57,321 bases of DNA from Marinicella marina (lineage in GTDB: Bacteria > Pseudomonadota > Gammaproteobacteria > Xanthomonadales > Marinicellaceae), in the NCBI RefSeq assembly GCF_030065545.1, contig NZ_JASJNC010000012.1, forward strand, positions 1 through 57,321, in the 5' to 3' direction. The notes under the pieces were generated by a model. It saw only the letters and a list, made by a program, of their open reading frames with translations, was not told where the DNA came from and did not search any database. Shown in pieces: positions 1 to 57,321 of this stretch. Both the position numbers and the translations under genes were made by a program. Positions within the stretch are counted from its first letter, which is position 1; the number at the start of each line of letters is the position of its first letter.

Positions 1-491
1 GGAAATTCATAGTCGCTCAACAACTCACGAACTTCCATCTCAACCAATTCCAACAATTCTTCGTCATCAACTTGGTCACATTTGTTTAAGAACACAACAA
101 TGTAAGGTACACCAACCTGACGAGCCAACAAGATGTGCTCTCGGGTTTGTGGCATTGGACCATCAGCTGCAGATACAACCAAAATAGCACCATCCATTTG
201 AGCCGCACCTGTGATCATGTTTTTAACATAATCGGCGTGACCTGGACAATCAACGTGCGCATAGTGGCGACCGTCTGTCTCATACTCTACGTGTGCTGTA
301 GAAATCGTAATACCACGCTCTCTTTCTTCTGGCGCGTTATCGATTTGATCGTAATCTTTAAATTCTCCACCTTGCTTCTCAGCAGCAACTTTAGTGATCG
401 CTGCAGTCAAGGTAGTTTTACCATGGTCAACGTGACCAATTGTGCCCACGTTTACATGGGGCTTCGTGCGTTCAAATTTTTCTTTTGACAT
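1..491 (-). CDS. tuf: Elongation factor Tu, N-terminal 163 residues (cut by window edge)
   Basis: GTPase that carries aminoacyl-tRNA to the ribosome. The translation from the ATG at 491 begins [20 protein letters not shown] and shows the P-loop GHVDHGKT (residues 19-26), the effector-loop region with RGITIS, the G3 motif DCPGH and the G4 motif NKCD, all as in bacterial EF-Tu. GGAG lies about 9 bases upstream of the ATG. The gene runs off the left edge, so domains 2 and 3 are not seen. It follows tRNA-Tyr, tRNA-Gly and tRNA-Thr on the same strand, the classic tRNA-tufB arrangement of gammaproteobacteria, so it is probably the tufB copy. Confidence 0.98.
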
Positions 492-598
492 TGTTGCTAC
501 TCCAAAAAGCTAAGTAGTTAATAAAATTATAAGAGCCTTACCGGCCATAACGCCCTGCAAAACATCTTTCTTAGCACTGCTTTTCAGTGCTTAAATAA

Positions 599-674
599 TG
601 GTGCCCATAACTAGAGTCGAACTAGTGACCTCTTCCCTACCAAGAAAGTGCTCTACCGACTGAGCTATATGGGC
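599..674 (-). tRNA. tRNA-Thr (anticodon GGT)
   Basis: The reverse complement folds as a 76-base tRNA with encoded CCA. Acceptor arms are GCCCATA and TATGGGC, discriminator A. The anticodon stem CTTTC/GGAAG encloses loop TTGGTAG, giving anticodon GGT. The T-loop TTCGACT is present. It is the last tRNA before tuf. Confidence 0.96.
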
Positions 675-681
675 ATTACAA

Positions 682-755
682 TGGAGCGGGTGATGGGAAT
701 CGAACCCACGTATTTAGCTTGGAAGGCTAATGTTCTACCATTGAACTACACCCGC
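682..755 (-). tRNA. tRNA-Gly (anticodon TCC)
   Basis: A 74-base tRNA with encoded CCA. Acceptor arms are GCGGGTG and CACCCGC, discriminator T, very close to E. coli glyT. The anticodon stem TTAGC/GCTAA encloses loop CTTCCAA, anticodon TCC. It sits between tRNA-Tyr and tRNA-Thr and is presumably co-transcribed with them and tuf. Confidence 0.96.
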
Positions 756-793
756 TCAATTATTAATCAGTTTTAAAACTGACTAAAATTGAG

Positions 794-878
794 TGGTGGA
801 GGGAGCAGGATTCGAACCTGCGTACTCTGAGAGAACGGATTTACAGTCCGTCGCCTTTAACCACTCGGCCATCCCTCC
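794..878 (-). tRNA. tRNA-Tyr (anticodon GTA)
   Basis: An 85-base class II tRNA with the long variable arm expected of tRNA-Tyr. Acceptor arms are GGAGGGA and TCCCTCC, followed by ACCA. The anticodon loop contains GTA. It is the first gene of the tRNA-tuf operon. Confidence 0.96.
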
Positions 879-895
879 ATCGAACAAAGCACGGC

Positions 896-924
896 ATTTT
901 CGTAGAATACGCGTTGAATGTCAA
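896..924 (-). promoter_or_regulatory. Promoter of the tRNA-tuf operon
   Basis: On the minus strand a perfect -35 TTGACA (924-919) is followed after 17 bases by GAAAAT (901-896), then by a GC-rich stretch GCCGTGC just before tRNA-Tyr. The near-consensus -35 and GC-rich discriminator match stable-RNA promoters under stringent control. The -10 matches only 4 of 6 positions, so its exact placement is less sure than the -35. Confidence 0.7.
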
Positions 925-1129
925 TATAAAAAGTCAGTAATTTCTAGACCTTAAAATACCACCATTGCTGATACCGAGCGAGCTGCGAATTATAGACATT
1001 TGAAATGAAAAAACAATCACTATTTTATCTATTACCATTAACCACCAATCACCACCCATCAACAGATGCTGCACAAACACCTGCTTTAACGCTAAAATAA
1101 AGCTTTCTTCAAAAGCCGCATTTATACCA

Positions 1130-2014
1130 ATGTTTTTCAGAATTATCCTATTACTGACTACCTTCAACCAAGCTCTGGCAGCTCAAACAGCGCCTCTCAA
1201 TGACCAGCATAATCCGCCTGTCACTGCCATCACCCTGGCGCCACATTTAACTGAGTTGGTTTATTCTGCCGGCGGTGGCCAAGCCTTGGTCGGGGTAAGC
1301 GCCTACAGCGACTACCCTGAAGCTGTATCAAAAAAACAAATCATTGGCGATGCATTTCATTTGAATCTCGAATTAATCAAACAACTCAATCCTGACGTGA
1401 TTTTCTACTGGCCAGGTGGCACACCACAACAAACCATCAACAAGCTTAATAAGATGGGGCATCATTTGGTGGCCATAAAAACCACTCAGCTGAGCGACAT
1501 CCCTGAAGCCATTGACCAGATTGCCCAAACATTGGGAACCCAAGCTGTGGATGCCACCCATGGATTTGTTCAAACAATCAATCAACTCAAAACCAAGGTT
1601 AAATCACAAAGATCCGCCCTGATACAAATTTCAGACCAACCCATCTACACCGTTGACAGTTCACACTGGATGAGTGAAGCGATTGAAGTTTGTGGCTTAA
1701 AGAATATATTCAGCCAATTACCAACCGCATCAGCTGCAGTTAACTTAGAGGCTGTGGTGTTGAAAAAGCCACAAGTGCTGGTGCGCATAAAACCCCTTGC
1801 AAAAGATAGCCAGCTTTCTCAATGGCAAAGGATACCTGCAATACAGAACCAGCACATAGCGGTATTAGACGCAGACCATTTTACGCGACCAACTTTGAGG
1901 ACACTGCTGGCCATAGAGTCGCTTTGTGAACAAGTCAAAACATTCGAAAAAAGCTCAATCCAAGCGGTTCTCACCCAACAGTTTCAGGTCCTCATCGTAC
2001 ATGGCTTTGAGTAA
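1130..2014 (+). CDS. BtuF-like periplasmic binding protein (helical-backbone metal/cobalamin receptor fold)
   Basis: Probable substrate-binding protein of a class III ABC importer for cobalamin or another chelate. The 294-residue product has a signal peptide (residues 1-18, ending ALA), then TAITLAPHLTELVYSAGGG, matching the start of BtuF-type domains, and the GDAFHLNLELI and PDVIFYW segments where these proteins line the binding cleft. No lipobox is visible, so it should be soluble in the periplasm. No btuC/btuD neighbours and no B12-box leader are visible, so the ligand is uncertain. Its last 60 bases overlap, tail to tail, the end of the membrane-protein gene on the minus strand. Confidence 0.8.
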   Translation: MFFRIILLLTTFNQALAAQTAPLNDQHNPPVTAITLAPHLTELVYSAGGGQALVGVSAYSDYPEAVSKKQIIGDAFHLNLELIKQLNPDVIFYWPGGTPQQTINKLNKMGHHLVAIKTTQLSDIPEAIDQIAQTLGTQAVDATHGFVQTINQLKTKVKSQRSALIQISDQPIYTVDSSHWMSEAIEVCGLKNIFSQLPTASAAVNLEAVVLKKPQVLVRIKPLAKDSQLSQWQRIPAIQNQHIAVLDADHFTRPTLRTLLAIESLCEQVKTFEKSSIQAVLTQQFQVLIVHGFE

Positions 2015-3562
2015 CAACTCGCCATCTTCGGCAACCTTGAATTCACCAAACCTGGCCTGATCAAATAATTGCGCATCACCTTCCTGAAAGAAAAACGCAT
2101 TGGTGGCAAACTGGACCCGATTGTTGCGGATGCGGTATTGCATTTTTATTGCGCCATCAACACCTGCCGTTGTTGAATGGAATTCGCCCACATTTCGGTC
2201 ATCTAAAATAACCCAGACATAACCGTCATGATGCTTTTCAACATTGCCAGTGGCTTGTTGGTGCTGGCTTCTGATTTGATTAGCCATCGCAAAACGCAAG
2301 CGCATATAATCTCCTTGCATCAATGACCGGGGATCCACCGGCGCCAACGCTAAAAACACCGATTGGCCGTCTTTCAAAACCGCCTCTTTTTTCAAGATGG
2401 CATGATTCACCCCAACCAAAGTCAATAATAAAGTGATCACAGCCGCCAGTCTTTGCCATTTTGACAGACCCATGGCTGTGAGCGAACTGACCGCAGCCAT
2501 GTGCTCGCTGCCAGAGCGGTAGATTAACCTGAGAAGCAGGTACCCCAGCAACAGCACCAAACCAGCCACCATCAATATCAAGGACTTATTCAATAATGTG
2601 GTGTTCAAGTTGTAATAAAACCACGACACAAAGCCCAGCATGGCCAACACACCTAACACCAGAAGGAACGGATTACGACGCGCAAAGCCCACCAACAAAA
2701 CCAGCAACGCGCTGCTCAAGCCAATCACTGGCAAGGCTGTAAACAATGACAAAACTGCAGCCAATACTATCAACTTACCCGTGGTTGAACTAAACTTCAA
2801 CTGTTGTTCTCTCATCACCCTGTAAATAAAGTAAAGCAACACAGCACTGTTTAAAACAGCGGCAATGTAATGTCCATTGAGCATCAACCAGGTCGGTTCT
2901 GCTTGTCGGTACCAAAACAATGAAGCCAAGCCCAAACCATGCGGCAAATTATATTGTAATAGGGCAAAAGCGCTGGCATACGCGATTGGCTCATAAAACA
3001 CTCGCTCAGTTTGCCAACCTGTTTTATCCAGCCACAACCAGACAAACAAAATAGCCAGCGCAGCAGATCCAATACCAGTAAAAACCAGTAATTCAACCCC
3101 CCAAAACAAAGCCATGATGGCAAACCAAGTCGACAAAAAACGATGCAGCCATTGATTGATCAAAAACACCAAAACAGCTTGGTAAATCGCCACAACCAAT
3201 AACAGCTGGCGGTTTCTGAACTCATACAATTCAAACAAGCCAAACACAAACAGGAATTGGCCTGTGAGACTAAACACCAAAACCAATTGTTCAAAAAAGT
3301 CACTCTCAGGCTTGGTCTTGAAGAACACATAACTGGCGTAGTTAATGATCAAACCCATGATAATAAGTGCGACCCCGTGTTCAAACAAACCAGCCACACC
3401 AACGCCCAAGAAGCCAATCAAGAACAAGGCTGCCAACCAACCAGCAAATCCTTGCATCGCTCTGACATACCAAAGGCTTTCCTCTGTCGCATTGAATTCA
3501 GGTTCATTGCCAGAAACCAAGTTTTGTTGTTTTAACTGACGCCACAAACTATGCTGATTCAT
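1955..3562 (-). CDS. Membrane protein: DUF4401 region fused to a GDYXXLXY domain
   Basis: Function unknown. The 535-residue protein has about 11-13 hydrophobic helices in its first two thirds (DUF4401-like) and a C-terminal extracytoplasmic domain carrying MQGDYMRLRF, the signature of the GDYXXLXY family. The ATG at 3562 overlaps the stop of the DUF2157 gene as ATGA and has GGAG upstream; an in-frame start 15 codons earlier lies inside that gene and is less likely. Tight coupling to DUF2157 suggests one complex. In many genomes DUF2157, DUF4401 and GDYXXLXY proteins are separate neighbours, so this looks like a fusion of the last two. Confidence 0.85.
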   Translation of the reverse strand: MNQHSLWRQLKQQNLVSGNEPEFNATEESLWYVRAMQGFAGWLAALFLIGFLGVGVAGLFEHGVALIIMGLIINYASYVFFKTKPESDFFEQLVLVFSLTGQFLFVFGLFELYEFRNRQLLLVVAIYQAVLVFLINQWLHRFLSTWFAIMALFWGVELLVFTGIGSAALAILFVWLWLDKTGWQTERVFYEPIAYASAFALLQYNLPHGLGLASLFWYRQAEPTWLMLNGHYIAAVLNSAVLLYFIYRVMREQQLKFSSTTGKLIVLAAVLSLFTALPVIGLSSALLVLLVGFARRNPFLLVLGVLAMLGFVSWFYYNLNTTLLNKSLILMVAGLVLLLGYLLLRLIYRSGSEHMAAVSSLTAMGLSKWQRLAAVITLLLTLVGVNHAILKKEAVLKDGQSVFLALAPVDPRSLMQGDYMRLRFAMANQIRSQHQQATGNVEKHHDGYVWVILDDRNVGEFHSTTAGVDGAIKMQYRIRNNRVQFATNAFFFQEGDAQLFDQARFGEFKVAEDGELLLKAMYDEDLKLLGENRLD

Positions 3563-4548
3563 GATTGATTCTCCTGACTGAATTGGACATGCAGTTGTTT
3601 GATCCATTTAACCGTCCATGCAGACATGCCAATCAAGGTGATTGCCATCAATAAAAAACCACTTGCATCCAAATGGCGGAAGGTACTGTGGCCCAAAAAT
3701 GACAAGATGAAGACCATCATAGCCAGAGCCCAAGCTGTCAACAGCAATAAATCTTGGCGTACAAAACGATAAAAAGCAAAACCGCATCCCATCAATAAAA
3801 CAAACATCAATAAGTTGGCTCCACGCTGATCTGAATCACCCCAAATACCTTCCATGCCAATAGCCGACAAAACAAATAAAGCCACTACTCCTAAAACTTG
3901 TGCCGCCCATCGGTACGTCGGCTGTAGCATCTTCGCCCACTGCCCATGCTTGCCATGCAGCCCTTCTAACAGCACCAAAAGTGCCACATTCAAGATCAGG
4001 AATGACCAAATTTCGTTGCCACCGTCAAACATCAGACCAAAAATCGATGGGTTAATTTTTAAATAAAGCAACAGGGCCAAATTCAATAAGGATGCCAGCA
4101 CCAGCCACAACACCTCAGAGCGACTGAACAAAACCAGAGGCAACAACAACATCGCCCAAGTAGCAAATAATTGCCAAGGATCAGCGCCTGTTTGGTAGGT
4201 TTGACCAAATAGCGCCAGCAAGGCGCCAATCAACAAGGCAGCAGTAAGCAGCAGACTCTGACTCAACCAAAAAGATTTGGCCTTAAAGAAATACAATACA
4301 AAAGTGGCCAGCAGAACCGCTTGCACCAGCAGGAACTTGGTCATTCGACTCAGCTCATTCCAGTTGTAAGCAAAGAAAAAAATCAAACCGAACGCCAATG
4401 ACAGCAACCCGACCAATAACAAAAATTGATGAGAAAAAACCAACCAATTTGACCTGCTGGGTCGCTCATCCGCCAGTTCCATAGCTTGTTGTTGGTTTTG
4501 TGGTTTAATCAAACCCTGCTTAATCCATGTGTAAACTGAATGCGCCAT
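3559..4548 (-). CDS. DUF2157 domain membrane protein
   Basis: Function unknown. The 329-residue protein starts with a short soluble segment (VYTWIKQGLIKPQNQQQAM) typical of DUF2157, followed by about 9-10 hydrophobic helices; the first contains the family-typical AFGLIFFFAYNWNELS. AGAGGA lies 6-7 bases before the ATG. It is the first gene of a two-gene unit and overlaps the next gene by 4 bases, so the two are probably made in equal amounts. The 185 bases upstream hold no other gene I can support. Confidence 0.85.
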   Translation of the reverse strand: MAHSVYTWIKQGLIKPQNQQQAMELADERPSRSNWLVFSHQFLLLVGLLSLAFGLIFFFAYNWNELSRMTKFLLVQAVLLATFVLYFFKAKSFWLSQSLLLTAALLIGALLALFGQTYQTGADPWQLFATWAMLLLPLVLFSRSEVLWLVLASLLNLALLLYLKINPSIFGLMFDGGNEIWSFLILNVALLVLLEGLHGKHGQWAKMLQPTYRWAAQVLGVVALFVLSAIGMEGIWGDSDQRGANLLMFVLLMGCGFAFYRFVRQDLLLLTAWALAMMVFILSFLGHSTFRHLDASGFLLMAITLIGMSAWTVKWIKQLHVQFSQENQS

Positions 4549-4745
4549 TGAATCCTCTTTAACATGTGAACGTCATTCATCATAAATTGTTTCAACAATT
4601 AAACCAACGCATACCTCAAAAAGTCTAAAAAACAACACCAAAGTAGCAACATGAAATACCCACTGAGATGCCCTCATACGACATTGCCGGTTCAATCAAC
4701 AAAAAATATGTTGTAAACTCCCAGCAATAAAACATGAGGGATCCC

Positions 4746-6047
4746 ATGCAAGTCAAACAAACTATTTTCAAAAAGTCAGTTTTGGCCACTGCCTTGTTAA
4801 TTGAAATATCCACCCAAGCCCATGGCGCCATCATTGCTGTTAACAATGACGACTGTACCTTGGCGCAAGCCATTGAGTCAGCCAATACAGACACTGCCGC
4901 AGGCGGCTGTGCTGCTGGCAATGGCGATGACACCATTGAGCTACCCAACAACAGTGTAATTGCATTAACCACGGCTTTACCACCCATCATTAATGATGTA
5001 ACCATCAATGCCAACAACACCACCATCAGCCGCGATGTCAGTGCGCAAACCCAATTTTCACTGATTCAACTTGGCTCATCTGATTACATCGCTAATTTAC
5101 CTGTTTTAGAGTTGAATGATGTGACATTAGATGGTGGTGACAGAGCCGGCAATTATGGCGGTGCCATATCCACCCTGAATGCCAGTCTGTACCTCAATGA
5201 TTCAACCATCACCAACAACATTGGCGGCGCCATCACATTGACCAGCAACAACACTTCAGTCATAAACAACAGCGTCATCAGCAACAACCAATCCTCACCT
5301 TTTGGATTGGCCAGTTATTACGGTGGCGCCGTCTCAGTCAACAGCGGTGAATTAACCATTAACAGCACAACGATTGCTGACAACCAATCCAACAGCGGAT
5401 TGGGCGGAGGTGGGATATACGTATCAAACTACGGCGGTGCGGTGACACTCAATGTCATCAATTCAACCATTTCAGGCAACTCAACTGTGTTTGATGGCGC
5501 TGGTATTTTTCATTATGACTTTCAAGGCTTAAGTAACTCAGCCATCAACATCACATCCAGCACCATCGTCAACAACCAAGCCAATGATAATGGTGGCGGC
5601 ATTCATAACGAACTGGCCGATGTTGTGGTACGACAAACCATCATTTCAGGCAATACCGCCACCAATAACGGCAATGAAGTCAACTCTCTCGGTGGCAGCT
5701 TCACCCTCAATGATTATAATTTGATTGGCTTGAATAATGACGATGGCTCAACAGGCATCACCCTGGGCGCTACTGACATCGTACCCAGCGTCAATAATTT
5801 GAATGAAATAATCATAACAGCATTGAGCGACAATGGTGGTAATACCCCAACGCACAACTTATTACCAGGCAGTCCTGCCCTTGACGCCATCAGTGGATCA
5901 TGTGCCTTGAGTGTTGATCAAATCGGCAACAACCGACCCAATGATGGTGATGGCGACATGATAGCCGCCTGTGACATTGGTGCAGTAGAGTACACTGTCA
6001 TTGAAGACCTTATTTTTATCGATGGCTTTGATTTCGACAACAATTAG
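4746..6047 (+). CDS. Secreted parallel beta-helix protein, CSLREA-like start, C-terminal DGFD tail
   Basis: Probable surface or secreted repeat protein, role unknown. From the ATG at 4746 (GAGGG 5 bases upstream; the ATG at 4734 would use that GAGGG as codons) the product is 433 residues. It has a signal peptide ending AHG, a CSLREA-like opening (DDCTLAQAIESAN), many Asn/Ser/Thr/Gly-rich beta-helix rungs (for example STISGNS, STIVNNQANDNGGGIHNE) and the choice-of-anchor-type segment HNLLPGSPALD with DIGAVEY. It ends DLIFIDGFDFDNN, a tail shared with the proteins at 13013-14713 and 18549-19262. No transmembrane anchor follows. Confidence 0.85.
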   Translation: MQVKQTIFKKSVLATALLIEISTQAHGAIIAVNNDDCTLAQAIESANTDTAAGGCAAGNGDDTIELPNNSVIALTTALPPIINDVTINANNTTISRDVSAQTQFSLIQLGSSDYIANLPVLELNDVTLDGGDRAGNYGGAISTLNASLYLNDSTITNNIGGAITLTSNNTSVINNSVISNNQSSPFGLASYYGGAVSVNSGELTINSTTIADNQSNSGLGGGGIYVSNYGGAVTLNVINSTISGNSTVFDGAGIFHYDFQGLSNSAINITSSTIVNNQANDNGGGIHNELADVVVRQTIISGNTATNNGNEVNSLGGSFTLNDYNLIGLNNDDGSTGITLGATDIVPSVNNLNEIIITALSDNGGNTPTHNLLPGSPALDAISGSCALSVDQIGNNRPNDGDGDMIAACDIGAVEYTVIEDLIFIDGFDFDNN

Positions 6048-6071
6048 ATAATGCCAATCAAGCACCGCCAC

Positions 6072-6106
6072 AAAAAAAGCCCAGTCAATTGACCGGGCTT
6101 TTTTAT
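6072..6106 (-). terminator. Rho-independent terminator after prpBC, possibly bidirectional
   Basis: An inverted repeat pairs AAAAAAAGCCC-x-GTC with GAC-x-GGGCTTTTTT. In RNA from the minus strand the odd position is a G-U pair and a U-run follows, so it best serves prpB-prpC. In plus-strand RNA the same position is an A-C mismatch, so termination of the beta-helix gene is possible but weaker. Confidence 0.85.
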
Positions 6107-6125
6107 GAGTAACCAGTAATTTGGT

Positions 6126-7256
6126 TTAATCGCGATCTGCAATCGGTCCAACCTTCCGTGTATCAGGCCCGGTGTAATCGGCATTCGGTCTGATGATGCG
6201 ATTATTTTCACGTTGCTCCATCACATGCGCGGTCCATCCAGTAACACGTGACATCACAAAAATCGGCGTGAACAGCTCAGTCGGTATGCCCATGAAATGG
6301 TAGGCTGATGCATGAAAGAAATCAGCATTGGGGAACAGTTTTTTCTCGTCCCACATTTTCTTCTCAACAGCACAACTAACAGGATAAAGCACCTCATCAC
6401 CAACCTCATCGGCTAATTTTTCAGACCAACGTTTGATGATCGCATTGCGCGGATCGCGTTCGGTGTAGACCGCGTGTCCAAAGCCCATGATAAGTTGTTT
6501 GGTGCGCAGCATTTCATCAATGCCTGCCTCGGCCTCCTCCACACTGGAGAATTTCTGCAACAATGCCATCGCAGCTTCATTGGCACCACCGTGTAATGGT
6601 CCACGCAAAGCACCAACTGATGCCGTCACACAAGAATGTATGTCAGATAAGGTTGATGCCACCACTCGGCCGGTAAAGGTTGAGGCATTGAACTCATGCT
6701 CAGCATAAAGAATCAAAGAAACATCCATCACTCTGGCATGTAATTCACTGGGCTTTTTGCCGTGCAACATCTCTAAAAAATGTGCACCCACGCCATCAAT
6801 GTCAGAATCGGTTTCAATGCGCACACCCTCATGAGCAAACTTGTACCAATAACAAATGATTGAAGGGAAGATAGCTACCAAACGATCAGCTTTATCCAAC
6901 TGCTGCGAAAAATCTGTTTCAGTTTCAATGTTGCCCAAAATTGAACAACCCGTTCTCATCACATCCATGGGGTGAGCGTCGGCTGGAATCAACTCTAAAG
7001 TCTTTTTTACTGCCTCTGGTAACTCACGCAAAGAGTTGATTTTCTTTTTGTAAGCATCCAATTCAGCTTGGTTAGGTAACTTGCCATGTAAGATCAAGTA
7101 CGCCGTTTCATAAAAACTGGCGTTGGTTGCCAAATCGTCAACGTCATAACCGCGGTATGTCAGGCCAGCGCCAATTTTACCTACCGTACATAATTTAGTC
7201 TCACCAGCACTTTGGCCACGTAAGCCGGCGCCGCCAGCTTTTTTTGTATTACCCAT
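6126..7256 (-). CDS. prpC: 2-methylcitrate synthase
   Basis: Condenses propionyl-CoA with oxaloacetate in the methylcitrate cycle, cytoplasmic. The 376-residue protein shows the citrate-synthase-fold residues: His in LRGPLHGGANE, His in MGFGHAVYTERDPR and Asp in NADFFHASAYH. The SIICYWYKFAHEG segment and the short length are typical of PrpC rather than of the longer hexameric citrate synthases. It starts 2 bases after the stop of prpB, so the two are co-transcribed, and a terminator follows. No acnD or prpF lies next to it, so 2-methylcitrate dehydration must be done by an enzyme encoded elsewhere. Confidence 0.95.
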   Translation of the reverse strand: MGNTKKAGGAGLRGQSAGETKLCTVGKIGAGLTYRGYDVDDLATNASFYETAYLILHGKLPNQAELDAYKKKINSLRELPEAVKKTLELIPADAHPMDVMRTGCSILGNIETETDFSQQLDKADRLVAIFPSIICYWYKFAHEGVRIETDSDIDGVGAHFLEMLHGKKPSELHARVMDVSLILYAEHEFNASTFTGRVVASTLSDIHSCVTASVGALRGPLHGGANEAAMALLQKFSSVEEAEAGIDEMLRTKQLIMGFGHAVYTERDPRNAIIKRWSEKLADEVGDEVLYPVSCAVEKKMWDEKKLFPNADFFHASAYHFMGIPTELFTPIFVMSRVTGWTAHVMEQRENNRIIRPNADYTGPDTRKVGPIADRD

Positions 7257-7258
7257 AA

Positions 7259-8161
7259 TTATTTGTCCTCTGCTTGTTTATCTGTTGAAAATAATTCATC
7301 TAATTTCGTCTCATAGCTGTGATAATCTAAATGATTGTACAGCTCTTCTCTGGTTTGCATGATGGCCAGCACATCCTTCTGGTGACCTTGCTCCAAGATT
7401 GATTGGTAAACAGTTTCAGCCGCACGGTTCATGGCACGGTAAGCGCTGCAACAATACAACACAATATCTACACCATGACTGCCAAGCTCATCGCTGGTAA
7501 ACAGTGGCGTGTGACCAAATTCAGTGATGTTGGCTAAAATCGGCACATTCACTGCATCCTTAAATCGCTGGTATTGTTCCAGTGTCTTCATCGCTTCAGG
7601 AAATATCATATCAGCACCAGCCTCAACACAAGCCACCGCTCGCTCAATGGCCGCCTCTTCACCTTCAATCGCCAAAGCATCGGTTCTGGCCATGATCACA
7701 AAGTTCTCATCGAATCTGGCATCAACCGCTGCTTTGATGCGGTCAACCATTTCAGCTTTGCTGACGACTTCTTTGTTGGGCCTGTGTCCACAACGTTTTT
7801 GTGCCACTTGATCCTCTATGTGCATGGCAGCAGCACCTGCTTTGATCACTGACCGTGTGGTTCTGGCGATGTTGAATGCACCGCCCCAACCAGTGTCCAC
7901 ATCTATTAATAAGGGCAAATCACACACATCCGTGATTCGTCTCACATCTGTCAGCACATCTTCCAATGATGAAATCCCCAAATCAGGCATGCCCAGTGAG
8001 TTAGCGGCCACACCACCACCTGATAAATAAATGGCCTGGTGACCAACGTTTTTGGCCATTCTTGCAGTGAACGCATTGATGGTTCCTACCACTTTGAGGG
8101 GGTTGTTTTCAGCGACAGCTTGGCGAAATTTTAATCCCGCGCTATTAATTGGTTTGTTCAT
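7259..8161 (-). CDS. prpB: 2-methylisocitrate lyase
   Basis: Splits 2-methylisocitrate into pyruvate and succinate. The 300-residue product contains [20 protein letters not shown], the catalytic loop KRCGHRPNK and the IMARTDAL motif, closely matching E. coli PrpB in order and length (about 296). The ATG at 8161 is chosen because homologous sequence begins there; the upstream in-frame TTG at 8221 would add 20 unlike residues. No strong Shine-Dalgarno is visible. A roughly 140-base leader runs from the promoter at 8311-8319 and contains the hairpin arms CAACAG/CTGTTG. No PrpR-type or GntR regulator lies beside it. Confidence 0.94.
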
Positions 8162-8310
8162 ATTTGAATCGTTTATATTAGGCTTTGGGCATCGATGCAA
8201 CAGCATCACTGTTGGCCTCAAAGCATGAATAAAGAAGCATGGTTGAAGCTTACAGGTGCGAGAATGCGACCAACTAAAACCTCAATTTACAGCTTTTTTC
8301 CGGCCGCCGG

Positions 8311-8319
8311 ATTATAACA
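8311..8319 (-). promoter_or_regulatory. Extended -10 promoter element for prpBC
   Basis: The minus strand reads TGT TATAAT, a perfect -10 with the TG extension. Transcription would start near 8304, giving a leader of about 140 bases before prpB. No good -35 is present at 16-18 bases, as is common for extended -10 promoters. The 245-base gap holds no further gene. Confidence 0.55.
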
Positions 8320-8406
8320 GAAAGGGCCAAATATAGCCAGGTGCATATTGTTGAGAGCCCGTGCCAAGCTGCCCCATGAGACAACCAGCACATCCAGCGA
8401 TTACAA

Positions 8407-9450
8407 CTAACTTTCTAGGGTGCGGATCAGGCCGTTGATGCCACCTTGTAAAGCATAGACATCATAGCCCAATGTGGCTAAAGTGAAGGCCGCTGATGCA
8501 CAGCGCGAACCCAGGTTGCTGCAAGTAATGATGGTGGCATTGAGGTTCAGTTTATGGACATTTTTACGGATGTGGTTGACTGGGATATTGAAACAGCCTT
8601 GAATGGATTGGCGGTTGTACTCCTCAGGCTCTCTGACATCAATCAAGGTGGCACCAGCAGCGAGGTGTTCTAGGGCTGATTGTGCAGTGATCCAGCGAAC
8701 CACGTGCGCTTTTAACAAGCGAGAAAATTTTGCCGCTGATAAACGCATCAACAAACCATCAGTCTTCATGCGAACAGAAGCGTTTCGGGGTTCTGTGCTG
8801 ACCAAAGCAGATTCGCCAAATAATGCACCATTGCTCAGCTCGGCCACCTTCTTTTCACCCTCAGCAATGACTTGGTAAACTTCAGCAACACCTTTTGCAA
8901 TGATGTAACAGTAATCACCTGAATCACCTTCGGCAATGACCTCAGTGCCAGATTTCACGACCACAGAATCAAGCTCATTGAATAACTCTTCAATGTTACC
9001 TTGGGGCAACATCTGTACTGAGCGGCTTTTTAACAAACCTACTACCCAAGCATAATCATCATGTCCACGCAAAGGACTTTCGATATCAACTTTGCTATAA
9101 ACTCCGTTCCATACCTGAATGTGATCAAGTAGATTTGAGCTGATTTGGAAACCACTCATGTTTTTGGATTTGACCACCGCATCCATGGTGTTTGACTTGT
9201 TGGCATCGCCAATGGGGTATTTGGATGAAAGTGAGGTAGACTTGAGGGTTTTTTCACGTCCCTTATCAGTCGTGATTTGAACCACACCATGGGTCAGGTA
9301 TTTGGTATTTTCCGCCGGGCGATTGATTTCATAAAGTTTATCGCCTTGGTGTTTTTCAAAAAACTCACATTCACCCAACAGCAATGGATAGAACTTCATC
9401 TCAATCTTATTGAATGGGTAGTACTGTTGTAGTTCTTCAGCCTTGATCAT
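8407..9450 (-). CDS. Cyclic-nucleotide-binding domain and rhodanese fusion protein
   Basis: Probable cytoplasmic sensor with a sulfurtransferase-like output; role unknown. The 347 residues appear to hold a degenerate cNMP-like domain (about 10-110), a second cNMP domain (about 135-255) whose phosphate-binding cassette reads FGESALVSTEPRNAS (211-225) with the key Glu and Arg kept, and a rhodanese domain (about 255-347) with LIDVREPEEY and active-site loop CSNLGSR (Cys310, Arg316). There is no DNA-binding helix-turn-helix, so this is not a CRP-type regulator. It is a single gene, divergent from ampG across 162 bases. Confidence 0.85.
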   Translation of the reverse strand: MIKAEELQQYYPFNKIEMKFYPLLLGECEFFEKHQGDKLYEINRPAENTKYLTHGVVQITTDKGREKTLKSTSLSSKYPIGDANKSNTMDAVVKSKNMSGFQISSNLLDHIQVWNGVYSKVDIESPLRGHDDYAWVVGLLKSRSVQMLPQGNIEELFNELDSVVVKSGTEVIAEGDSGDYCYIIAKGVAEVYQVIAEGEKKVAELSNGALFGESALVSTEPRNASVRMKTDGLLMRLSAAKFSRLLKAHVVRWITAQSALEHLAAGATLIDVREPEEYNRQSIQGCFNIPVNHIRKNVHKLNLNATIITCSNLGSRCASAAFTLATLGYDVYALQGGINGLIRTLES

Positions 9451-9558
9451 AGGGATCCCAAATTTATTCGCTTCACAGAAATAATAACCGATTTAAAAAA
9501 ATAACACAAAATCTAATCTATCGAAACCGCGTCAATTGACCAATATCAATTTGAAGCA

Positions 9559-9587
9559 CTGGCAATCAGCAATCATCATGCTACACT
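9559..9587 (+). promoter_or_regulatory. Likely promoter of ampG
   Basis: CTGGCA (9559-9564, 4 of 6 matches to TTGACA) lies 17 bases before TACACT (9582-9587), which has the TG extension (TGC TACACT). Transcription would start about 20 bases before the ampG ATG. Confidence 0.5.
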
Positions 9588-9612
9588 TTGCATAATTGTA
9601 ACCAAGTTTGTC

Positions 9613-11145
9613 ATGCCTGAAACCCTGAAACACCTGATCCACCCCAAGTTTTTACATATGACGCTGTTTGGCTTTTCCGCTGGCATCCCTTATTTTCTTA
9701 TTTTTTCCTCATTGTCATTGTGGTTAGACCAAGTGGGCGTGGAAAAATCAGCCATCACCTATTTCAGTTGGGCCGCCTTAGGTTATTCATTCAAATACCT
9801 TTGGTCGCCCTTGGTGGATCGCCTACCCATCCCATACCTCAGCAGGCGCATGGGACAGAGGCGAGCCTGGTTACTCTGCATACAATTATTGATTATGGTG
9901 GCCATCAGTTTGATGGGTTTAACCAACCCCGCAGCCAGCGAACAGGCATTGGTACAGATGGCTTTGGCTGTCACCTTATTGGGGTTTTCAGCAGCCACCC
10001 AGGACATCTTGATTGATGCCTGGCGCATTGAAGCATCCACCGAAAAAGACATTGCCATGCTGTCATCGGTTTATACGGTAGGTTATCGTTTAGGTATGCT
10101 GACCTCAGGTGCTGGCGCCTTGTATATTGCCGCCTATTTTGGCACCAGCATGGACAACTACCAGTACAGCGCCTGGAAAATCAGTTATTTGTCTATGGCC
10201 ACTGTCATGCTGGTGGGTTTAGGCACCACCTTGTGGATTAAAGAACCCAAAAAAGCAGACTCATTGGTTCACAAAACCAAGGATTATATGGCCGTGGTGG
10301 CGGTCTTCGTTATCAGCATTGGCGTGTTGATTTTGACTTATCAAATGACAGCTGGCCTGTTTCAGACCGTACAAGAACAGATGTTGGCATGGACCGGTAA
10401 CAAGCCATTGTCCTCCACCTTCACCACCGCTGGGCAACTGTTGCTGGCTTTGTTGTTGGCAGCCATCACTGCCCGGTTGGTGTCAACCAGCAGCTGGGTC
10501 AACATCGACATGATCAAAGAGGTTTACTGGTCTCCTGTGCATGACCTGTTCCTGCGCCACAAACAGCATATATGGCTGATCATCGGTATCATTTGTTTGT
10601 ATCGAATTTCTGACATCGTGATGGGCGTGACCGCCAATTTATTTTATCAATTCAAGGGTTTTGATTTGGATGAAATTGCTGGCATTGTTAAAACTTTCGG
10701 CCTCATCATGACCATCAGCGGTGGCATTGTGGGCGGCTTTTTGGTTGTCAAATACGGCATCATGCGAATCATGATCATTGCTGCTGTATTGTCCGCCGCC
10801 ACCAATTTATTGTTCATGGTGATGGTCGATATGGAAAAAAGTTTGGTTTATCTGACCTTCATGATTTCCGCTGACAACCTGTCTCAAGGCATGGCCTTAA
10901 CGGCTTTTGTGGGCTTCTTGTCTCTTCTGGTTAATCGCCAATTCACCGCCGTGCAATACGCCATGTTTTCATCAGTGATGACCTTGTTCCCGAAAATCTT
11001 GGGTGGATATTCTGGTGGCATGGTGGAACAAATGGGCTATGCCAACTTTTATTTGATGACTGCGATCATCGGCATCCCAGTGGTGTTGATGTTGATGTAT
11101 GCGAAAAAAGTCAAAGCATTTGCATTTGATCACAAGAAAGAGTGA
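9613..11145 (+). CDS. ampG: AmpG-family muropeptide permease (MFS)
   Basis: Inner-membrane importer of anhydromuropeptides for cell-wall recycling. The 510-residue protein has about 14 hydrophobic segments and the AmpG signatures SWAALGYSFKYLWSPLVDR, the following basic loop RRMGQRRAWLL, and AATQDILIDAWRIE. These residues are diagnostic of AmpG rather than of other MFS proteins. The ATG at 9613 gives MPETLKHLIHPKFLHMTLFG, a normal start; no clear Shine-Dalgarno precedes it. An 84-base gap with its own promoter separates it from the hydrolase gene, so it is probably transcribed alone. Confidence 0.92.
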   Translation: MPETLKHLIHPKFLHMTLFGFSAGIPYFLIFSSLSLWLDQVGVEKSAITYFSWAALGYSFKYLWSPLVDRLPIPYLSRRMGQRRAWLLCIQLLIMVAISLMGLTNPAASEQALVQMALAVTLLGFSAATQDILIDAWRIEASTEKDIAMLSSVYTVGYRLGMLTSGAGALYIAAYFGTSMDNYQYSAWKISYLSMATVMLVGLGTTLWIKEPKKADSLVHKTKDYMAVVAVFVISIGVLILTYQMTAGLFQTVQEQMLAWTGNKPLSSTFTTAGQLLLALLLAAITARLVSTSSWVNIDMIKEVYWSPVHDLFLRHKQHIWLIIGIICLYRISDIVMGVTANLFYQFKGFDLDEIAGIVKTFGLIMTISGGIVGGFLVVKYGIMRIMIIAAVLSAATNLLFMVMVDMEKSLVYLTFMISADNLSQGMALTAFVGFLSLLVNRQFTAVQYAMFSSVMTLFPKILGGYSGGMVEQMGYANFYLMTAIIGIPVVLMLMYAKKVKAFAFDHKKE

Positions 11146-11194
11146 TACAGCTTTGTCAATCATTCGCTTGGTAGTTCAGCGAGCGGGCTTGCAA

Positions 11195-11203
11195 TGCTAT
11201 AAT
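11195..11203 (+). promoter_or_regulatory. Extended -10 promoter for the hydrolase-zapE pair
   Basis: The sequence TGC TATAAT is a perfect extended -10 element, 27 bases before the ATG at 11230. The -35 region 17 bases upstream (TTCAGC) matches poorly. Confidence 0.6.
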
Positions 11204-11229
11204 GCTGCCTTTTTTGATACCAATTAACC

Positions 11230-11895
11230 ATGTCTGAAGCACCAACTGATTTCCCCAAAGAGTCTACTGTGGTCACTTTGCCTGGCCCAGCAGGCCAGAT
11301 AGAATGTTTGATGGCGCCACCAGAGTCTGATGCCGTTGATAAGAATCGGGTCGCTTTGATTTGCCACCCCCATCCATTGTATGGCGGCACCATGCGCAAC
11401 AAGGTGACTCACATGCTAGAAAAAGCATTCCGAGATATGGGCGCCCACACCATACGTTTCAATTTCCGTGGTGTTGGCGAGTCTGATGGTGTTTTTGATG
11501 ATGGTGTTGGCGAAGCTGAAGACCTATTGGCGGTCTACCAATGGGCCAAGGAAGTGATGCCACATTGTAAGTTTTGGTTGGCGGGTTTTTCTTTTGGTTC
11601 CTATGTCGCACTTCGGGCCGTACATGACATCAACCCGGAACAATTCGTCACTGTGGCACCACCGGTTGAACGCTATGATTACTCTGAATTAGAACCGCCG
11701 GCTTGCCCCTGGCTGGTGATTCAAGGAGACGAAGATGACGTAGTCAGCCCCCGTGCTGTTTATGAATATGTTGAGCAACAAAATCCCAAGCCACAGTTAA
11801 TCACCATGAAAGCAGGCCATTTCTTTCATCGGCGTTTGCTCGACTTGAAAGGCGCCATCAAGAATGGTTTACTGCGCCAAGTTAATCCCGACTGA
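11230..11895 (+). CDS. Alpha/beta hydrolase (COG2945-like)
   Basis: Probable cytoplasmic serine hydrolase, substrate unknown. The 221-residue protein has the family motif ICHPHPLYGGTMRNKV near residue 43, the oxyanion/turn segment FNFRGVGESDG, the nucleophile elbow GFSFGS, an acid in QGDEDDVVSP and a terminal His in KAGHFFHRR, so a full Ser-Asp-His triad is present. This small family without a lid domain is common in proteobacteria. Its stop is followed almost immediately by zapE, so the two probably share a transcript. Confidence 0.88.
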   Translation: MSEAPTDFPKESTVVTLPGPAGQIECLMAPPESDAVDKNRVALICHPHPLYGGTMRNKVTHMLEKAFRDMGAHTIRFNFRGVGESDGVFDDGVGEAEDLLAVYQWAKEVMPHCKFWLAGFSFGSYVALRAVHDINPEQFVTVAPPVERYDYSELEPPACPWLVIQGDEDDVVSPRAVYEYVEQQNPKPQLITMKAGHFFHRRLLDLKGAIKNGLLRQVNPD

Positions 11896-11898
11896 TTG

Positions 11899-12957
11899 AT
11901 GACCCAGCCAGGCCCAAAAGCCAAATACCTTGATGAAATAGAGTGCGGCGTTATTTGGCGTGATGAACTCCAAGCTGCTGTGGTTGATGAATTCCAACGA
12001 CTCTATGATGACCTAGTCAAACCTAAAAAGAAAAGCTGGTTGTTTAAAAGCAAGGAACCGGCTGCAAGGGGTATTTATATCTATGGCTCTGTTGGTCGCG
12101 GCAAAACGCATTTGATGGATCTGTTTTTCGATACCTTACCTGACCATGTGGGAAAAAGACGCCAACACTTCCACGAGTTCATGCTGTGGTTACACCTGCA
12201 GTTGCGTAACCAAGGCGATGCCAAAGACCCTTTGGATAAAATCTGTAAAAAACTGGCCAGTACCACCCAAATCCTCTGCCTTGATGAATTTTTAGTCAAT
12301 GACATTGCCAATGCCATGCTGTTGGCCGGCGTTCTTCAAGCGTTCAATCAACACGGCATCGCCATGGTAACCACCTCAAACGTCAAGCCCGATGACCTTT
12401 ATTTAGACGGCTTACAACGGGCTAAATTTCTCACTGCCATTGATTGGATCAATCACAACATGCAAGTATTGCATTTAGATGGCACACAAGATTACCGCCA
12501 ACAAGAAGAACAACAACACGAACATTGGTACTACCCAATCAACGATTCCAGCCAGATGCACTTAAATGAGTGTTTCATCAAATTATCTAATCATGCCACA
12601 TCTCGCTATGATGATTGGCAGATTAATGACCGCAAGCTATCAGTCATCAAACACGCTTACAAAACATTGTGGTGTGATTTTTCAGCTTTGTGCGACACAC
12701 CACGCAATGCCGATGATTACATCCAAATAGCGGCAAAGATTGACCACCTTATTGTTGCAAATATTCCACAAATGAACAGCAACCAAGATAATGCAGCCAG
12801 GCGGTTTATTACTTTGATAGATGTGATGTATGAACACGGCGTTAAAATCATTGCAGAGGGCGCCTGTCATTACAAAATCATTTATCAAGGCAAAAAAATG
12901 GCCTTCGAATTTGAGCGAGCGGCCTCACGCTTGGCAGAATTACTGGTCAGCGAGTGA
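11899..12957 (+). CDS. zapE: Cell division ATPase ZapE (AFG1 family)
   Basis: AAA-type ATPase that in E. coli acts at the division ring late in constriction. The 352-residue product carries Walker A GSVGRGKT (63-70), the family segment HFHEFMLWLH, Walker B ILCLDEF and the sensor-like VTTSNVKPDDLY. The ATG at 11899 lies 3 bases after the hydrolase stop; an in-frame TTG at 11896 is the only nearby alternative. Length and order match ZapE/YhcM. The 55 bases after it hold no clear terminator. Confidence 0.93.
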   Translation: MTQPGPKAKYLDEIECGVIWRDELQAAVVDEFQRLYDDLVKPKKKSWLFKSKEPAARGIYIYGSVGRGKTHLMDLFFDTLPDHVGKRRQHFHEFMLWLHLQLRNQGDAKDPLDKICKKLASTTQILCLDEFLVNDIANAMLLAGVLQAFNQHGIAMVTTSNVKPDDLYLDGLQRAKFLTAIDWINHNMQVLHLDGTQDYRQQEEQQHEHWYYPINDSSQMHLNECFIKLSNHATSRYDDWQINDRKLSVIKHAYKTLWCDFSALCDTPRNADDYIQIAAKIDHLIVANIPQMNSNQDNAARRFITLIDVMYEHGVKIIAEGACHYKIIYQGKKMAFEFERAASRLAELLVSE

Positions 12958-13012
12958 GCATCCTTGCTCATGATGTACACTACAAGTTCAAAAATTAACA
13001 GACCACCTGCTT

Positions 13013-14713
13013 TTATTCACCCTCAAACCCATCTGCAAAGATGATATCCAGACCATACAATTCATTCGACATGGTGCTGGTGGTACCAGACCAGGTATTA
13101 CCAATCACTCCATCACTTTGAGCGGTACTGGTGGTCCTGATACCAAATCCACCTGGCAGTGGCGCGGATAGATTGAAACTAAAATCACCATTGGCATTGG
13201 CATTGACTGCGCCTAAATGTGCCAGAGCCTCTTCGTTCTCATCGTCATCATCAAGATAAAAATCAATCAAACAATTGGGGCATGGACTGGGATCACCTTT
13301 GACATTACTGGCATTGCTGGTTCCTGCTATCTGTGTGCCACTGATGCTGGTAATCACAGCTGGCTCAAACAACCTTTTGGCCGATGAAATCATGGGACCC
13401 ATCTCAAAATACCTTTCAGGACCATTGATCACTATGTTACCGCGAACGGTATTGCCCCCATCCAAAAATGCGGGGCTACTGGTATCGGTCCACAGTATCG
13501 CACCCTTGGTGTTCTCAAAACCGTTGCGTGAGGAATCAATCAAGTTATCGATCACCAAATGACCGTTGTTTTGTGGGTCTAAAACATCAGTTTGGGTGGA
13601 GAATTTAATACCCTGGCCACAGACACCTATTGTCCCTCCGGCCACATCTTGACCGATGATGTTGTTTTCAATGGTGTGTAAAGCACCAAACACAGTCAAC
13701 GCTTGTGGTGGTGTGTCATTGGTGCTGCGGATGTTTTGTAAACCAGCGATGACGTTGCCTTGAATCATTGCTCCAGTTCCAGCGATGTTGATACCGGCGC
13801 CGCCAAACCACTCATTCTCGTCCAGTTCATTGGGGTTTGGACTGATGCTTTGAAAGGTTCGACAAGCCAAATTATCGGGCACTGCAGGCACCGTACCATT
13901 GATATTCAGACCAATCCAATTGTCAACTATCTGCAAACCGGTGGTGCTTGAACTGACCTCAACAGCATAGGTCCCTGCGCCTGTTATGATGTTGTTCTGG
14001 ACCAATAGATCATTGGCATTATTGGTGCCTAATACGCCGTGATTACCCGCCAAGTTGTCGATATTGGTATCGGGTGCCGCAAACACCATTTCACTGCCAT
14101 CTGGACTCAACCCCCAAGTGTTGTTCATAAAACTGAAATTGGCTTCCTTGGCATGGACACTCATACCGCCATAAAACCCCAATGACTGGATCGAAACTTG
14201 GCTTAACTCAATTTCCAAGGTTTTACTGCTTCGAACCATGATCAGTGGCATTTCATTGTTATTCTGTATATCAACAGGACTGCCTACGATATTAACCGGC
14301 CCAGTGACATCTGTGATGGTTTGTGGGTACAACCCAAAATCACTGGTACTGGCCCCGCCAGCTATGGGTAAAACCCACTGCCCAGCATTAAATTGGACGT
14401 CATCGGCATTGCCATCTGTGCCGTTCAAACCGTTGAATACAATGGTCACAGGAGCACAGCCTGAACAAAAGTCATCATTGGCTATGGCCCCAGCCTCTCT
14501 GAGGGCGCGCCGTAAAGTACATTTATCGGCACCTGAACCAGTGGTGTCAGGGAAGAACAAGCCGCCCTGAGTGTAATTACATGTGTGGTTGTTGTTGTTT
14601 GGCTCTTCATCCAAAGCCCAATCAACAGTGATGGTGGTTTGTGCCGCTGAGCTTCCCATATAAAGCATAAACACAGCAACCCAAGTCATCTTTTTAAACT
14701 TGATATAATTCAT
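13013..14713 (-). CDS. Secreted CSLREA-type beta-helix protein with C-terminal DGFE tail
   Basis: Probable extracellular or surface protein, role unknown. From the ATG at 14713 (GAGGAG upstream; an in-frame start 6 codons earlier overlaps that site) the product is 566 residues. It has a signal peptide ending SSAAQ, a CSLREA-like segment (KCTLRRALREAG) and right-handed beta-helix repeats such as VQNNIITGAGTYAVEVSSS, NVIAGLQN and ENNIIGQDV. The C-terminal part, about residues 455-550, looks like an Ig-like beta domain (PCPNCLIDFYLDDD). It ends LDIIFADGFEGE, the tail shared with the proteins at 4746-6047 and 18549-19262. It stands alone downstream of the pxp operon. Confidence 0.85.
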   Translation of the reverse strand: MNYIKFKKMTWVAVFMLYMGSSAAQTTITVDWALDEEPNNNNHTCNYTQGGLFFPDTTGSGADKCTLRRALREAGAIANDDFCSGCAPVTIVFNGLNGTDGNADDVQFNAGQWVLPIAGGASTSDFGLYPQTITDVTGPVNIVGSPVDIQNNNEMPLIMVRSSKTLEIELSQVSIQSLGFYGGMSVHAKEANFSFMNNTWGLSPDGSEMVFAAPDTNIDNLAGNHGVLGTNNANDLLVQNNIITGAGTYAVEVSSSTTGLQIVDNWIGLNINGTVPAVPDNLACRTFQSISPNPNELDENEWFGGAGINIAGTGAMIQGNVIAGLQNIRSTNDTPPQALTVFGALHTIENNIIGQDVAGGTIGVCGQGIKFSTQTDVLDPQNNGHLVIDNLIDSSRNGFENTKGAILWTDTSSPAFLDGGNTVRGNIVINGPERYFEMGPMISSAKRLFEPAVITSISGTQIAGTSNASNVKGDPSPCPNCLIDFYLDDDDENEEALAHLGAVNANANGDFSFNLSAPLPGGFGIRTTSTAQSDGVIGNTWSGTTSTMSNELYGLDIIFADGFEGE

Positions 14714-14856
14714 CGTTCTCTCCTCTTCCATTCAAATAACAATTTCCTTGATCGACATTAAAATCAAGAAACGCATAGATAAATGTTAGAGAAAACACGC
14801 TCTTTAAACCTGAAAAAACCTTGAAATTATCTTGAAATTTAAACCCTGAACGTACC

Positions 14857-15729
14857 CTAAAAGCGGGTTTCGACAAAAAAATGAATTTTTTCACCTGGTC
14901 TGACTTGTGCCAACAGAGACAGTTGTTGTTGGTGAACAACCAGTATCCTTGGATAGCCACCTGTGGTTTGTGCATCGCGCATGGCCAATATGGCTTGACC
15001 ATCTGGGGTGACTTGTAGACTGCCGGGCACCAAACCGGAACTTGCTGTGACCTGGATATTTGTCACATCCAGCGGCTTTGATTTTAGCCTGAAGCCTTGT
15101 CTGTCTGCCGCAGCGGTCAACTCATAACTTTGAGAGAAAGCCTGTTTGATGGTGTTCTGGGAAAATAAATGAACTTCAGGACCAGGCATGGCACGCACCA
15201 CATGAAAACTTGGTGGGTGGTATTTTTTCCAATTGGGTTTACCTTTGTTAGTTACCAAATGTGGCTGAGATAATTCAACCACATCTCCTGCTCGCAATGG
15301 GCGACCATTGAAACCGCCAACCGATGCCGACAACAAAGTACTTTTACTGCCCATTAGAACCGGCACATCAATACCACCTGCAAATGCGGCATAGGCGCGC
15401 ACCCCTGATAACAAACGCTGCATTTTAAAATGACTGTTGGCGCGTAACTGAATGACCGAGTCAGTTGAGACCTCCTGACCATCCAACTGACAAATAAATT
15501 CTGCACCAGCTAAAGCCATTGAACAGGCCTGCTGTGCAGTGAACTCCAACCCACTCCATGACATTTCTAATACAGCACAGCCGGGCTCATTACCGACCAT
15601 GTGGTTGGCCAACTGTGCGGCAGCTTGATCCATACAACCAGAAACAGGAAAACCTAAATGCGCCGCATGCCAGCGACCGCCATCCTGCACTGTGGTCAAA
15701 CCACCTGCTTGTATGATTTCAATCGCCAT
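14857..15729 (-). CDS. pxpC: 5-oxoprolinase subunit C
   Basis: Subunit of the ATP-dependent prokaryotic 5-oxoprolinase (PxpABC), which opens 5-oxoproline to glutamate. The 290-residue protein has the family opening IEIIQAGGLTTVQDGGRW, the GFPVSGCMDQAAAQLANHMV segment and AYAAFAGGIDVPVLMGSKST, all typical of the KipA/urea-amidolyase C domain. It overlaps the end of pxpB by 11 bases and is the last gene of the operon. Slightly shorter than the usual 300-310 residues. Confidence 0.93.
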   Translation of the reverse strand: MAIEIIQAGGLTTVQDGGRWHAAHLGFPVSGCMDQAAAQLANHMVGNEPGCAVLEMSWSGLEFTAQQACSMALAGAEFICQLDGQEVSTDSVIQLRANSHFKMQRLLSGVRAYAAFAGGIDVPVLMGSKSTLLSASVGGFNGRPLRAGDVVELSQPHLVTNKGKPNWKKYHPPSFHVVRAMPGPEVHLFSQNTIKQAFSQSYELTAAADRQGFRLKSKPLDVTNIQVTASSGLVPGSLQVTPDGQAILAMRDAQTTGGYPRILVVHQQQLSLLAQVRPGEKIHFFVETRF

Positions 15730-16459
15730 GATTTTTGCCTATACTTTTTCCGCAACAATTGCCTGAATTGTTGCTTTGAGCAATGCGCATAAAGGCAGCT
15801 GCATCGATTGATTTAAACCTAACCCGATCATGCGGTTTGATTAAGTTCGCAGGTGTTTTATGCCAATTTAATAGTGGCGTTGGGCTGCGGCCAATCACGT
15901 GCCAACCGCCCGGGCTGGACAGGGCATACAAGCCTGTCTGATCGTTAGCCACTGCCACACTGCCCGCTGACACCCGCACTGCCGGGGTGTTTTTTCTCGG
16001 CAGGCAAAGGCGCTTATCATTGCCCTTGAGGTAGGTAAATCCAGGCAAGAAGCCAAGCATCACAGCATCGTACAATGGTTGGGTATGAGCCGCAATCAAA
16101 GCTTCTCTAGACAGACCAACTTGTTCACAAACTTGATTTAAATCAGGCGCATATTGAGCCTCGTAACAAACCAAAATTTCATGAACTGTTGACTCCACAT
16201 CGCTTAATTGTAGCTGGTCTATTCTTTGTTGAATCACTGTTTGCCAGTCCAAATAATGATTGACTGTTTGCTTGAAAACCAGCACTAAATTGTCACTGGC
16301 TGGAATCACATTAATTAAATCCTTGAGTGGTTTTTCTATGAAGTCAGTGGCGAGTGTTTGTATCCAACGGGATCTGTTTGCGGATGCTTTGAACCGCAAC
16401 AGCAAAGCACAATCACCATTGGGTATGATTTGTTTGAGCAGCAATGCGTTCATAGGCAT
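15719..16459 (-). CDS. pxpB: 5-oxoprolinase subunit B
   Basis: KipI-like subunit of 5-oxoprolinase. The 246-residue product shows the hallmark GFLPGFTYLKG, the LPRKNTPAVRVSAGSVAVA segment and SSPGGWHVIGRSP, which form the active-site region of this family (a DSPGGW is more usual than SSPGGW). Starts at 16459 or two codons later are both possible. It lies 6 bases after pxpA and overlaps pxpC, consistent with a stoichiometric complex. Confidence 0.92.
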   Translation of the reverse strand: MPMNALLLKQIIPNGDCALLLRFKASANRSRWIQTLATDFIEKPLKDLINVIPASDNLVLVFKQTVNHYLDWQTVIQQRIDQLQLSDVESTVHEILVCYEAQYAPDLNQVCEQVGLSREALIAAHTQPLYDAVMLGFLPGFTYLKGNDKRLCLPRKNTPAVRVSAGSVAVANDQTGLYALSSPGGWHVIGRSPTPLLNWHKTPANLIKPHDRVRFKSIDAAAFMRIAQSNNSGNCCGKSIGKNHGD

Positions 16460-16465
16460 CAGTCT

Positions 16466-17230
16466 TCAACTGGGTGCTTGGATGCTGAATCCCGCAGCTT
16501 TGATCCCCTGATTTAACGTGCGTGCCGCAGCCACAGCGTTTGGGTGATCACCATGCAAACACATGGTTGCCACAGATATACGCACTGATTCACCCGAAAC
16601 GGTGTTCACCTGACCCTTTTGTAGCAGCTGTAGTGCTTGTTGTAGTTGTCGTTTTGGATCATCAATACAGGCACCATCAAGGTGGCGAGGCAACAGTGTT
16701 TTTGTCGCGGTATAAGCTCGGTCAGCAAATCCCTCTGCAACAAAACCCAGGCCTAATTTGCTGGCAGCTGTTGCCAGTTCAGAGTGCGCCAAACCATACA
16801 CCAGCAAGCCTGAATCAACAGCTGCAACAACTTCCACTATCAACTCTGCCAAAGATGCATCAGTCGCTGCTTGGTTGTACAAGGCGCCGTGAGGCTTTAT
16901 ATGATGTAATTCGCCACCACAAGCTTCGGCCTGTTGTTTTACCAGCATGATTTGTTGTTGGATGGACGTCTGCAAATCAACTCGATTAATTCGCATCACG
17001 GTTCGACCGAAATTCTCACGGTCTGGATAGGCAGGATGCGCACCAATCTTAACTTGGTGATTAATCGCCCACTGAACAGTCTGTTTGATGACCGGCTGGT
17101 TACCCGCATGGGCACCACAGGCGATGTTACAGGAACTGATAAAAGGCATGATTTTGGCATCTGATGCGCCTTCGCTTGGACTGTCATACTCGCCTAAGTC
17201 ACAATTCAAATCTATTGATGGTGTGCTCAT
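16466..17230 (-). CDS. pxpA: 5-oxoprolinase subunit A (LamB/YcsF family)
   Basis: Catalytic-type subunit of 5-oxoprolinase. The 254-residue protein begins with the diagnostic DLNCDLGE (7-14) and contains FISSCNIACGAHAGN, KIGAHPAYPDRENFGR, HIKPHGALYNQA and MCLHGDHPNAV, the conserved His/Asp motifs of the family. Its ATG overlaps the stop of the transporter gene as ATGA, so translation is coupled to it. Gene order is transporter, pxpA, pxpB, pxpC. Confidence 0.95.
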   Translation of the reverse strand: MSTPSIDLNCDLGEYDSPSEGASDAKIMPFISSCNIACGAHAGNQPVIKQTVQWAINHQVKIGAHPAYPDRENFGRTVMRINRVDLQTSIQQQIMLVKQQAEACGGELHHIKPHGALYNQAATDASLAELIVEVVAAVDSGLLVYGLAHSELATAASKLGLGFVAEGFADRAYTATKTLLPRHLDGACIDDPKRQLQQALQLLQKGQVNTVSGESVRISVATMCLHGDHPNAVAAARTLNQGIKAAGFSIQAPS

Positions 17231-18432
17231 GAAGTGAATGCAAAATACAAAGACTTACCACCCAAAAATAAGGTGACCGATATCACCAGTAAGCCCAATA
17301 AATTATGTAACCAGGTGTTCTTAAAGCGGCCCAACAAGTTACTTTGATTCATGATATATAGTAAAAACATCGCTAACAGCGGCAGCAAAATCCCATTGGC
17401 AATCTGCGCAAACCAAATAATTGTGACTGGTTTGTATCCCGATAAGGACAAACCCAATCCGCTGAATAAAACCACCGCCCAGGTGAGTTTAAAACGCAAG
17501 TCTTTGCCATTTGTTGTCCAGCCCAACATGCCTGCCACTGCATAAGCTGCTGCCAATGGTGCAGTGATAGCTGATGAAACGCCCGCGGCAAACAACCCAA
17601 CGCCCATTGAAACAGAAGCCCATGAGCCCAATAAAGGCTCCAGCTGTACAGACATATCGGCTGCTGAATTAATCGCAATGCCTTGGCCAAAGAATGCCGC
17701 AGCTGCAGTGGAGATGATTGCCAAAGATATCAGCCCGCCCACACCAATAGAAACGATGGTGTCCTTTCTGACTTGCCGCAGACAGGCAGGATCGTGCCAC
17801 TTATTACTCACCGCAGAAGCATGTAAAAACAAGTTATAAGGCACCACTGTGGTACCGACCAACGCCATAACTGTTAACCAAGCACCATCAGGGATTTGCG
17901 GTCTCAGGCCACCCAACAATGCAGGAATGTCAGGTTGGGTGATGATAAAAGTGGTGATGAAGGCCAGACTCATCAATAGCACCAAAGCTATCAAAGCCCT
18001 TTCCAACACCCGATAACTGCCTTGAAACAGCAGCACAAAAGCCAGCGCAGCAACCATGATTGCCCAAGGAACATCGAGACCGGGTAACAAAGCCTCCATA
18101 CCCAATACCGCACCAGCAATGTTGCCACCCTGATAAGCGCTGTTACCAATGAAAATAGCCAGAGCAACCAGCGCAAACAATAAGGCCCTCAATAGTGGAT
18201 TTGTGAACTGTTTTTGCAACACCTCACCCAAGCCTTGTTGGGTCACAAGTCCCAATCTTGCCGACATTTCCTGCAGTAAAATACAAGCCACAATCGAAAA
18301 CACCAACGCCCAAATCAATGCATAACCAAAACCTGCACCTGCCAAGGTACAAGTGGTGACTGTGCCTGGCCCGATAAAAGCCGCTGCAACCAATGCAGCA
18401 GGGCCCATTGTGAATGAAGGTGTTTTAGCCAT
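17227..18432 (-). CDS. YcsG-like NRAMP-family transporter lacking the canonical metal-site residues
   Basis: Inner-membrane transporter of the NRAMP superfamily, 401 residues with about 11 hydrophobic helices. In helix 1 the usual DPGN reads GPGT (21-24), and in helix 6 the usual MPH reads VPY (197-199) within VVPYNLFLHASAV. The metal-binding Asp, Asn, Met and His of true Mn/Fe NRAMPs are therefore all replaced, while the surrounding family pattern is intact. It opens the pxpABC operon with a 4-base overlap; B. subtilis ycsG sits beside ycsF (pxpA) in the same way. I infer a substrate other than Mn/Fe, possibly 5-oxoproline; this is untested. Confidence 0.85.
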   Translation of the reverse strand: MAKTPSFTMGPAALVAAAFIGPGTVTTCTLAGAGFGYALIWALVFSIVACILLQEMSARLGLVTQQGLGEVLQKQFTNPLLRALLFALVALAIFIGNSAYQGGNIAGAVLGMEALLPGLDVPWAIMVAALAFVLLFQGSYRVLERALIALVLLMSLAFITTFIITQPDIPALLGGLRPQIPDGAWLTVMALVGTTVVPYNLFLHASAVSNKWHDPACLRQVRKDTIVSIGVGGLISLAIISTAAAAFFGQGIAINSAADMSVQLEPLLGSWASVSMGVGLFAAGVSSAITAPLAAAYAVAGMLGWTTNGKDLRFKLTWAVVLFSGLGLSLSGYKPVTIIWFAQIANGILLPLLAMFLLYIMNQSNLLGRFKNTWLHNLLGLLVISVTLFLGGKSLYFAFTS

Positions 18433-18548
18433 AGTTATGCCATTCTATTACAAACGCATCAGGGAAAGTATCCTTAGTTAATCGCCTAAAGTGTGAATTG
18501 TTTAACTACTTTCACATCAATTGTTCATATAATTGATATTTTGAACCG

Positions 18549-19262
18549 ATGAATACCATGAAAAAATCTATACTGATAATCGCATCGTTGTTGAGTTTTA
18601 ATACATTGGCAGTAGAACTTCAGCTCTTTCCTGAGAAAGACAACACCATTTATGAAACCAATAGTGCACCACTGAGCAATGGTGCAGGTCAGTATTTATT
18701 TGCCGGCAAAACCGGTGCCAATGGCGGTGAGGCAGTCAGGCGAGCCATCATTAAATTTGACTTATCCAGCATTCCACCAGGCACAACAATCAACAGTGCT
18801 GAATTGGTGTTGACAGTATCCCGCCGAGTTTCCAGCTCAAATGTTTCCGTTCACATGGCCGAGTCGGACTGGGGAGAAGGCACTTCAGATGCAGGTGGTG
18901 AAGAAGGCATGGGCGCACCAGCTGAGTTGAATGACGCCACTTGGATCAGTGCTTTCAATGGTGATGCTGAAAATGGTGGCATCTCCTGGAATAATGTCGG
19001 AGGTGATTTTGCTGCATCAGCCTCAGCAACAACGGCGGTCAATAATTTAGGGCCCATCAATTTCAGCAGTCCAAACTTAGTGGCTGATGTACAAAACTGG
19101 GTCAACGGCAGCAATGACAATTTTGGTTGGTTCGTGATAGGCGAGGAAGGCAGCCCGAGTACAGCGGTGCGCTATGTCAGCCGTGAAAATTTAGCCGAAC
19201 AACCCATGTTAATCATTGATATTGATCAGCTGGACTTGATTTATCGCAACGGTTTTGAATGA
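18549..19262 (+). CDS. Secreted DNRLRE-domain protein with C-terminal NGFE tail
   Basis: Probable extracellular protein, role unknown. The 237 residues consist of a signal peptide (to about residue 20), one DNRLRE-type beta-sandwich (FPEKDNTIYETN, RRAIIKFDLSSIPPGTTINS, VADVQNWVNGSNDNFGWFVI, VRYVSRE) and a short end, LDLIYRNGFE. That end matches the tails of two beta-helix proteins in this window. ATG codons at 18549 and 18558 are both possible; neither has a clear Shine-Dalgarno. A TATAAT at 18528-18533 may be its -10 element. It is divergent from the ycsG-pxp operon. Confidence 0.85.
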   Translation: MNTMKKSILIIASLLSFNTLAVELQLFPEKDNTIYETNSAPLSNGAGQYLFAGKTGANGGEAVRRAIIKFDLSSIPPGTTINSAELVLTVSRRVSSSNVSVHMAESDWGEGTSDAGGEEGMGAPAELNDATWISAFNGDAENGGISWNNVGGDFAASASATTAVNNLGPINFSSPNLVADVQNWVNGSNDNFGWFVIGEEGSPSTAVRYVSRENLAEQPMLIIDIDQLDLIYRNGFE

Positions 19263-19286
19263 AGCCAACTCATTGATGTCGACGGC

Positions 19287-19775
19287 TTAACCCAAAATTG
19301 ATGGGTTGAGCTGCCACATAGCAAGGTTTAAAACAGCGGCGAAACTGACCCAAAGTAAATACGGAACCAACAACAACCCTGACAGCTTTTTGATGCGGAA
19401 AAAGGATAACAGCGTCAACAAAATCAATAACCACAAGGCCAAGATATTAACAAAAGACCAAAAGCCCATCATCCAAGCAAAGAACAACCAACTCCACAAG
19501 GCATTCAATCCGAGTTGTAATAAGAACAAGGACAGCGCTTTGGGGTGACGTTTGAATCCACCTTGCCGCCACACCAGCCAGGCCGCAATGGCCATCAACG
19601 CATACAGCACCGTCCAGACCGGGCCAAACAGCCAACCGGGAGGTGCCCAATCAGGCCGTATCAAATTGACGTAGAATGATTGGGCTTTGATTGATGCCAC
19701 TGCACCAATGGCTGAGGCAGCAAAACACAGCACAATCCATGCCAGCAGACCCAAAATTTGTTGTTGCTTTGTCAT
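19287..19775 (-). CDS. tspO: TspO/MBR family protein
   Basis: Small inner-membrane protein related to the mitochondrial translocator protein, binding tetrapyrroles in characterised members. The 162 residues form five hydrophobic helices with the signature RPDWAPPGWLFGPVWTVLYA and a Trp-rich helix (LNALWSWLFFAWMMG). The length is standard. It lies 69 bases downstream of the e(P4) phosphatase gene on the same strand and may be read through from it; its end faces the DNRLRE gene across 24 bases. Confidence 0.93.
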   Translation of the reverse strand: MTKQQQILGLLAWIVLCFAASAIGAVASIKAQSFYVNLIRPDWAPPGWLFGPVWTVLYALMAIAAWLVWRQGGFKRHPKALSLFLLQLGLNALWSWLFFAWMMGFWSFVNILALWLLILLTLLSFFRIKKLSGLLLVPYLLWVSFAAVLNLAMWQLNPSILG

Positions 19776-19844
19776 TGGTTAATACCGTTCAAATACCACA
19801 GCTTAACCGAATGTGTTTCAACTGGCCAATGTATTGACTCACTC

Positions 19845-20702
19845 TTATTCATAGCCACGCAAGTTATCTTCAGCCTCACCGGGCAAGATTCGCAGCCAAG
19901 AGCCATAAGTGGGATTGCCAAAAACAAACCAATGACGGCCCCAATAATCACTGTAATTGTTGACTAAATCTGCCCGCTGTTGAGGCGTGATGTTGGCTTT
20001 TACAGCCGGTAAAAAATCACCCAGATCATCACCAAACAGCATCAAAATCCGATGCCTCTTTGCTACTTCCATGCGTCTAGACAGTTTTTCAGAGCCCCAA
20101 TTTGGCTGTTGTTGCTTCAACATCAAGTCATCAATACTGATGCCTCTGATACCAACCTGTTGCAAATTAACCAGCGTGTCATTCAATTGTGGGCAGTCAT
20201 CACCATCAGTTGATCGCTGTATGCACTCCCGGTTGGTCAAGTAGATGATTTTGATGCCATAGTCTGCTGCCATGTTAATAAATTCTACAGCGCCTGGAAT
20301 AGCTTTTGCGCTGCGTTTTGCTACCCATTGATCCCAAGTATTGATGTCAAATGTTTTGTTATCCAACACCAATTGTGCTTGGTAAGGTGAATTATCTAAC
20401 ACCGTTTCATCAACATCCAAAACGATGGCAGGTGACAAATGAGCAAAATTCTGTTGCTGTAATTCAGCACTGGTTGTGGTGTCTTTTAACACCGCTGGTA
20501 ATACGCGCTGTGCTGTCAGGTAGCTTTGTAAGGCATGTGCTTTGAACTCTGCTGCGGTTTGCAGCCACAGGGTGCTGTTCATGTTAACACTGGCATTGGT
20601 ATGCTGGCTGTCATTGCCCTGTTTAATGGGATTGGTTTGGCAACCCATCACAAGCAGAACAGCGATTGCCACAGACAGATTTTTTTGTATTTTATTCAGC
20701 AA
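19845..20702 (-). CDS. e(P4)-family lipoprotein acid phosphatase / 5'-nucleotidase
   Basis: HAD-superfamily phosphatase expected to be lipid-anchored in the cell envelope and to dephosphorylate nucleotides. The 285-residue product has a lipobox LVMGC (Cys21), the catalytic DVDETVLDN (Asp96 nucleophile, Asp98), the threonine motif IIYLTNRE and the acidic motif LLFGDDLGDF in its shorter form MLFGDDLGDF. The start is TTG at 20702, supported by GGAG 7 bases upstream; there is no ATG before the lipobox. Length fits the H. influenzae e(P4) family. Confidence 0.92.
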   Translation of the reverse strand: MLNKIQKNLSVAIAVLLVMGCQTNPIKQGNDSQHTNASVNMNSTLWLQTAAEFKAHALQSYLTAQRVLPAVLKDTTTSAELQQQNFAHLSPAIVLDVDETVLDNSPYQAQLVLDNKTFDINTWDQWVAKRSAKAIPGAVEFINMAADYGIKIIYLTNRECIQRSTDGDDCPQLNDTLVNLQQVGIRGISIDDLMLKQQQPNWGSEKLSRRMEVAKRHRILMLFGDDLGDFLPAVKANITPQQRADLVNNYSDYWGRHWFVFGNPTYGSWLRILPGEAEDNLRGYE

Positions 20703-20738
20703 GATTTAACTCCTTATTTTTTTTAATATTTTACTGAA

Positions 20739-20767
20739 TTCAAGTGATGATTTCGTGACCACTTGAA
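20739..20767. repeat. Perfect 8-bp inverted repeat upstream of the e(P4) gene
   Basis: TTCAAGTG and CACTTGAA are separated by 13 bases. A T-run follows on the plus strand, but no plus-strand gene ends here. It could be an operator for the phosphatase gene or a weak terminator; neither is established. Confidence 0.4.
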
Positions 20768-20841
20768 GTTTTTCAGCAGCTGAAATGGGTGACCACACAA
20801 CGAACTCAAGGCGTCAGTGCCGAGCGATTGATCACAATCAG

Positions 20842-21846
20842 CTATTTTTCAATCAATCTGCTGGTGAGGTGTTTAAGTAAATCATTGGGTTGGTCAACCC
20901 CCAAGTAAAACGCCGAGATTGCATTGCCTGAATGCATTTTGATTTTGATGTTAGGGTGACCACTCAAGTTATAGCGTTTTATGCCTTTATCTCTGGCGAC
21001 ATATCCATGATTCAGGGTGATGCTGCAGATGTCATTATAATTTATTTCACAGGTGTTAAATAAACCCAACCTGATAATCACATGTTGCGTTGAAAGTGAT
21101 ATGGGACGCAGTTGCATGGCTCGATATTCTGCCAACATATAAAACAAACCCAACAGCGTCAAAATCGTTATGACATTGGCGGCATATGGCGACCAAATGA
21201 AATACAACAGCACATGGACGATTGGAATTTCAAGAATCATCAACAGCATGAACCCCAACGACATGCTACACGCACCGTCTTTGTTGTGGTAGCTGAAATG
21301 TAGATCGCCGGTATAATGAGATTGCTTGATTCTTTTGTGCATCAACAAAAAACTCCACATCCTTGCCTCAAAACACATCAGTTGACCCAACAGACCTTGT
21401 CCCACCCAACTAGAAATAGGCGCAGTTATGGCTTGATCAGGGTCAATGCCTTGCCTCATGCCAGCTCGTATGGCTCCATAAACGGTGATGACAACTGAAA
21501 GTTCAAACAGCAGCAACAACAGCAACAAGCCATAACGGCCATATTCGAAGTATGGCCAAATGATTTTGCTTTCATGAGGAATAATGAAACTACCGACCAA
21601 AACCGCCAACGAGACAAAGACCGCGGCTTTTAAAATGGCTGCTTTTTTGTCTGACACACAAAGCCAACACAAAACCGGTAAGACCACCAAACCATCTATT
21701 AAAAACAACCATTCATGCTTGGCTTGGCCATAATCATTGAGGAAATGGCTGCCGCGGTAATATACCGACCAAAACACAGTAATAATAACCAGATAAATCA
21801 GCGGTATGTGCGGTTTAAGTCGCCTGATTGATTCCAGTGTAATCAT
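20842..21846 (-). CDS. Unrecognised membrane protein with a PH-like C-terminal domain
   Basis: I do not recognise this family. The 334 residues show hydrophobic helices near 14-34, 46-64, 69-88, 103-125, 198-218 and 222-240, with a polar region between the fourth and fifth (ISSWVGQGLLGQLMCFEARM). The last 80 residues, starting ISLSTQHVIIRLGLFNTCEI, have the alternating pattern of bacterial PH-like domains. It is the last gene of the minus-strand run and starts 30 bases after the stop of recG. No neighbour gives a clear clue to its role. Confidence 0.75.
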   Translation of the reverse strand: MITLESIRRLKPHIPLIYLVIITVFWSVYYRGSHFLNDYGQAKHEWLFLIDGLVVLPVLCWLCVSDKKAAILKAAVFVSLAVLVGSFIIPHESKIIWPYFEYGRYGLLLLLLLFELSVVITVYGAIRAGMRQGIDPDQAITAPISSWVGQGLLGQLMCFEARMWSFLLMHKRIKQSHYTGDLHFSYHNKDGACSMSLGFMLLMILEIPIVHVLLYFIWSPYAANVITILTLLGLFYMLAEYRAMQLRPISLSTQHVIIRLGLFNTCEINYNDICSITLNHGYVARDKGIKRYNLSGHPNIKIKMHSGNAISAFYLGVDQPNDLLKHLTSRLIEK

Positions 21847-21876
21847 GATTTAGGAACACGTTGTGAAATCATTATT

Positions 21877-23928
21877 TTATACTTTTGCCAGGGTTTTGGC
21901 TTGTTTTTCCCAGCGTTCAATGATCTGATCACACACCTCAGGATTGGCCTGTAACAGCTCTGCAGCCATCTGTTTGGCTTGCTCAAATAATTGTGCATCC
22001 TGTTCGGGATCAGAAAAGCGGAATTCCATGCTGCCTTTTTGTCGGGTGCCGAGAATTTCACCGGGGCCACGTAATTGCAAATCTTTTTGTGCAATAATGA
22101 AACCATCATTGGTTTCCCGCATGGTCTGCAACCTGACTTGGGCGTTTTCACTCAGTGGCGCCTGATACACCAAGACACAATGACTTTGCCGGTTGCCCCT
22201 ACCCACTCGGCCACGCAGCTGATGCAATTGAGATAAACCCAAACGTTCGGCGTTTTCAATCACCATTAAGCTGGCATTAGGAACATCAACACCCACTTCA
22301 ATCACTGTGGTGGCCACCAACAATTGAATTTCATTGGCTTTGAAAGCGTCCATCACTGCTTGTTTATCATCACTTTTCAAGCGCCCATGCACCAGACCCA
22401 CAGTTAAGTCAGGAAACTGTTGTTGTAAAGCCTCATAAGTATCTTGGGCTGCTTTTGCTCGCATGTGCTCCGATTCTTCAATCAAGGTACAAACCCAGTA
22501 GGCTTGTTCGCCATTCTTACAAGCGTTGCGTATGCGCTCCGCCAATGGTTGAATTTTGTGATTATCTAACAGCACCGTGTTGATGACTTTGCGGTTTGGC
22601 GGCAGCTCATCAATCACCGAAACATCCAGGTTAGCGTAGGCAATTTGTGCCAATGTTCTGGGGATGGGTGTGGCTGTCATGATCAGACTATGCGGTAAGG
22701 TGGTATTGTTTTGCCCTTTTTCTTTCAACATCAACCTTTGATGGACCCCAAAGCGATGTTGTTCATCAATGATAACCAAAGCCAAATCGCGGTAAATCAC
22801 ATCCGGCTGAAACAAAGCATGGGTTCCAATGATGACATCGGCCTCGCCAGCAATTTGTGCCAACACATCAACCCTGGCTTTGCCTTTGATCTTACCGGAT
22901 AAAAAAACCACTTGTTTGTCTTTGAAGTATTCCTTCAAGGTAACCAAATGTTGTTCTGCCAATATTTCTGTCGGCGCCATCATCACCACTTGTTTACCAT
23001 GAACCAACCCCGCTTGCATCGCCAAGGCTGCGACCACAGTCTTACCACTGCCCACATCGCCCTGAACCAGTCGCTGCATTGGAAAGCCTCGACTCATATC
23101 CGCTTGTATTTCCTGTACCACCCGTTGCTGTGCTGCCGTGAGTTCAAAGGGCAATTGAGATAACAACAATTGATTTTGTTGTTGGTTGATTGGCAGTTCG
23201 GGCGCAGCAGATTGTTGTACCGCAGTTCGAGCTTGATGCATGGCCAGAAAATGGGCCAATATCTCCTCAATTTTTAACCGTTGTTGGGCTGGATGGCTTT
23301 GGTTCAATAGTTTCATTACATCAGCACCTGCCGGTGGTTGATGCACGAACATCAGGGCTTCGCGTAAGCCGGGCATGCCTTGCTGGGCCAACCATTCGGT
23401 TGGCAACAATTCTCTCAGTGCCAACTCTCCTTGCTGCAACATTTGAACAGTTTGCGCAGCAGCTTTTTGTAACAGTTTTTGTGAAATACCCTCAGATTTA
23501 GGGTAGACAGGCGTCAATGATTTGGCCAACGCTGGTTGTTTTTCCCCCAGTGAAAACTCGGGATGAATGATTTCCATACCATACATGCCATGTTTGACTT
23601 CACCGTAAGCACGAATCCTCAAACCCGCGCGCATCTTAATTTTTTGAGAATAATAGAAATTAAAAAATTTAAGCTGCATGACAGCCGATTCATCCGCCAC
23701 CTCAACCACTAAAATAGGCCTTCTGCCCTGCGTCACATAAGACTTAACAATCTCACCTTCAACTTGCGCATGACCAAAGCCGGTCAAATCAGCTATGGCT
23801 GTGATACACGTTTTATCTTCATAGCGCAAAGGCAAATGAAACAGCATATCGATGACATCATCAATACCCAATGTATGGAGTTTATCGGCGGTGGTTTGAC
23901 CAATTCCTTTGAGTCGAGTTAACTCCAT
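21877..23928 (-). CDS. recG: ATP-dependent DNA helicase RecG
   Basis: Remodels stalled replication forks and branched DNA. The 683-residue protein has an N-terminal wedge/OB domain (about 60-150), Walker A GDVGSGKT, the DEQH box IIDEQHRFGVHQR, motif III MTATPIPRTLA, and motif VI QLRGRVGRG. Length is close to E. coli RecG (693). It follows ridA by 20 bases in the common order rpoZ, spoT, ridA, recG. Confidence 0.97.
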   Translation of the reverse strand: MELTRLKGIGQTTADKLHTLGIDDVIDMLFHLPLRYEDKTCITAIADLTGFGHAQVEGEIVKSYVTQGRRPILVVEVADESAVMQLKFFNFYYSQKIKMRAGLRIRAYGEVKHGMYGMEIIHPEFSLGEKQPALAKSLTPVYPKSEGISQKLLQKAAAQTVQMLQQGELALRELLPTEWLAQQGMPGLREALMFVHQPPAGADVMKLLNQSHPAQQRLKIEEILAHFLAMHQARTAVQQSAAPELPINQQQNQLLLSQLPFELTAAQQRVVQEIQADMSRGFPMQRLVQGDVGSGKTVVAALAMQAGLVHGKQVVMMAPTEILAEQHLVTLKEYFKDKQVVFLSGKIKGKARVDVLAQIAGEADVIIGTHALFQPDVIYRDLALVIIDEQHRFGVHQRLMLKEKGQNNTTLPHSLIMTATPIPRTLAQIAYANLDVSVIDELPPNRKVINTVLLDNHKIQPLAERIRNACKNGEQAYWVCTLIEESEHMRAKAAQDTYEALQQQFPDLTVGLVHGRLKSDDKQAVMDAFKANEIQLLVATTVIEVGVDVPNASLMVIENAERLGLSQLHQLRGRVGRGNRQSHCVLVYQAPLSENAQVRLQTMRETNDGFIIAQKDLQLRGPGEILGTRQKGSMEFRFSDPEQDAQLFEQAKQMAAELLQANPEVCDQIIERWEKQAKTLAKV

Positions 23929-23948
23929 TCATCGCATCCGGGGTGGTT

Positions 23949-24329
23949 TTAACCGATGGCAATCAATGCATCAATTTCAATCAATGAATCTTTGGGTAAC
24001 CGCGCCACTTGGATGGCCGCTCTGGCAGGATAAGGTTCTTGGATGTATTCACCCATGACTTGGTTGAGCATTGCAAAATCCTCTAAATCTTGCAAAAACA
24101 CATTCAGCTTAATGGCATTTTGTAATGATGTGCCCGCTTCCTCTGCAATGGCCATTAAGTTTTTAAAAACCTGATGAGCTTGCAATTCAAATTCTGCAGG
24201 CAACATTTCACCAGTGGCTGGATCTATGGGGATTTGGCCTGAGGTATAAAGCACTTGGTTATGAACAATGGCTTGTGAATAGGTGCCAATGGCAGCTGGG
24301 GCTTTGTCGGTGTTAATTATTTCTTTCAT
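23949..24329 (-). CDS. ridA: RidA family enamine/imine deaminase
   Basis: Hydrolyses reactive 2-aminoacrylate-type enamines, protecting PLP enzymes. The 126-residue product matches YjgF/RidA closely: INTDKAPAAIGTYSQAI at the start, LYTSGQIPIDPATGEM, and the active-site Arg in YPARAAIQVARLPKD. Its ATG lies 17 bases inside the end of spoT, so translation is probably coupled. Confidence 0.96.
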   Translation of the reverse strand: MKEIINTDKAPAAIGTYSQAIVHNQVLYTSGQIPIDPATGEMLPAEFELQAHQVFKNLMAIAEEAGTSLQNAIKLNVFLQDLEDFAMLNQVMGEYIQEPYPARAAIQVARLPKDSLIEIDALIAIG

Positions 24330-26463
24330 GATAAACTCGTTTGACGTTTAAGACTTCTCGATGTGATTGTAATTGGTCCATCAAGACTTGTGCATGTTTG
24401 GCGCTGGTAACTTCTACTGTGAAAACCAACAGAGAAAACCCTGTGTCGCGGTCGGTTTGATCGATGGTGACAATATTAACATCCTCATTGGCAATGGCAG
24501 CAGCCAAGCTGGCCAGTACACCGGTGCGGTTGACCACATCAACTTCTAAGGATGTTTTGAAATTACCGTTGGTGTTAACACTCCAACTACAAAACACTTT
24601 CCGTTCTGGCGCGTTTTTCAATGTGTCAGTCAAGTTGATGCATCCACTGCGGTGAATCACCACCCCTTTGGTTGGACTGAGGTAGCCAGTGATGTCATCA
24701 CCAGGTAATGGCAAACAACAGTTGGGGTAACTCAGTATAGAACCCTCTGTACCATCAATGGTCAATGCCTCTTTAGGCTGATAGTCCTTATTCAATTTGC
24801 GTTGCTTCATCAGTGGCATTAATTTTCTGGCAGCAATTGAAGGCAACAATTCACCAAAAGCAAAGGCTTTCAACAATTCATTCATGCTGTCTAATTGGTA
24901 GTGTTTCAATACCCGCTTGATTGATCGCTGATCCAGCTTTTCAAATGAATAACCAAAGGTATCCAGGGCCCGGTCTAACATCCTGTGACCCAAAATCAAT
25001 GCATCTTCATCCTTGATGTCTTTGAGTTCCTTACGAATGGCTGTTCGGGCTTTACTGGTCACCACCACCCTTAACCACTCAGCAGTCACTGTCAAACCCT
25101 GGGCCGTCTTAATTGAAACCAAATCACCGGTATCCAGAACTTGTGAAAGTGTGGCTGGGTTGCCATTGACAGTCGCACTTTCAGCATGTGAGCCGACTGA
25201 GGTGTGAATCGCGAAGGCAAAATCAAGTACACTTGATTTACTCGGTAACTGTACGATGTCTCCTTTGGGCGTGAACACATATATTTCATCAACCCCGAGA
25301 TCACCTTTGAAATTTTCATAGAACTCCAATGAGCTACCGGAATCTTTTTGTAAATTCAGTAAAGAATTCAGCCAACTTCTGGCATTGGTCAATGATCGTG
25401 TTTGTTGGGCGTCTTTGTGTTTGTATAGCCAATGCGCAGCCACCCCTGCTTCTGACATTTGGTCCATTTCCTCGGTTCTGATTTGCACTTCTAATTTCAT
25501 ACCAAAAGGACCAGTTACCACCGAGTGCAATGATTGATAGCCATTTTGTTTTGGTACCGCGATGTAATCTTTGAAACCGTTTTCGTTTGGTGGGTATAAA
25601 TTATGAATGATGCCCAAAGCCAAATAGCATTGGTTCAGTTCTCTGACCACAATCCTGACACCGAACAAATCATGAATTTCATCGATTTCAACTTGCTTCG
25701 ATTTCAGCTTTTTATAGGTACTGTATGGGGACTTTTGCCTGCCAGAGACATCAACATGCATGCCCGATTCAAGCAGTGCTTTTTTGATGTTTTTTCTTAT
25801 TTTATCAACTGCTTTTTGCCTGTTACCTGCTATCTTCTGACAAGCGTCAATAATGTGTTTGTATTGATTTGGATGCAGTGCCTTGAAAGCATGGTCTTCA
25901 AGTTCATGTTGGATTTTTTTTAATCCCATGCGCTCAGCAATGGGCGCATAAACATCCAAAGTTTCTCGCGAAATTCTGCGTTGACCTGAAGCGCTCATGG
26001 CGGCGATGGTGCGCATGTTATGTAGTCGATCAGATAACTTAATGATAATGACTCGAATGTCATCAGCCATGGCGAAAAGCATTTTAACAAAAGTTTCGGC
26101 CTGCGCTTCTTTGAGGTTTCTGAATTTAAGTTTATCCAGTTTGGTGACAGCCTCGACCAAATAAGCCACATCGGTGTTGAAGTATTTGCTGATGTCTGCA
26201 TGAGAAACATCCGTGTCTTCTATGGTGTCATGCAAAACCCCAGCTATTAATGTATCGATATCAACCCGCAGTTCGGCCAGAACAGTAGCTACTGTGATCG
26301 GATGAGTGATGTATGGCTCACCTGATTTGCGAATCTGCTTCTCGTGTGCATAAGCACCGTAATGAACTGCTTCACGCAGTTTAGATTTTTCTTCAGGGTT
26401 TAGGTAAGGGTTGGTTTTTTCTTTGAGTTGTTTGAAAGCAGCTTGAACCGCTTTGTGACTCAT
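24313..26463 (-). CDS. spoT: Bifunctional (p)ppGpp synthetase/hydrolase SpoT
   Basis: Makes and degrades the alarmone (p)ppGpp. Numbered from an upstream GTG at 26493, the domains are: HD hydrolase with HDTIED (88-93); synthetase with DLFGVRI and EVQIRT; TGS (about 402-460, DEIYVFTPKGD); a Cys-containing region (YPNCCLPLPGDD); and a C-terminal ACT domain. The synthetase motif usually written RXKD reads GFKD (306-309). I prefer the ATG at 26463 (716 residues, nearer E. coli SpoT), though the GTG has AAGG upstream. A 14-bp hairpin sits exactly between these signals. Confidence 0.95.
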   Translation of the reverse strand: MSHKAVQAAFKQLKEKTNPYLNPEEKSKLREAVHYGAYAHEKQIRKSGEPYITHPITVATVLAELRVDIDTLIAGVLHDTIEDTDVSHADISKYFNTDVAYLVEAVTKLDKLKFRNLKEAQAETFVKMLFAMADDIRVIIIKLSDRLHNMRTIAAMSASGQRRISRETLDVYAPIAERMGLKKIQHELEDHAFKALHPNQYKHIIDACQKIAGNRQKAVDKIRKNIKKALLESGMHVDVSGRQKSPYSTYKKLKSKQVEIDEIHDLFGVRIVVRELNQCYLALGIIHNLYPPNENGFKDYIAVPKQNGYQSLHSVVTGPFGMKLEVQIRTEEMDQMSEAGVAAHWLYKHKDAQQTRSLTNARSWLNSLLNLQKDSGSSLEFYENFKGDLGVDEIYVFTPKGDIVQLPSKSSVLDFAFAIHTSVGSHAESATVNGNPATLSQVLDTGDLVSIKTAQGLTVTAEWLRVVVTSKARTAIRKELKDIKDEDALILGHRMLDRALDTFGYSFEKLDQRSIKRVLKHYQLDSMNELLKAFAFGELLPSIAARKLMPLMKQRKLNKDYQPKEALTIDGTEGSILSYPNCCLPLPGDDITGYLSPTKGVVIHRSGCINLTDTLKNAPERKVFCSWSVNTNGNFKTSLEVDVVNRTGVLASLAAAIANEDVNIVTIDQTDRDTGFSLLVFTVEVTSAKHAQVLMDQLQSHREVLNVKRVYHERNN

Positions 26464-26464
26464 T

Positions 26465-26502
26465 GTTTCGGACGTGAATGAGAGTTCGTTCACATCCGAA
26501 AC
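26465..26502 (-). promoter_or_regulatory. 14-bp RNA hairpin at the spoT translation start
   Basis: In spoT mRNA the arm GUUUCGGAUGUGAA pairs with UUCACGUCCGAAAC around a 10-base loop; all 14 positions pair, one as U-G. The opposite strand would carry a C-A mismatch there, which favours an mRNA structure. AAAAAAAGG abuts the 5' side and A-AUG abuts the 3' side. The alternative GTG start lies within the stem. On the plus strand the repeat is followed by T7, so an antisense terminator is the other reading. Confidence 0.65.
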
Positions 26503-26529
26503 CTTTTTTTCATTTCAATCAGACAACCG

Positions 26530-26808
26530 TTATTCAGCGTCTTCATTGTCTTGAGTTTCAGCGGCTGCATTCCAAGCTTCCAACTCTCTGGCTCGTTTGG
26601 CTTCTAATTCCAACTCTTCCAGTACTTCATCATTAATTTCACCGTCTGCAATTTCACGCAGCGCCAGCACTGTTGGTTTGTCGTTTTCTTCTTCAACCAT
26701 GGGCTCTTGTCCATTGGCAATCAAACGGGCTCTTTTGGCCGCCATCAAAACCAAATCAAATCTATTGGGTACTTTTTCTAGGCAGTCTTCAACTGTTACT
26801 CGTGCCAT
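26530..26808 (-). CDS. rpoZ: RNA polymerase omega subunit
   Basis: Small subunit that helps assemble RNA polymerase and, in E. coli, forms a ppGpp site. The 92-residue protein starts [20 protein letters not shown] and contains [11 protein letters not shown] and [13 protein letters not shown], as in E. coli omega, with an acidic C-terminal extension. It precedes spoT by 36-66 bases depending on the spoT start. The usual upstream gmk is replaced here by bepA. Confidence 0.97.
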
Positions 26809-26839
26809 AATATTTCCATCAAATTTTAGCTAATCGCGC

Positions 26840-26868
26840 ATTGTAATCAAATTATGCTTTTTTTTCAA
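26840..26868 (-). promoter_or_regulatory. Promoter of the rpoZ-spoT-ridA-recG operon
   Basis: On the minus strand TTGAAA (26868-26863) and TACAAT (26845-26840) are separated by exactly 17 bases. The discriminator GCGCG follows, which would make the start site sensitive to ppGpp. It lies between the bepA stop and rpoZ, so the operon can be read independently of bepA. Confidence 0.7.
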
Positions 26869-26881
26869 AGCCTAATTAGCC

Positions 26882-28369
26882 TTATTGTCGACGACCAATA
26901 CCACCATCAGCAGCAATTTCTCTGCGCCTTTCTCGCTCAGTGATCAATGGTTCATAAGCTGTAATCAACGCATTGATTTCAGCCGACTGATAGTAGTCTA
27001 AGTCATCGTCTTTTTTAAGATTACGCAGAATTCGTACTGCACGGTAATTGCGGCCCATTAAATGTTCACGGCGAGCCATGGCTTCACCAGCTTGTACTGG
27101 CTTCAAAGCGTTGTAATAAGCAATTGACAACAAATCATAATAGTGGGGGTTTTCGGGTTGTAACTGCACCAACTTGCGAATGGTTTGTATGGCAGCATCC
27201 ACCCATTTAAGGTCTGTGGCACGCATCATGATCTTGGCGGTGGTCTCTAATACCACCTCATTATCAGGATACAGCTTCAAAGCAGCATCAATCAATCGCT
27301 CAGCTTCAACTTTATTCATTCTGGCCATGACTTCAATTTTCAACATATCAATCACGTACTTGACACTGGCTTCAGGGGTAATTCGCTGCAAGACATTCCA
27401 GGCCTGTTCAAATTGGTTGTTGCGATAATAGACCAATGCCTGGCCATACAATAATGCGTTGGTATTACCAGCATTTGACGAAAGGGTTCCTCGATAATAG
27501 GCGCTCAAATCAGTAAACTCATCGGCAGTTAAAACCCTGACGCGTTCTTTAACATAATCATACAACTCTGATTCACTGACCGGCTTCGGAGTGAAAGCTT
27601 TGATGCGGTTTTTGGCCTCTGTCACGCGATTGACTGAAAGCGGATGGGTGCGCAAGTATTCGGGGATTTGATAACGTGGATCAATTCGGTGCTTTTGCAT
27701 CAACTTGGCGAAAAATGTGGCCATACCCTCTGGGTTCAAACCAGCCGCATACAAAGTATTGATACCCACGCGATCCGCTTCATACTCGTGGTACCGGGTA
27801 AAATTAATAGCTAATTGTTGTTGAATCGCTGACATACTCGCTGCAATTGCTATTGGCGCATCACCACTGCTTGATGATTGTGCTGCCGCAATGGCTGCCA
27901 ACATGCCCAGTAAAATGGGTGCTGTGGCCTTTTGTTGTTTGGCCATCATGCGCGAAATGTGCCTTTGATTGACATGAGCAATTTCATGCGCCAGTACGCC
28001 GGCCAACTCGCTTTCAGTATCAGTTTCCAAAAACAAACCTGAATAAACCACTATCAAACCTCCCGGGTAAGCAGCGGCATTGATGATGTTGGCTGGAATC
28101 ATAAAAAAATCAAAAGGCTGATCAGGCTTATTTGAAAATGCCGCAAGCTGATAGCCCAAATGATAAGTGTATGAAGCCACAATGGGGTCGGTCATCATGA
28201 AGTTGTATTGGTACATTTGTTGCTTGATATCTTGGCGATAACGTTGTTCGTCATCTGCCGAAAGCACTTTATCAGCTGGATTGCCCAAATCGGGCAGCTT
28301 AAATTCTGCCAGTACCAATGAATGGCTTGAACACAGTAAGCAAATTGTGAGTAAAAATTTCATCTTCAT
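26882..28369 (-). CDS. bepA: BepA-like periplasmic M48 metalloprotease with TPR repeats
   Basis: Quality-control protease for outer-membrane protein assembly in E. coli. The 495-residue product has a signal peptide (ending LVLA), the zinc motif HEIAH (128-132), the third ligand in HEYEADRVG, and a C-terminal TPR region (about 300-470). The order protease then TPR, without membrane helices after the signal, separates it from HtpX. Starts at 28369 or two codons later are equivalent. It is divergent from the tus operon. Confidence 0.92.
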   Translation of the reverse strand: MKMKFLLTICLLCSSHSLVLAEFKLPDLGNPADKVLSADDEQRYRQDIKQQMYQYNFMMTDPIVASYTYHLGYQLAAFSNKPDQPFDFFMIPANIINAAAYPGGLIVVYSGLFLETDTESELAGVLAHEIAHVNQRHISRMMAKQQKATAPILLGMLAAIAAAQSSSSGDAPIAIAASMSAIQQQLAINFTRYHEYEADRVGINTLYAAGLNPEGMATFFAKLMQKHRIDPRYQIPEYLRTHPLSVNRVTEAKNRIKAFTPKPVSESELYDYVKERVRVLTADEFTDLSAYYRGTLSSNAGNTNALLYGQALVYYRNNQFEQAWNVLQRITPEASVKYVIDMLKIEVMARMNKVEAERLIDAALKLYPDNEVVLETTAKIMMRATDLKWVDAAIQTIRKLVQLQPENPHYYDLLSIAYYNALKPVQAGEAMARREHLMGRNYRAVRILRNLKKDDDLDYYQSAEINALITAYEPLITERERRREIAADGGIGRRQ

Positions 28370-28450
28370 ATTGTAAGTATAAGACCATTAAAACGGCGTA
28401 AAATTCAAAGCAAAGCTGAGGCTGTCTCATTAAATAGTGAACAACAAGAC

Positions 28451-28475
28451 ATTTTAACCACCTATTGGTTAAAAT
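28451..28475. repeat. 9-bp inverted repeat just before tusD
   Basis: ATTTTAACC and GGTTAAAAT are perfect arms around the loop ACCTATT, ending 6 bases before the tusD ATG. No Shine-Dalgarno lies between. It could be an operator or an RNA hairpin limiting tusD translation. Confidence 0.5.
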
Positions 28476-28481
28476 ATCACC

Positions 28482-28814
28482 ATGAAATTTAACCTCATCA
28501 TCAATGCTGACAGTGATTGGCAAGACAGTTGTAACGAAGCCTTGAAACTGTGTCAGTCCATTATCACCAATCACCAACTTGACATGGTGTTTTTCTTTGG
28601 TCATGCTGTAAACATCATCAATGTCAGTGAAGTGCTCAAACAATGGCAACAATGGCAACAATCATCCGGTGTTAGTTTGTGTTTGTGCAGCGCCATGGTT
28701 GAGTTGCACACCAATTTAAAACCAAATCAACAGGTTGAGGGATTTAAAGTCGTGGGATTAGCCAGTTGGGTCAACGCCATGGAACAGGCCGACAAAGTGG
28801 TAGAGATCAACTGA
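28482..28814 (+). CDS. tusD: Sulfurtransferase complex subunit TusD
   Basis: DsrE-family subunit that accepts persulfide from TusA and passes it to TusE for 2-thiouridine of tRNA. The 110-residue protein has the DsrE fold pattern with a short VFFFGHAVN strand-turn and Cys67/Cys69 in SLCLCSAMVE; Cys69 best matches the catalytic Cys of E. coli TusD. It is shorter than E. coli TusD (128). Its stop overlaps the tusC start (TGATG). Confidence 0.88.
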   Translation: MKFNLIINADSDWQDSCNEALKLCQSIITNHQLDMVFFFGHAVNIINVSEVLKQWQQWQQSSGVSLCLCSAMVELHTNLKPNQQVEGFKVVGLASWVNAMEQADKVVEIN

Positions 28815-29113
28815 TGCAATCGTTATTTATCATCAACGAAAAAATGAATACAACCCAAGTTGAACAGAGTTACTTGTTAATCCTTGCGATGCTGAATTTT
28901 GAACATTCAGTTGATGTGGTTTTCAGTGGCGCAGGCTGTGAAAACTTAATTAACTCAAACGCTCAATTGAAAAAATGGACCGCATTGAAATTGTATGGTG
29001 TTAATGATTTTTATCACCTGACAGCTGACTCTGGCATCACCGCTTTAGATACTACAGCATTGAGTACAGCGGATTTTGAAAACATGAAAAATCAGGCGGC
29101 TTTTTTGTCATGA
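28814..29113 (+). CDS. tusC: Sulfurtransferase complex subunit TusC
   Basis: Second DsrE-like subunit of the TusBCD heterohexamer. The 99-residue product starts at the ATG overlapping the tusD stop. It shows the family pattern VEQSYLLILAMLNFEHSVDVVFSGAG and a C-terminal TADFENMKNQAAFLS. Identification rests mainly on its position between tusD and tusB and on size; sequence divergence is high, as is usual for TusC. Confidence 0.83.
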   Translation: MQSLFIINEKMNTTQVEQSYLLILAMLNFEHSVDVVFSGAGCENLINSNAQLKKWTALKLYGVNDFYHLTADSGITALDTTALSTADFENMKNQAAFLS

Positions 29114-29376
29114 AAACTTTACACATGTACCGGTGGCGCAACACTCAGACAATACAAGCCAACAAACGCCTAATTGGCCCCAAAGATACTTTATTAATTT
29201 ATGGCCCACTCAACGACGATGACCTGGATCGAATACAACTTGAGCTGGCACAGCTAAATAACCCGTGCTATGTTGTAAAAAATGAAAAAGGACCTCATAT
29301 AGATGAATATTTAGTTAACGAGAACAAGTGGCTTGAATTAATCCTCGAGCACAACAACACCCTGACATGGAAGTAA
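29110..29376 (+). CDS. tusB: Sulfurtransferase complex subunit TusB
   Basis: Third subunit of TusBCD, 88 residues. It begins MKTLHMYRWRNTQTIQ, followed by DTLLIYGPLNDDDLD, in the pattern of DsrH/TusB. The ATG overlaps the tusC stop as ATGA and the 3' end overlaps tusE by 10 bases. Call based on fold pattern, size and position. Confidence 0.82.
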   Translation: MKTLHMYRWRNTQTIQANKRLIGPKDTLLIYGPLNDDDLDRIQLELAQLNNPCYVVKNEKGPHIDEYLVNENKWLELILEHNNTLTWK

Positions 29377-29696
29377 AAACAGCCAATTTAACCATCAAAA
29401 CCGACGCACACGGACACTTGACTGATCGATCAGATTGGAACCGTGAAGTTGCCCAAGTGCTGGCGGCAAACGACGGTATTGAGCTGACACCGCAACACTG
29501 GCAATTGATTGAGACCGTACAAAACATCTATGACGCCACTGGCGATACCCCACCCATGCGATTATTGATTAAACTTTTACGCCAAAAATTAGATCCTGAA
29601 ATTGACTCCAGGTACCTCTACCGCCTTTATCCAGATGGTCCTGTCAGGTTTGCCAGTAAACATGCTGGCCTACCAAAACCCAAACATTGTATGTGA
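29367..29696 (+). CDS. tusE: Sulfur carrier TusE (DsrC family)
   Basis: Carries persulfide from TusBCD to MnmA for tRNA wobble thiolation. The 109 residues match E. coli TusE well: DAHGHLTDRSDWN, LTPQHWQLIETV, SRYLYRLYPDGPVRFASK and the terminal GLPKPKHCM with the essential Cys as the penultimate residue (108). Only this single C-terminal Cys arm is present, as in TusE rather than dissimilatory DsrC. It completes the tusD-C-B-E cluster; tusA is not in the window. Confidence 0.94.
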   Translation: MEVKTANLTIKTDAHGHLTDRSDWNREVAQVLAANDGIELTPQHWQLIETVQNIYDATGDTPPMRLLIKLLRQKLDPEIDSRYLYRLYPDGPVRFASKHAGLPKPKHCM

Positions 29697-29704
29697 GAAA
29701 ATAA

Positions 29705-29965
29705 ATGAACAAAGAAAATGAAATTATCCTTTACAGCACCCTGATTTGCCCTTATTGCAATGCAGCCAAACAGCTACTGAAAAGTAAAAATTTGAATTAC
29801 AACGAAATCAGAATTGACCAAAACCCAACCGAAAGACAATCAATGATTGAACGCTCTGGAAGAACCAGCGTGCCACAAATATTCATCAATGGCCATCACG
29901 TGGGTGGTTTTGATGACCTGAATGCGGCCAGCCGCTCAGGTGAATTAGATCAACTGTTGCTCTGA
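29705..29965 (+). CDS. grxC: Glutaredoxin 3
   Basis: Glutathione-dependent thiol oxidoreductase, cytoplasmic. The 86-residue protein has the active site CPYC (15-18), the cis-Pro segment TSVPQIFINGHHVGGFDDL and glutaredoxin length. It starts 8 bases after tusE, so it is likely part of the sulfur-relay transcript. Its end faces the AI-2E-family gene 14 bases away. Confidence 0.95.
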   Translation: MNKENEIILYSTLICPYCNAAKQLLKSKNLNYNEIRIDQNPTERQSMIERSGRTSVPQIFINGHHVGGFDDLNAASRSGELDQLLL

Positions 29966-29979
29966 TACTGTTGTACGGC

Positions 29980-31056
29980 TCATTCAGCAGTCTGCTCTTG
30001 CTCGGGGTTTTTGATTGATTTTGGCCAAGATTCTATGATGGCGTTAACTAATGTAGCCAAAGGAATGGCAAAGAACACACCCCAGAAACCCCACACACCA
30101 CCAAAAAACAATACCGCGACAATGATCGCTACGGGGTGTAAATTATTGACCTCAGAGAACAACCATGGCACCAAAACATTACCATCAAGCATTTGAATCA
30201 CACCATATGAAATCATCACGTAAGCAAATGGCGCGGTCCACCCAAACTGGAAAAAAGCAACCAACGCAATTGGCACAGTCACAGCCACTGCACCAATAAA
30301 AGGTACCAACACTGAAAAACCCGTTAATGTTGCTAACAAAATGGCATATTCCAGGTCAAAAAACACAAAGACAATATAACTGATTAACCCCACCAACAAA
30401 ATCTCAAAGGCCTTACCTCGAACATAGTTACCAATTTGGATGTCAACTTGGTTCCAAACAGACAAAGTCAGTTTGGAATCTTTAGGGATAAATTGACGCA
30501 ACCACGCCACAATAACTGCTTTGTCTTTAAGTAAGAAAAAAACCAATATGGGCATAACCACCAAAAAAACCGCAATAGAGAACGCACTGAAAACAGAAGA
30601 AACTGTTCTGCCCAAAATGGTTTGACCCCACTGCGTCATTTCATTGGTGATTCCCGCAATCACTGATTGGACTTGTTCAGGCTCAATCATGCTGGGGTAT
30701 TTTTCAGGCAAAGTCCTAAGAAAATCCAACCCGGTCGACAAATAAGCAGGCAACGCTTGTGCCAGCTGACTGACCTGGCTGGTTAACTTTGGTACCAACC
30801 AAATAATCAATACCATCATCAACGCCAAGAATACCAAGAATACCAAACCAACGGCCAAAACCCGCGGCACATTCATTTTTTCTAGTCGCAGAATGACACT
30901 TTCCAACAGGTAGGCCACCACAATACTGGTTAAAAATGGCGCCAAAGGCCTGCCAAAATAAATGATGAAAACAAAACCGAACAGCAGTGCCGAGATCAAA
31001 ATAACTATTTGCGGGTCGGAAAAATTCCGCTTGAACCAACTGGAAATAACATTCAT
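29980..31056 (-). CDS. AI-2E family transporter (PerM-like permease)
   Basis: Multi-pass inner-membrane permease, substrate unknown. The 358-residue product has about 8 hydrophobic helices: an N-terminal pair (FVFIIYFGRPLAPFLTSIVV), a long periplasmic or cytoplasmic region around 100-150, then a C-terminal bundle with GFSVLVPFIGAVAVTVPIAL and DGNVLVPWLFSEVNNLHPV, both characteristic of the family. No neighbour suggests its substrate. Confidence 0.88.
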   Translation of the reverse strand: MNVISSWFKRNFSDPQIVILISALLFGFVFIIYFGRPLAPFLTSIVVAYLLESVILRLEKMNVPRVLAVGLVFLVFLALMMVLIIWLVPKLTSQVSQLAQALPAYLSTGLDFLRTLPEKYPSMIEPEQVQSVIAGITNEMTQWGQTILGRTVSSVFSAFSIAVFLVVMPILVFFLLKDKAVIVAWLRQFIPKDSKLTLSVWNQVDIQIGNYVRGKAFEILLVGLISYIVFVFFDLEYAILLATLTGFSVLVPFIGAVAVTVPIALVAFFQFGWTAPFAYVMISYGVIQMLDGNVLVPWLFSEVNNLHPVAIIVAVLFFGGVWGFWGVFFAIPLATLVNAIIESWPKSIKNPEQEQTAE

Positions 31057-31132
31057 GAATTTATTATATGCGCCTGGACGCTACATGCCTAATAAAATTA
31101 ATTGCTCAGTAGAGGCTAAAAGAGACGTTCGT

Positions 31133-32371
31133 TTAGAAAGTGTAAAGCCATGACAAAACGGCTTCTTTGTGATTGCCTTGTAATTCAGTATTTACACGGC
31201 CAAAATCTGTTCTGCCAAAATTCAGAGGCATGGGTGCGTAACTGGCATATAAATCAAGTTCACCACCAAATAGGGGTGTTGTCAGACCCAATCGGACGCT
31301 ATACGAGGCTGAAATGGCATCTAAAATTGTGGTCAGATCAGCTTCGGTTGCTGGTGGTTGTTGACGGCCAGAATATTCTAGGTTCAAAATCGCACCGTTG
31401 TTGAATTGGTGATTAAGGTTAACAGCGAAAATGGTGTGGTCATCCCAATTAAAATCAGGACTTTCCAAGTCGTTCAAAAACGTCAAGAAAATATCAGGGA
31501 ATGAGCGGCTGACAAAAGCATTGATGTCGCTGTAGTAGCTGTGCGTGGCTTTTAAGGTCAAGGCATTTTTACTGGTGATATCAAAACCCAGTGCAACTTT
31601 AATTTGCTCAGGTATATCAAAATCAGCCGGGTCGGCTTGTACGCCCAGTAATCGACTGAAACCATCCATGTCAATTTTTGATTGGTACTCGGCATCTACA
31701 GTGACTCGATCAAAAAAACGTTGTGACAAACCTAAATTAAGTCCCAGACCATTGCTGGTTTCGGTGTAACTGACTGAATACAAGTCCAATTGATCAAATC
31801 CGTTGATTTCAGAGGCCAAAAAGTTGATGTCAGAATAGTTTTGTTGAGCAAACACCACAGCCAAGCTGACTTCTGAGTCGTCATTCACACGATAAGCAAA
31901 ACCAGGTGCAAAAATACTGCGAGAGAATGAATCGTTGTCCCTGATGAGGAACTGATCAAATTGAAAGACCGACTCTTGAAAACTGACCGGCTGTAAAAAG
32001 GATTGGTCATAATCAAAGGTGAAAAAATATGACTTGCCATCAGTTAACTGGCTGATTTCATTGAAGCGCTTGGCATTGAAATACATTTTCGCGCCTTCTA
32101 AACTCAGTGATGCAGCCACATGGTTGGTATTATTCAAATTCAAATCTGAGTAAAAGTTAGGCAGAATCTTCTGCGCAATGCTGTTGCGCCAATGGCCCAA
32201 ATCCATTTTGCTGTCAATCCGCTTGTAACCAGAATAGATAGATACCGGCGCTGCCCCTGAATCTGCAGCCGCTAAATTGAACCACGACAAATCGCCCGCT
32301 TCAGCTGGCGCTGTAGCTAGTACCTGTAAGAACATTGTGGTAACAATGAATTGGTTGAGTTTTCGTAACAT
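31133..32371 (-). CDS. Putative outer-membrane beta-barrel protein, family not recognised
   Basis: From the ATG at 32371 the product is 413 residues with a signal peptide ending APAEAG. The rest alternates polar and hydrophobic residues in strand-sized blocks (VSLAVVFAQQN, LGLNLGLSQRFFDRVTVDAE, TLKATHSYYSD) and ends in Phe (LSWLYTF), the usual barrel C-terminus for BAM recognition. The overall pattern recalls FadL-like or porin-like barrels but I cannot place it. An in-frame TTG 12 codons earlier is a less likely start. It is flanked by unrelated minus-strand genes and probably transcribed alone. Confidence 0.72.
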   Translation of the reverse strand: MLRKLNQFIVTTMFLQVLATAPAEAGDLSWFNLAAADSGAAPVSIYSGYKRIDSKMDLGHWRNSIAQKILPNFYSDLNLNNTNHVAASLSLEGAKMYFNAKRFNEISQLTDGKSYFFTFDYDQSFLQPVSFQESVFQFDQFLIRDNDSFSRSIFAPGFAYRVNDDSEVSLAVVFAQQNYSDINFLASEINGFDQLDLYSVSYTETSNGLGLNLGLSQRFFDRVTVDAEYQSKIDMDGFSRLLGVQADPADFDIPEQIKVALGFDITSKNALTLKATHSYYSDINAFVSRSFPDIFLTFLNDLESPDFNWDDHTIFAVNLNHQFNNGAILNLEYSGRQQPPATEADLTTILDAISASYSVRLGLTTPLFGGELDLYASYAPMPLNFGRTDFGRVNTELQGNHKEAVLSWLYTF

Positions 32372-32536
32372 TAATATATTATTTCGCCTGAAATTGAATG
32401 ATGTCAAAAAAACAACAAAATGTCAATTTTTCTCAGCCGAAATGACTGAAATTACCACCAAAATTATGAAATTTGTTGCAAAAACACAACATCACTCCAT
32501 ATCTCGACCAATTTCCAGCCTGTTCAACCTGTCCAA

Positions 32537-33544
32537 TCAAGCCAATCTCGATATCACTGCATCAGTGAATTCAGCGGTTTTTGCCGAGCCACCCAAGTCA
32601 CCGGTCAAACGGTCTTTGGCCAACAAAGTTGTTCTGATAGCCATCCTGATGTCGTTGGCTTGTTGCACATGACCCAAATGCTCTAACATCATGGCAGCTG
32701 CCAACATCAATGCCGTTGGATTGGCGATTTTCTTTCCAGCAATGTCCGGCGCTGAACCATGCACGGCCTCAAACATGGCCACTTCTTTACCAATGTTAGC
32801 GCCTGGCGCCATGCCCAGGCCACCGACCAAGCCAGCACACAAATCTGAAATGATGTCACCAAATAAATTGGTGGTTACTATCACATCAAATTGGCTCGGA
32901 TTCATCACCAGTTGCATGCAAGTGTTATCAACAATCAGTGTGTTGAACTCAATTTCCGGATAGTCCTTAGCCACTTCCTCGGCCACCTCCAAAAATAAGC
33001 CGGAAGTGGTCTTCATGATATTGGCCTTATGCACTGCAGTGATTTTCTTACGTCCTGCCCGCTTAGCTATTTCAAATGCATAACGTACAATATTCAAAGA
33101 CGCTTCCCGTGTCACCACAATTTTAGATTCAGCCACTGTGTGGTCTTCATTAATGGTTTGCCCATCACTTAAATAGGCACCCTCAGTGTTCTCCCTGATG
33201 GTCATGATATCGATGTCATGATAACGCGCTTTGGTGCCTTCGAATGTCACCACTGGCCGAACGTTGGCATACAAATCAAAGTGCCTTCTCATCGCCACGT
33301 TGATCGAACTGAAACCTTTGCCAACTGGTGTGGTCAATGGACCCTTCAAACAAATTTTATTGGCGGCTATGGCATCCAAGGTATCAGCTGGAAGCAGTTC
33401 ACCTGTTGCATCCAATGCAGCCAAACCAGCTGCTTTGAATTCGTAATCAAAATCTAACTTCAAGTGCTCCAAAACCCTGATTGTGGCATCCATGATTTCT
33501 GGCCCAATGCCATCGCCTTTGATGATTGTGATTTTTTGCGTCAT
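32537..33544 (-). CDS. Isocitrate dehydrogenase, NAD-dependent type
   Basis: Oxidative decarboxylation of isocitrate to 2-oxoglutarate in the TCA cycle. The 335-residue protein is of the short beta-decarboxylating dehydrogenase type: IKGDGIGPEI at the start, MTIRENTEGAYLSDG, NLFGDIISDLCAG, and VHGSAPDIAGK, where the Asp after Pro marks NAD rather than NADP preference. It lacks the insertions of E. coli Icd. Related 3-isopropylmalate dehydrogenases differ in the substrate-loop residues. The AT-rich start region has AAAGGA before the ATG. A structured leader lies at 33593-33654. Confidence 0.9.
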   Translation of the reverse strand: MTQKITIIKGDGIGPEIMDATIRVLEHLKLDFDYEFKAAGLAALDATGELLPADTLDAIAANKICLKGPLTTPVGKGFSSINVAMRRHFDLYANVRPVVTFEGTKARYHDIDIMTIRENTEGAYLSDGQTINEDHTVAESKIVVTREASLNIVRYAFEIAKRAGRKKITAVHKANIMKTTSGLFLEVAEEVAKDYPEIEFNTLIVDNTCMQLVMNPSQFDVIVTTNLFGDIISDLCAGLVGGLGMAPGANIGKEVAMFEAVHGSAPDIAGKKIANPTALMLAAAMMLEHLGHVQQANDIRMAIRTTLLAKDRLTGDLGGSAKTAEFTDAVISRLA

Positions 33545-33592
33545 TGTTATTCCTTTTTAAATATTTTTATATTGTTTTTATAATTTGCCGAA

Positions 33593-33654
33593 GACCCACA
33601 GCATACTTAACAGGTTTTGACCTGCACACTGGCATCAGACAGTATCTGGTGGCC
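33593..33654 (-). ncRNA. Candidate structured 5' leader of isocitrate dehydrogenase mRNA
   Basis: On the minus strand GGCCACCAGATACT can pair with AGTATGCTGTGGGTC (about 13 pairs, three small bulges), closing a region with the perfect hairpin CAGGT-CAAA-ACCTG (33611-33624). The block is GC-rich compared with the AT-rich 45 bases that follow before the gene. A TATAAT at 33674-33669 would start transcription just upstream. No U-run follows, so it is not a standard terminator of bcp. Prediction by eye only. Confidence 0.45.
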
Positions 33655-33680
33655 GCAGCCGATGGACAATTATAGCTGAA

Positions 33681-34148
33681 TTACTGATTAATTTCTTTGA
33701 CTTGTGTCAACACTTCCTTGGCGTGTTCTGGAACCTTTACCTTCCTCCATTCATGTAACACCTTACCATCACCATCAAGAATGAATGTGCTGCGCTCAAT
33801 GCCCATGAACTTTTTACCATACATGTTTTTTTCAACGATGACAGCAAATGCCTGGCACAAAACCTCCTCGACATCAGCCACCAGTTCAAACGGCATATCA
33901 TATTTCTTTTTGAAGTTTTGTTGCTTTTTCAAGCTGTCTGCGGAAACCCCAATCACCTCACAACCAAGTGTTTGAAATTGTTCATAAAGCTCGGAAAAAT
34001 CCTTACTTTCATTGGTACATCCCGGGGTGTTTGCTCGGGGATAAAAATACAACACAGCATTCTTTTTTACTCGCTGCGCCATACTTGATTGATTGCCGTC
34101 AGTGAAACTCAAAGCTTGCTGCCACACTTTATTATCGATTTTAACCAT
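33681..34148 (-). CDS. bcp: Thiol peroxidase Bcp (peroxiredoxin Q type)
   Basis: Reduces peroxides in the cytoplasm. The 155-residue product has the peroxidatic motif YPRANTPGCTNE (Cys44) and the FILDGDGKVLHEW segment. The resolving Cys found five residues after the first in E. coli Bcp is absent (Lys instead); Cys63 and another near 97 could substitute. The ATG at 34148 is divergent from dapA across 67 bases, and the gene lies upstream of isocitrate dehydrogenase on the same strand. Confidence 0.94.
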   Translation of the reverse strand: MVKIDNKVWQQALSFTDGNQSSMAQRVKKNAVLYFYPRANTPGCTNESKDFSELYEQFQTLGCEVIGVSADSLKKQQNFKKKYDMPFELVADVEEVLCQAFAVIVEKNMYGKKFMGIERSTFILDGDGKVLHEWRKVKVPEHAKEVLTQVKEINQ

Positions 34149-34215
34149 TGTTTAATACACCCATCTTAAAAAAAGCATATAATTATGCGCTTTTGAATTT
34201 AAGATACAAGGTTAA

Positions 34216-35118
34216 ATGGGACAAATAAAAGCCAAAAATTTATCTGGCAGCATGGTCGCCCTGGTGACACCCATGAGTCCTGATGGTCAAATCAACTTTG
34301 ACCAATGGCAACAACTCATCAAAATGCACCTCAAAGCTGGCACTGATGGCATCATTGTTGGCGGCACCACAGGTGAATCGGCCCTACTGACAACGACTGA
34401 AATGCATGCATTGATTGAATCGGCAGTATCATTATGCCAAGGGCACGACACCTTGGTTATTGTGGGTACTGGCACCATCGATCCAAACAAAGTCAAACAG
34501 GCTAACAAGCAAGCTGCCAACCTCGGCGCTGATGCCGCATTAGTTGTTACACCTTATTATCTGCTGTTATCACAACAGGCCCTTTACAACCACTTTAAAG
34601 CCATAGCCGACGACGCACCACTGCCCATCATTTTATATAATGTACCTAACCGCACCGGCATTGATATCAGCAGTGAGACCACTGCCAAACTGGCTAAACT
34701 GGATGCCATCATTGGTATCAAAGAAGCCAAGTCAGATATGACTCGCATAGAAAAGCTGCTTAAAAACAAAGATTTCAGTGTCCTTTCGGGTGATGATCAC
34801 AGTTTTGTGGCCGCCATGACCAAGGGTGCACACGGTGTCATCAGCGTGGCGGCAAATGTCATACCAAAAACCATCAAGGAACTGTGTACACTGGTACAAT
34901 TAGGCAACATCAACAACGCTGAGAAGATGAACGATGAAATCAAACCCCTGTGTGATTTTTTGTTTCATGAACCCAATCCATGTCCATTGAAATCCATCAT
35001 GCACGCAGCAGAGCTGATAGACTCAGGAATCCGCGCACCCTTGGTGTTGACAGAGATCAAACCCAACGAATTAAAAAGACAACTCAAAACCATTGAAACG
35101 GAGTTAAACACTTTATGA
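34216..35118 (+). CDS. dapA: 4-hydroxy-tetrahydrodipicolinate synthase
   Basis: Condenses pyruvate with aspartate semialdehyde, first committed step to lysine and diaminopimelate. The 300-residue protein has GGTTGESALLT for pyruvate binding, the catalytic Tyr in LYNVPNRTG and the Schiff-base Lys in IIGIKEAKSD, all as in E. coli DapA. A TATAAT lies at 34178-34183. Its stop overlaps the following bamC-like gene as ATGA, matching the dapA-bamC order of gammaproteobacteria. Confidence 0.96.
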   Translation: MGQIKAKNLSGSMVALVTPMSPDGQINFDQWQQLIKMHLKAGTDGIIVGGTTGESALLTTTEMHALIESAVSLCQGHDTLVIVGTGTIDPNKVKQANKQAANLGADAALVVTPYYLLLSQQALYNHFKAIADDAPLPIILYNVPNRTGIDISSETTAKLAKLDAIIGIKEAKSDMTRIEKLLKNKDFSVLSGDDHSFVAAMTKGAHGVISVAANVIPKTIKELCTLVQLGNINNAEKMNDEIKPLCDFLFHEPNPCPLKSIMHAAELIDSGIRAPLVLTEIKPNELKRQLKTIETELNTL

Positions 35119-35738
35119 AGTCATTGACTAATATAATATTGCTATTTACCTTGTGTGTCACACTGACCAGTTGCAAACGCATAGTCAAGGAAGAAGCCTA
35201 CTTACAAGCCAAACCAGCACCAGAACTACAACCGGTTGAATCTCGAGACTTACCGCGCACCACCAATGCCTTAAAAATACCCGAAGTTAAGGTGGCCGGT
35301 GATGATGCAGCACCGGACTCAAAACCACCTGAAATGAGCTTTGCTAAACGCCGCAGCAGCGATGAGAATGTGGTGATTATTGAAAGCGGCGGCATGCCAA
35401 CCATCGAAATATTCAATGAACAAGATGCTTGGGAGCTCATCCTGGGTGACCACGGTTATAACTGGCAGTTATTGGATGAGGACCCAGATAACTGTCAAGC
35501 CACTTTCATGTTTTATGACCCCATCACAGAAGAAGTCAACCAAGGATTTTTCAGTAAGATATTTCAAATCAACAGCAGTTATATCGACAGATCCGGAGAG
35601 TACGTGCTGACTTGTTTGAAATTACCTCAAAAGCAACAAATATGGATTCAAACAGTGGACTTTGAAGCCCCTTCGTCCTATGTGGTGGATGATTTATTCA
35701 ATCACATCTTTGAGGCAGCCACCGCCGATAAAGAGTGA
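35115..35738 (+). CDS. bamC: BamC-like outer-membrane assembly lipoprotein, shortened
   Basis: Probable accessory lipoprotein of the BAM complex. The 207 residues have a lipobox LTSC (Cys20). The next segment, KRIVKEEAYLQAKPAPEL, parallels the E. coli BamC lasso region (YKRQ..EAYLEAAPLAEL). It is followed by an Ala/Pro-rich linker and one helix-grip-like domain (GGMPTIEIFNEQDAWELILG, about 93-207). E. coli BamC (about 344) has two such domains, so one is missing here. The position after dapA supports the call. A strong terminator follows. Confidence 0.8.
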   Translation: MKSLTNIILLFTLCVTLTSCKRIVKEEAYLQAKPAPELQPVESRDLPRTTNALKIPEVKVAGDDAAPDSKPPEMSFAKRRSSDENVVIIESGGMPTIEIFNEQDAWELILGDHGYNWQLLDEDPDNCQATFMFYDPITEEVNQGFFSKIFQINSSYIDRSGEYVLTCLKLPQKQQIWIQTVDFEAPSSYVVDDLFNHIFEAATADKE

Positions 35739-35756
35739 AGGACGGCTAACAAAAGT

Positions 35757-35785
35757 AAAAAAAGCGCCTATTTGGCGCTTTTTTT
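35757..35785. terminator. Symmetrical bidirectional terminator between bamC and fdxA
   Basis: AAAAAAAGCGCC and GGCGCTTTTTTT flank the loop TATTT. The perfect symmetry gives a hairpin plus U-run in both directions, serving dapA-bamC and fdxA, whose genes converge here. Confidence 0.93.
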
Positions 35786-35817
35786 ATTTGCACTTTAAAA
35801 GTGATGATTGTCTGACT

Positions 35818-36147
35818 TTAATCTCCAGTTTCTAACAAATGCGCCTTGTCTTTAACCTGCGCCCAATCATCGGCATCTTCAGGCGCTTCAATCATGGCAG
35901 TAATAACTGGCCATTTCTCTGACAGTTGCTGATTGATTTCAATGAACTTCTCTTGACCTGCTGGCAAGTCATCCTCAGGGTAAATGGCTTCAATCGGGCA
36001 TTCGGGTTCACACAAGGTGCAATCGATACATTCTTCTGGATCTATCACCAAAAAATTAGGCCCCTCATGAAAACAGTCCACTGGACAGACTTCTACACAA
36101 TCAGTGTACTTACACTTGATACAGGCTTCAGTTACCACAAAAGTCAT
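35818..36147 (-). CDS. fdxA: Seven-iron ferredoxin FdxA
   Basis: Cytoplasmic electron carrier with one [3Fe-4S] and one [4Fe-4S] cluster. The 109 residues show Cys9, Cys12, Cys17, Cys21 and Cys25 in [18 protein letters not shown], then Cys40, Cys43, Cys46 and Cys50 in [13 protein letters not shown], and the typical acidic C-terminal extension. It is a single gene between a terminator and the divergent pcnB. Confidence 0.96.
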
Positions 36148-36167
36148 TCAATTGCTCCTCGATTTGA

Positions 36168-36173
36168 TATAAT
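36168..36173 (+). promoter_or_regulatory. Probable -10 element of pcnB
   Basis: A perfect TATAAT lies 41 bases before the TTG start of pcnB. The -35 region (CATTCA at 17 bases) is poor. Transcription from here would start near 36180, which would exclude the upstream in-frame ATT at 36179 as start codon. Confidence 0.45.
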
Positions 36174-36214
36174 GCCAAATTATACAACAAGCCGTTAAAT
36201 CGCAGTCAAGAAAC

Positions 36215-37471
36215 TTGCTAAACCAGAACCCAATAACATACCAAAAATCTGAACACAGATTACCCGTTGCTGAAATCAGCCCTGCCACCAAGAAAATCAT
36301 CAGTAAGCTGGTCGAGAATGGCTTTGAGGCCTATCTGGTCGGTGGTGCCATACGTGACTTGCTGTTGGGCTTACATCCCAAAGATTTTGACATAGCCACC
36401 GATGCCACACCAGAGGACATCAAACACATTTTCAAAGGCAAGTGTCGGATTATCGGCCGACGCTTCAGGCTGGCGCACGTCTACATGGGTAACAGCATAT
36501 ACGAAGTGGCTACTTTTCGTGGTAGCGATCCTGGCGATCGGGTGATGAAAAAAGGCCAAATCATTCGAGACAATGTTTTTGGCACAGTCGATCAAGACGC
36601 CATCAGACGAGATTTTACCTGCAATGCACTCTATTTTGACTTACAAGAAGAAACCATTCTGGATTTTGCTGCCGGTGTTCATGATTTAAAAAAAGGCGAG
36701 TTGAAACTTATAGGCAACCCAAACCAAAGATTCATAGAAGACCCAGTGAGGATGCTACGTGCGGTACGTTTCCACGCCAAATTAGGACTGGCCTTGTCAG
36801 CTGAATTAAGGCAACAAATCATCAACAATCGTTTACACCTGACCAACGTACCTACCGCCAGGTTGTTTGACGAAACAGTCAAAATGTTTCATTGTGGCAA
36901 TATGGAGATCGCCTACAAGGAATTGATGGAGCTGAGGCTTTTTGAAATTTTATTCCCCGTGGCAGCAAAAATCATTCCTCAGCAACAACAATGGCATAAC
37001 CTTTTACTCGAAGCTTTCAGTAACACCGACCACAGGCTACAAAACGGCTTGTCCGTCACCCCAGTATTTCTGACTGCCTGTGTTTTGTGGTTAGAGTTCA
37101 TACCGCTGTACCATGAGGTGCTGAACAGTGGCAAAAATTCCCATGATGCGCTACATGAAGCCACCACCCAAGTCATGATCAATCAACGAGAATTTTTAAT
37201 GATACCCAAAGCCATTCAAAATGGCGTTCGCCAAATGTGGATGTTACAAATCAGGTTCAAAAAAATGTTTGGCAAGGGCGTTTACAGTACCTTGCATCAC
37301 CCTCGCTTTCGTGCCGCTTATGACTTCCTGCTGTTACGCAATACCATAGACGAAAAACTCGATCAGCAGTCAGATTTCTGGACCAGTATTCAAAACATGT
37401 CACCTGAGGGCATCAAAAGTTTGATATTTGGTAAAAAGAACAAACGACAAAAAATCAACCAAGAACTCTGA
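36215..37471 (+). CDS. pcnB: Poly(A) polymerase I
   Basis: Adds 3' poly(A) tails that mark RNA for decay. The 418-residue protein has YLVGGAIRDLLLGLHPKDFD with the catalytic DFDIAT, GRRFRLAHV and RRDFTCNALYFD, typical of PcnB. No ATG exists before the conserved region; TTG at 36215 is the best start, giving an N-terminus that aligns with the end of the E. coli leader segment. E. coli pcnB is known to start at the rare codon AUU. The Shine-Dalgarno is weak, so expression is probably kept low. folK follows 4 bases after the stop. Confidence 0.94.
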   Translation: MLNQNPITYQKSEHRLPVAEISPATKKIISKLVENGFEAYLVGGAIRDLLLGLHPKDFDIATDATPEDIKHIFKGKCRIIGRRFRLAHVYMGNSIYEVATFRGSDPGDRVMKKGQIIRDNVFGTVDQDAIRRDFTCNALYFDLQEETILDFAAGVHDLKKGELKLIGNPNQRFIEDPVRMLRAVRFHAKLGLALSAELRQQIINNRLHLTNVPTARLFDETVKMFHCGNMEIAYKELMELRLFEILFPVAAKIIPQQQQWHNLLLEAFSNTDHRLQNGLSVTPVFLTACVLWLEFIPLYHEVLNSGKNSHDALHEATTQVMINQREFLMIPKAIQNGVRQMWMLQIRFKKMFGKGVYSTLHHPRFRAAYDFLLLRNTIDEKLDQQSDFWTSIQNMSPEGIKSLIFGKKNKRQKINQEL

Positions 37472-37475
37472 CTCC

Positions 37476-37997
37476 ATGGCTGCAAGAGATGCCCAACACA
37501 TCTGCTACTTGGCACTGGGCAGCAACCAAGGCGATAGCCAACGCAACTTCATCACTGCCTTGCGCCACATTGATCGATTAGCCAACACCAAAGTGCTGGC
37601 ATCTGCTCCATGGTACCATTCAGAACCTTGGGGCGTAACCCAACAAGCGGCTTTCTTGAACACTGTTGTGGCGATTAAAACTAAACTCAAACCATTGGCT
37701 TTATTAAAAGCATTGAAAGTCATTGAATACCGCTTGATGAACCGCCAAGAAAACCACAAATGGCACAGTCGCAATATTGACATTGATATCATTTTATATG
37801 GTCAGCAAACCATCAATCGCGACAACCTCATCGTTCCGCATCAACACATGCTTGAACGCAGCTTTGTCATGGGGCCCATGCTGCATTTTATCGAAACCCT
37901 ACCGCCAAAATGGCAATACAAAATTAATACAATCAACAAACAACAAAACTACCTAAAACAATTAACCCCCTGCAAAACGAGTATAAATCGCCTGTAA
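37476..37997 (+). CDS. folK: 6-hydroxymethyl-7,8-dihydropterin pyrophosphokinase
   Basis: Transfers pyrophosphate from ATP to hydroxymethyl-dihydropterin in folate synthesis. The 173-residue product begins MAARDAQHICYLALGSNQGD and has WYHSEPWG, FLNTVVAI and the signature HSRNIDIDIILYG. The ATG at 37476 is chosen because homology starts just after it; an earlier in-frame start lies inside pcnB. pcnB-folK is a common gammaproteobacterial pair. Confidence 0.95.
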   Translation: MAARDAQHICYLALGSNQGDSQRNFITALRHIDRLANTKVLASAPWYHSEPWGVTQQAAFLNTVVAIKTKLKPLALLKALKVIEYRLMNRQENHKWHSRNIDIDIILYGQQTINRDNLIVPHQHMLERSFVMGPMLHFIETLPPKWQYKINTINKQQNYLKQLTPCKTSINRL

Positions 37998-38014
37998 AGA
38001 CTCAAAATGTTGTA

Positions 38015-38115
38015 TTTTTGTTGCTTTTTTGCAACAAAATCATAAAAAGACTTCATTTTGTTGTTTTTTTTAAACAAAAAGACACATTGGTGTTGCTTTT
38101 AAACAAATGTTGTTG
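38015..38115. repeat. Three imperfect TTGTTG...AACAA palindromic units
   Basis: Units near 38018-38038 (TTGTTGC TTTTTT GCAACAA core), 38058-38076 and 38091-38106 each have TTGTTG or TGTTGC, a T-rich centre and AACAA. They are spaced about 40 and 32 bases. The first can form a hairpin with a T-run inside but lacks a trailing one. They may be protein-binding sites in front of pgi; no known box is matched. Confidence 0.4.
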
Positions 38116-38191
38116 TAATATTGTTACCAGTTTTAGAGTAAATCATTCGAAAACTCCAAGACAAGCAGGGCACAAGTAAAATATCGTATTT

Positions 38192-38220
38192 AACCCATCC
38201 AATTTGGATGGGTTTTTTTT
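38192..38220 (+). terminator. Rho-independent terminator between folK and pgi
   Basis: AACCCATCC and GGATGGGTT are perfect arms around AATTT, followed by eight T. It lies about 190 bases after the folK stop and 45 bases before pgi, so it ends either a long pcnB-folK transcript, a small RNA, or a pgi leader. Confidence 0.9.
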
Positions 38221-38264
38221 TGCCTATCAGCTACAATAATCCGTTTGTAGAATAACCAGCATTG

Positions 38265-39797
38265 ATGCGCAACAATCCTATATGGCAAGATTTGGCGACA
38301 CACGCCCAGAATCCACAACTCAAAGACTTGGGTTTTTTGTGGCAACAGGCCGATCGCCTCGAAAACTTGACGTTTGAGTCAGAAAATATCTTCCTTGATC
38401 TGTCTAAGAATTGGATTGATGATGATGTATTAAGCCAATTGTGTGAACTGGCTACCCATGCCAAATTAAAACCCGCCATTGAGAACTTGTTCAATGCGGC
38501 TGTGGTTAATACCACCGACCAACTGGCAGCCACACACACCACCCTGCGAGATCCACAACACCCTAATCACAAGAACAACACCGCATTGTTGTTTGATCTA
38601 GCTGATGCGGTGCATTCAGGTCAAATCAAAACCGCTTTCGGCAAACAAGTCAAACAATTGGTGAATATTGGCATTGGCGGCTCATACTTGGGGCCACGAT
38701 TGGTGGTAGAGGCATTGACCGAGTTACAAAGCGAAAGTCAAATAACAGTTTATTTTGCAGCCAGTGTCGATGACTCTCTTATCAACCAGCTGTTTCAATC
38801 CATAGACATTGAGCACTGCTTGTTCTGTATCAGCTCTAAAAGCTTCTCAACGGTTGAAACCTTGATGAATGCAACAGCCATACAAAACAAACTTGAACAA
38901 ATAGCCGGTTATCAACCGACCACAGCACAAAGTTCACTGATGGCCATAACCGCCAATCAATCGCGGGCCACCCAAGCCGGCATTCCTGAGCACATGGTTT
39001 TACCATTTGATGCATCTATAGGCGGTCGCTTTTCTCTGTGGTCAGCCATAGGCTTCCCCATAGTACTGGCTGCAGGTAAATCACAATTCCGTGAGTTGTT
39101 ACATGGAGCGCATACCATGGATGAACACTTCAGGCACCAACCCTTTGAGCGCAATATACCAGTGCTGATGGCATTGATATCCATCTGGTACCGAAATTTC
39201 ATTGGGCTCTCTGCCTACAGTTGCCTGCCTTATGATGCCCGACTGCGCAGTTTGCCCAAGTGGCTGCAACAGCTGATGATGGAAAGCACTGGTAAAATGC
39301 ATAACGTGCAAGGTGATGTCATCAATTATCCAACCACCCCATGGGTCTTCGGCGATCATGGTCAGTTGTCACAACATGCCTTCTTTCAAGCCTTCCACCA
39401 AGGCGTGGATGCCCTGCCCTTGGATTTCATTGGTGTATTGGAGCATAATTCTCCGGCACAAGATTTTTTACTCTATAACATGATTGCCCAAGGTGCGGCG
39501 CTGATGCAAGGCAAGGAAGAAGACCACAGCATGAAAGGTTGTCCTGGCAACAAACCCAGCACCACTTTATTGTTAAAGGACCTTTCAGCTGAGTCTGTTG
39601 GACAACTGCTGGCTATGTATGAACACATGATATATACCCAGTCAGTTATCTGGAACATCAACTGTTTTGATCAACCAGGCGTTGAGTTGGGTAAGTCAAT
39701 TGCTCGGGATATCCAAGAACATGTTGAAAATAACACTTTAAATGAGGTCGCACTAGACCCATCTACTATGGCACTGATCAAAAAAGTAACTGAATAA
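38265..39797 (+). CDS. pgi: Glucose-6-phosphate isomerase
   Basis: Interconverts glucose-6-phosphate and fructose-6-phosphate. The 510-residue protein has NIGIGGSYLGPRL, the PGI signature FDASIGGRFSLWSAIGFPIV, the catalytic Glu in MMESTGK and the His in EHNSPAQ-type context, with GKSIARDIQ near the end. The ATG at 38265 is used; a TTG directly before it is in frame. It heads a run of four genes (pgi, apbC, dcd, epimerase) with gaps of 3, 23 and 4 bases. Confidence 0.96.
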   Translation: MRNNPIWQDLATHAQNPQLKDLGFLWQQADRLENLTFESENIFLDLSKNWIDDDVLSQLCELATHAKLKPAIENLFNAAVVNTTDQLAATHTTLRDPQHPNHKNNTALLFDLADAVHSGQIKTAFGKQVKQLVNIGIGGSYLGPRLVVEALTELQSESQITVYFAASVDDSLINQLFQSIDIEHCLFCISSKSFSTVETLMNATAIQNKLEQIAGYQPTTAQSSLMAITANQSRATQAGIPEHMVLPFDASIGGRFSLWSAIGFPIVLAAGKSQFRELLHGAHTMDEHFRHQPFERNIPVLMALISIWYRNFIGLSAYSCLPYDARLRSLPKWLQQLMMESTGKMHNVQGDVINYPTTPWVFGDHGQLSQHAFFQAFHQGVDALPLDFIGVLEHNSPAQDFLLYNMIAQGAALMQGKEEDHSMKGCPGNKPSTTLLLKDLSAESVGQLLAMYEHMIYTQSVIWNINCFDQPGVELGKSIARDIQEHVENNTLNEVALDPSTMALIKKVTE

Positions 39798-39800
39798 ACC

Positions 39801-40823
39801 ATGACCCAACTGACCGAACAAACTGACCCAATCACCCAACAGCTGTTTGATAAATCAATCGATTTCAAGTCCAGCAAGAAACGCATCGAATTTCGCTACC
39901 CAATCGGTGCATTTGAACAGGATTATCAAAAGCAATTGGCTGCCTTGATCGATACTGCTGACTTGAATATCAAACAAAACATCAGACAACACGCCGTCAA
40001 AGACAAAATCAAACCGATTAAAGGCATCAAAAACATCATCGCTGTGGCCTCTGGAAAAGGCGGTGTGGGTAAATCTACCATGAGCGTGATGCTAGCAAAA
40101 TCACTGCAACAACTGGGTGCCAGTGTCGGCATACTGGATGCTGATATATACGGCCCCAGTATTCCTAAAATGTTGGGCGTCAGTCAAAAACCCGAATCCC
40201 CCGATCAAAAATCATTTTTGCCAGTGGATGCCGATGGCTTACAAACCATGTCTTTGGGCTACATCTTGGGAGAAAAGGATCCTGCCATTTGGCGCGGTGC
40301 AATGGTCACCAAAGCCTTGATGCAAATGATTGAAGACACCCGTTGGTCACAACTGGATTACTTGATCATGGATTTGCCACCAGGCACTGGTGACATCCAA
40401 TTGACCATGATTCAAAAAATTCCGGTTACTGCGGCTGTACTGGTGACCACACCACAAGACATTGCCCTGCTGGATGCACAGAAAGCATTGGCCATGTTTC
40501 AGAAAGTAGACATTCCCGTGCTGGGCGTGATTGAAAACATGAGCACCTATATTTGTGAGAACTGTGGTCATGAAGCACACATATTTGGCCAAGATGGAGG
40601 GGCCAAAATGGCCGCAGAGTTTGATGTGCCGATGCTGGGACAAATGCCATTGAATATTGACATCAGAACAAACATGGACAGCGGTCACCCCTCGGCAGTC
40701 TGGCAGGCCAGTCATCCCTTGAATGAAAAAGCTTTGATGATTGCTTTACGCACCGGTCAAAATTTGGCCAAGTGCCCCATTAAATTCAGCTTAACCGACA
40801 GTCTTAAACTGCATAAAATTTAA
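39801..40823 (+). CDS. apbC: Iron-sulfur cluster carrier ATPase (Mrp/ApbC)
   Basis: P-loop NTPase that carries [4Fe-4S] clusters to target proteins. The 340-residue product has the deviant Walker [10 protein letters not shown] (85-93), [28 protein letters not shown] and the bridging CENCGH (C-x2-C). The N-terminal 70 residues are a shortened MIP18-like region. Encoded 3 bases after pgi and 23 before dcd; apbC-dcd is a familiar pair. Confidence 0.95.
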
Positions 40824-40846
40824 CCAACCCAATAAAACCAAACATT

Positions 40847-41416
40847 ATGAGCATAAAATCAGATCACTGGATTCGTCGAATGGCACAAGAGCATGACATG
40901 ATTTCGCCTTTTGAACCAAATCAAGTCAGGACCACCGGCCGCAACAACAAAATCATATCCTACGGTACCTCAAGTTACGGTTATGATGTGCGCTGTTCTG
41001 ATGAATTCAAAATTTTCCATAACATCAACTCTTCAGTGGTTGACCCTAAGAAATTTGACCGCAAGAGTTTTGTTGATGTTAAATCTGATGTGTGCATCAT
41101 ACCGCCGAACTCCTTTTGTTTGGCTCGCACCGTTGAACACATTAAAATACCGCGCAACGTATTAACAATATGTCTTGGCAAATCAACATACGCCCGCTGT
41201 GGCATCATTGTTAATGTCACGCCACTGGAACCTGAATGGGAAGGCCACGTGACCTTAGAATTTTCTAACACCACACCGTTGCCGGCAAAAATTTATGCCA
41301 ACGAAGGTGTCGCCCAATTTTTGTTCTTTGAATCAGATGAAGTATGTGATGTCTCATATAAAGATCGCGGCGGCAAATACCAAGGACAACAAGGTGTGAC
41401 ACTGCCCAAAGCCTGA
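40847..41416 (+). CDS. dcd: dCTP deaminase
   Basis: Deaminates dCTP to dUTP for thymidylate synthesis. The 189-residue protein has [17 protein letters not shown], the trimer-site segment [25 protein letters not shown] with the catalytic Glu, and [22 protein letters not shown]. Length matches E. coli Dcd (193). Confidence 0.97.
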
Positions 41417-41420
41417 TAGA

Positions 41421-42191
41421 ATGAAAATCAGTATCATCGGCAGTGGCTGGTTGGCCCAACCATTGGCAGGACAACTCATAAAAAATGGCCATGAAGTCAT
41501 GATGACATCAACCCGTGCCGAAAAAGTTGCAAGATTAACCCAAAACGGCTTGGACATCAGGCACTACCAGCTGGGTGATGAGTTGTCAGCTGATGACCAA
41601 TTATTGGATGTCGACCTACTGATCATCGCCATCACCAGTAAAGACATTGATGCCTATCAAAAGTTAATAAAACAAGTCAAGTCAGACCAGACTCAAGCCA
41701 TCATATACATCAGCTCAACATCAGTTTACGCCAACAGCGATGAACCGCATGATGAAAATTCACCGCGCCTGAACTTTGATAACCCGCTGTTAGACATTGA
41801 GCAAGTCATCCAATCACACCCCCAAGCCACCATCATACGATTTGCTGGTTTGGTCGGTCCCAAAAGACACCCTGGGCGATTCTTTGCTGGTGGTAAAACC
41901 ATCACAAACCCACAGGCCAGGGTCAACTTGATTCACCTCGATGACTGTTTGGGCATCATACTGGCCATCATCAACAACCAAGCCTGGGGTGAGGTATTCA
42001 ATGGCTGTGCTGACAATCATCCGGCCAAGGGTGATTTCTATCCTGCGATGACGGCACAGTTAGGCGCTGAGCCACCACTTTTGGACAACAAAAAGGGGGA
42101 AACATCAGACAAAACCATTCTCAATCACAAAGTCAAAAACAGTTTGAACTACGTGTTACAGCAACCTGATGTTTTCAAATTCAGTTATTGA
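41421..42191 (+). CDS. NAD(P)-binding epimerase-like protein (YeeZ-like SDR)
   Basis: Rossmann-fold protein of the extended SDR group, reaction unknown. The 256 residues open with MKISIIGSGWLAQPLAGQLI, a dinucleotide-binding GxGxxG-like motif, followed by IIYISSTSVYAN and a C-terminal region with NLIHLDDC and NGCADNHPAKGDFY, as in YeeZ proteins. The YxxxK of classical SDRs is not evident. It starts 4 bases after dcd and ends the pgi operon before an inverted-repeat terminator. Confidence 0.82.
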   Translation: MKISIIGSGWLAQPLAGQLIKNGHEVMMTSTRAEKVARLTQNGLDIRHYQLGDELSADDQLLDVDLLIIAITSKDIDAYQKLIKQVKSDQTQAIIYISSTSVYANSDEPHDENSPRLNFDNPLLDIEQVIQSHPQATIIRFAGLVGPKRHPGRFFAGGKTITNPQARVNLIHLDDCLGIILAIINNQAWGEVFNGCADNHPAKGDFYPAMTAQLGAEPPLLDNKKGETSDKTILNHKVKNSLNYVLQQPDVFKFSY

Positions 42192-42355
42192 TTCCGACAC
42201 ACAACTACATTGATTTGTTGTTAGTGTGCTTTTAACAAAGGATTGAACTGACCATCAGCTGATAACCAAAGGGCCAAAACAGCTTATAAACAGACCACTT
42301 TCTCTACTTCGAAGTTTTGTCAAAAATGAGGTCGAATGCGCAAGTAACTCAATTG

Positions 42356-42399
42356 ATGCCTGCTATTGATTTAAAAGTAAGTCAGCAGCAGGCATTTTT
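42356..42399 (+). terminator. Probable terminator after the pgi operon
   Basis: Perfect 9-bp arms ATGCCTGCT and AGCAGGCAT enclose a 22-base loop and are followed by T5. The long loop makes it weaker than the other terminators here. The remaining 160 bases between the epimerase gene and it hold only a short palindrome (42306-42315). Confidence 0.6.
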
Positions 42400-42413
42400 C
42401 TGTCAGTTGATGG

Positions 42414-44525
42414 TTATTTCAAATGGGTCCAAAGGTGGGTATAGGCCAGAGCCAACCTTTCAGCCAACTGTTCATTGGTGCTGGAGCCACCATGCCCACC
42501 TTCGGTATTTTCGTAGTACCAAATGGGGTAATCATAGGACATCATTTTAGCCGCCATTTTTCTGGCATGCCCCGGGTGTACCCGATCGTCGCGGGTCGAA
42601 GTGTAAAAGAAGGTGGCCGGATATGCTGTGTCTCGCTTGAGGTTTTGGTAGGGACTGTATTTTTTGATATAGGCCCACTGCTCTGGAATGTCTGGGTTAC
42701 CAAACTCGCCCATCCAACTGGCGCCAGCCAGCAGTTTGTTGTAGCGCTTCATATCTAATAAAGGCACGCCACAAATCACCGCACCATACAAATCTGGTCT
42801 GCGAGTCATGGTGGCACCCACCAACAAGCCGCCATTTGAACGCCCTTCTATACCCAAGTGCTGAGGTGAAGTGATTTTACGCTTGATTAAATCTTCGGCC
42901 ACCGCCTCAAAGTCTTCAAATGATTTGGTTCTGTTTTCTAACAGCGCCGCTTGGTGCCACTTGGGGCCATATTCACCACCACCGCGGATACTGGCTGAAA
43001 CAAATACACCGCCTCGATCCAGCCATAATTTGCCATACGCTCCTTCCAAGGCTTCGTACGAACCTGAATAAGATGGGGTCAGGGCATTGCGAAAACCACC
43101 GTATGAAAAGATGTGAGTGGGGTTGCTGCCATCAAATACCGTGTCTTTATTCATAACAATAAAATATGGCACGAAGGTGCCATCGGCAGAACGAGCAAAA
43201 AACTGCTCAACCTGATAAGGGCCGGGATCAAAGCTCTGTGCCTGTGATTTTACTGCTTTGGGCACAAGTGTCTCACCATTCACATGGTACAAGGTCGGTG
43301 GCGTGATGAATGATTCATACTCTGCAAAAAAGCTGCCACTTTCATCATCCACAGCAGTGATGCCTATGGCACCGTTATCTGGAAACGCCACTTGGGTCAC
43401 TTGCCACGCATCACCCTCACGGCTGTGCACATGTACTTGGCTGACCACATCAGACAAAATCGTGACGATGATGGCATCATCTGTGGTTGAGATTCCTTCG
43501 ATGTTTTCATTCGCTTTAGGACTCAAGAATACCGACCAATCTGTTGCCTCAATCTTGGCTTTGCGTCCACTTAAAATATCCGGACTCATCAACAAAACGG
43601 TCCCTTGTTTTAAATCCTGACCCTGGTAGGTCCAATCTTCTTTCAGCGAAACAATCATATCGCCTTGAAACACGCCACTGATAACAGCGGAACTTGGTAT
43701 GGACAACTCATAGGTTTTACCATCTATCAATTGATAATAGGTGTTGGTCCAGAAACTGGTGCTGTCAATTATGAAATCTTTGGCTTTCTCATCTTTACCC
43801 GTTCTGAAAGCAAACACCGAAACCGATTTCACATCCGCCTCCAGTAGCGTTTTTGCCGCTGAAAGTTCAGTACCTCTTTGCCACAATTTCATGACCCGTG
43901 GGTAACCTGATTCGGTCATGGTGCCGGCACCAAAATCAGTGGCCACAAACAAGTGGTCCTTATCTCTCCAAGTGACCCGCATTTTAGATTCTGGCAAAGA
44001 AAACCCGTCTTTGATGAAAGCTTTCTTCTTCATATTGAACTCTTGCATCATCACGGCATCACCACCACCGGGGGAAATAGAAACCAGACACCGGCGGTAT
44101 TCAGGTGCCAGACAATTCATGCCTTTGAACACCCAGTTACCCTCGTTTTCAGCATTGTACTTATCCATGTCCAATACGGTTTGCCACTTGGGCGCATCGT
44201 TGCGATTAAAATCTTTCAGTTTCGCTCGGCGATAAATACCGCGAGGATTATTTTCATCTTTCCAATAGTTATAAACCCAATCACCACGTTGGGACACCGA
44301 AGGAATACGTGATTTGTTATTCAAAGTGGCCAAGGCTTGGTCGTACAGTTCTTGGTATATGGGCTTTGATTTATAGGCATCTGCAGTCTTGTCATTTTGC
44401 TCAAACACCCATTCCATGGATTTTTTGGCATCAACATCCTCTAACCACATAAATGGATCGTCGACAGCGTCTTTGGCAGTGGCATGGAAAGAAATCAATA
44501 TAGCGAGTAAGCAGTATTTACGCAT
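42414..44525 (-). CDS. Prolyl oligopeptidase family serine peptidase (S9A)
   Basis: Cleaves peptides after proline; the signal peptide suggests a periplasmic or secreted form. From the ATG at 44525 the product is 703 residues: signal (MRKYCLLAILISFHATAK), an N-terminal lid segment (DPFMWLEDVDAKKSMEWV), a beta-propeller (about 60-390) and a hydrolase domain with IRGGGEYGPKWH, nucleophile GRSNGGLL, Asp in STRDDRVHPGHA and His in TEGGHGG. An in-frame start 19 codons earlier would spoil the signal peptide. Single gene, convergent with the epimerase gene. Confidence 0.9.
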   Translation of the reverse strand: MRKYCLLAILISFHATAKDAVDDPFMWLEDVDAKKSMEWVFEQNDKTADAYKSKPIYQELYDQALATLNNKSRIPSVSQRGDWVYNYWKDENNPRGIYRRAKLKDFNRNDAPKWQTVLDMDKYNAENEGNWVFKGMNCLAPEYRRCLVSISPGGGDAVMMQEFNMKKKAFIKDGFSLPESKMRVTWRDKDHLFVATDFGAGTMTESGYPRVMKLWQRGTELSAAKTLLEADVKSVSVFAFRTGKDEKAKDFIIDSTSFWTNTYYQLIDGKTYELSIPSSAVISGVFQGDMIVSLKEDWTYQGQDLKQGTVLLMSPDILSGRKAKIEATDWSVFLSPKANENIEGISTTDDAIIVTILSDVVSQVHVHSREGDAWQVTQVAFPDNGAIGITAVDDESGSFFAEYESFITPPTLYHVNGETLVPKAVKSQAQSFDPGPYQVEQFFARSADGTFVPYFIVMNKDTVFDGSNPTHIFSYGGFRNALTPSYSGSYEALEGAYGKLWLDRGGVFVSASIRGGGEYGPKWHQAALLENRTKSFEDFEAVAEDLIKRKITSPQHLGIEGRSNGGLLVGATMTRRPDLYGAVICGVPLLDMKRYNKLLAGASWMGEFGNPDIPEQWAYIKKYSPYQNLKRDTAYPATFFYTSTRDDRVHPGHARKMAAKMMSYDYPIWYYENTEGGHGGSSTNEQLAERLALAYTHLWTHLK

Positions 44526-44667
44526 CAGGGCATCCAGTTTCAAAAGAACAAAGATATTAACAGTTTCAAACAAAAAATTCATCAGACCAAGCCCTAATCA
44601 TGACTTTTGACAGGGCTATTGTGCCCCGGCAATGAAAGAACTTAGGCTGTATCAGGTCTGTTTAATT

Positions 44668-45414
44668 ATGAATAACATAAAAATCACTGCATTTCTGACA
44701 TCATTGTTGCTGGCGTTGACTTGCCATGCTGAAAAAATCACCTTCACCAGCACTACCAAACAAACCACTTTGATTGAACTTTATACCTCTGAGGGTTGCA
44801 GCTCCTGCCCGCCTGCCGATCAATTTTTGAGCCAGTTCAGTGCCGCAGATGAATTGTGGCAAAAATACATTCCGTTGGCTTTTCATGTTGATTATTGGGA
44901 TTACATCGGCTGGCAAGATGTTTTTGCTGAGCCAGCTTTTTCCAAGCGCCAAAGACAACACAAAAAACAAGCCAACATCGCTGCTGTTTATACCCCTGGA
45001 TTTGTAGTCAATGGCAGCGAATGGGCTGGCTTTTTTAAACCTTGGCGTGCCTTGCCTGAAACTGATTCCTCACCCGGAACGCTGAGTTTAACAATCGATC
45101 AACAACTGGCGACAGTCAGTTTCCCTCAGGCAAAAAATCAATTGGCATTCAATATGGCCGTTGTGGGCATGGGTTTAGAGACCCAGGTCCAAGCAGGAGA
45201 AAATCACGGAAAAACTTTGTTACATGATTTTGTTGTTTTGGCTCACATGAAACAACAAGCTGTGAGTCAGCATGCATTCACATTACCCTTGATCCATAAA
45301 CACCAACCACAACGTTTTGCGGTGGTGGCTTGGGTGTCTGCTGTTGATACACTACAGCCCATTCAGGCAGTGGGTGGTTTTGTGCCAGATGGCAGCATCA
45401 ATACCCTTCAATAA
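44668..45414 (+). CDS. DUF1223 thioredoxin-like exported protein
   Basis: Function unknown. The 248 residues from the ATG at 44668 have a signal peptide (ending CHA) and the DUF1223 signature LYTSEGCSSCPPAD with a CxxC pair, then PLAFHVDYWDYIGWQDVFA and YTPGFVVNGSEW, which give a thioredoxin-like fold. A start 12 codons earlier would lengthen the signal region. It is divergent from the prolyl oligopeptidase gene and ends 9 bases from the convergent TPR gene. Confidence 0.88.
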   Translation: MNNIKITAFLTSLLLALTCHAEKITFTSTTKQTTLIELYTSEGCSSCPPADQFLSQFSAADELWQKYIPLAFHVDYWDYIGWQDVFAEPAFSKRQRQHKKQANIAAVYTPGFVVNGSEWAGFFKPWRALPETDSSPGTLSLTIDQQLATVSFPQAKNQLAFNMAVVGMGLETQVQAGENHGKTLLHDFVVLAHMKQQAVSQHAFTLPLIHKHQPQRFAVVAWVSAVDTLQPIQAVGGFVPDGSINTLQ

Positions 45415-45423
45415 ATGACTGCT

Positions 45424-46380
45424 TCAATCAGCACTTTCATTGACTGGATAATAATAACCATTGAACCAAGGATACCAGCTGTTACCTCCATCATTTGATT
45501 CCTCAAAAAACTGCTGTACCACGCCATCATTCAATTGCGACCAGGTACCTCTGAAGTCTTTGATCTGAGGATTTTGTTGTTTTGATTCATAATATATTTT
45601 TCCTTCTAACCTCATTGCTTCTCGATCTTGCAGCTGAACCAAGCCACCGGCATATTCAATCACCACACCATTACTGACCCAGCGCTGAACCCACTGCTCA
45701 GTGATGCCATTGAAATAATTCATGCTGAAGCCAGTGTTACCACTGGCGCTAATCCATTGTTCTCTAATCAAGCAGCCATCCTCTGAACGGGTGATGGAAT
45801 TTGTGCCTGCCATTAGGCCTTTTTTATCTGGCTGGGTGTATACCTCCCATTGTCCCAGCCAAAAATCAAATTGACGGTATTTTTCATTGAATAAACAAGG
45901 CTTCAGGTTGCGCTCGATACTGGCTACAGTTTGTTGGTATTTTGCGCTGGATTTAAACCCTGAAAAACCATTGTCAGCCTTGTATTGGGTCAGGTTACTG
46001 AAACCTGATGCAGTGGCTGAGTGTAAGGCTTGCCACATCAAAGTGGTTTGTTGCAACAAGCTGTATGCTTGGGCTTTTTGATAGTGAATTTGAGCCACAG
46101 GTATGCGTTGTGGATTGAGAATTTTAGCATTGGTATCCAGCGCTTGCTGGCCTTGCTTTGAATGAATAAAGGCATCAGCCAGTTGAAATAAATCAACTTC
46201 AGTCAGTTCCTCCTCATTGCTTAAATGCTCATAAGCTTGGATGACAGCCTGCCAATTCTCGGCTTGATACATCTGATTGGCCTTGCTTCGAGTCTCAGCA
46301 AGTGCAAAATCAGCACTGACCATGCTCCCAAGCAAAATCCAAATAAATTTTGCTAATGAAATACTTATTGGCTTGTGCAT
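45424..46380 (-). CDS. Exported TPR protein with a DUF1579-like beta domain
   Basis: Function unknown. The 318-residue protein has a signal peptide ending FALA, two to three TPR-like helix pairs (about 30-150: ANQMYQAENWQAVIQAYEHL, IHYQKAQAYSLLQQTTLMWQ), and a C-terminal domain (about 165-315) starting YRQFDFWLGQWEVY, which resembles DUF1579-type lipocalin-like barrels. I know of TPR-less members; this combination is less familiar. It lies 67 bases after the glutaminase gene on the same strand. Confidence 0.7.
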   Translation of the reverse strand: MHKPISISLAKFIWILLGSMVSADFALAETRSKANQMYQAENWQAVIQAYEHLSNEEELTEVDLFQLADAFIHSKQGQQALDTNAKILNPQRIPVAQIHYQKAQAYSLLQQTTLMWQALHSATASGFSNLTQYKADNGFSGFKSSAKYQQTVASIERNLKPCLFNEKYRQFDFWLGQWEVYTQPDKKGLMAGTNSITRSEDGCLIREQWISASGNTGFSMNYFNGITEQWVQRWVSNGVVIEYAGGLVQLQDREAMRLEGKIYYESKQQNPQIKDFRGTWSQLNDGVVQQFFEESNDGGNSWYPWFNGYYYPVNESAD

Positions 46381-46447
46381 TTGAGTTGTTTATTAATCTA
46401 TCAATTAACCAACATGTTAACAGCTAGTGGAAGCAAATACAGCTTGA

Positions 46448-47362
46448 TTAAAAAATGGACTGACCTGTCTCTGTGGTGAACTGTTCTAAAAATTTCAGCC
46501 CCCGGTAAGAGTTACCTTTTTCATTCAACCGCGGCGACCAAACCGCGATGCTGAATTCTTTGGGTAAAACGGCCACGATACCGCCGCCTACACCACTTTT
46601 ACCCGGTAGCCCAACTTGATAAGCAAAATCACCTGCTTCATCATAGAAACCGCAGGTTAACATGATGGCGTTGATGCGTTTGGTTTGACTGCGATTCAGC
46701 AGCCGATGGTGGTCATCGATGGTTTGACCGTTGTTAGCGAAAAACAGGAATGTTTTTGCCAACTGTTCACAATTGATGGCCACTGAACAACAGTCGAAAT
46801 ACAGCGCTAAAACATCATCAACATCATTGTGGATGTTGCCCAAGGATTTTAAGAAATTAACCAATGCGACATTGCGATAGCCTTCGGCTTTTTCAGATTC
46901 TGCGACGTTCCGATCAAACTGAATGCCCTCATCACCTGAAAATGAATGAATCAAATCCAGCAATGCCGCTTTGGGGTCTTGGTATAAATCCAGCAGCACA
47001 TCGCTGACCACCAAAGCACCGGCATTCGAAAATGGATTTCGTGGGATACCATCATCATGCTCAAGGGTGCCCAATGAATTAAACGGTGTGCCAGATGGTT
47101 CGACTCCGACACGTTGCCATAACTGGCCACCCAGCCGAGCATAGGCCAAACTCAACAACAATACTTTGACGATACTTTGCAGGGAAAAATGCGTCTGCCA
47201 GTCACCGGTACGATAAATTTTACCGTCAACATGGGCCAAACACACACCAAACTGATCATCATCGATACCAGCCAATTCAGGTATGTAATCAGCCACTTCA
47301 CCGTAGTTCTTATGTAACAAAACCTCTTGATGAATGCGTTCTATGATTTGTTGGTAGTTCAT
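46448..47362 (-). CDS. glsA: Glutaminase
   Basis: Hydrolyses glutamine to glutamate and ammonia. The 304-residue protein belongs to the serine-dependent beta-lactamase-like family: catalytic SxxK in LQSIVKV (Ser63, Lys66), NPFSNAGALVV, EGYRNVALVNFL and GVGGGIVAVLP. Length fits E. coli GlsA/GlsB. It starts 28 bases after rapA and is likely co-transcribed with it. Confidence 0.95.
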   Translation of the reverse strand: MNYQQIIERIHQEVLLHKNYGEVADYIPELAGIDDDQFGVCLAHVDGKIYRTGDWQTHFSLQSIVKVLLLSLAYARLGGQLWQRVGVEPSGTPFNSLGTLEHDDGIPRNPFSNAGALVVSDVLLDLYQDPKAALLDLIHSFSGDEGIQFDRNVAESEKAEGYRNVALVNFLKSLGNIHNDVDDVLALYFDCCSVAINCEQLAKTFLFFANNGQTIDDHHRLLNRSQTKRINAIMLTCGFYDEAGDFAYQVGLPGKSGVGGGIVAVLPKEFSIAVWSPRLNEKGNSYRGLKFLEQFTTETGQSIF

Positions 47363-47390
47363 GTTGATTTAATTCATACAGTCATTGAAG

Positions 47391-50252
47391 TCACATGGTA
47401 ACTAAAACCCGAATAGAATCCAACTGTGGTTGGGTGTTATTGATTGTGGTGATGGCTGCAGTTAAATTTTGTTGCAAATGATCGATTTCAATGTCGCGTA
47501 CTTGACCATTGTTGTTTGCCAATTGTTTGAGGCGTTTGATTTCATGATTGATGTTGGATGACACTTGTACCTCAGCTTGTTGTTTGATTTCCGGTAATTG
47601 CTGTTGCATCATGTCATCGGCTTTTTCCAATAACAATTTGACCACAGAGAGCTTGGCCTTAAGTACCTCAACCGCAACATTCATTGGTACCGCATTTTTG
47701 AATTTATTGACCACTGCTTCTGTCAATTTACTGCCCACTTCCACACCAGATTCTGCCAACAAAAAACGGCGATTAATTGGTGGCAGATAACGTGCCAACT
47801 GCATGCTGCTTTTACCCGACGCTTGTATCAGGTATCGGCATTCTAAAAAGATTTGACCGGCATTCAGTCCCGAGTCTTTCAGCACCGCAAAAGCCGTGTT
47901 GCCTTTTTCTTGATTGATGATCAATTCCAGCAGCTCATTGACCATGGGGTGTTCCCAGGTGATGTAATGAAAGGTTTCATTAGCCAAGGCTATTTCACGG
48001 TCGTAAGTGATGGTCATGCCATCTTCAATCAGGAAAGGAAAGTAGCCATCCATTTCATCGGTGGGCCGGATGATTTCGCTGCCCGCGCGATGTTCTTCAT
48101 AATGCACCCCAAACAAATCAAACACCTTGTGCATGAATCTTTCCAGTTGCTCAGACTGTTGGAAATTCTCGGCATCAGCAGTCAAACTGGCTGCCTCAGC
48201 CGGTCGGCATGAGTTGTATTCCAGCAAGCGATCACGGCCTTTGGTCATTTGTGACAACAGTTCTTGGCTCATTTTTTGGCTGTCTGCCAATAATTTTGAT
48301 AAGGCTTTGGTATCCAGCTGTTGGTTCAATTGTGCTGCAAAAGCGCTGTACACATGATGGGCTGCAGGGTTGGTTTGTGTGAATAGATTCAAACCGTGGT
48401 GATACCATTGAAACCACCTTTCCTGCGCACTGTCAGCAAAATAAGGCACATGGATTTGAATGGTTTCGGTTTGACCAATTCGATCTAAACGCCCGATTCG
48501 TTGTTCCAACAAATCCGGATGTGCAGGCAAATCAAAAAACAACAAATGATGTGCAAACTGAAAATTCCGTCCCTCACTGCCAATCTCAGAACACAACAAA
48601 ACATGGGTACCGTTATCAATATCTGCAAACCAAGCCGCAGCTTGATCTCGCTCAATCAAACTCATGCCCTCATGAAACACCGCCACATGAATGCCATATG
48701 CTTCTCTGAGGTGATCTTCTAACTGTAAAACTGTGGCAGCTTGTGATGCAATAATCAGCATTTTTTCATGCTTCAACTGTTTGATTTTTTCACACAGCCA
48801 TGTCACCCTTGTATCATACTCAAGCCAGGCGCCTGACACTTCCTCATCCAGCGCAGTTTCTGGCGTCAGCACTTCTTGTGCCGTTGTGTTTTGATAAGCT
48901 TTTGGTAAGGGCAAAACATGGCTGTTCAACTCACGTTGAGGAAAACCACTGACCGACCCTCTAGTGTTGCGGAACAGAACACGCCCAGTGCCGTGTTGGT
49001 CTAACAGTTGATTGATAACGGCTTGGCCGGCTTCAGGGTCATTACCGAGGTTTTGAATTTGTTCTAATAAGTCTTCGTTGATGTGACCAGCCAACATGGC
49101 AACGATCGCATTGGTGTCCACAGTATGCTCAAGATTCACAGCATCAATCAATGCCTCGATGGCATCAGCCACTTGTTCAAACTCGGCTTCCTCAGCCAGA
49201 AATTGTTCGAAATCATGGTACCGATCGGGATCTAATAAACGCAATCTGGCAAAATGGCTTTTGCGACCCAATTGTTCAGGCGTCGCCGTCAGTAACAACA
49301 CCCCAGGTATTTTCAGCGCAAATGATTCAATGATTTGGTAGGCCATCACAGAATCAGAGGCGGCTTGATTTTCATCTAATTCACCCTCAAACCACTCTAA
49401 ATGATGGGCTTCATCGACCACCATCAAATCCCAGTCGGCAGCTAAAATTTGCTCTTCACGCAGTGGGTTTTCAAGTATCATTTCCAGTGGTAACAACACC
49501 AATTGGCTGCTCTCAAAAGGGTTCTCAAAACCACTGGAGAGTTCGATCTCTTGGCACTTTTCTTCGTCGAAGACACTCACTTGCAAATTGAACCGTCGCA
49601 GCAGTTCAACCATCCACTGGTGAGTTAAACTTTCCGGCACAATAATGATGGCCCTTTGCGCACGATTGGTCAGTAGTTGTTGGTGTAAGATTAAACAAGC
49701 CTCGATGGTTTTACCCAGACCCACTTCATCCGCCAACAGTACCCTGGGCGCGTGTCTTTTACCCACCGAATGAGCGATGTATAACTGATGCGGCAACAAC
49801 GCAGTGCGACACCCCGTTAAACCAAACAGCTCAGATGTCCGCAATCGTTGTTGGTGACGCAGTGCCGCTTGTCTTAAGTCATACCATTTAAGCTTATCGA
49901 TCTGCGCATTCAGTAATCGATCTGCGGGGCGATCCAAGGAAATGTTGTTATTGATTTCTGATTCAGGTATCACATCTTCCTGGCCATCATCTTTATAACC
50001 AAAATAAATGTTCAAGCCGTTGAGGTTTTTGACCTCATTGACGGTGATATGCCAACCATCTTTGTGCTGTAAAACATCATCAACTTGTGCCTCATAACGA
50101 CTCAATGGGGCAGAATCTTTGGCATAAATCCTTTCTTCTTCTACTGCATCAAACATGACCTTAACCATGCGGTGATTTTCAGCAGTTACTCGACCCAAGC
50201 CCAGTTGTAAATCGGCGTTGTTGATGTAGCGTTGTCCAATGGTGAATTGCAT
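47391..50252 (-). CDS. rapA: RNA polymerase-associated ATPase RapA
   Basis: Swi2/Snf2 ATPase that recycles RNA polymerase. The 953-residue protein starts with the two small beta domains (FTIGQRYINNADLQLGLGRV), then Walker A LLADEVGLGKTIEA, the VVDEAHH box, LLLTATPEQLG, and the helicase-C motifs ICSEIGSEGRNFQFA-like (LLCSEIGSEGRNFQ) and EQRIGRLDRIGQT. Length is near E. coli RapA (968). The gene is first of the rapA-glsA pair and divergent from the lipid kinase. Confidence 0.97.
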   Translation of the reverse strand: MQFTIGQRYINNADLQLGLGRVTAENHRMVKVMFDAVEEERIYAKDSAPLSRYEAQVDDVLQHKDGWHITVNEVKNLNGLNIYFGYKDDGQEDVIPESEINNNISLDRPADRLLNAQIDKLKWYDLRQAALRHQQRLRTSELFGLTGCRTALLPHQLYIAHSVGKRHAPRVLLADEVGLGKTIEACLILHQQLLTNRAQRAIIIVPESLTHQWMVELLRRFNLQVSVFDEEKCQEIELSSGFENPFESSQLVLLPLEMILENPLREEQILAADWDLMVVDEAHHLEWFEGELDENQAASDSVMAYQIIESFALKIPGVLLLTATPEQLGRKSHFARLRLLDPDRYHDFEQFLAEEAEFEQVADAIEALIDAVNLEHTVDTNAIVAMLAGHINEDLLEQIQNLGNDPEAGQAVINQLLDQHGTGRVLFRNTRGSVSGFPQRELNSHVLPLPKAYQNTTAQEVLTPETALDEEVSGAWLEYDTRVTWLCEKIKQLKHEKMLIIASQAATVLQLEDHLREAYGIHVAVFHEGMSLIERDQAAAWFADIDNGTHVLLCSEIGSEGRNFQFAHHLLFFDLPAHPDLLEQRIGRLDRIGQTETIQIHVPYFADSAQERWFQWYHHGLNLFTQTNPAAHHVYSAFAAQLNQQLDTKALSKLLADSQKMSQELLSQMTKGRDRLLEYNSCRPAEAASLTADAENFQQSEQLERFMHKVFDLFGVHYEEHRAGSEIIRPTDEMDGYFPFLIEDGMTITYDREIALANETFHYITWEHPMVNELLELIINQEKGNTAFAVLKDSGLNAGQIFLECRYLIQASGKSSMQLARYLPPINRRFLLAESGVEVGSKLTEAVVNKFKNAVPMNVAVEVLKAKLSVVKLLLEKADDMMQQQLPEIKQQAEVQVSSNINHEIKRLKQLANNNGQVRDIEIDHLQQNLTAAITTINNTQPQLDSIRVLVTM

Positions 50253-50404
50253 ATGGCTGGTTGTTTTTAAAAATGCGCTATTTTAGCAGTGTTTGTTGCA
50301 TTTACCCATCCTCCGACGCCAAAAGCAAACAGATTCATTACCCCATGTTCAACGATTCAAGCATGGGCTATCAATTATCTTTCGCAATCAGCTAAAATCA
50401 CCTG

Positions 50405-51313
50405 ATGCTTAAATTACTCATCATCTTTAACCCCAACGCTGGCAGTGGTCGCAGTCAGAAGTATTTGCCTTTGATTACAAGCCACTTAGAACATCACCAA
50501 ATCAACTTTGATTTATTGACCACTACCCATTCTGGCCACGCCAAAGAGTTAATCGAAACAGCTGATTTGAGTCAGTATTCAGGTTTGATTGCGGCCGGTG
50601 GTGACGGCACTTTATTTGAATTGGTCAATGGTTTGATGCAACATGAGGCAGCAGCTCGCATTCCATTGGGCGTGATTCCAGTGGGGACCGGCAATGCTTT
50701 TGCCCGTGAATTGGGCTTGATGCCTACTGACTGGCAAAAAGGCATCGAAATCATCCTCCAGCAACAAACCAAGCACATTGACATAGGAATGGCTCAGGAT
50801 AAACACCATGCCATGTACTTCATTAATATCCTGGGTATGGGTTTTGTGGTCAATGCTGGTCAAACCACCACCAAGATCAAAAAATTGGGGAAATCAGCCT
50901 ATACCTTTGCGACCCTGTGGGAAACCATCAAATTAAAAAAGTATCCAATGGCCATCAGCATGGTTGATAGCAACAACCAAACAATTGAAATGGCAGATGA
51001 ACTGGTGTTTGTAGAAGTGGCCAATAGCCGTTACACCGGCACCTCATTTCTGATTGCGCCAGATGCCAAAATTGATGACGGTTTGCTTGATGTGATCATT
51101 TTAAAGCAAATATCTCGGGCTAAAATCCTGCGCTTGTTTCCAACTATTTATTCTGGCCAACACATCAATTACAGCGAAGTTAAAACCTTTCAAGTAAAAA
51201 GCATCACCATCAAAACCAAACAACCCATGCCACTGATGCCCGATGGCGAATTCAATGGAGAAACGCCTGTGAAGATCATGTGCCTGCCCGCCCAAATTCA
51301 ATTTTTTTCATGA
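50405..51313 (+). CDS. Diacylglycerol-kinase-family lipid kinase (YegS/BmrU type)
   Basis: ATP-dependent lipid kinase, lipid target unknown. The 302-residue product has FNPNAGSGRSQKY, the nucleotide-binding GGDGTLFELVNGLM, PLGVIPVGTGNAFARELG and the C-terminal MPDGEFNGETPV, all hallmarks of DAGK catalytic domains. It has no membrane helix. The 152 bases upstream contain CCCATG/CATGGG arms but no recognisable box. Confidence 0.9.
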   Translation: MLKLLIIFNPNAGSGRSQKYLPLITSHLEHHQINFDLLTTTHSGHAKELIETADLSQYSGLIAAGGDGTLFELVNGLMQHEAAARIPLGVIPVGTGNAFARELGLMPTDWQKGIEIILQQQTKHIDIGMAQDKHHAMYFINILGMGFVVNAGQTTTKIKKLGKSAYTFATLWETIKLKKYPMAISMVDSNNQTIEMADELVFVEVANSRYTGTSFLIAPDAKIDDGLLDVIILKQISRAKILRLFPTIYSGQHINYSEVKTFQVKSITIKTKQPMPLMPDGEFNGETPVKIMCLPAQIQFFS

Positions 51314-51373
51314 TGCCAGTCAACCTAAATCGATTGCCGCTCGTTGTACCCGTAAATAACACTGGAAATAGAA

Positions 51374-51595
51374 ATGAAAAAATTACATTTATTGCTGATG
51401 ATTACAGGCTTTACCCTCACCACTGGCTGTCATGCCCACAAAGCCAACAAAGTGGTGGTGGTTAAAAAACCCCATAAAACCCAAGTGGTATTGGTAGATA
51501 ATCAACACCTGCGTTCAAATTACCGCATCGTTCATGTCAAGCCAAAGAAACACTCTGTTTGTAAAAAACACAACAAACATTGGCATTGTCATTGA
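51374..51595 (+). CDS. Small His/Lys-rich lipoprotein
   Basis: Family not recognised. The 73 residues comprise a signal with lipobox TTGC (Cys19), a Val/Lys-rich middle (KVVVVKKPHKTQVVLVD) and a basic C-terminus in which Cys63, His66, His69, His71, Cys72 and His73 cluster. That end could bind a transition metal or a polyanion. It lies 60 bases after the lipid kinase on the same strand; GGAAA lies before the ATG. Real coding is supported by the intact lipobox and by the lack of an opposing gene. Confidence 0.75.
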   Translation: MKKLHLLLMITGFTLTTGCHAHKANKVVVVKKPHKTQVVLVDNQHLRSNYRIVHVKPKKHSVCKKHNKHWHCH

Positions 51596-51634
51596 AACCA
51601 AAACCTTGGCAAACATTTGCTGGACTTGGGTGAC

Positions 51635-52720
51635 TCAGAGCTTGATGACTAACCCCTCTTGAGGCGGTAGTTTCCCTTGGCTGATGGCTTTGAAGTGAGC
51701 CTGCAACTGTTCCAGAGAGTGCAGCTGTTTGACCACCAACCAGCGACTGCTATCTATCGCTGCCCTTTGCATGAACTGAGTGGCTTTGGACTCAAATGCA
51801 GCAGGCCCCCAATCAGCATAACGCTGTTCAATGTGACTGGGTGCAAAAAACATCTGGCTGCGGGCCTCGATGAAACCGACTTGCATTTGATTTTCAGACC
51901 AATGGGTCAGTCCCACATGCGATGAAAACATCATGTTTTCACCCAAATGCCGGTGCAGTGCTGCAATCACCTCACCATTACCTGACATATCCACCAAAAC
52001 AGTCTTCTTGCTGGCATCAATTTCATGGAGTTGACCATAATTGATGCAGCTTGAATAATATCCAGTTTCACCTATGAATGCTTGATTGCCTGGTGATGTG
52101 ATGCCAACAACTTCAAGTGCTGCATCATCCTCATGCAAGGCAAAGGCCAGCCCTAAACTGGTTTTGCTTGAAGCACTGATGATGACAATTTGTGCTGCAT
52201 CAAAATACTGTTGACTCACCAGCATGTCATGCAAGCAGAACGACGTGATGTGTAATGGAAATAAAAGCATCCGTAAATCATCTTGGCTGGCATCATATCC
52301 TGGCTCTGCATCAACCCTGCGATAGACGTTATAACCAGCAGGCAGAGCTGCGCGATGTTCTGCGCCATCCAACCAGCTTGACTCTTTGACTTTGAGCGGC
52401 CTCATCACCCATTCGGTGGCGGTTGGGAAGTAGCCAAACAAACGTTCGCCTACAGGCACATCGGCATTTTTAGACTCAATCACTTCAGCGAAACCCCATA
52501 CTGGAATGATGCCATACAGATGACCCTCATTTTGAGCGGCTGGAAAAAATTGCCAGTACTTCAATTTATCTCCCATTGCCCAATAGGTGATGTTGTTGGC
52601 GGTGAATGAGAACGCTTCCACTTTGACTTTTACCTCGCCTTTTTGAATAGTGGTAGATTCTGCGGGGGTTATTAAACGGTTTTGAGTGAGGTCTGTTTTA
52701 TGTACTTGAAATTGTGTCAT
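51635..52720 (-). CDS. DUF2855 family protein (MDR-like)
   Basis: Function unknown; related to the medium-chain dehydrogenase/reductase fold. The 361 residues show KVEAFSFTANNITYWAMGDKL, YWQFFPAAQNEGHLYGIIPVWG and FGYFPTATEWVM, typical of DUF2855, and a Rossmann-like half with VIISASSKTSLGLAF. No zinc-binding Cys cluster is seen. It starts 31 bases after the deaminase gene on the same strand and may share its transcript. Confidence 0.85.
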   Translation of the reverse strand: MTQFQVHKTDLTQNRLITPAESTTIQKGEVKVKVEAFSFTANNITYWAMGDKLKYWQFFPAAQNEGHLYGIIPVWGFAEVIESKNADVPVGERLFGYFPTATEWVMRPLKVKESSWLDGAEHRAALPAGYNVYRRVDAEPGYDASQDDLRMLLFPLHITSFCLHDMLVSQQYFDAAQIVIISASSKTSLGLAFALHEDDAALEVVGITSPGNQAFIGETGYYSSCINYGQLHEIDASKKTVLVDMSGNGEVIAALHRHLGENMMFSSHVGLTHWSENQMQVGFIEARSQMFFAPSHIEQRYADWGPAAFESKATQFMQRAAIDSSRWLVVKQLHSLEQLQAHFKAISQGKLPPQEGLVIKL

Positions 52721-52751
52721 GCCAGGTTACCTGTAGTTATTTTAATTCGTC

Positions 52752-53762
52752 TTATTGAACGTGTTGCGCTTCAAACTGATCTAAAATATGGTGCATGTTG
52801 TGCTTCCTTTCAGCACCAGCAAAACTGGCATCAATGGCATTGTGGGTCATGCGCAACAAATCATCATCATTCACACCACAATGTTGTTTTACTGCCATCA
52901 TGTTCTCAGTCAGGTAGGCACCAAAGTGAGCCGGATCATCAGAATTTATGGTCACATTTAAACCCAAATCCAGCATCTTTTTAATCACGTGTTGCTGCAT
53001 ATGATCGAACACATGCAAACTGATGTTTGAGCACGGACAAACCGTTAGAGGAATTTGGGTTTGTTGTAAATAAGCTATCAATTCTGGGTCATCCAATGAA
53101 CGGATACCATGATCAATGCGCGAGACTTTAGCGTCTTTGATTGCTGACCAAATGTATTCTGCCGAACCCTCCTCACCAGCATGTGCCACAATCGGCATCC
53201 CCAACTCATTAACTTCTGAGAAAATTTCTTTGAACAGACTGGCTGGATAACCCACTTCTATCGCAGCCAAGCCTATGGCCAGAAAACGTTGGGTGTGTTG
53301 TTGGTAAAACAGCCAATCTTCGGCAGCTTTTTCAACCCCCAAATGACGAATAAATGTTGGAATCATGCCACCTGAAATTTGCCAATCTTTGGCGGCTTTT
53401 TTGAATCCTGACTCAATACCATCTAATACCATTTCAGCTGGAAGTCCACGGTCTGTATAAGTTCTTATGTCACAAAATACTTCTGTATGCATGATGTTTT
53501 GTTCTTGGCATTTATTTAAATATGCCACAGTCAGTTCATAAAAATCATCCGCTGACTGAATCACTTCGGTGCCCTGAATGTACAAGTCAACGAATTCTGT
53601 TAAGTCCTTAAATTCATAGGCAGATTTGACTTCCTCAAGTGTCTGATAGGGCAGTTTTACCTGATTTTTTTCAGCCAGCTGTAACAACATTTCAGGCATC
53701 ATTGAACCTTCAATGTGCATGTGTAGCTCTACTTTGGGCATGTTTTTTATGAATTCGGACAT
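52752..53762 (-). CDS. Adenine/adenosine deaminase family protein, adenine type more likely
   Basis: Zinc amidohydrolase of purine salvage. The 336-residue protein has the metal motif HMHIEGS (His14, His16), AHAGEEG with the catalytic Glu, SRIDHGI and the metal Asp in NSDDPAHFGAYLTEN. The doubled Glu in AGEEG and the DDPAxFG pattern resemble adenine deaminases (Aah1-type) more than Add-type adenosine deaminases, but I cannot settle the substrate from sequence alone. Divergent from accA. Confidence 0.88.
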   Translation of the reverse strand: MSEFIKNMPKVELHMHIEGSMMPEMLLQLAEKNQVKLPYQTLEEVKSAYEFKDLTEFVDLYIQGTEVIQSADDFYELTVAYLNKCQEQNIMHTEVFCDIRTYTDRGLPAEMVLDGIESGFKKAAKDWQISGGMIPTFIRHLGVEKAAEDWLFYQQHTQRFLAIGLAAIEVGYPASLFKEIFSEVNELGMPIVAHAGEEGSAEYIWSAIKDAKVSRIDHGIRSLDDPELIAYLQQTQIPLTVCPCSNISLHVFDHMQQHVIKKMLDLGLNVTINSDDPAHFGAYLTENMMAVKQHCGVNDDDLLRMTHNAIDASFAGAERKHNMHHILDQFEAQHVQ

Positions 53763-53871
53763 GATTGGGCTATTTTGAAAATCAAATATGATAACATTTT
53801 CTTGTGGTTTTGATGTGGCACATTGGGCTGTGAGGACGTAAAATAGTCGGTTACTGAAATACTTTCATCTT

Positions 53872-54828
53872 ATGAATACTGACTATTTAGACTTTGAACA
53901 ACCATTGGCGGAATTAGAAGCCAAAATCAATGAATTGCAGAACGTCAGCGATGACAATTCCATCAATATAGATGAGGAAATTCAAAGGTTAAAAGACAAA
54001 CTCAAGTCTAAAACAGAAGCCATATTTTCAAATTTATCCGACTGGCAAATCACCCAATTGGCTCGTCACCCAAAGCGCCCTTACACCCTTGACTACATCG
54101 ACATGATGTTCACTGACTTTCAGGAATTACATGGTGATCGGGCTTTTGCAGATGATGCCGCTATTGTCGGTGGTTTGGCTAAGCTGGATGGTCAGTCTGT
54201 GATGGTTATTGGCCACCAAAAAGGCCGCAACACCAAAACAAAAATCAAACGCAATTTTGGTATGCCAAGACCAGAGGGGTACCGCAAAGCGCTGCGCTTG
54301 ATGCGCATGGCCGAACAATTCGACTTGCCTATTCTCACCTTTATCGATACCCCAGGTGCCTACCCTGGCATTGGTGCAGAAGAGCGTGGCCAATCAGAAG
54401 CCATCGCTAAAAACTTGGAAGTGATGTCACACCTCAAAGTACCCATCATTTGTACGGTCATTGGTGAGGGCGGATCTGGTGGTGCCCTGGCCATTGGTGT
54501 GGGCGATGTCACTTTGATGCTCGAGTACAGTACCTATTCAGTGATTTCACCTGAAGGTTGTGCTTCCATTCTTTGGCGCAGTGCTGAAAAAGCACAAGAT
54601 GCCGCTGAAGCCCTGAGCATCACTTCAGGAAAGTTAAAAGCATTTGGCTTGATTGATGAAATCATCGATGAACCTTTAGGCAGTGCCTACCGCGATACTG
54701 AATATGTGGCCCAACAACTTAAATCTGCCATTGTTAACAATCTGAAAAGACTCCGTGAACTAGAGCAATCAGACTTGATTCAAAAACGCTACGAAAAACA
54801 AATGTCATATGGTGCTTTCAGCGAATAA
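53872..54828 (+). CDS. accA: Acetyl-CoA carboxylase carboxyltransferase subunit alpha
   Basis: Transfers carboxyl from biotin to acetyl-CoA, with AccD, for fatty-acid synthesis. The 318 residues match E. coli AccA in length and motifs: [73 protein letters not shown] and [12 protein letters not shown]. No clear Shine-Dalgarno is seen. It overlaps tilS by 20 bases, the usual accA-tilS order. Confidence 0.97.
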
Positions 54829-56077
54829 TGATTCGCTGTTAACTGACCAACATTTTCCCATTGCGGAACGTTATTGGGTGGCTTTCAGTGGCGGGGTCGA
54901 TTCAACCGCTTTGCTTTATGCCGTAAGCCAGATACCAATACTCAAAGAGAAATTAACGGCACTGCATATCAATCATAATATACAGGATGATGCCAAAGCT
55001 TGGACTGAGCACTGTCAAAGTTTTTGCCACCAATTAGAAATTAATTTGGTCATTGAATCGGTTTATCCTGATTCTCCCAGCGAAGACAGCTGTAGACAAG
55101 CCAGATTAGCAACATACAACAAACACCTTAATGCCGGTGATTGTCTGCTGATGGCTCATCATGCAGATGATCAAATTGAAACAATATTATTTCGTTTATT
55201 CAGAGGCACTGGCCTGCATGGTCTAACGGGTATGGCAGAAACACAAGCCATGGACCACTATATGATTCATCGGCCTTTTTTGCATCTCAAGAAAAGCACA
55301 TTGATTGATTATGTCCAGGCTCATGGGCTGAACCATATAACAGATTACAGTAACAATGATGACAATTACAGCCGCAATCACATTCGTAACTGTTTAATCC
55401 CAGCGATTATTCAGTACAATAAATCTGCAACTGAGAAGCTCATCAAAACAGCAGAAAATTTGAGCCAAAGTGATGACTTATTGCGATCATTACTGGGCAA
55501 GGATAACCCATTGAATATAACAAGGATCAATACACCTGAACTGTTGGCAACCGCCTTGTATCATTGGATTATTAACATACAACACAGTCCACCAAGTCAT
55601 AACAGACTTCGGCAGTATGCCGCTGACTGTTTGTATGCAGCTTATGATAAAAATCCGCTTCTTGACCACAAAGATATCAGGCTGTTTCGTTGGCAAAAAC
55701 AAATTTTTGCCTTGAACAAACTCAGCTTAAATACTCATTCAGAGACTATGATAGCGCTCACTAATAAAGCCTCAACTCCACTAAAAGTTGGCCAATTGGT
55801 TTTTAAAAGTGAAAAAATTAAGTCGCTGCGTGTAGCCGTCAAATACCAACAAGGCAGTGAGACCATCCAAACTGATATCAAAAGACCACATAAAACCATT
55901 AAAAAATTGTTTCAAGAAAATCAAATACCTCCATGGGTCAGGCAGTGCATTCCTTACATTTATATAGAAAATAAGTTAGTTGCAGTTGGATCCTTATTCA
56001 TCAGTCATTCATTCCAACAGTATTTAGATGAAAATAAAGCACAAATTGAATGGTTATCACCAAACTTTCTTTTGTAA
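54809..56077 (+). CDS. tilS: tRNA(Ile)-lysidine synthetase
   Basis: Converts C34 of the CAU-anticodon tRNA-Ile to lysidine. The 422-residue protein has the PP-loop [13 protein letters not shown] (27-33 core), the downstream [22 protein letters not shown] and a C-terminal TilS substrate-binding region ending in [14 protein letters not shown]. The ATG at 54809 lies inside accA; this start leaves a 26-residue lead before the PP-loop, reasonable for the family. xseB follows 9 bases later. Confidence 0.96.
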
Positions 56078-56086
56078 AATAAGCCC

Positions 56087-56284
56087 ATGAGCCAAACACA
56101 ATCATTTGAAAAAAAATTAGAACAACTCACAAAAGTCATCAACCAAATGGAACAGACTGATGTGGGCTTGGAACAATCACTCAAGCTCTATGAGCAAGGC
56201 ATCAAGCTCACCAGAGAATGCCAAAAAATCATTGCTGATGCTGAAACAAAAATTGAACAGCTGATGCAACAAGCCGATGACTGA
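56087..56284 (+). CDS. xseB: Exonuclease VII small subunit
   Basis: Small subunit of the single-strand exonuclease VII. The 65 residues have the family pattern SFEKKLEQLTKVINQME, LEQSLKLYEQGIKL and CQKIIADAETKIEQL. Gene order xseB then ispA is standard in gammaproteobacteria; xseA is elsewhere. Confidence 0.96.
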   Translation: MSQTQSFEKKLEQLTKVINQMEQTDVGLEQSLKLYEQGIKLTRECQKIIADAETKIEQLMQQADD

Positions 56285-56292
56285 TAAACGCA

Positions 56293-57147
56293 ATGAATGA
56301 ACGCATAGATCAATTCCTTGCATCACAGTTAAATCAACTCAAAATACACAACAGTGGTCGATTAATCGCTGCCATGGAGTACACCCTACTCAATGGCGGC
56401 AAACGCATGCGACCCAAATTAGTTTATGCCACTGCTGAAAGTATTGGATTGGATTTGAGTGTGGCAGATCACATCGCAGCAGCCATAGAGATGATTCACG
56501 CCTATTCTTTGATTCACGATGATTTACCAGCAATGGATGATGATGATTTACGCCGTGGACAAGCTACTTGTCATATCAAGTTTGATGAGGCTACTGCTAT
56601 TTTGGCAGCTGATGCCTTACAAACTTTGGCCTTTGAATGTCTATCACAAACTACCATTAATTCATCAACGATTGTTAAACTGATACAAAACTTGGCCAAA
56701 GCTGCAGGAGCCCCAGGTATGGTCGGTGGTCAAATGCTTGACCTTGAGGCCGAAGACAAGACATTAAACATCGATGAACTACAAGAAATTCACAGCAAGA
56801 AAACCGGGGCATTACTGCAAAGCTGTGTGACCATGGTTACTGATTGTGATGACAGCATGAATCAAGATAAACGAAAGCACTTTAAAGCTTTTGCTGAACA
56901 TTTTGGTATTGCTTATCAAATCATTGATGATGTATTAGATGTCAGCAGTGATACCGAAACATTAGGTAAACCGGCTCAATCTGATCTTAAAAACAACAAA
57001 AGTACTTACCCCAGTTTATTAGGTTTGGATCAAGCCAGAAACAAAGCCAAAGACCACATTGATGTTGCCGCCTCACACTTGGCTTCAATCAGTCATAGCT
57101 CAGAATTAAGTCAACTACTTCAGCTGGTTGCTAAGCGCACTTTTTAA
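56293..57147 (+). CDS. ispA: Farnesyl diphosphate synthase
   Basis: Condenses IPP with DMAPP and GPP to make farnesyl diphosphate. The 284-residue product has the first Asp-rich motif in SLIHDDLPAMDDDDLRRG, the GGQMLDLEAE segment and the second Asp-rich motif YQIIDDVLD. Length is about that of E. coli IspA (299). It starts 8 bases after xseB. The dxs gene that often follows is absent; a convergent rRNA operon comes next. Confidence 0.96.
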   Translation: MNERIDQFLASQLNQLKIHNSGRLIAAMEYTLLNGGKRMRPKLVYATAESIGLDLSVADHIAAAIEMIHAYSLIHDDLPAMDDDDLRRGQATCHIKFDEATAILAADALQTLAFECLSQTTINSSTIVKLIQNLAKAAGAPGMVGGQMLDLEAEDKTLNIDELQEIHSKKTGALLQSCVTMVTDCDDSMNQDKRKHFKAFAEHFGIAYQIIDDVLDVSSDTETLGKPAQSDLKNNKSTYPSLLGLDQARNKAKDHIDVAASHLASISHSSELSQLLQLVAKRTF

Positions 57148-57195
57148 AAACATATATTAATTGAAACTGTCGTTTCAAACCCACAAATTTCAAGC

Positions 57196-57227
57196 AAAAA
57201 AAAGCCCCAACTTATGTTGAGGCTTTT
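57196..57227 (-). terminator. Terminator of the rRNA operon
   Basis: On the minus strand AAAAGCCTCAAC and GTTGGGGCTTTT pair around ATAA (one U-G pair) and are followed by more T. In plus-strand RNA the same stem has a C-A mismatch and a shorter U-run, so it serves the 5S rRNA side first and ispA only weakly. Confidence 0.88.
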
Positions 57228-57238
57228 CTACTTGTAAG

Positions 57239-57321
57239 ATTCTGGCGATGTCCTACTCTCACATGGGAACTCCCACACTACCATCGGCGATGCTACATTT
57301 CACTGCTGAGTTCGAGATGGG
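57239..57321 (-). rRNA. rrf: 5S ribosomal RNA, 3' part (cut by window edge)
   Basis: The reverse complement reads CCCATCTCGAACTCAG, then AGTGAAA, CGCCGATGGTAGTG and GAGAGTAGGACATCGCCAGA, the conserved second half of bacterial 5S rRNA. The 3' end is placed near 57239-57241. The rest of an rRNA operon on the minus strand is expected beyond the window. Confidence 0.96.

Follow-up and report, generated by a model that had tools for sequence, protein, structure and literature searches.

We identified a nine-residue C-terminal tail, D-x-I-[FY]-x-[DN]-G-F-[DE], on dozens of otherwise unrelated exported proteins of Marinicella marina, and showed that its abundance across genomes co-varies with one particular type II secretion system (T2SS). 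Since the tag is found mainly in genomes with this machine, it may be an address label for it. Judging from sequence comparisons, the tail is probably a linear and modular C-terminal sorting tag for Sec-exported folded proteins that use this second system (hereafter T2SS-B), in the order of Marinicella, Dokdonella and their relatives.

The tail in Marinicella marina and in other genomes

The window, i.e. the whole 57,321-nt stretch that was analysed (contig C4, positions 1 to 57321), encodes three tagged proteins:

4734..6047, plus strand: exported protein 1, tagged; signal peptide by a crude rule, beta-helix, choice-of-anchor Q module, tail
6006..6032, plus strand: tail 1, DLIFIDGFD, then FDNN and the stop (translation, motif search)
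13013..14731, minus strand: exported protein 2, tagged, 572 aa; weak beta-helix match
13022..13048, minus strand: tail 2, DIIFADGFE, then GE and the stop (translation, motif search)
18549..19262, plus strand: exported protein 3, tagged, 237 aa; DNRLRE / CBM96 domain
19233..19259, plus strand: tail 3, DLIYRNGFE, exactly C-terminal (translation, motif search)

The open reading frame of protein 1 has two possible starts (4734 or 4746), and the gene of protein 2 runs on the minus strand from 14731 down to 13013, the plus strand of that interval being full of stops. Translation returned the three C-terminal tails as a preliminary description of this DNA had given them, and strict and looser patterns match in the window at these three places only (strict matches at 6006, 13023 and 19233), so that the absence of a fourth tagged protein was also correctly described. 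The bodies are broadly as unlike as first stated, with beta-helix matches that are sub-threshold: protein 1 (P0001) has a choice-of-anchor Q module and a sub-threshold Beta_helix match, protein 2 (P0003) has a sub-threshold Beta_helix match as its sole domain match, and protein 3 (P0002) matches DNRLRE/CBM96.

In the 3.46 Mb genome, the strict motif has 51 matches and the reversed pattern none, and a looser pattern has 66 matches against 3 control matches, yielding 56 distinct tagged proteins. The motif lies at most 21 residues from the end in 51/56 of them, and a crude signal-peptide rule is passed by 54/56, compared with 108/220 control ORFs. The bodies comprise 59 Pfam families. Many exported proteins of unrelated kinds thus share one short motif at their C-terminus, which is also how C-terminal sorting tags generally look. 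Conservation falls sharply to background right outside the nine residues, and no conserved C-terminal domain of about 80 residues is present, background being reached directly before the tail. At the DNA level, 50 of the 51 strict tails differ, with 35 different third-position patterns; as the DNA varies from copy to copy, selection acts on the protein level. Tandem tails occur and, in a single case (L271), the motif directly follows the signal peptide, away from the C-terminus.

The tail itself contains no hydrophobic membrane helix, and a 19-residue hydrophobic stretch after residue 45 is present in 4/56 tagged proteins versus 43/220 controls. The motif is exactly terminal in 32/56 proteins, which end in its own acidic D/E; K/R follows the motif in a few of the remaining ones (e.g. 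L032, L041 and L065). NCBIfam profiles, considered at E up to 1, matched choice-of-anchor Q (7), J (2), B (1) and F (1) among the 56 tagged proteins, as well as M36 families whose names refer to other sorting systems. No curated model of the tail was found among the 25 of 60 NCBIfam families and 25 of 59 Pfam families listed; both lists are ranked by member number, so any tail model common to these proteins should have headed them. Open-access literature searches, including searches with the motif letters, returned no published description of the tail among the matches listed.

Outside the order of Marinicella, the tag occurs in 3/272 genomes, with a single match each. In genomes of two other families, 12 of the 13 matches retrieved out of 21 (G037) and 6 of the 7 retrieved out of 52 (G035) are at most 6 residues from the end, and 15 of these 20 ORFs pass the crude signal-peptide rule, some of them doubtfully. 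The preliminary description had called for a scan of the proteome and of related genomes, for a test of enrichment at the C-termini of exported proteins, and had noted the lack of a membrane helix and of a basic end: the tail recurs in dozens of exported proteins with replication in two other families, it is enriched as anticipated, and the lack of helix and basic end holds for most tagged proteins of the genome. The modularity of the tail is seen with GSDH-type homologs, which end in it in 8/10 tag-rich genomes and are tail-ended in 0/9 cases from genomes without the second T2SS. G019 and G124 possess T2SS-B, yet their GSDH homologs are untagged. Homology of a GSDH body to PDB chains stops before the tail, and the best reading of these sequences is that the tail is modular.

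Structure prediction gave a mean pLDDT of 35.9 for P0002, from a single sequence, which is too low for this model to be of use. For P0001, predicted with 8 rows, a mostly confident beta-helix extends to about residue 329, and residues 330-433, tail included, have a pLDDT below 50 nearly throughout. The sequence of the tail suggests a small beta-hairpin as its probable form, F-x-[DN]-G-F being suited to a tight turn.

Co-occurrence with a second type II secretion system

T2SS-B was defined as a second T2SS, not of the Xps type, with a gspC carrying a PDZ-type region, gspD, gspE and often gspF; in the window's genome, a gspG-led pseudopilin cluster sits apart from these genes. Two genomes with a diverged T2SS that falls inside the T2SS-B clade on the tree (G215 and G293) are included in the T2SS-B counts. 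Among 298 genomes, 66 are tag-rich with T2SS-B, 7 tag-rich without it, 20 tag-poor with it and 205 tag-poor without it: T2SS-B is found in 66/73 tag-rich versus 20/225 tag-poor genomes, with an odds ratio of about 63 when stratified by family. The link recurs within families, tag-rich genomes accounting for 13/14 of those with T2SS-B versus 0/86 others in f12, and for 2/3 versus 0/100 in f2. In f8 (2/3 with T2SS-B, 3/21 without) and f1 (20/21 with, 3/4 without), the link alone is not significant.

The search for a co-occurring gene family, suggested at the outset, led to T2SS-B. Of the initial proposal, a sorting or anchoring signal with an unknown partner, the sorting part appears to stand, given the C-terminal enrichment, the varied bodies and the modularity; the partner is no longer entirely unknown, as T2SS-B co-varies with the tag. 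This co-variation is partly phylogenetic, with few independent gains or losses. T2SS in general does not explain the tag, since a T2SS secretin is above cut-off in 51/53 genomes, including tag-free ones that have the Xps type only. Nor is T2SS-B sufficient for tag abundance, as 20 genomes that carry it have few tags or none at all (16 of them in f9, plus G020, G096, G215 and G293). The seven tag-rich genomes without a detected T2SS-B are four fragmented drafts (G009, G014, G024 and G075) and three members of f8 (G084, G108 and G144).

Gene neighbourhoods also bring the tag and T2SS-B together. In G000, a tagged gene ends the gspCDEF-ftsEX cluster; its homolog in G001 terminates in DLIFADGF, without the last acidic residue. 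In G118, a tagged ORF adjoins gspC. The GspC_B protein of G000 matches T2SSC and PDZ, both above cut-offs. All 10 GspC proteins that were compared have a PDZ-type match at E < 0.05; within this set, only three pass the Pfam cut-off (tag-poor G020 and G040, tag-rich G035), and the matches are sub-threshold in tag-rich G103, G118, G195 and G037. The PDZ region of GspC does not separate the tag-rich from the tag-poor group.

Proposed route of tagged proteins and alternatives

We propose that a tagged protein would leave the cytoplasm via Sec and then fold. Its tail, as a predicted small beta-hairpin, would be recognised in the periplasm by T2SS-B, with the PDZ domain of GspC or the N-domains of GspD as candidate readers, and the cargo would then cross the outer membrane. 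The Sec signal peptide required of T2SS substrates appears to be present on tagged proteins (54/56 by the crude rule). More tentatively, and with somewhat less than even confidence, the tail could be the first linear, portable T2SS secretion signal, a nine-residue C-terminal beta-hairpin read by GspC PDZ or GspD of one T2SS subclass; from dozens to almost 200 folded proteins in each genome would thereby be routed through the outer membrane. Some tails continue several residues past the motif, which weakens recognition of a free carboxylate as in a classical PDZ ligand. The C-terminal signals of type I secretion can resemble D-L-I-F; this pathway was set aside, as nearly all tagged proteins appear to carry Sec signal peptides.

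Alternatively, T2SS-B could pick its cargo by body structure and the tail could afterwards bind an outer-membrane or surface receptor. GlyGly-CTERM of V. cholerae, described in PMC13393428 as acting beside a separate T2SS signal, offers a precedent; some tagged bodies are of choice-of-anchor kinds, and tandem tails would suit avidity binding. We nonetheless regard such a surface anchor as rather unlikely: without hydrophobic helix or basic end, membrane anchoring in a known manner is unlikely, and among 80 loci surveyed, out of 113 named ones, no neighbour recurs that could be a receptor. Indeed, no non-tag neighbour gene is recurrent in these 80 loci, the commonest being a Ser/Thr-kinase-like family (at most 5 loci) and an ABC-F-like one (4 loci).

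It is also improbable that the tag belongs to a different system, retained by coincidence in the lineages that retain T2SS-B and missing from those that lost it. Independent events are few, and both the 7 tag-rich genomes in which no T2SS-B was detected and the 20 tag-poor ones that carry it could be accommodated in this way, but the link is seen separately inside f12 and f2, and the sole rival family tested, rhombosortase, does not track the tag. Rhombosortase (TIGR03902) is above cut-off in 14/298 genomes, only 2 of which are tag-rich, and is ruled out as partner; weaker rhomboid matches exist in 298/298 genomes, a few being barely below cut-off in tag-rich G021, G025 and G150.

Finally, it is hardly credible that the tail forms an integral strand closing every one of the folded domains, a packing that the low-confidence last hundred residues of the only usable model (P0001) would allow, or that it arose by chance convergence, in view of the 59 Pfam families among the bodies, the lack of conservation beyond nine residues, the GSDH homology ending ahead of the tail with its modular distribution (8/10 versus 0/9), and 51 strict matches against 0 for the reversed pattern.

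Comparison with known systems and significance

The type IX C-terminal domain is, like the tail, C-terminal and devoid of a membrane helix, and is needed for outer-membrane passage; it spans about 80 residues, is Ig-like and belongs to Bacteroidota, whereas we describe nine residues in Gammaproteobacteria. PEP-CTERM/exosortase and MYXO-CTERM/myxosortase also rely on a C-terminal tag, visible bioinformatically, on diverse exported bodies. Their tags are tripartite and include a membrane helix, unlike the tail. The MYXO-CTERM/myxosortase system is presented in PMC11980579. With GlyGly-CTERM/rhombosortase, the tail shares a short C-terminal extension, many exported proteins in a many-to-one relation and hosts that generally possess a T2SS (PMC3237569). 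According to PMC13393428, GlyGly-CTERM combines a motif rich in Gly with a membrane helix and a basic end; all three are missing here, and rhombosortase does not follow the tail. Haft and Varghese found in 2011 that rhombosortase marks no particular T2SS subclass (PMC3237569), whereas here one subclass does track the tag.

Work on V. cholerae EpsC/VesB (PMC12369372) and on Pectobacterium Pel3 (PMC7949064) describes T2SS recognition via the PDZ domain of GspC. Both resemble our proposal by a PDZ-bearing GspC and by periplasmic recognition following Sec export. They differ from it in the kind of determinant, which in these cases is structural: an Ig fold, or a number of flexible loops that act jointly (PMC12369372, PMC7949064). 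These recent papers state the lack of a universal, linear secretion signal (PMC12369372) and hold the information for cargo choice to be structural (PMC7949064).

How the T2SS chooses its cargo is an old open question, and the prevailing opinion is that substrates share no linear signal. With about 50 exported proteins of a single genome sharing a tag tied to one T2SS subclass, this question can be put to a direct test, by removing nine residues or by adding them to another protein. If our proposal is true, sequence alone would suffice to list exported cargo in part of a large order, and the nine-residue tail could serve as an export tag.

A C-terminal tag on exported proteins

Translation of the window confirmed the three proteins and tails given in the preliminary description, and no further place in it matches either the strict pattern D-x-I-[FY]-x-[DN]-G-F-[DE] or a looser one. 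For the second gene the protein and its tail stand, while its strand had to be corrected to minus (14731-13013). The three tagged proteins are:

4734-6047, plus strand: P0001
13013-14731, minus strand: P0003 (gene 2), with homologs in a Lysobacterales MAG (75%) and an uncultured Marinicella MAG (67%)
18549-19262, plus strand: P0002

A DNA pattern search of the 3.46 Mb genome found the strict pattern at 51 places and its reversed version at none; the looser pattern matched 66 places versus 3 for its control. The surroundings of every match outside the window were fetched. Four of the 66 looser matches had no start codon and six more rows were removed (a contig-end protein seen twice, two ORFs below 100 aa, one ORF open at 5′ and a second motif in a counted protein), leaving 56 distinct proteins.

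The motif is the exact C-terminus of 32 of these and lies within 21 residues of the end in 51; in five it is deeper inside, though three of these ORFs continue past the end of the DNA that was fetched. A crude signal-peptide rule, lenient because several starts were tried but applied equally to both sets, was passed by 54/56 tagged proteins versus 108/220 control ORFs (120 aa or longer) found in those fetched stretches. The C-terminal position and the enrichment in signal peptides, which the preliminary description expected of a sorting signal, are both borne out by these counts. A lipobox-like sequence occurs in 1/56 tagged proteins versus 7/108 rule-passing controls.

Over the 56 proteins the tag opens with D (51) and [LVI] (47), neither demanded by the search pattern, and information is at background level one residue ahead of the D. 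The pattern demanded the core from [IL] onward, also allowing F or M at its first place; its successive positions hold I in 52 proteins and L in 4, then F in 52 and Y in 4, then a variable residue, then D in 32 and N in 24. The final G (56), F (56) and D (29) or E (27) were demanded and are therefore not independent evidence. Among the strict tails, 50/51 differ in DNA, with 35 distinct third-position patterns; as the DNA varies from copy to copy, it is the protein sequence that is kept. Three of the proteins read (L055, L091 and L134) have two tails in tandem close to the C-terminus, spaced by about 10 residues, and motif pairs about 30 bases apart recur among the matches listed for genomes G002, G011, G012 and G013. 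Our guess, from sequence alone, is that the tail may be a tight beta-hairpin that turns at F-x-[DN]-G-F.

The tag is modular and spread within one order

The tagged proteins match 59 Pfam families, none with more than five members. NCBIfam matches (E up to 1) include the choice-of-anchor domains Q (7), J (2), B (1) and F (1), as well as M36 peptidase families whose names refer to dependence on myxosortase, rhombosortase or type IX. Choice-of-anchor names denote domains found beside differing sorting signals in differing lineages; in these proteins the tail occupies the place of that signal. No model of the tail itself appears among the 25 NCBIfam families (of 60) and the 25 Pfam families (of 59) with most members.

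The tagged GSDH-type protein L076 was compared with 30 chosen genomes, 10 rich in tags and carrying T2SS-B, a second type II secretion system of gspC-D-E type, and 20 without T2SS-B. All ten of the former have a homolog, the best one ending in the tail in eight (decayed in G249) and lacking it in G019 and G124. Homologs occur in 9/20 genomes without T2SS-B and none of the nine has the tail; seven are remote (23-28% identical to L076), and those of G039 and G049 (41-42%) extend about 150 residues beyond the aligned part. Homology of L076 to PDB chains, the best being hedgehog-interacting protein, stops at residue 413 of 427, ahead of the tail, its last stretch being weak. An AlphaFold model of P0001 shows a mostly confident beta-helix as far as about residue 329, while pLDDT is below 50 for nearly all of residues 330-433, tail included.

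A stricter pattern followed by a stop matched at least 113 stretches in named species genomes. Among the 80 matches listed are Marinicella, Dokdonella, Pseudofulvimonas, Lysobacterales, Rhodanobacteraceae and Alcanivoracaceae records, many MAGs classified no further than class or phylum, and a single MAG each of Sedimenticola and Planctomycetales. The strict motif occurs in 77/298 genomes of the order holding Marinicella and Dokdonella and, in a survey of 276 genomes of the class, in 3/272 outside it, with one match apiece. One outside genome, G447, encodes a secreted-looking protein (L217) with the exact C-terminus DLIYKNGFD, which may reflect transfer, contamination or a tag that reaches beyond the order.

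The core [ILVM]-F-x-[DN]-G-F-[DE] has 5 to 189 matches in 73 genomes of the order (tag-rich) and 0 to 4 in the other 225 (tag-poor), the threshold of 5, like the T2SS class boundary, having been chosen after the data were seen; the reversed core gives 0 to 4 per genome in all 298. In two further families (13 of 21 matches of G037 and 7 of 52 of G035 fetched), 18/20 proteins end at most six residues past the motif, one of them an ORF of 68 aa (L288), and 15/20 pass the signal-peptide rule, some doubtfully. In a 224-aa protein of G037 (L271, C1:101700-106300) the motif directly follows the signal peptide, at the mature N-terminus.

The tag co-varies with T2SS-B

A search of 53 genomes found two kinds of T2SS secretin, Xps-type and T2SS-B, separated by their loci and, with full support, by their tree. 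The Xps-type gene order is E-F-G-H-I-J-K-L-M-N-D; T2SS-B has gspC-D-E, plus F, ftsE and ftsX in many genomes. In the M. marina genome we located:

contig C19: T2SS-B locus
contig C21: another gspG, with a higher score, and after it pseudopilin-like genes (similarity identifies G and K; the others are assigned from their position and pilin-like starts)

Near gspC of the T2SS-B locus (about 6 kb; L196:452-2404) lies a gene for a 651-aa exported-looking protein with the variant tail DLIFSDNFE. The locus also holds genes named sigma-factor-like and Ser/Thr-kinase-like from a reading of their sequence and not from a family scan; similar ORFs lie near T2SS-B in G060, G118 and G239, and a kinase-like family recurs beside tagged genes in five named loci.

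The GspD profile of T2SS-B was run over the 298 genomes. Matches of at least about 780 bits, among them the diverged G215 and G293, which the tree puts inside the clade (support 94/95), were counted together with fragments in G004, G007, G032 and G121; G188 and G274 (outside it), G233 (by score alone) and Xcs-like matches of 369-503 bits were excluded. The preliminary description had suggested looking for a gene family that co-occurs with the tail, and T2SS-B is one: 66 genomes are tag-rich with it, 7 tag-rich without, 20 tag-poor with and 205 tag-poor without (odds ratio about 63, stratified by family). Tag-rich genomes make up 13/14 with T2SS-B versus 0/86 without in family f12, and 2/3 versus 0/100 in f2; f8 (2/3 versus 3/21) and f1 (20/21 versus 3/4) are not significant by themselves. 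The weight of the link is its recurrence in f12 and f2, not p values, which ignore kinship within families and should not be read at face value.

Tag-rich genomes without detected T2SS-B are the fragmented drafts G009, G014, G024 and G075, and G084, G108 and G144. Conversely, 16/25 f9 genomes, G020, G096, G215 and G293 carry T2SS-B with no tags or at most four core matches. Given exceptions both ways, T2SS-B looks nearly necessary for the tag but not sufficient.

Possible reading of the tag by T2SS-B

We propose that a tagged protein would be exported by Sec and fold, that its exposed tail would then be recognised by T2SS-B, and that the cargo would thereby pass the outer membrane. The PDZ domain of GspC is a reasonable candidate reader, since in another species, V. 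cholerae, this domain determines whether certain cargo (VesB) is secreted (PMC12369372); GspD is the other candidate. GspC of the M. marina T2SS-B matches T2SSC and PDZ above cut-offs; among ten other GspC proteins the PDZ match is above a cut-off in three and weaker in seven. In XpsN/XpsC a single helix stands where the PDZ fold would be, as described in PMC11981180. However, PDZ presence fails to separate tag-rich from tag-poor genomes: PDZ-type matches occur in all five tag-poor T2SS-B genomes checked, above a cut-off in two. Unlike a classical PDZ ligand, moreover, the tail tolerates extra residues after the motif.

The main rival is that the tail may be an anchor, acting after outer-membrane passage; a precedent is GlyGly-CTERM, which acts beside a separate T2SS signal (PMC13393428). 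Rhombosortase, taken both as a rival partner of the tag and as a control, is above cut-off in 14/298 genomes, of which two are tag-rich; all 298 have weaker rhomboid matches, and a few of these fall just short of the cut-off in tag-rich genomes. In the tag-free G188, the gspD of a diverged T2SS (L235, C47:10000-29900) lies some 1 kb away from a gene for rhombosortase, as though this system were linked with GlyGly-CTERM and not with the tag. As for the tail being itself a GlyGly-CTERM, PEP-CTERM or type IX domain, none of these fits by sequence.

We found no earlier description of the tag in the open-access literature searched. We place the tag among C-terminal sorting tags, a known kind, and see a fair chance that it is something new for type II secretion.
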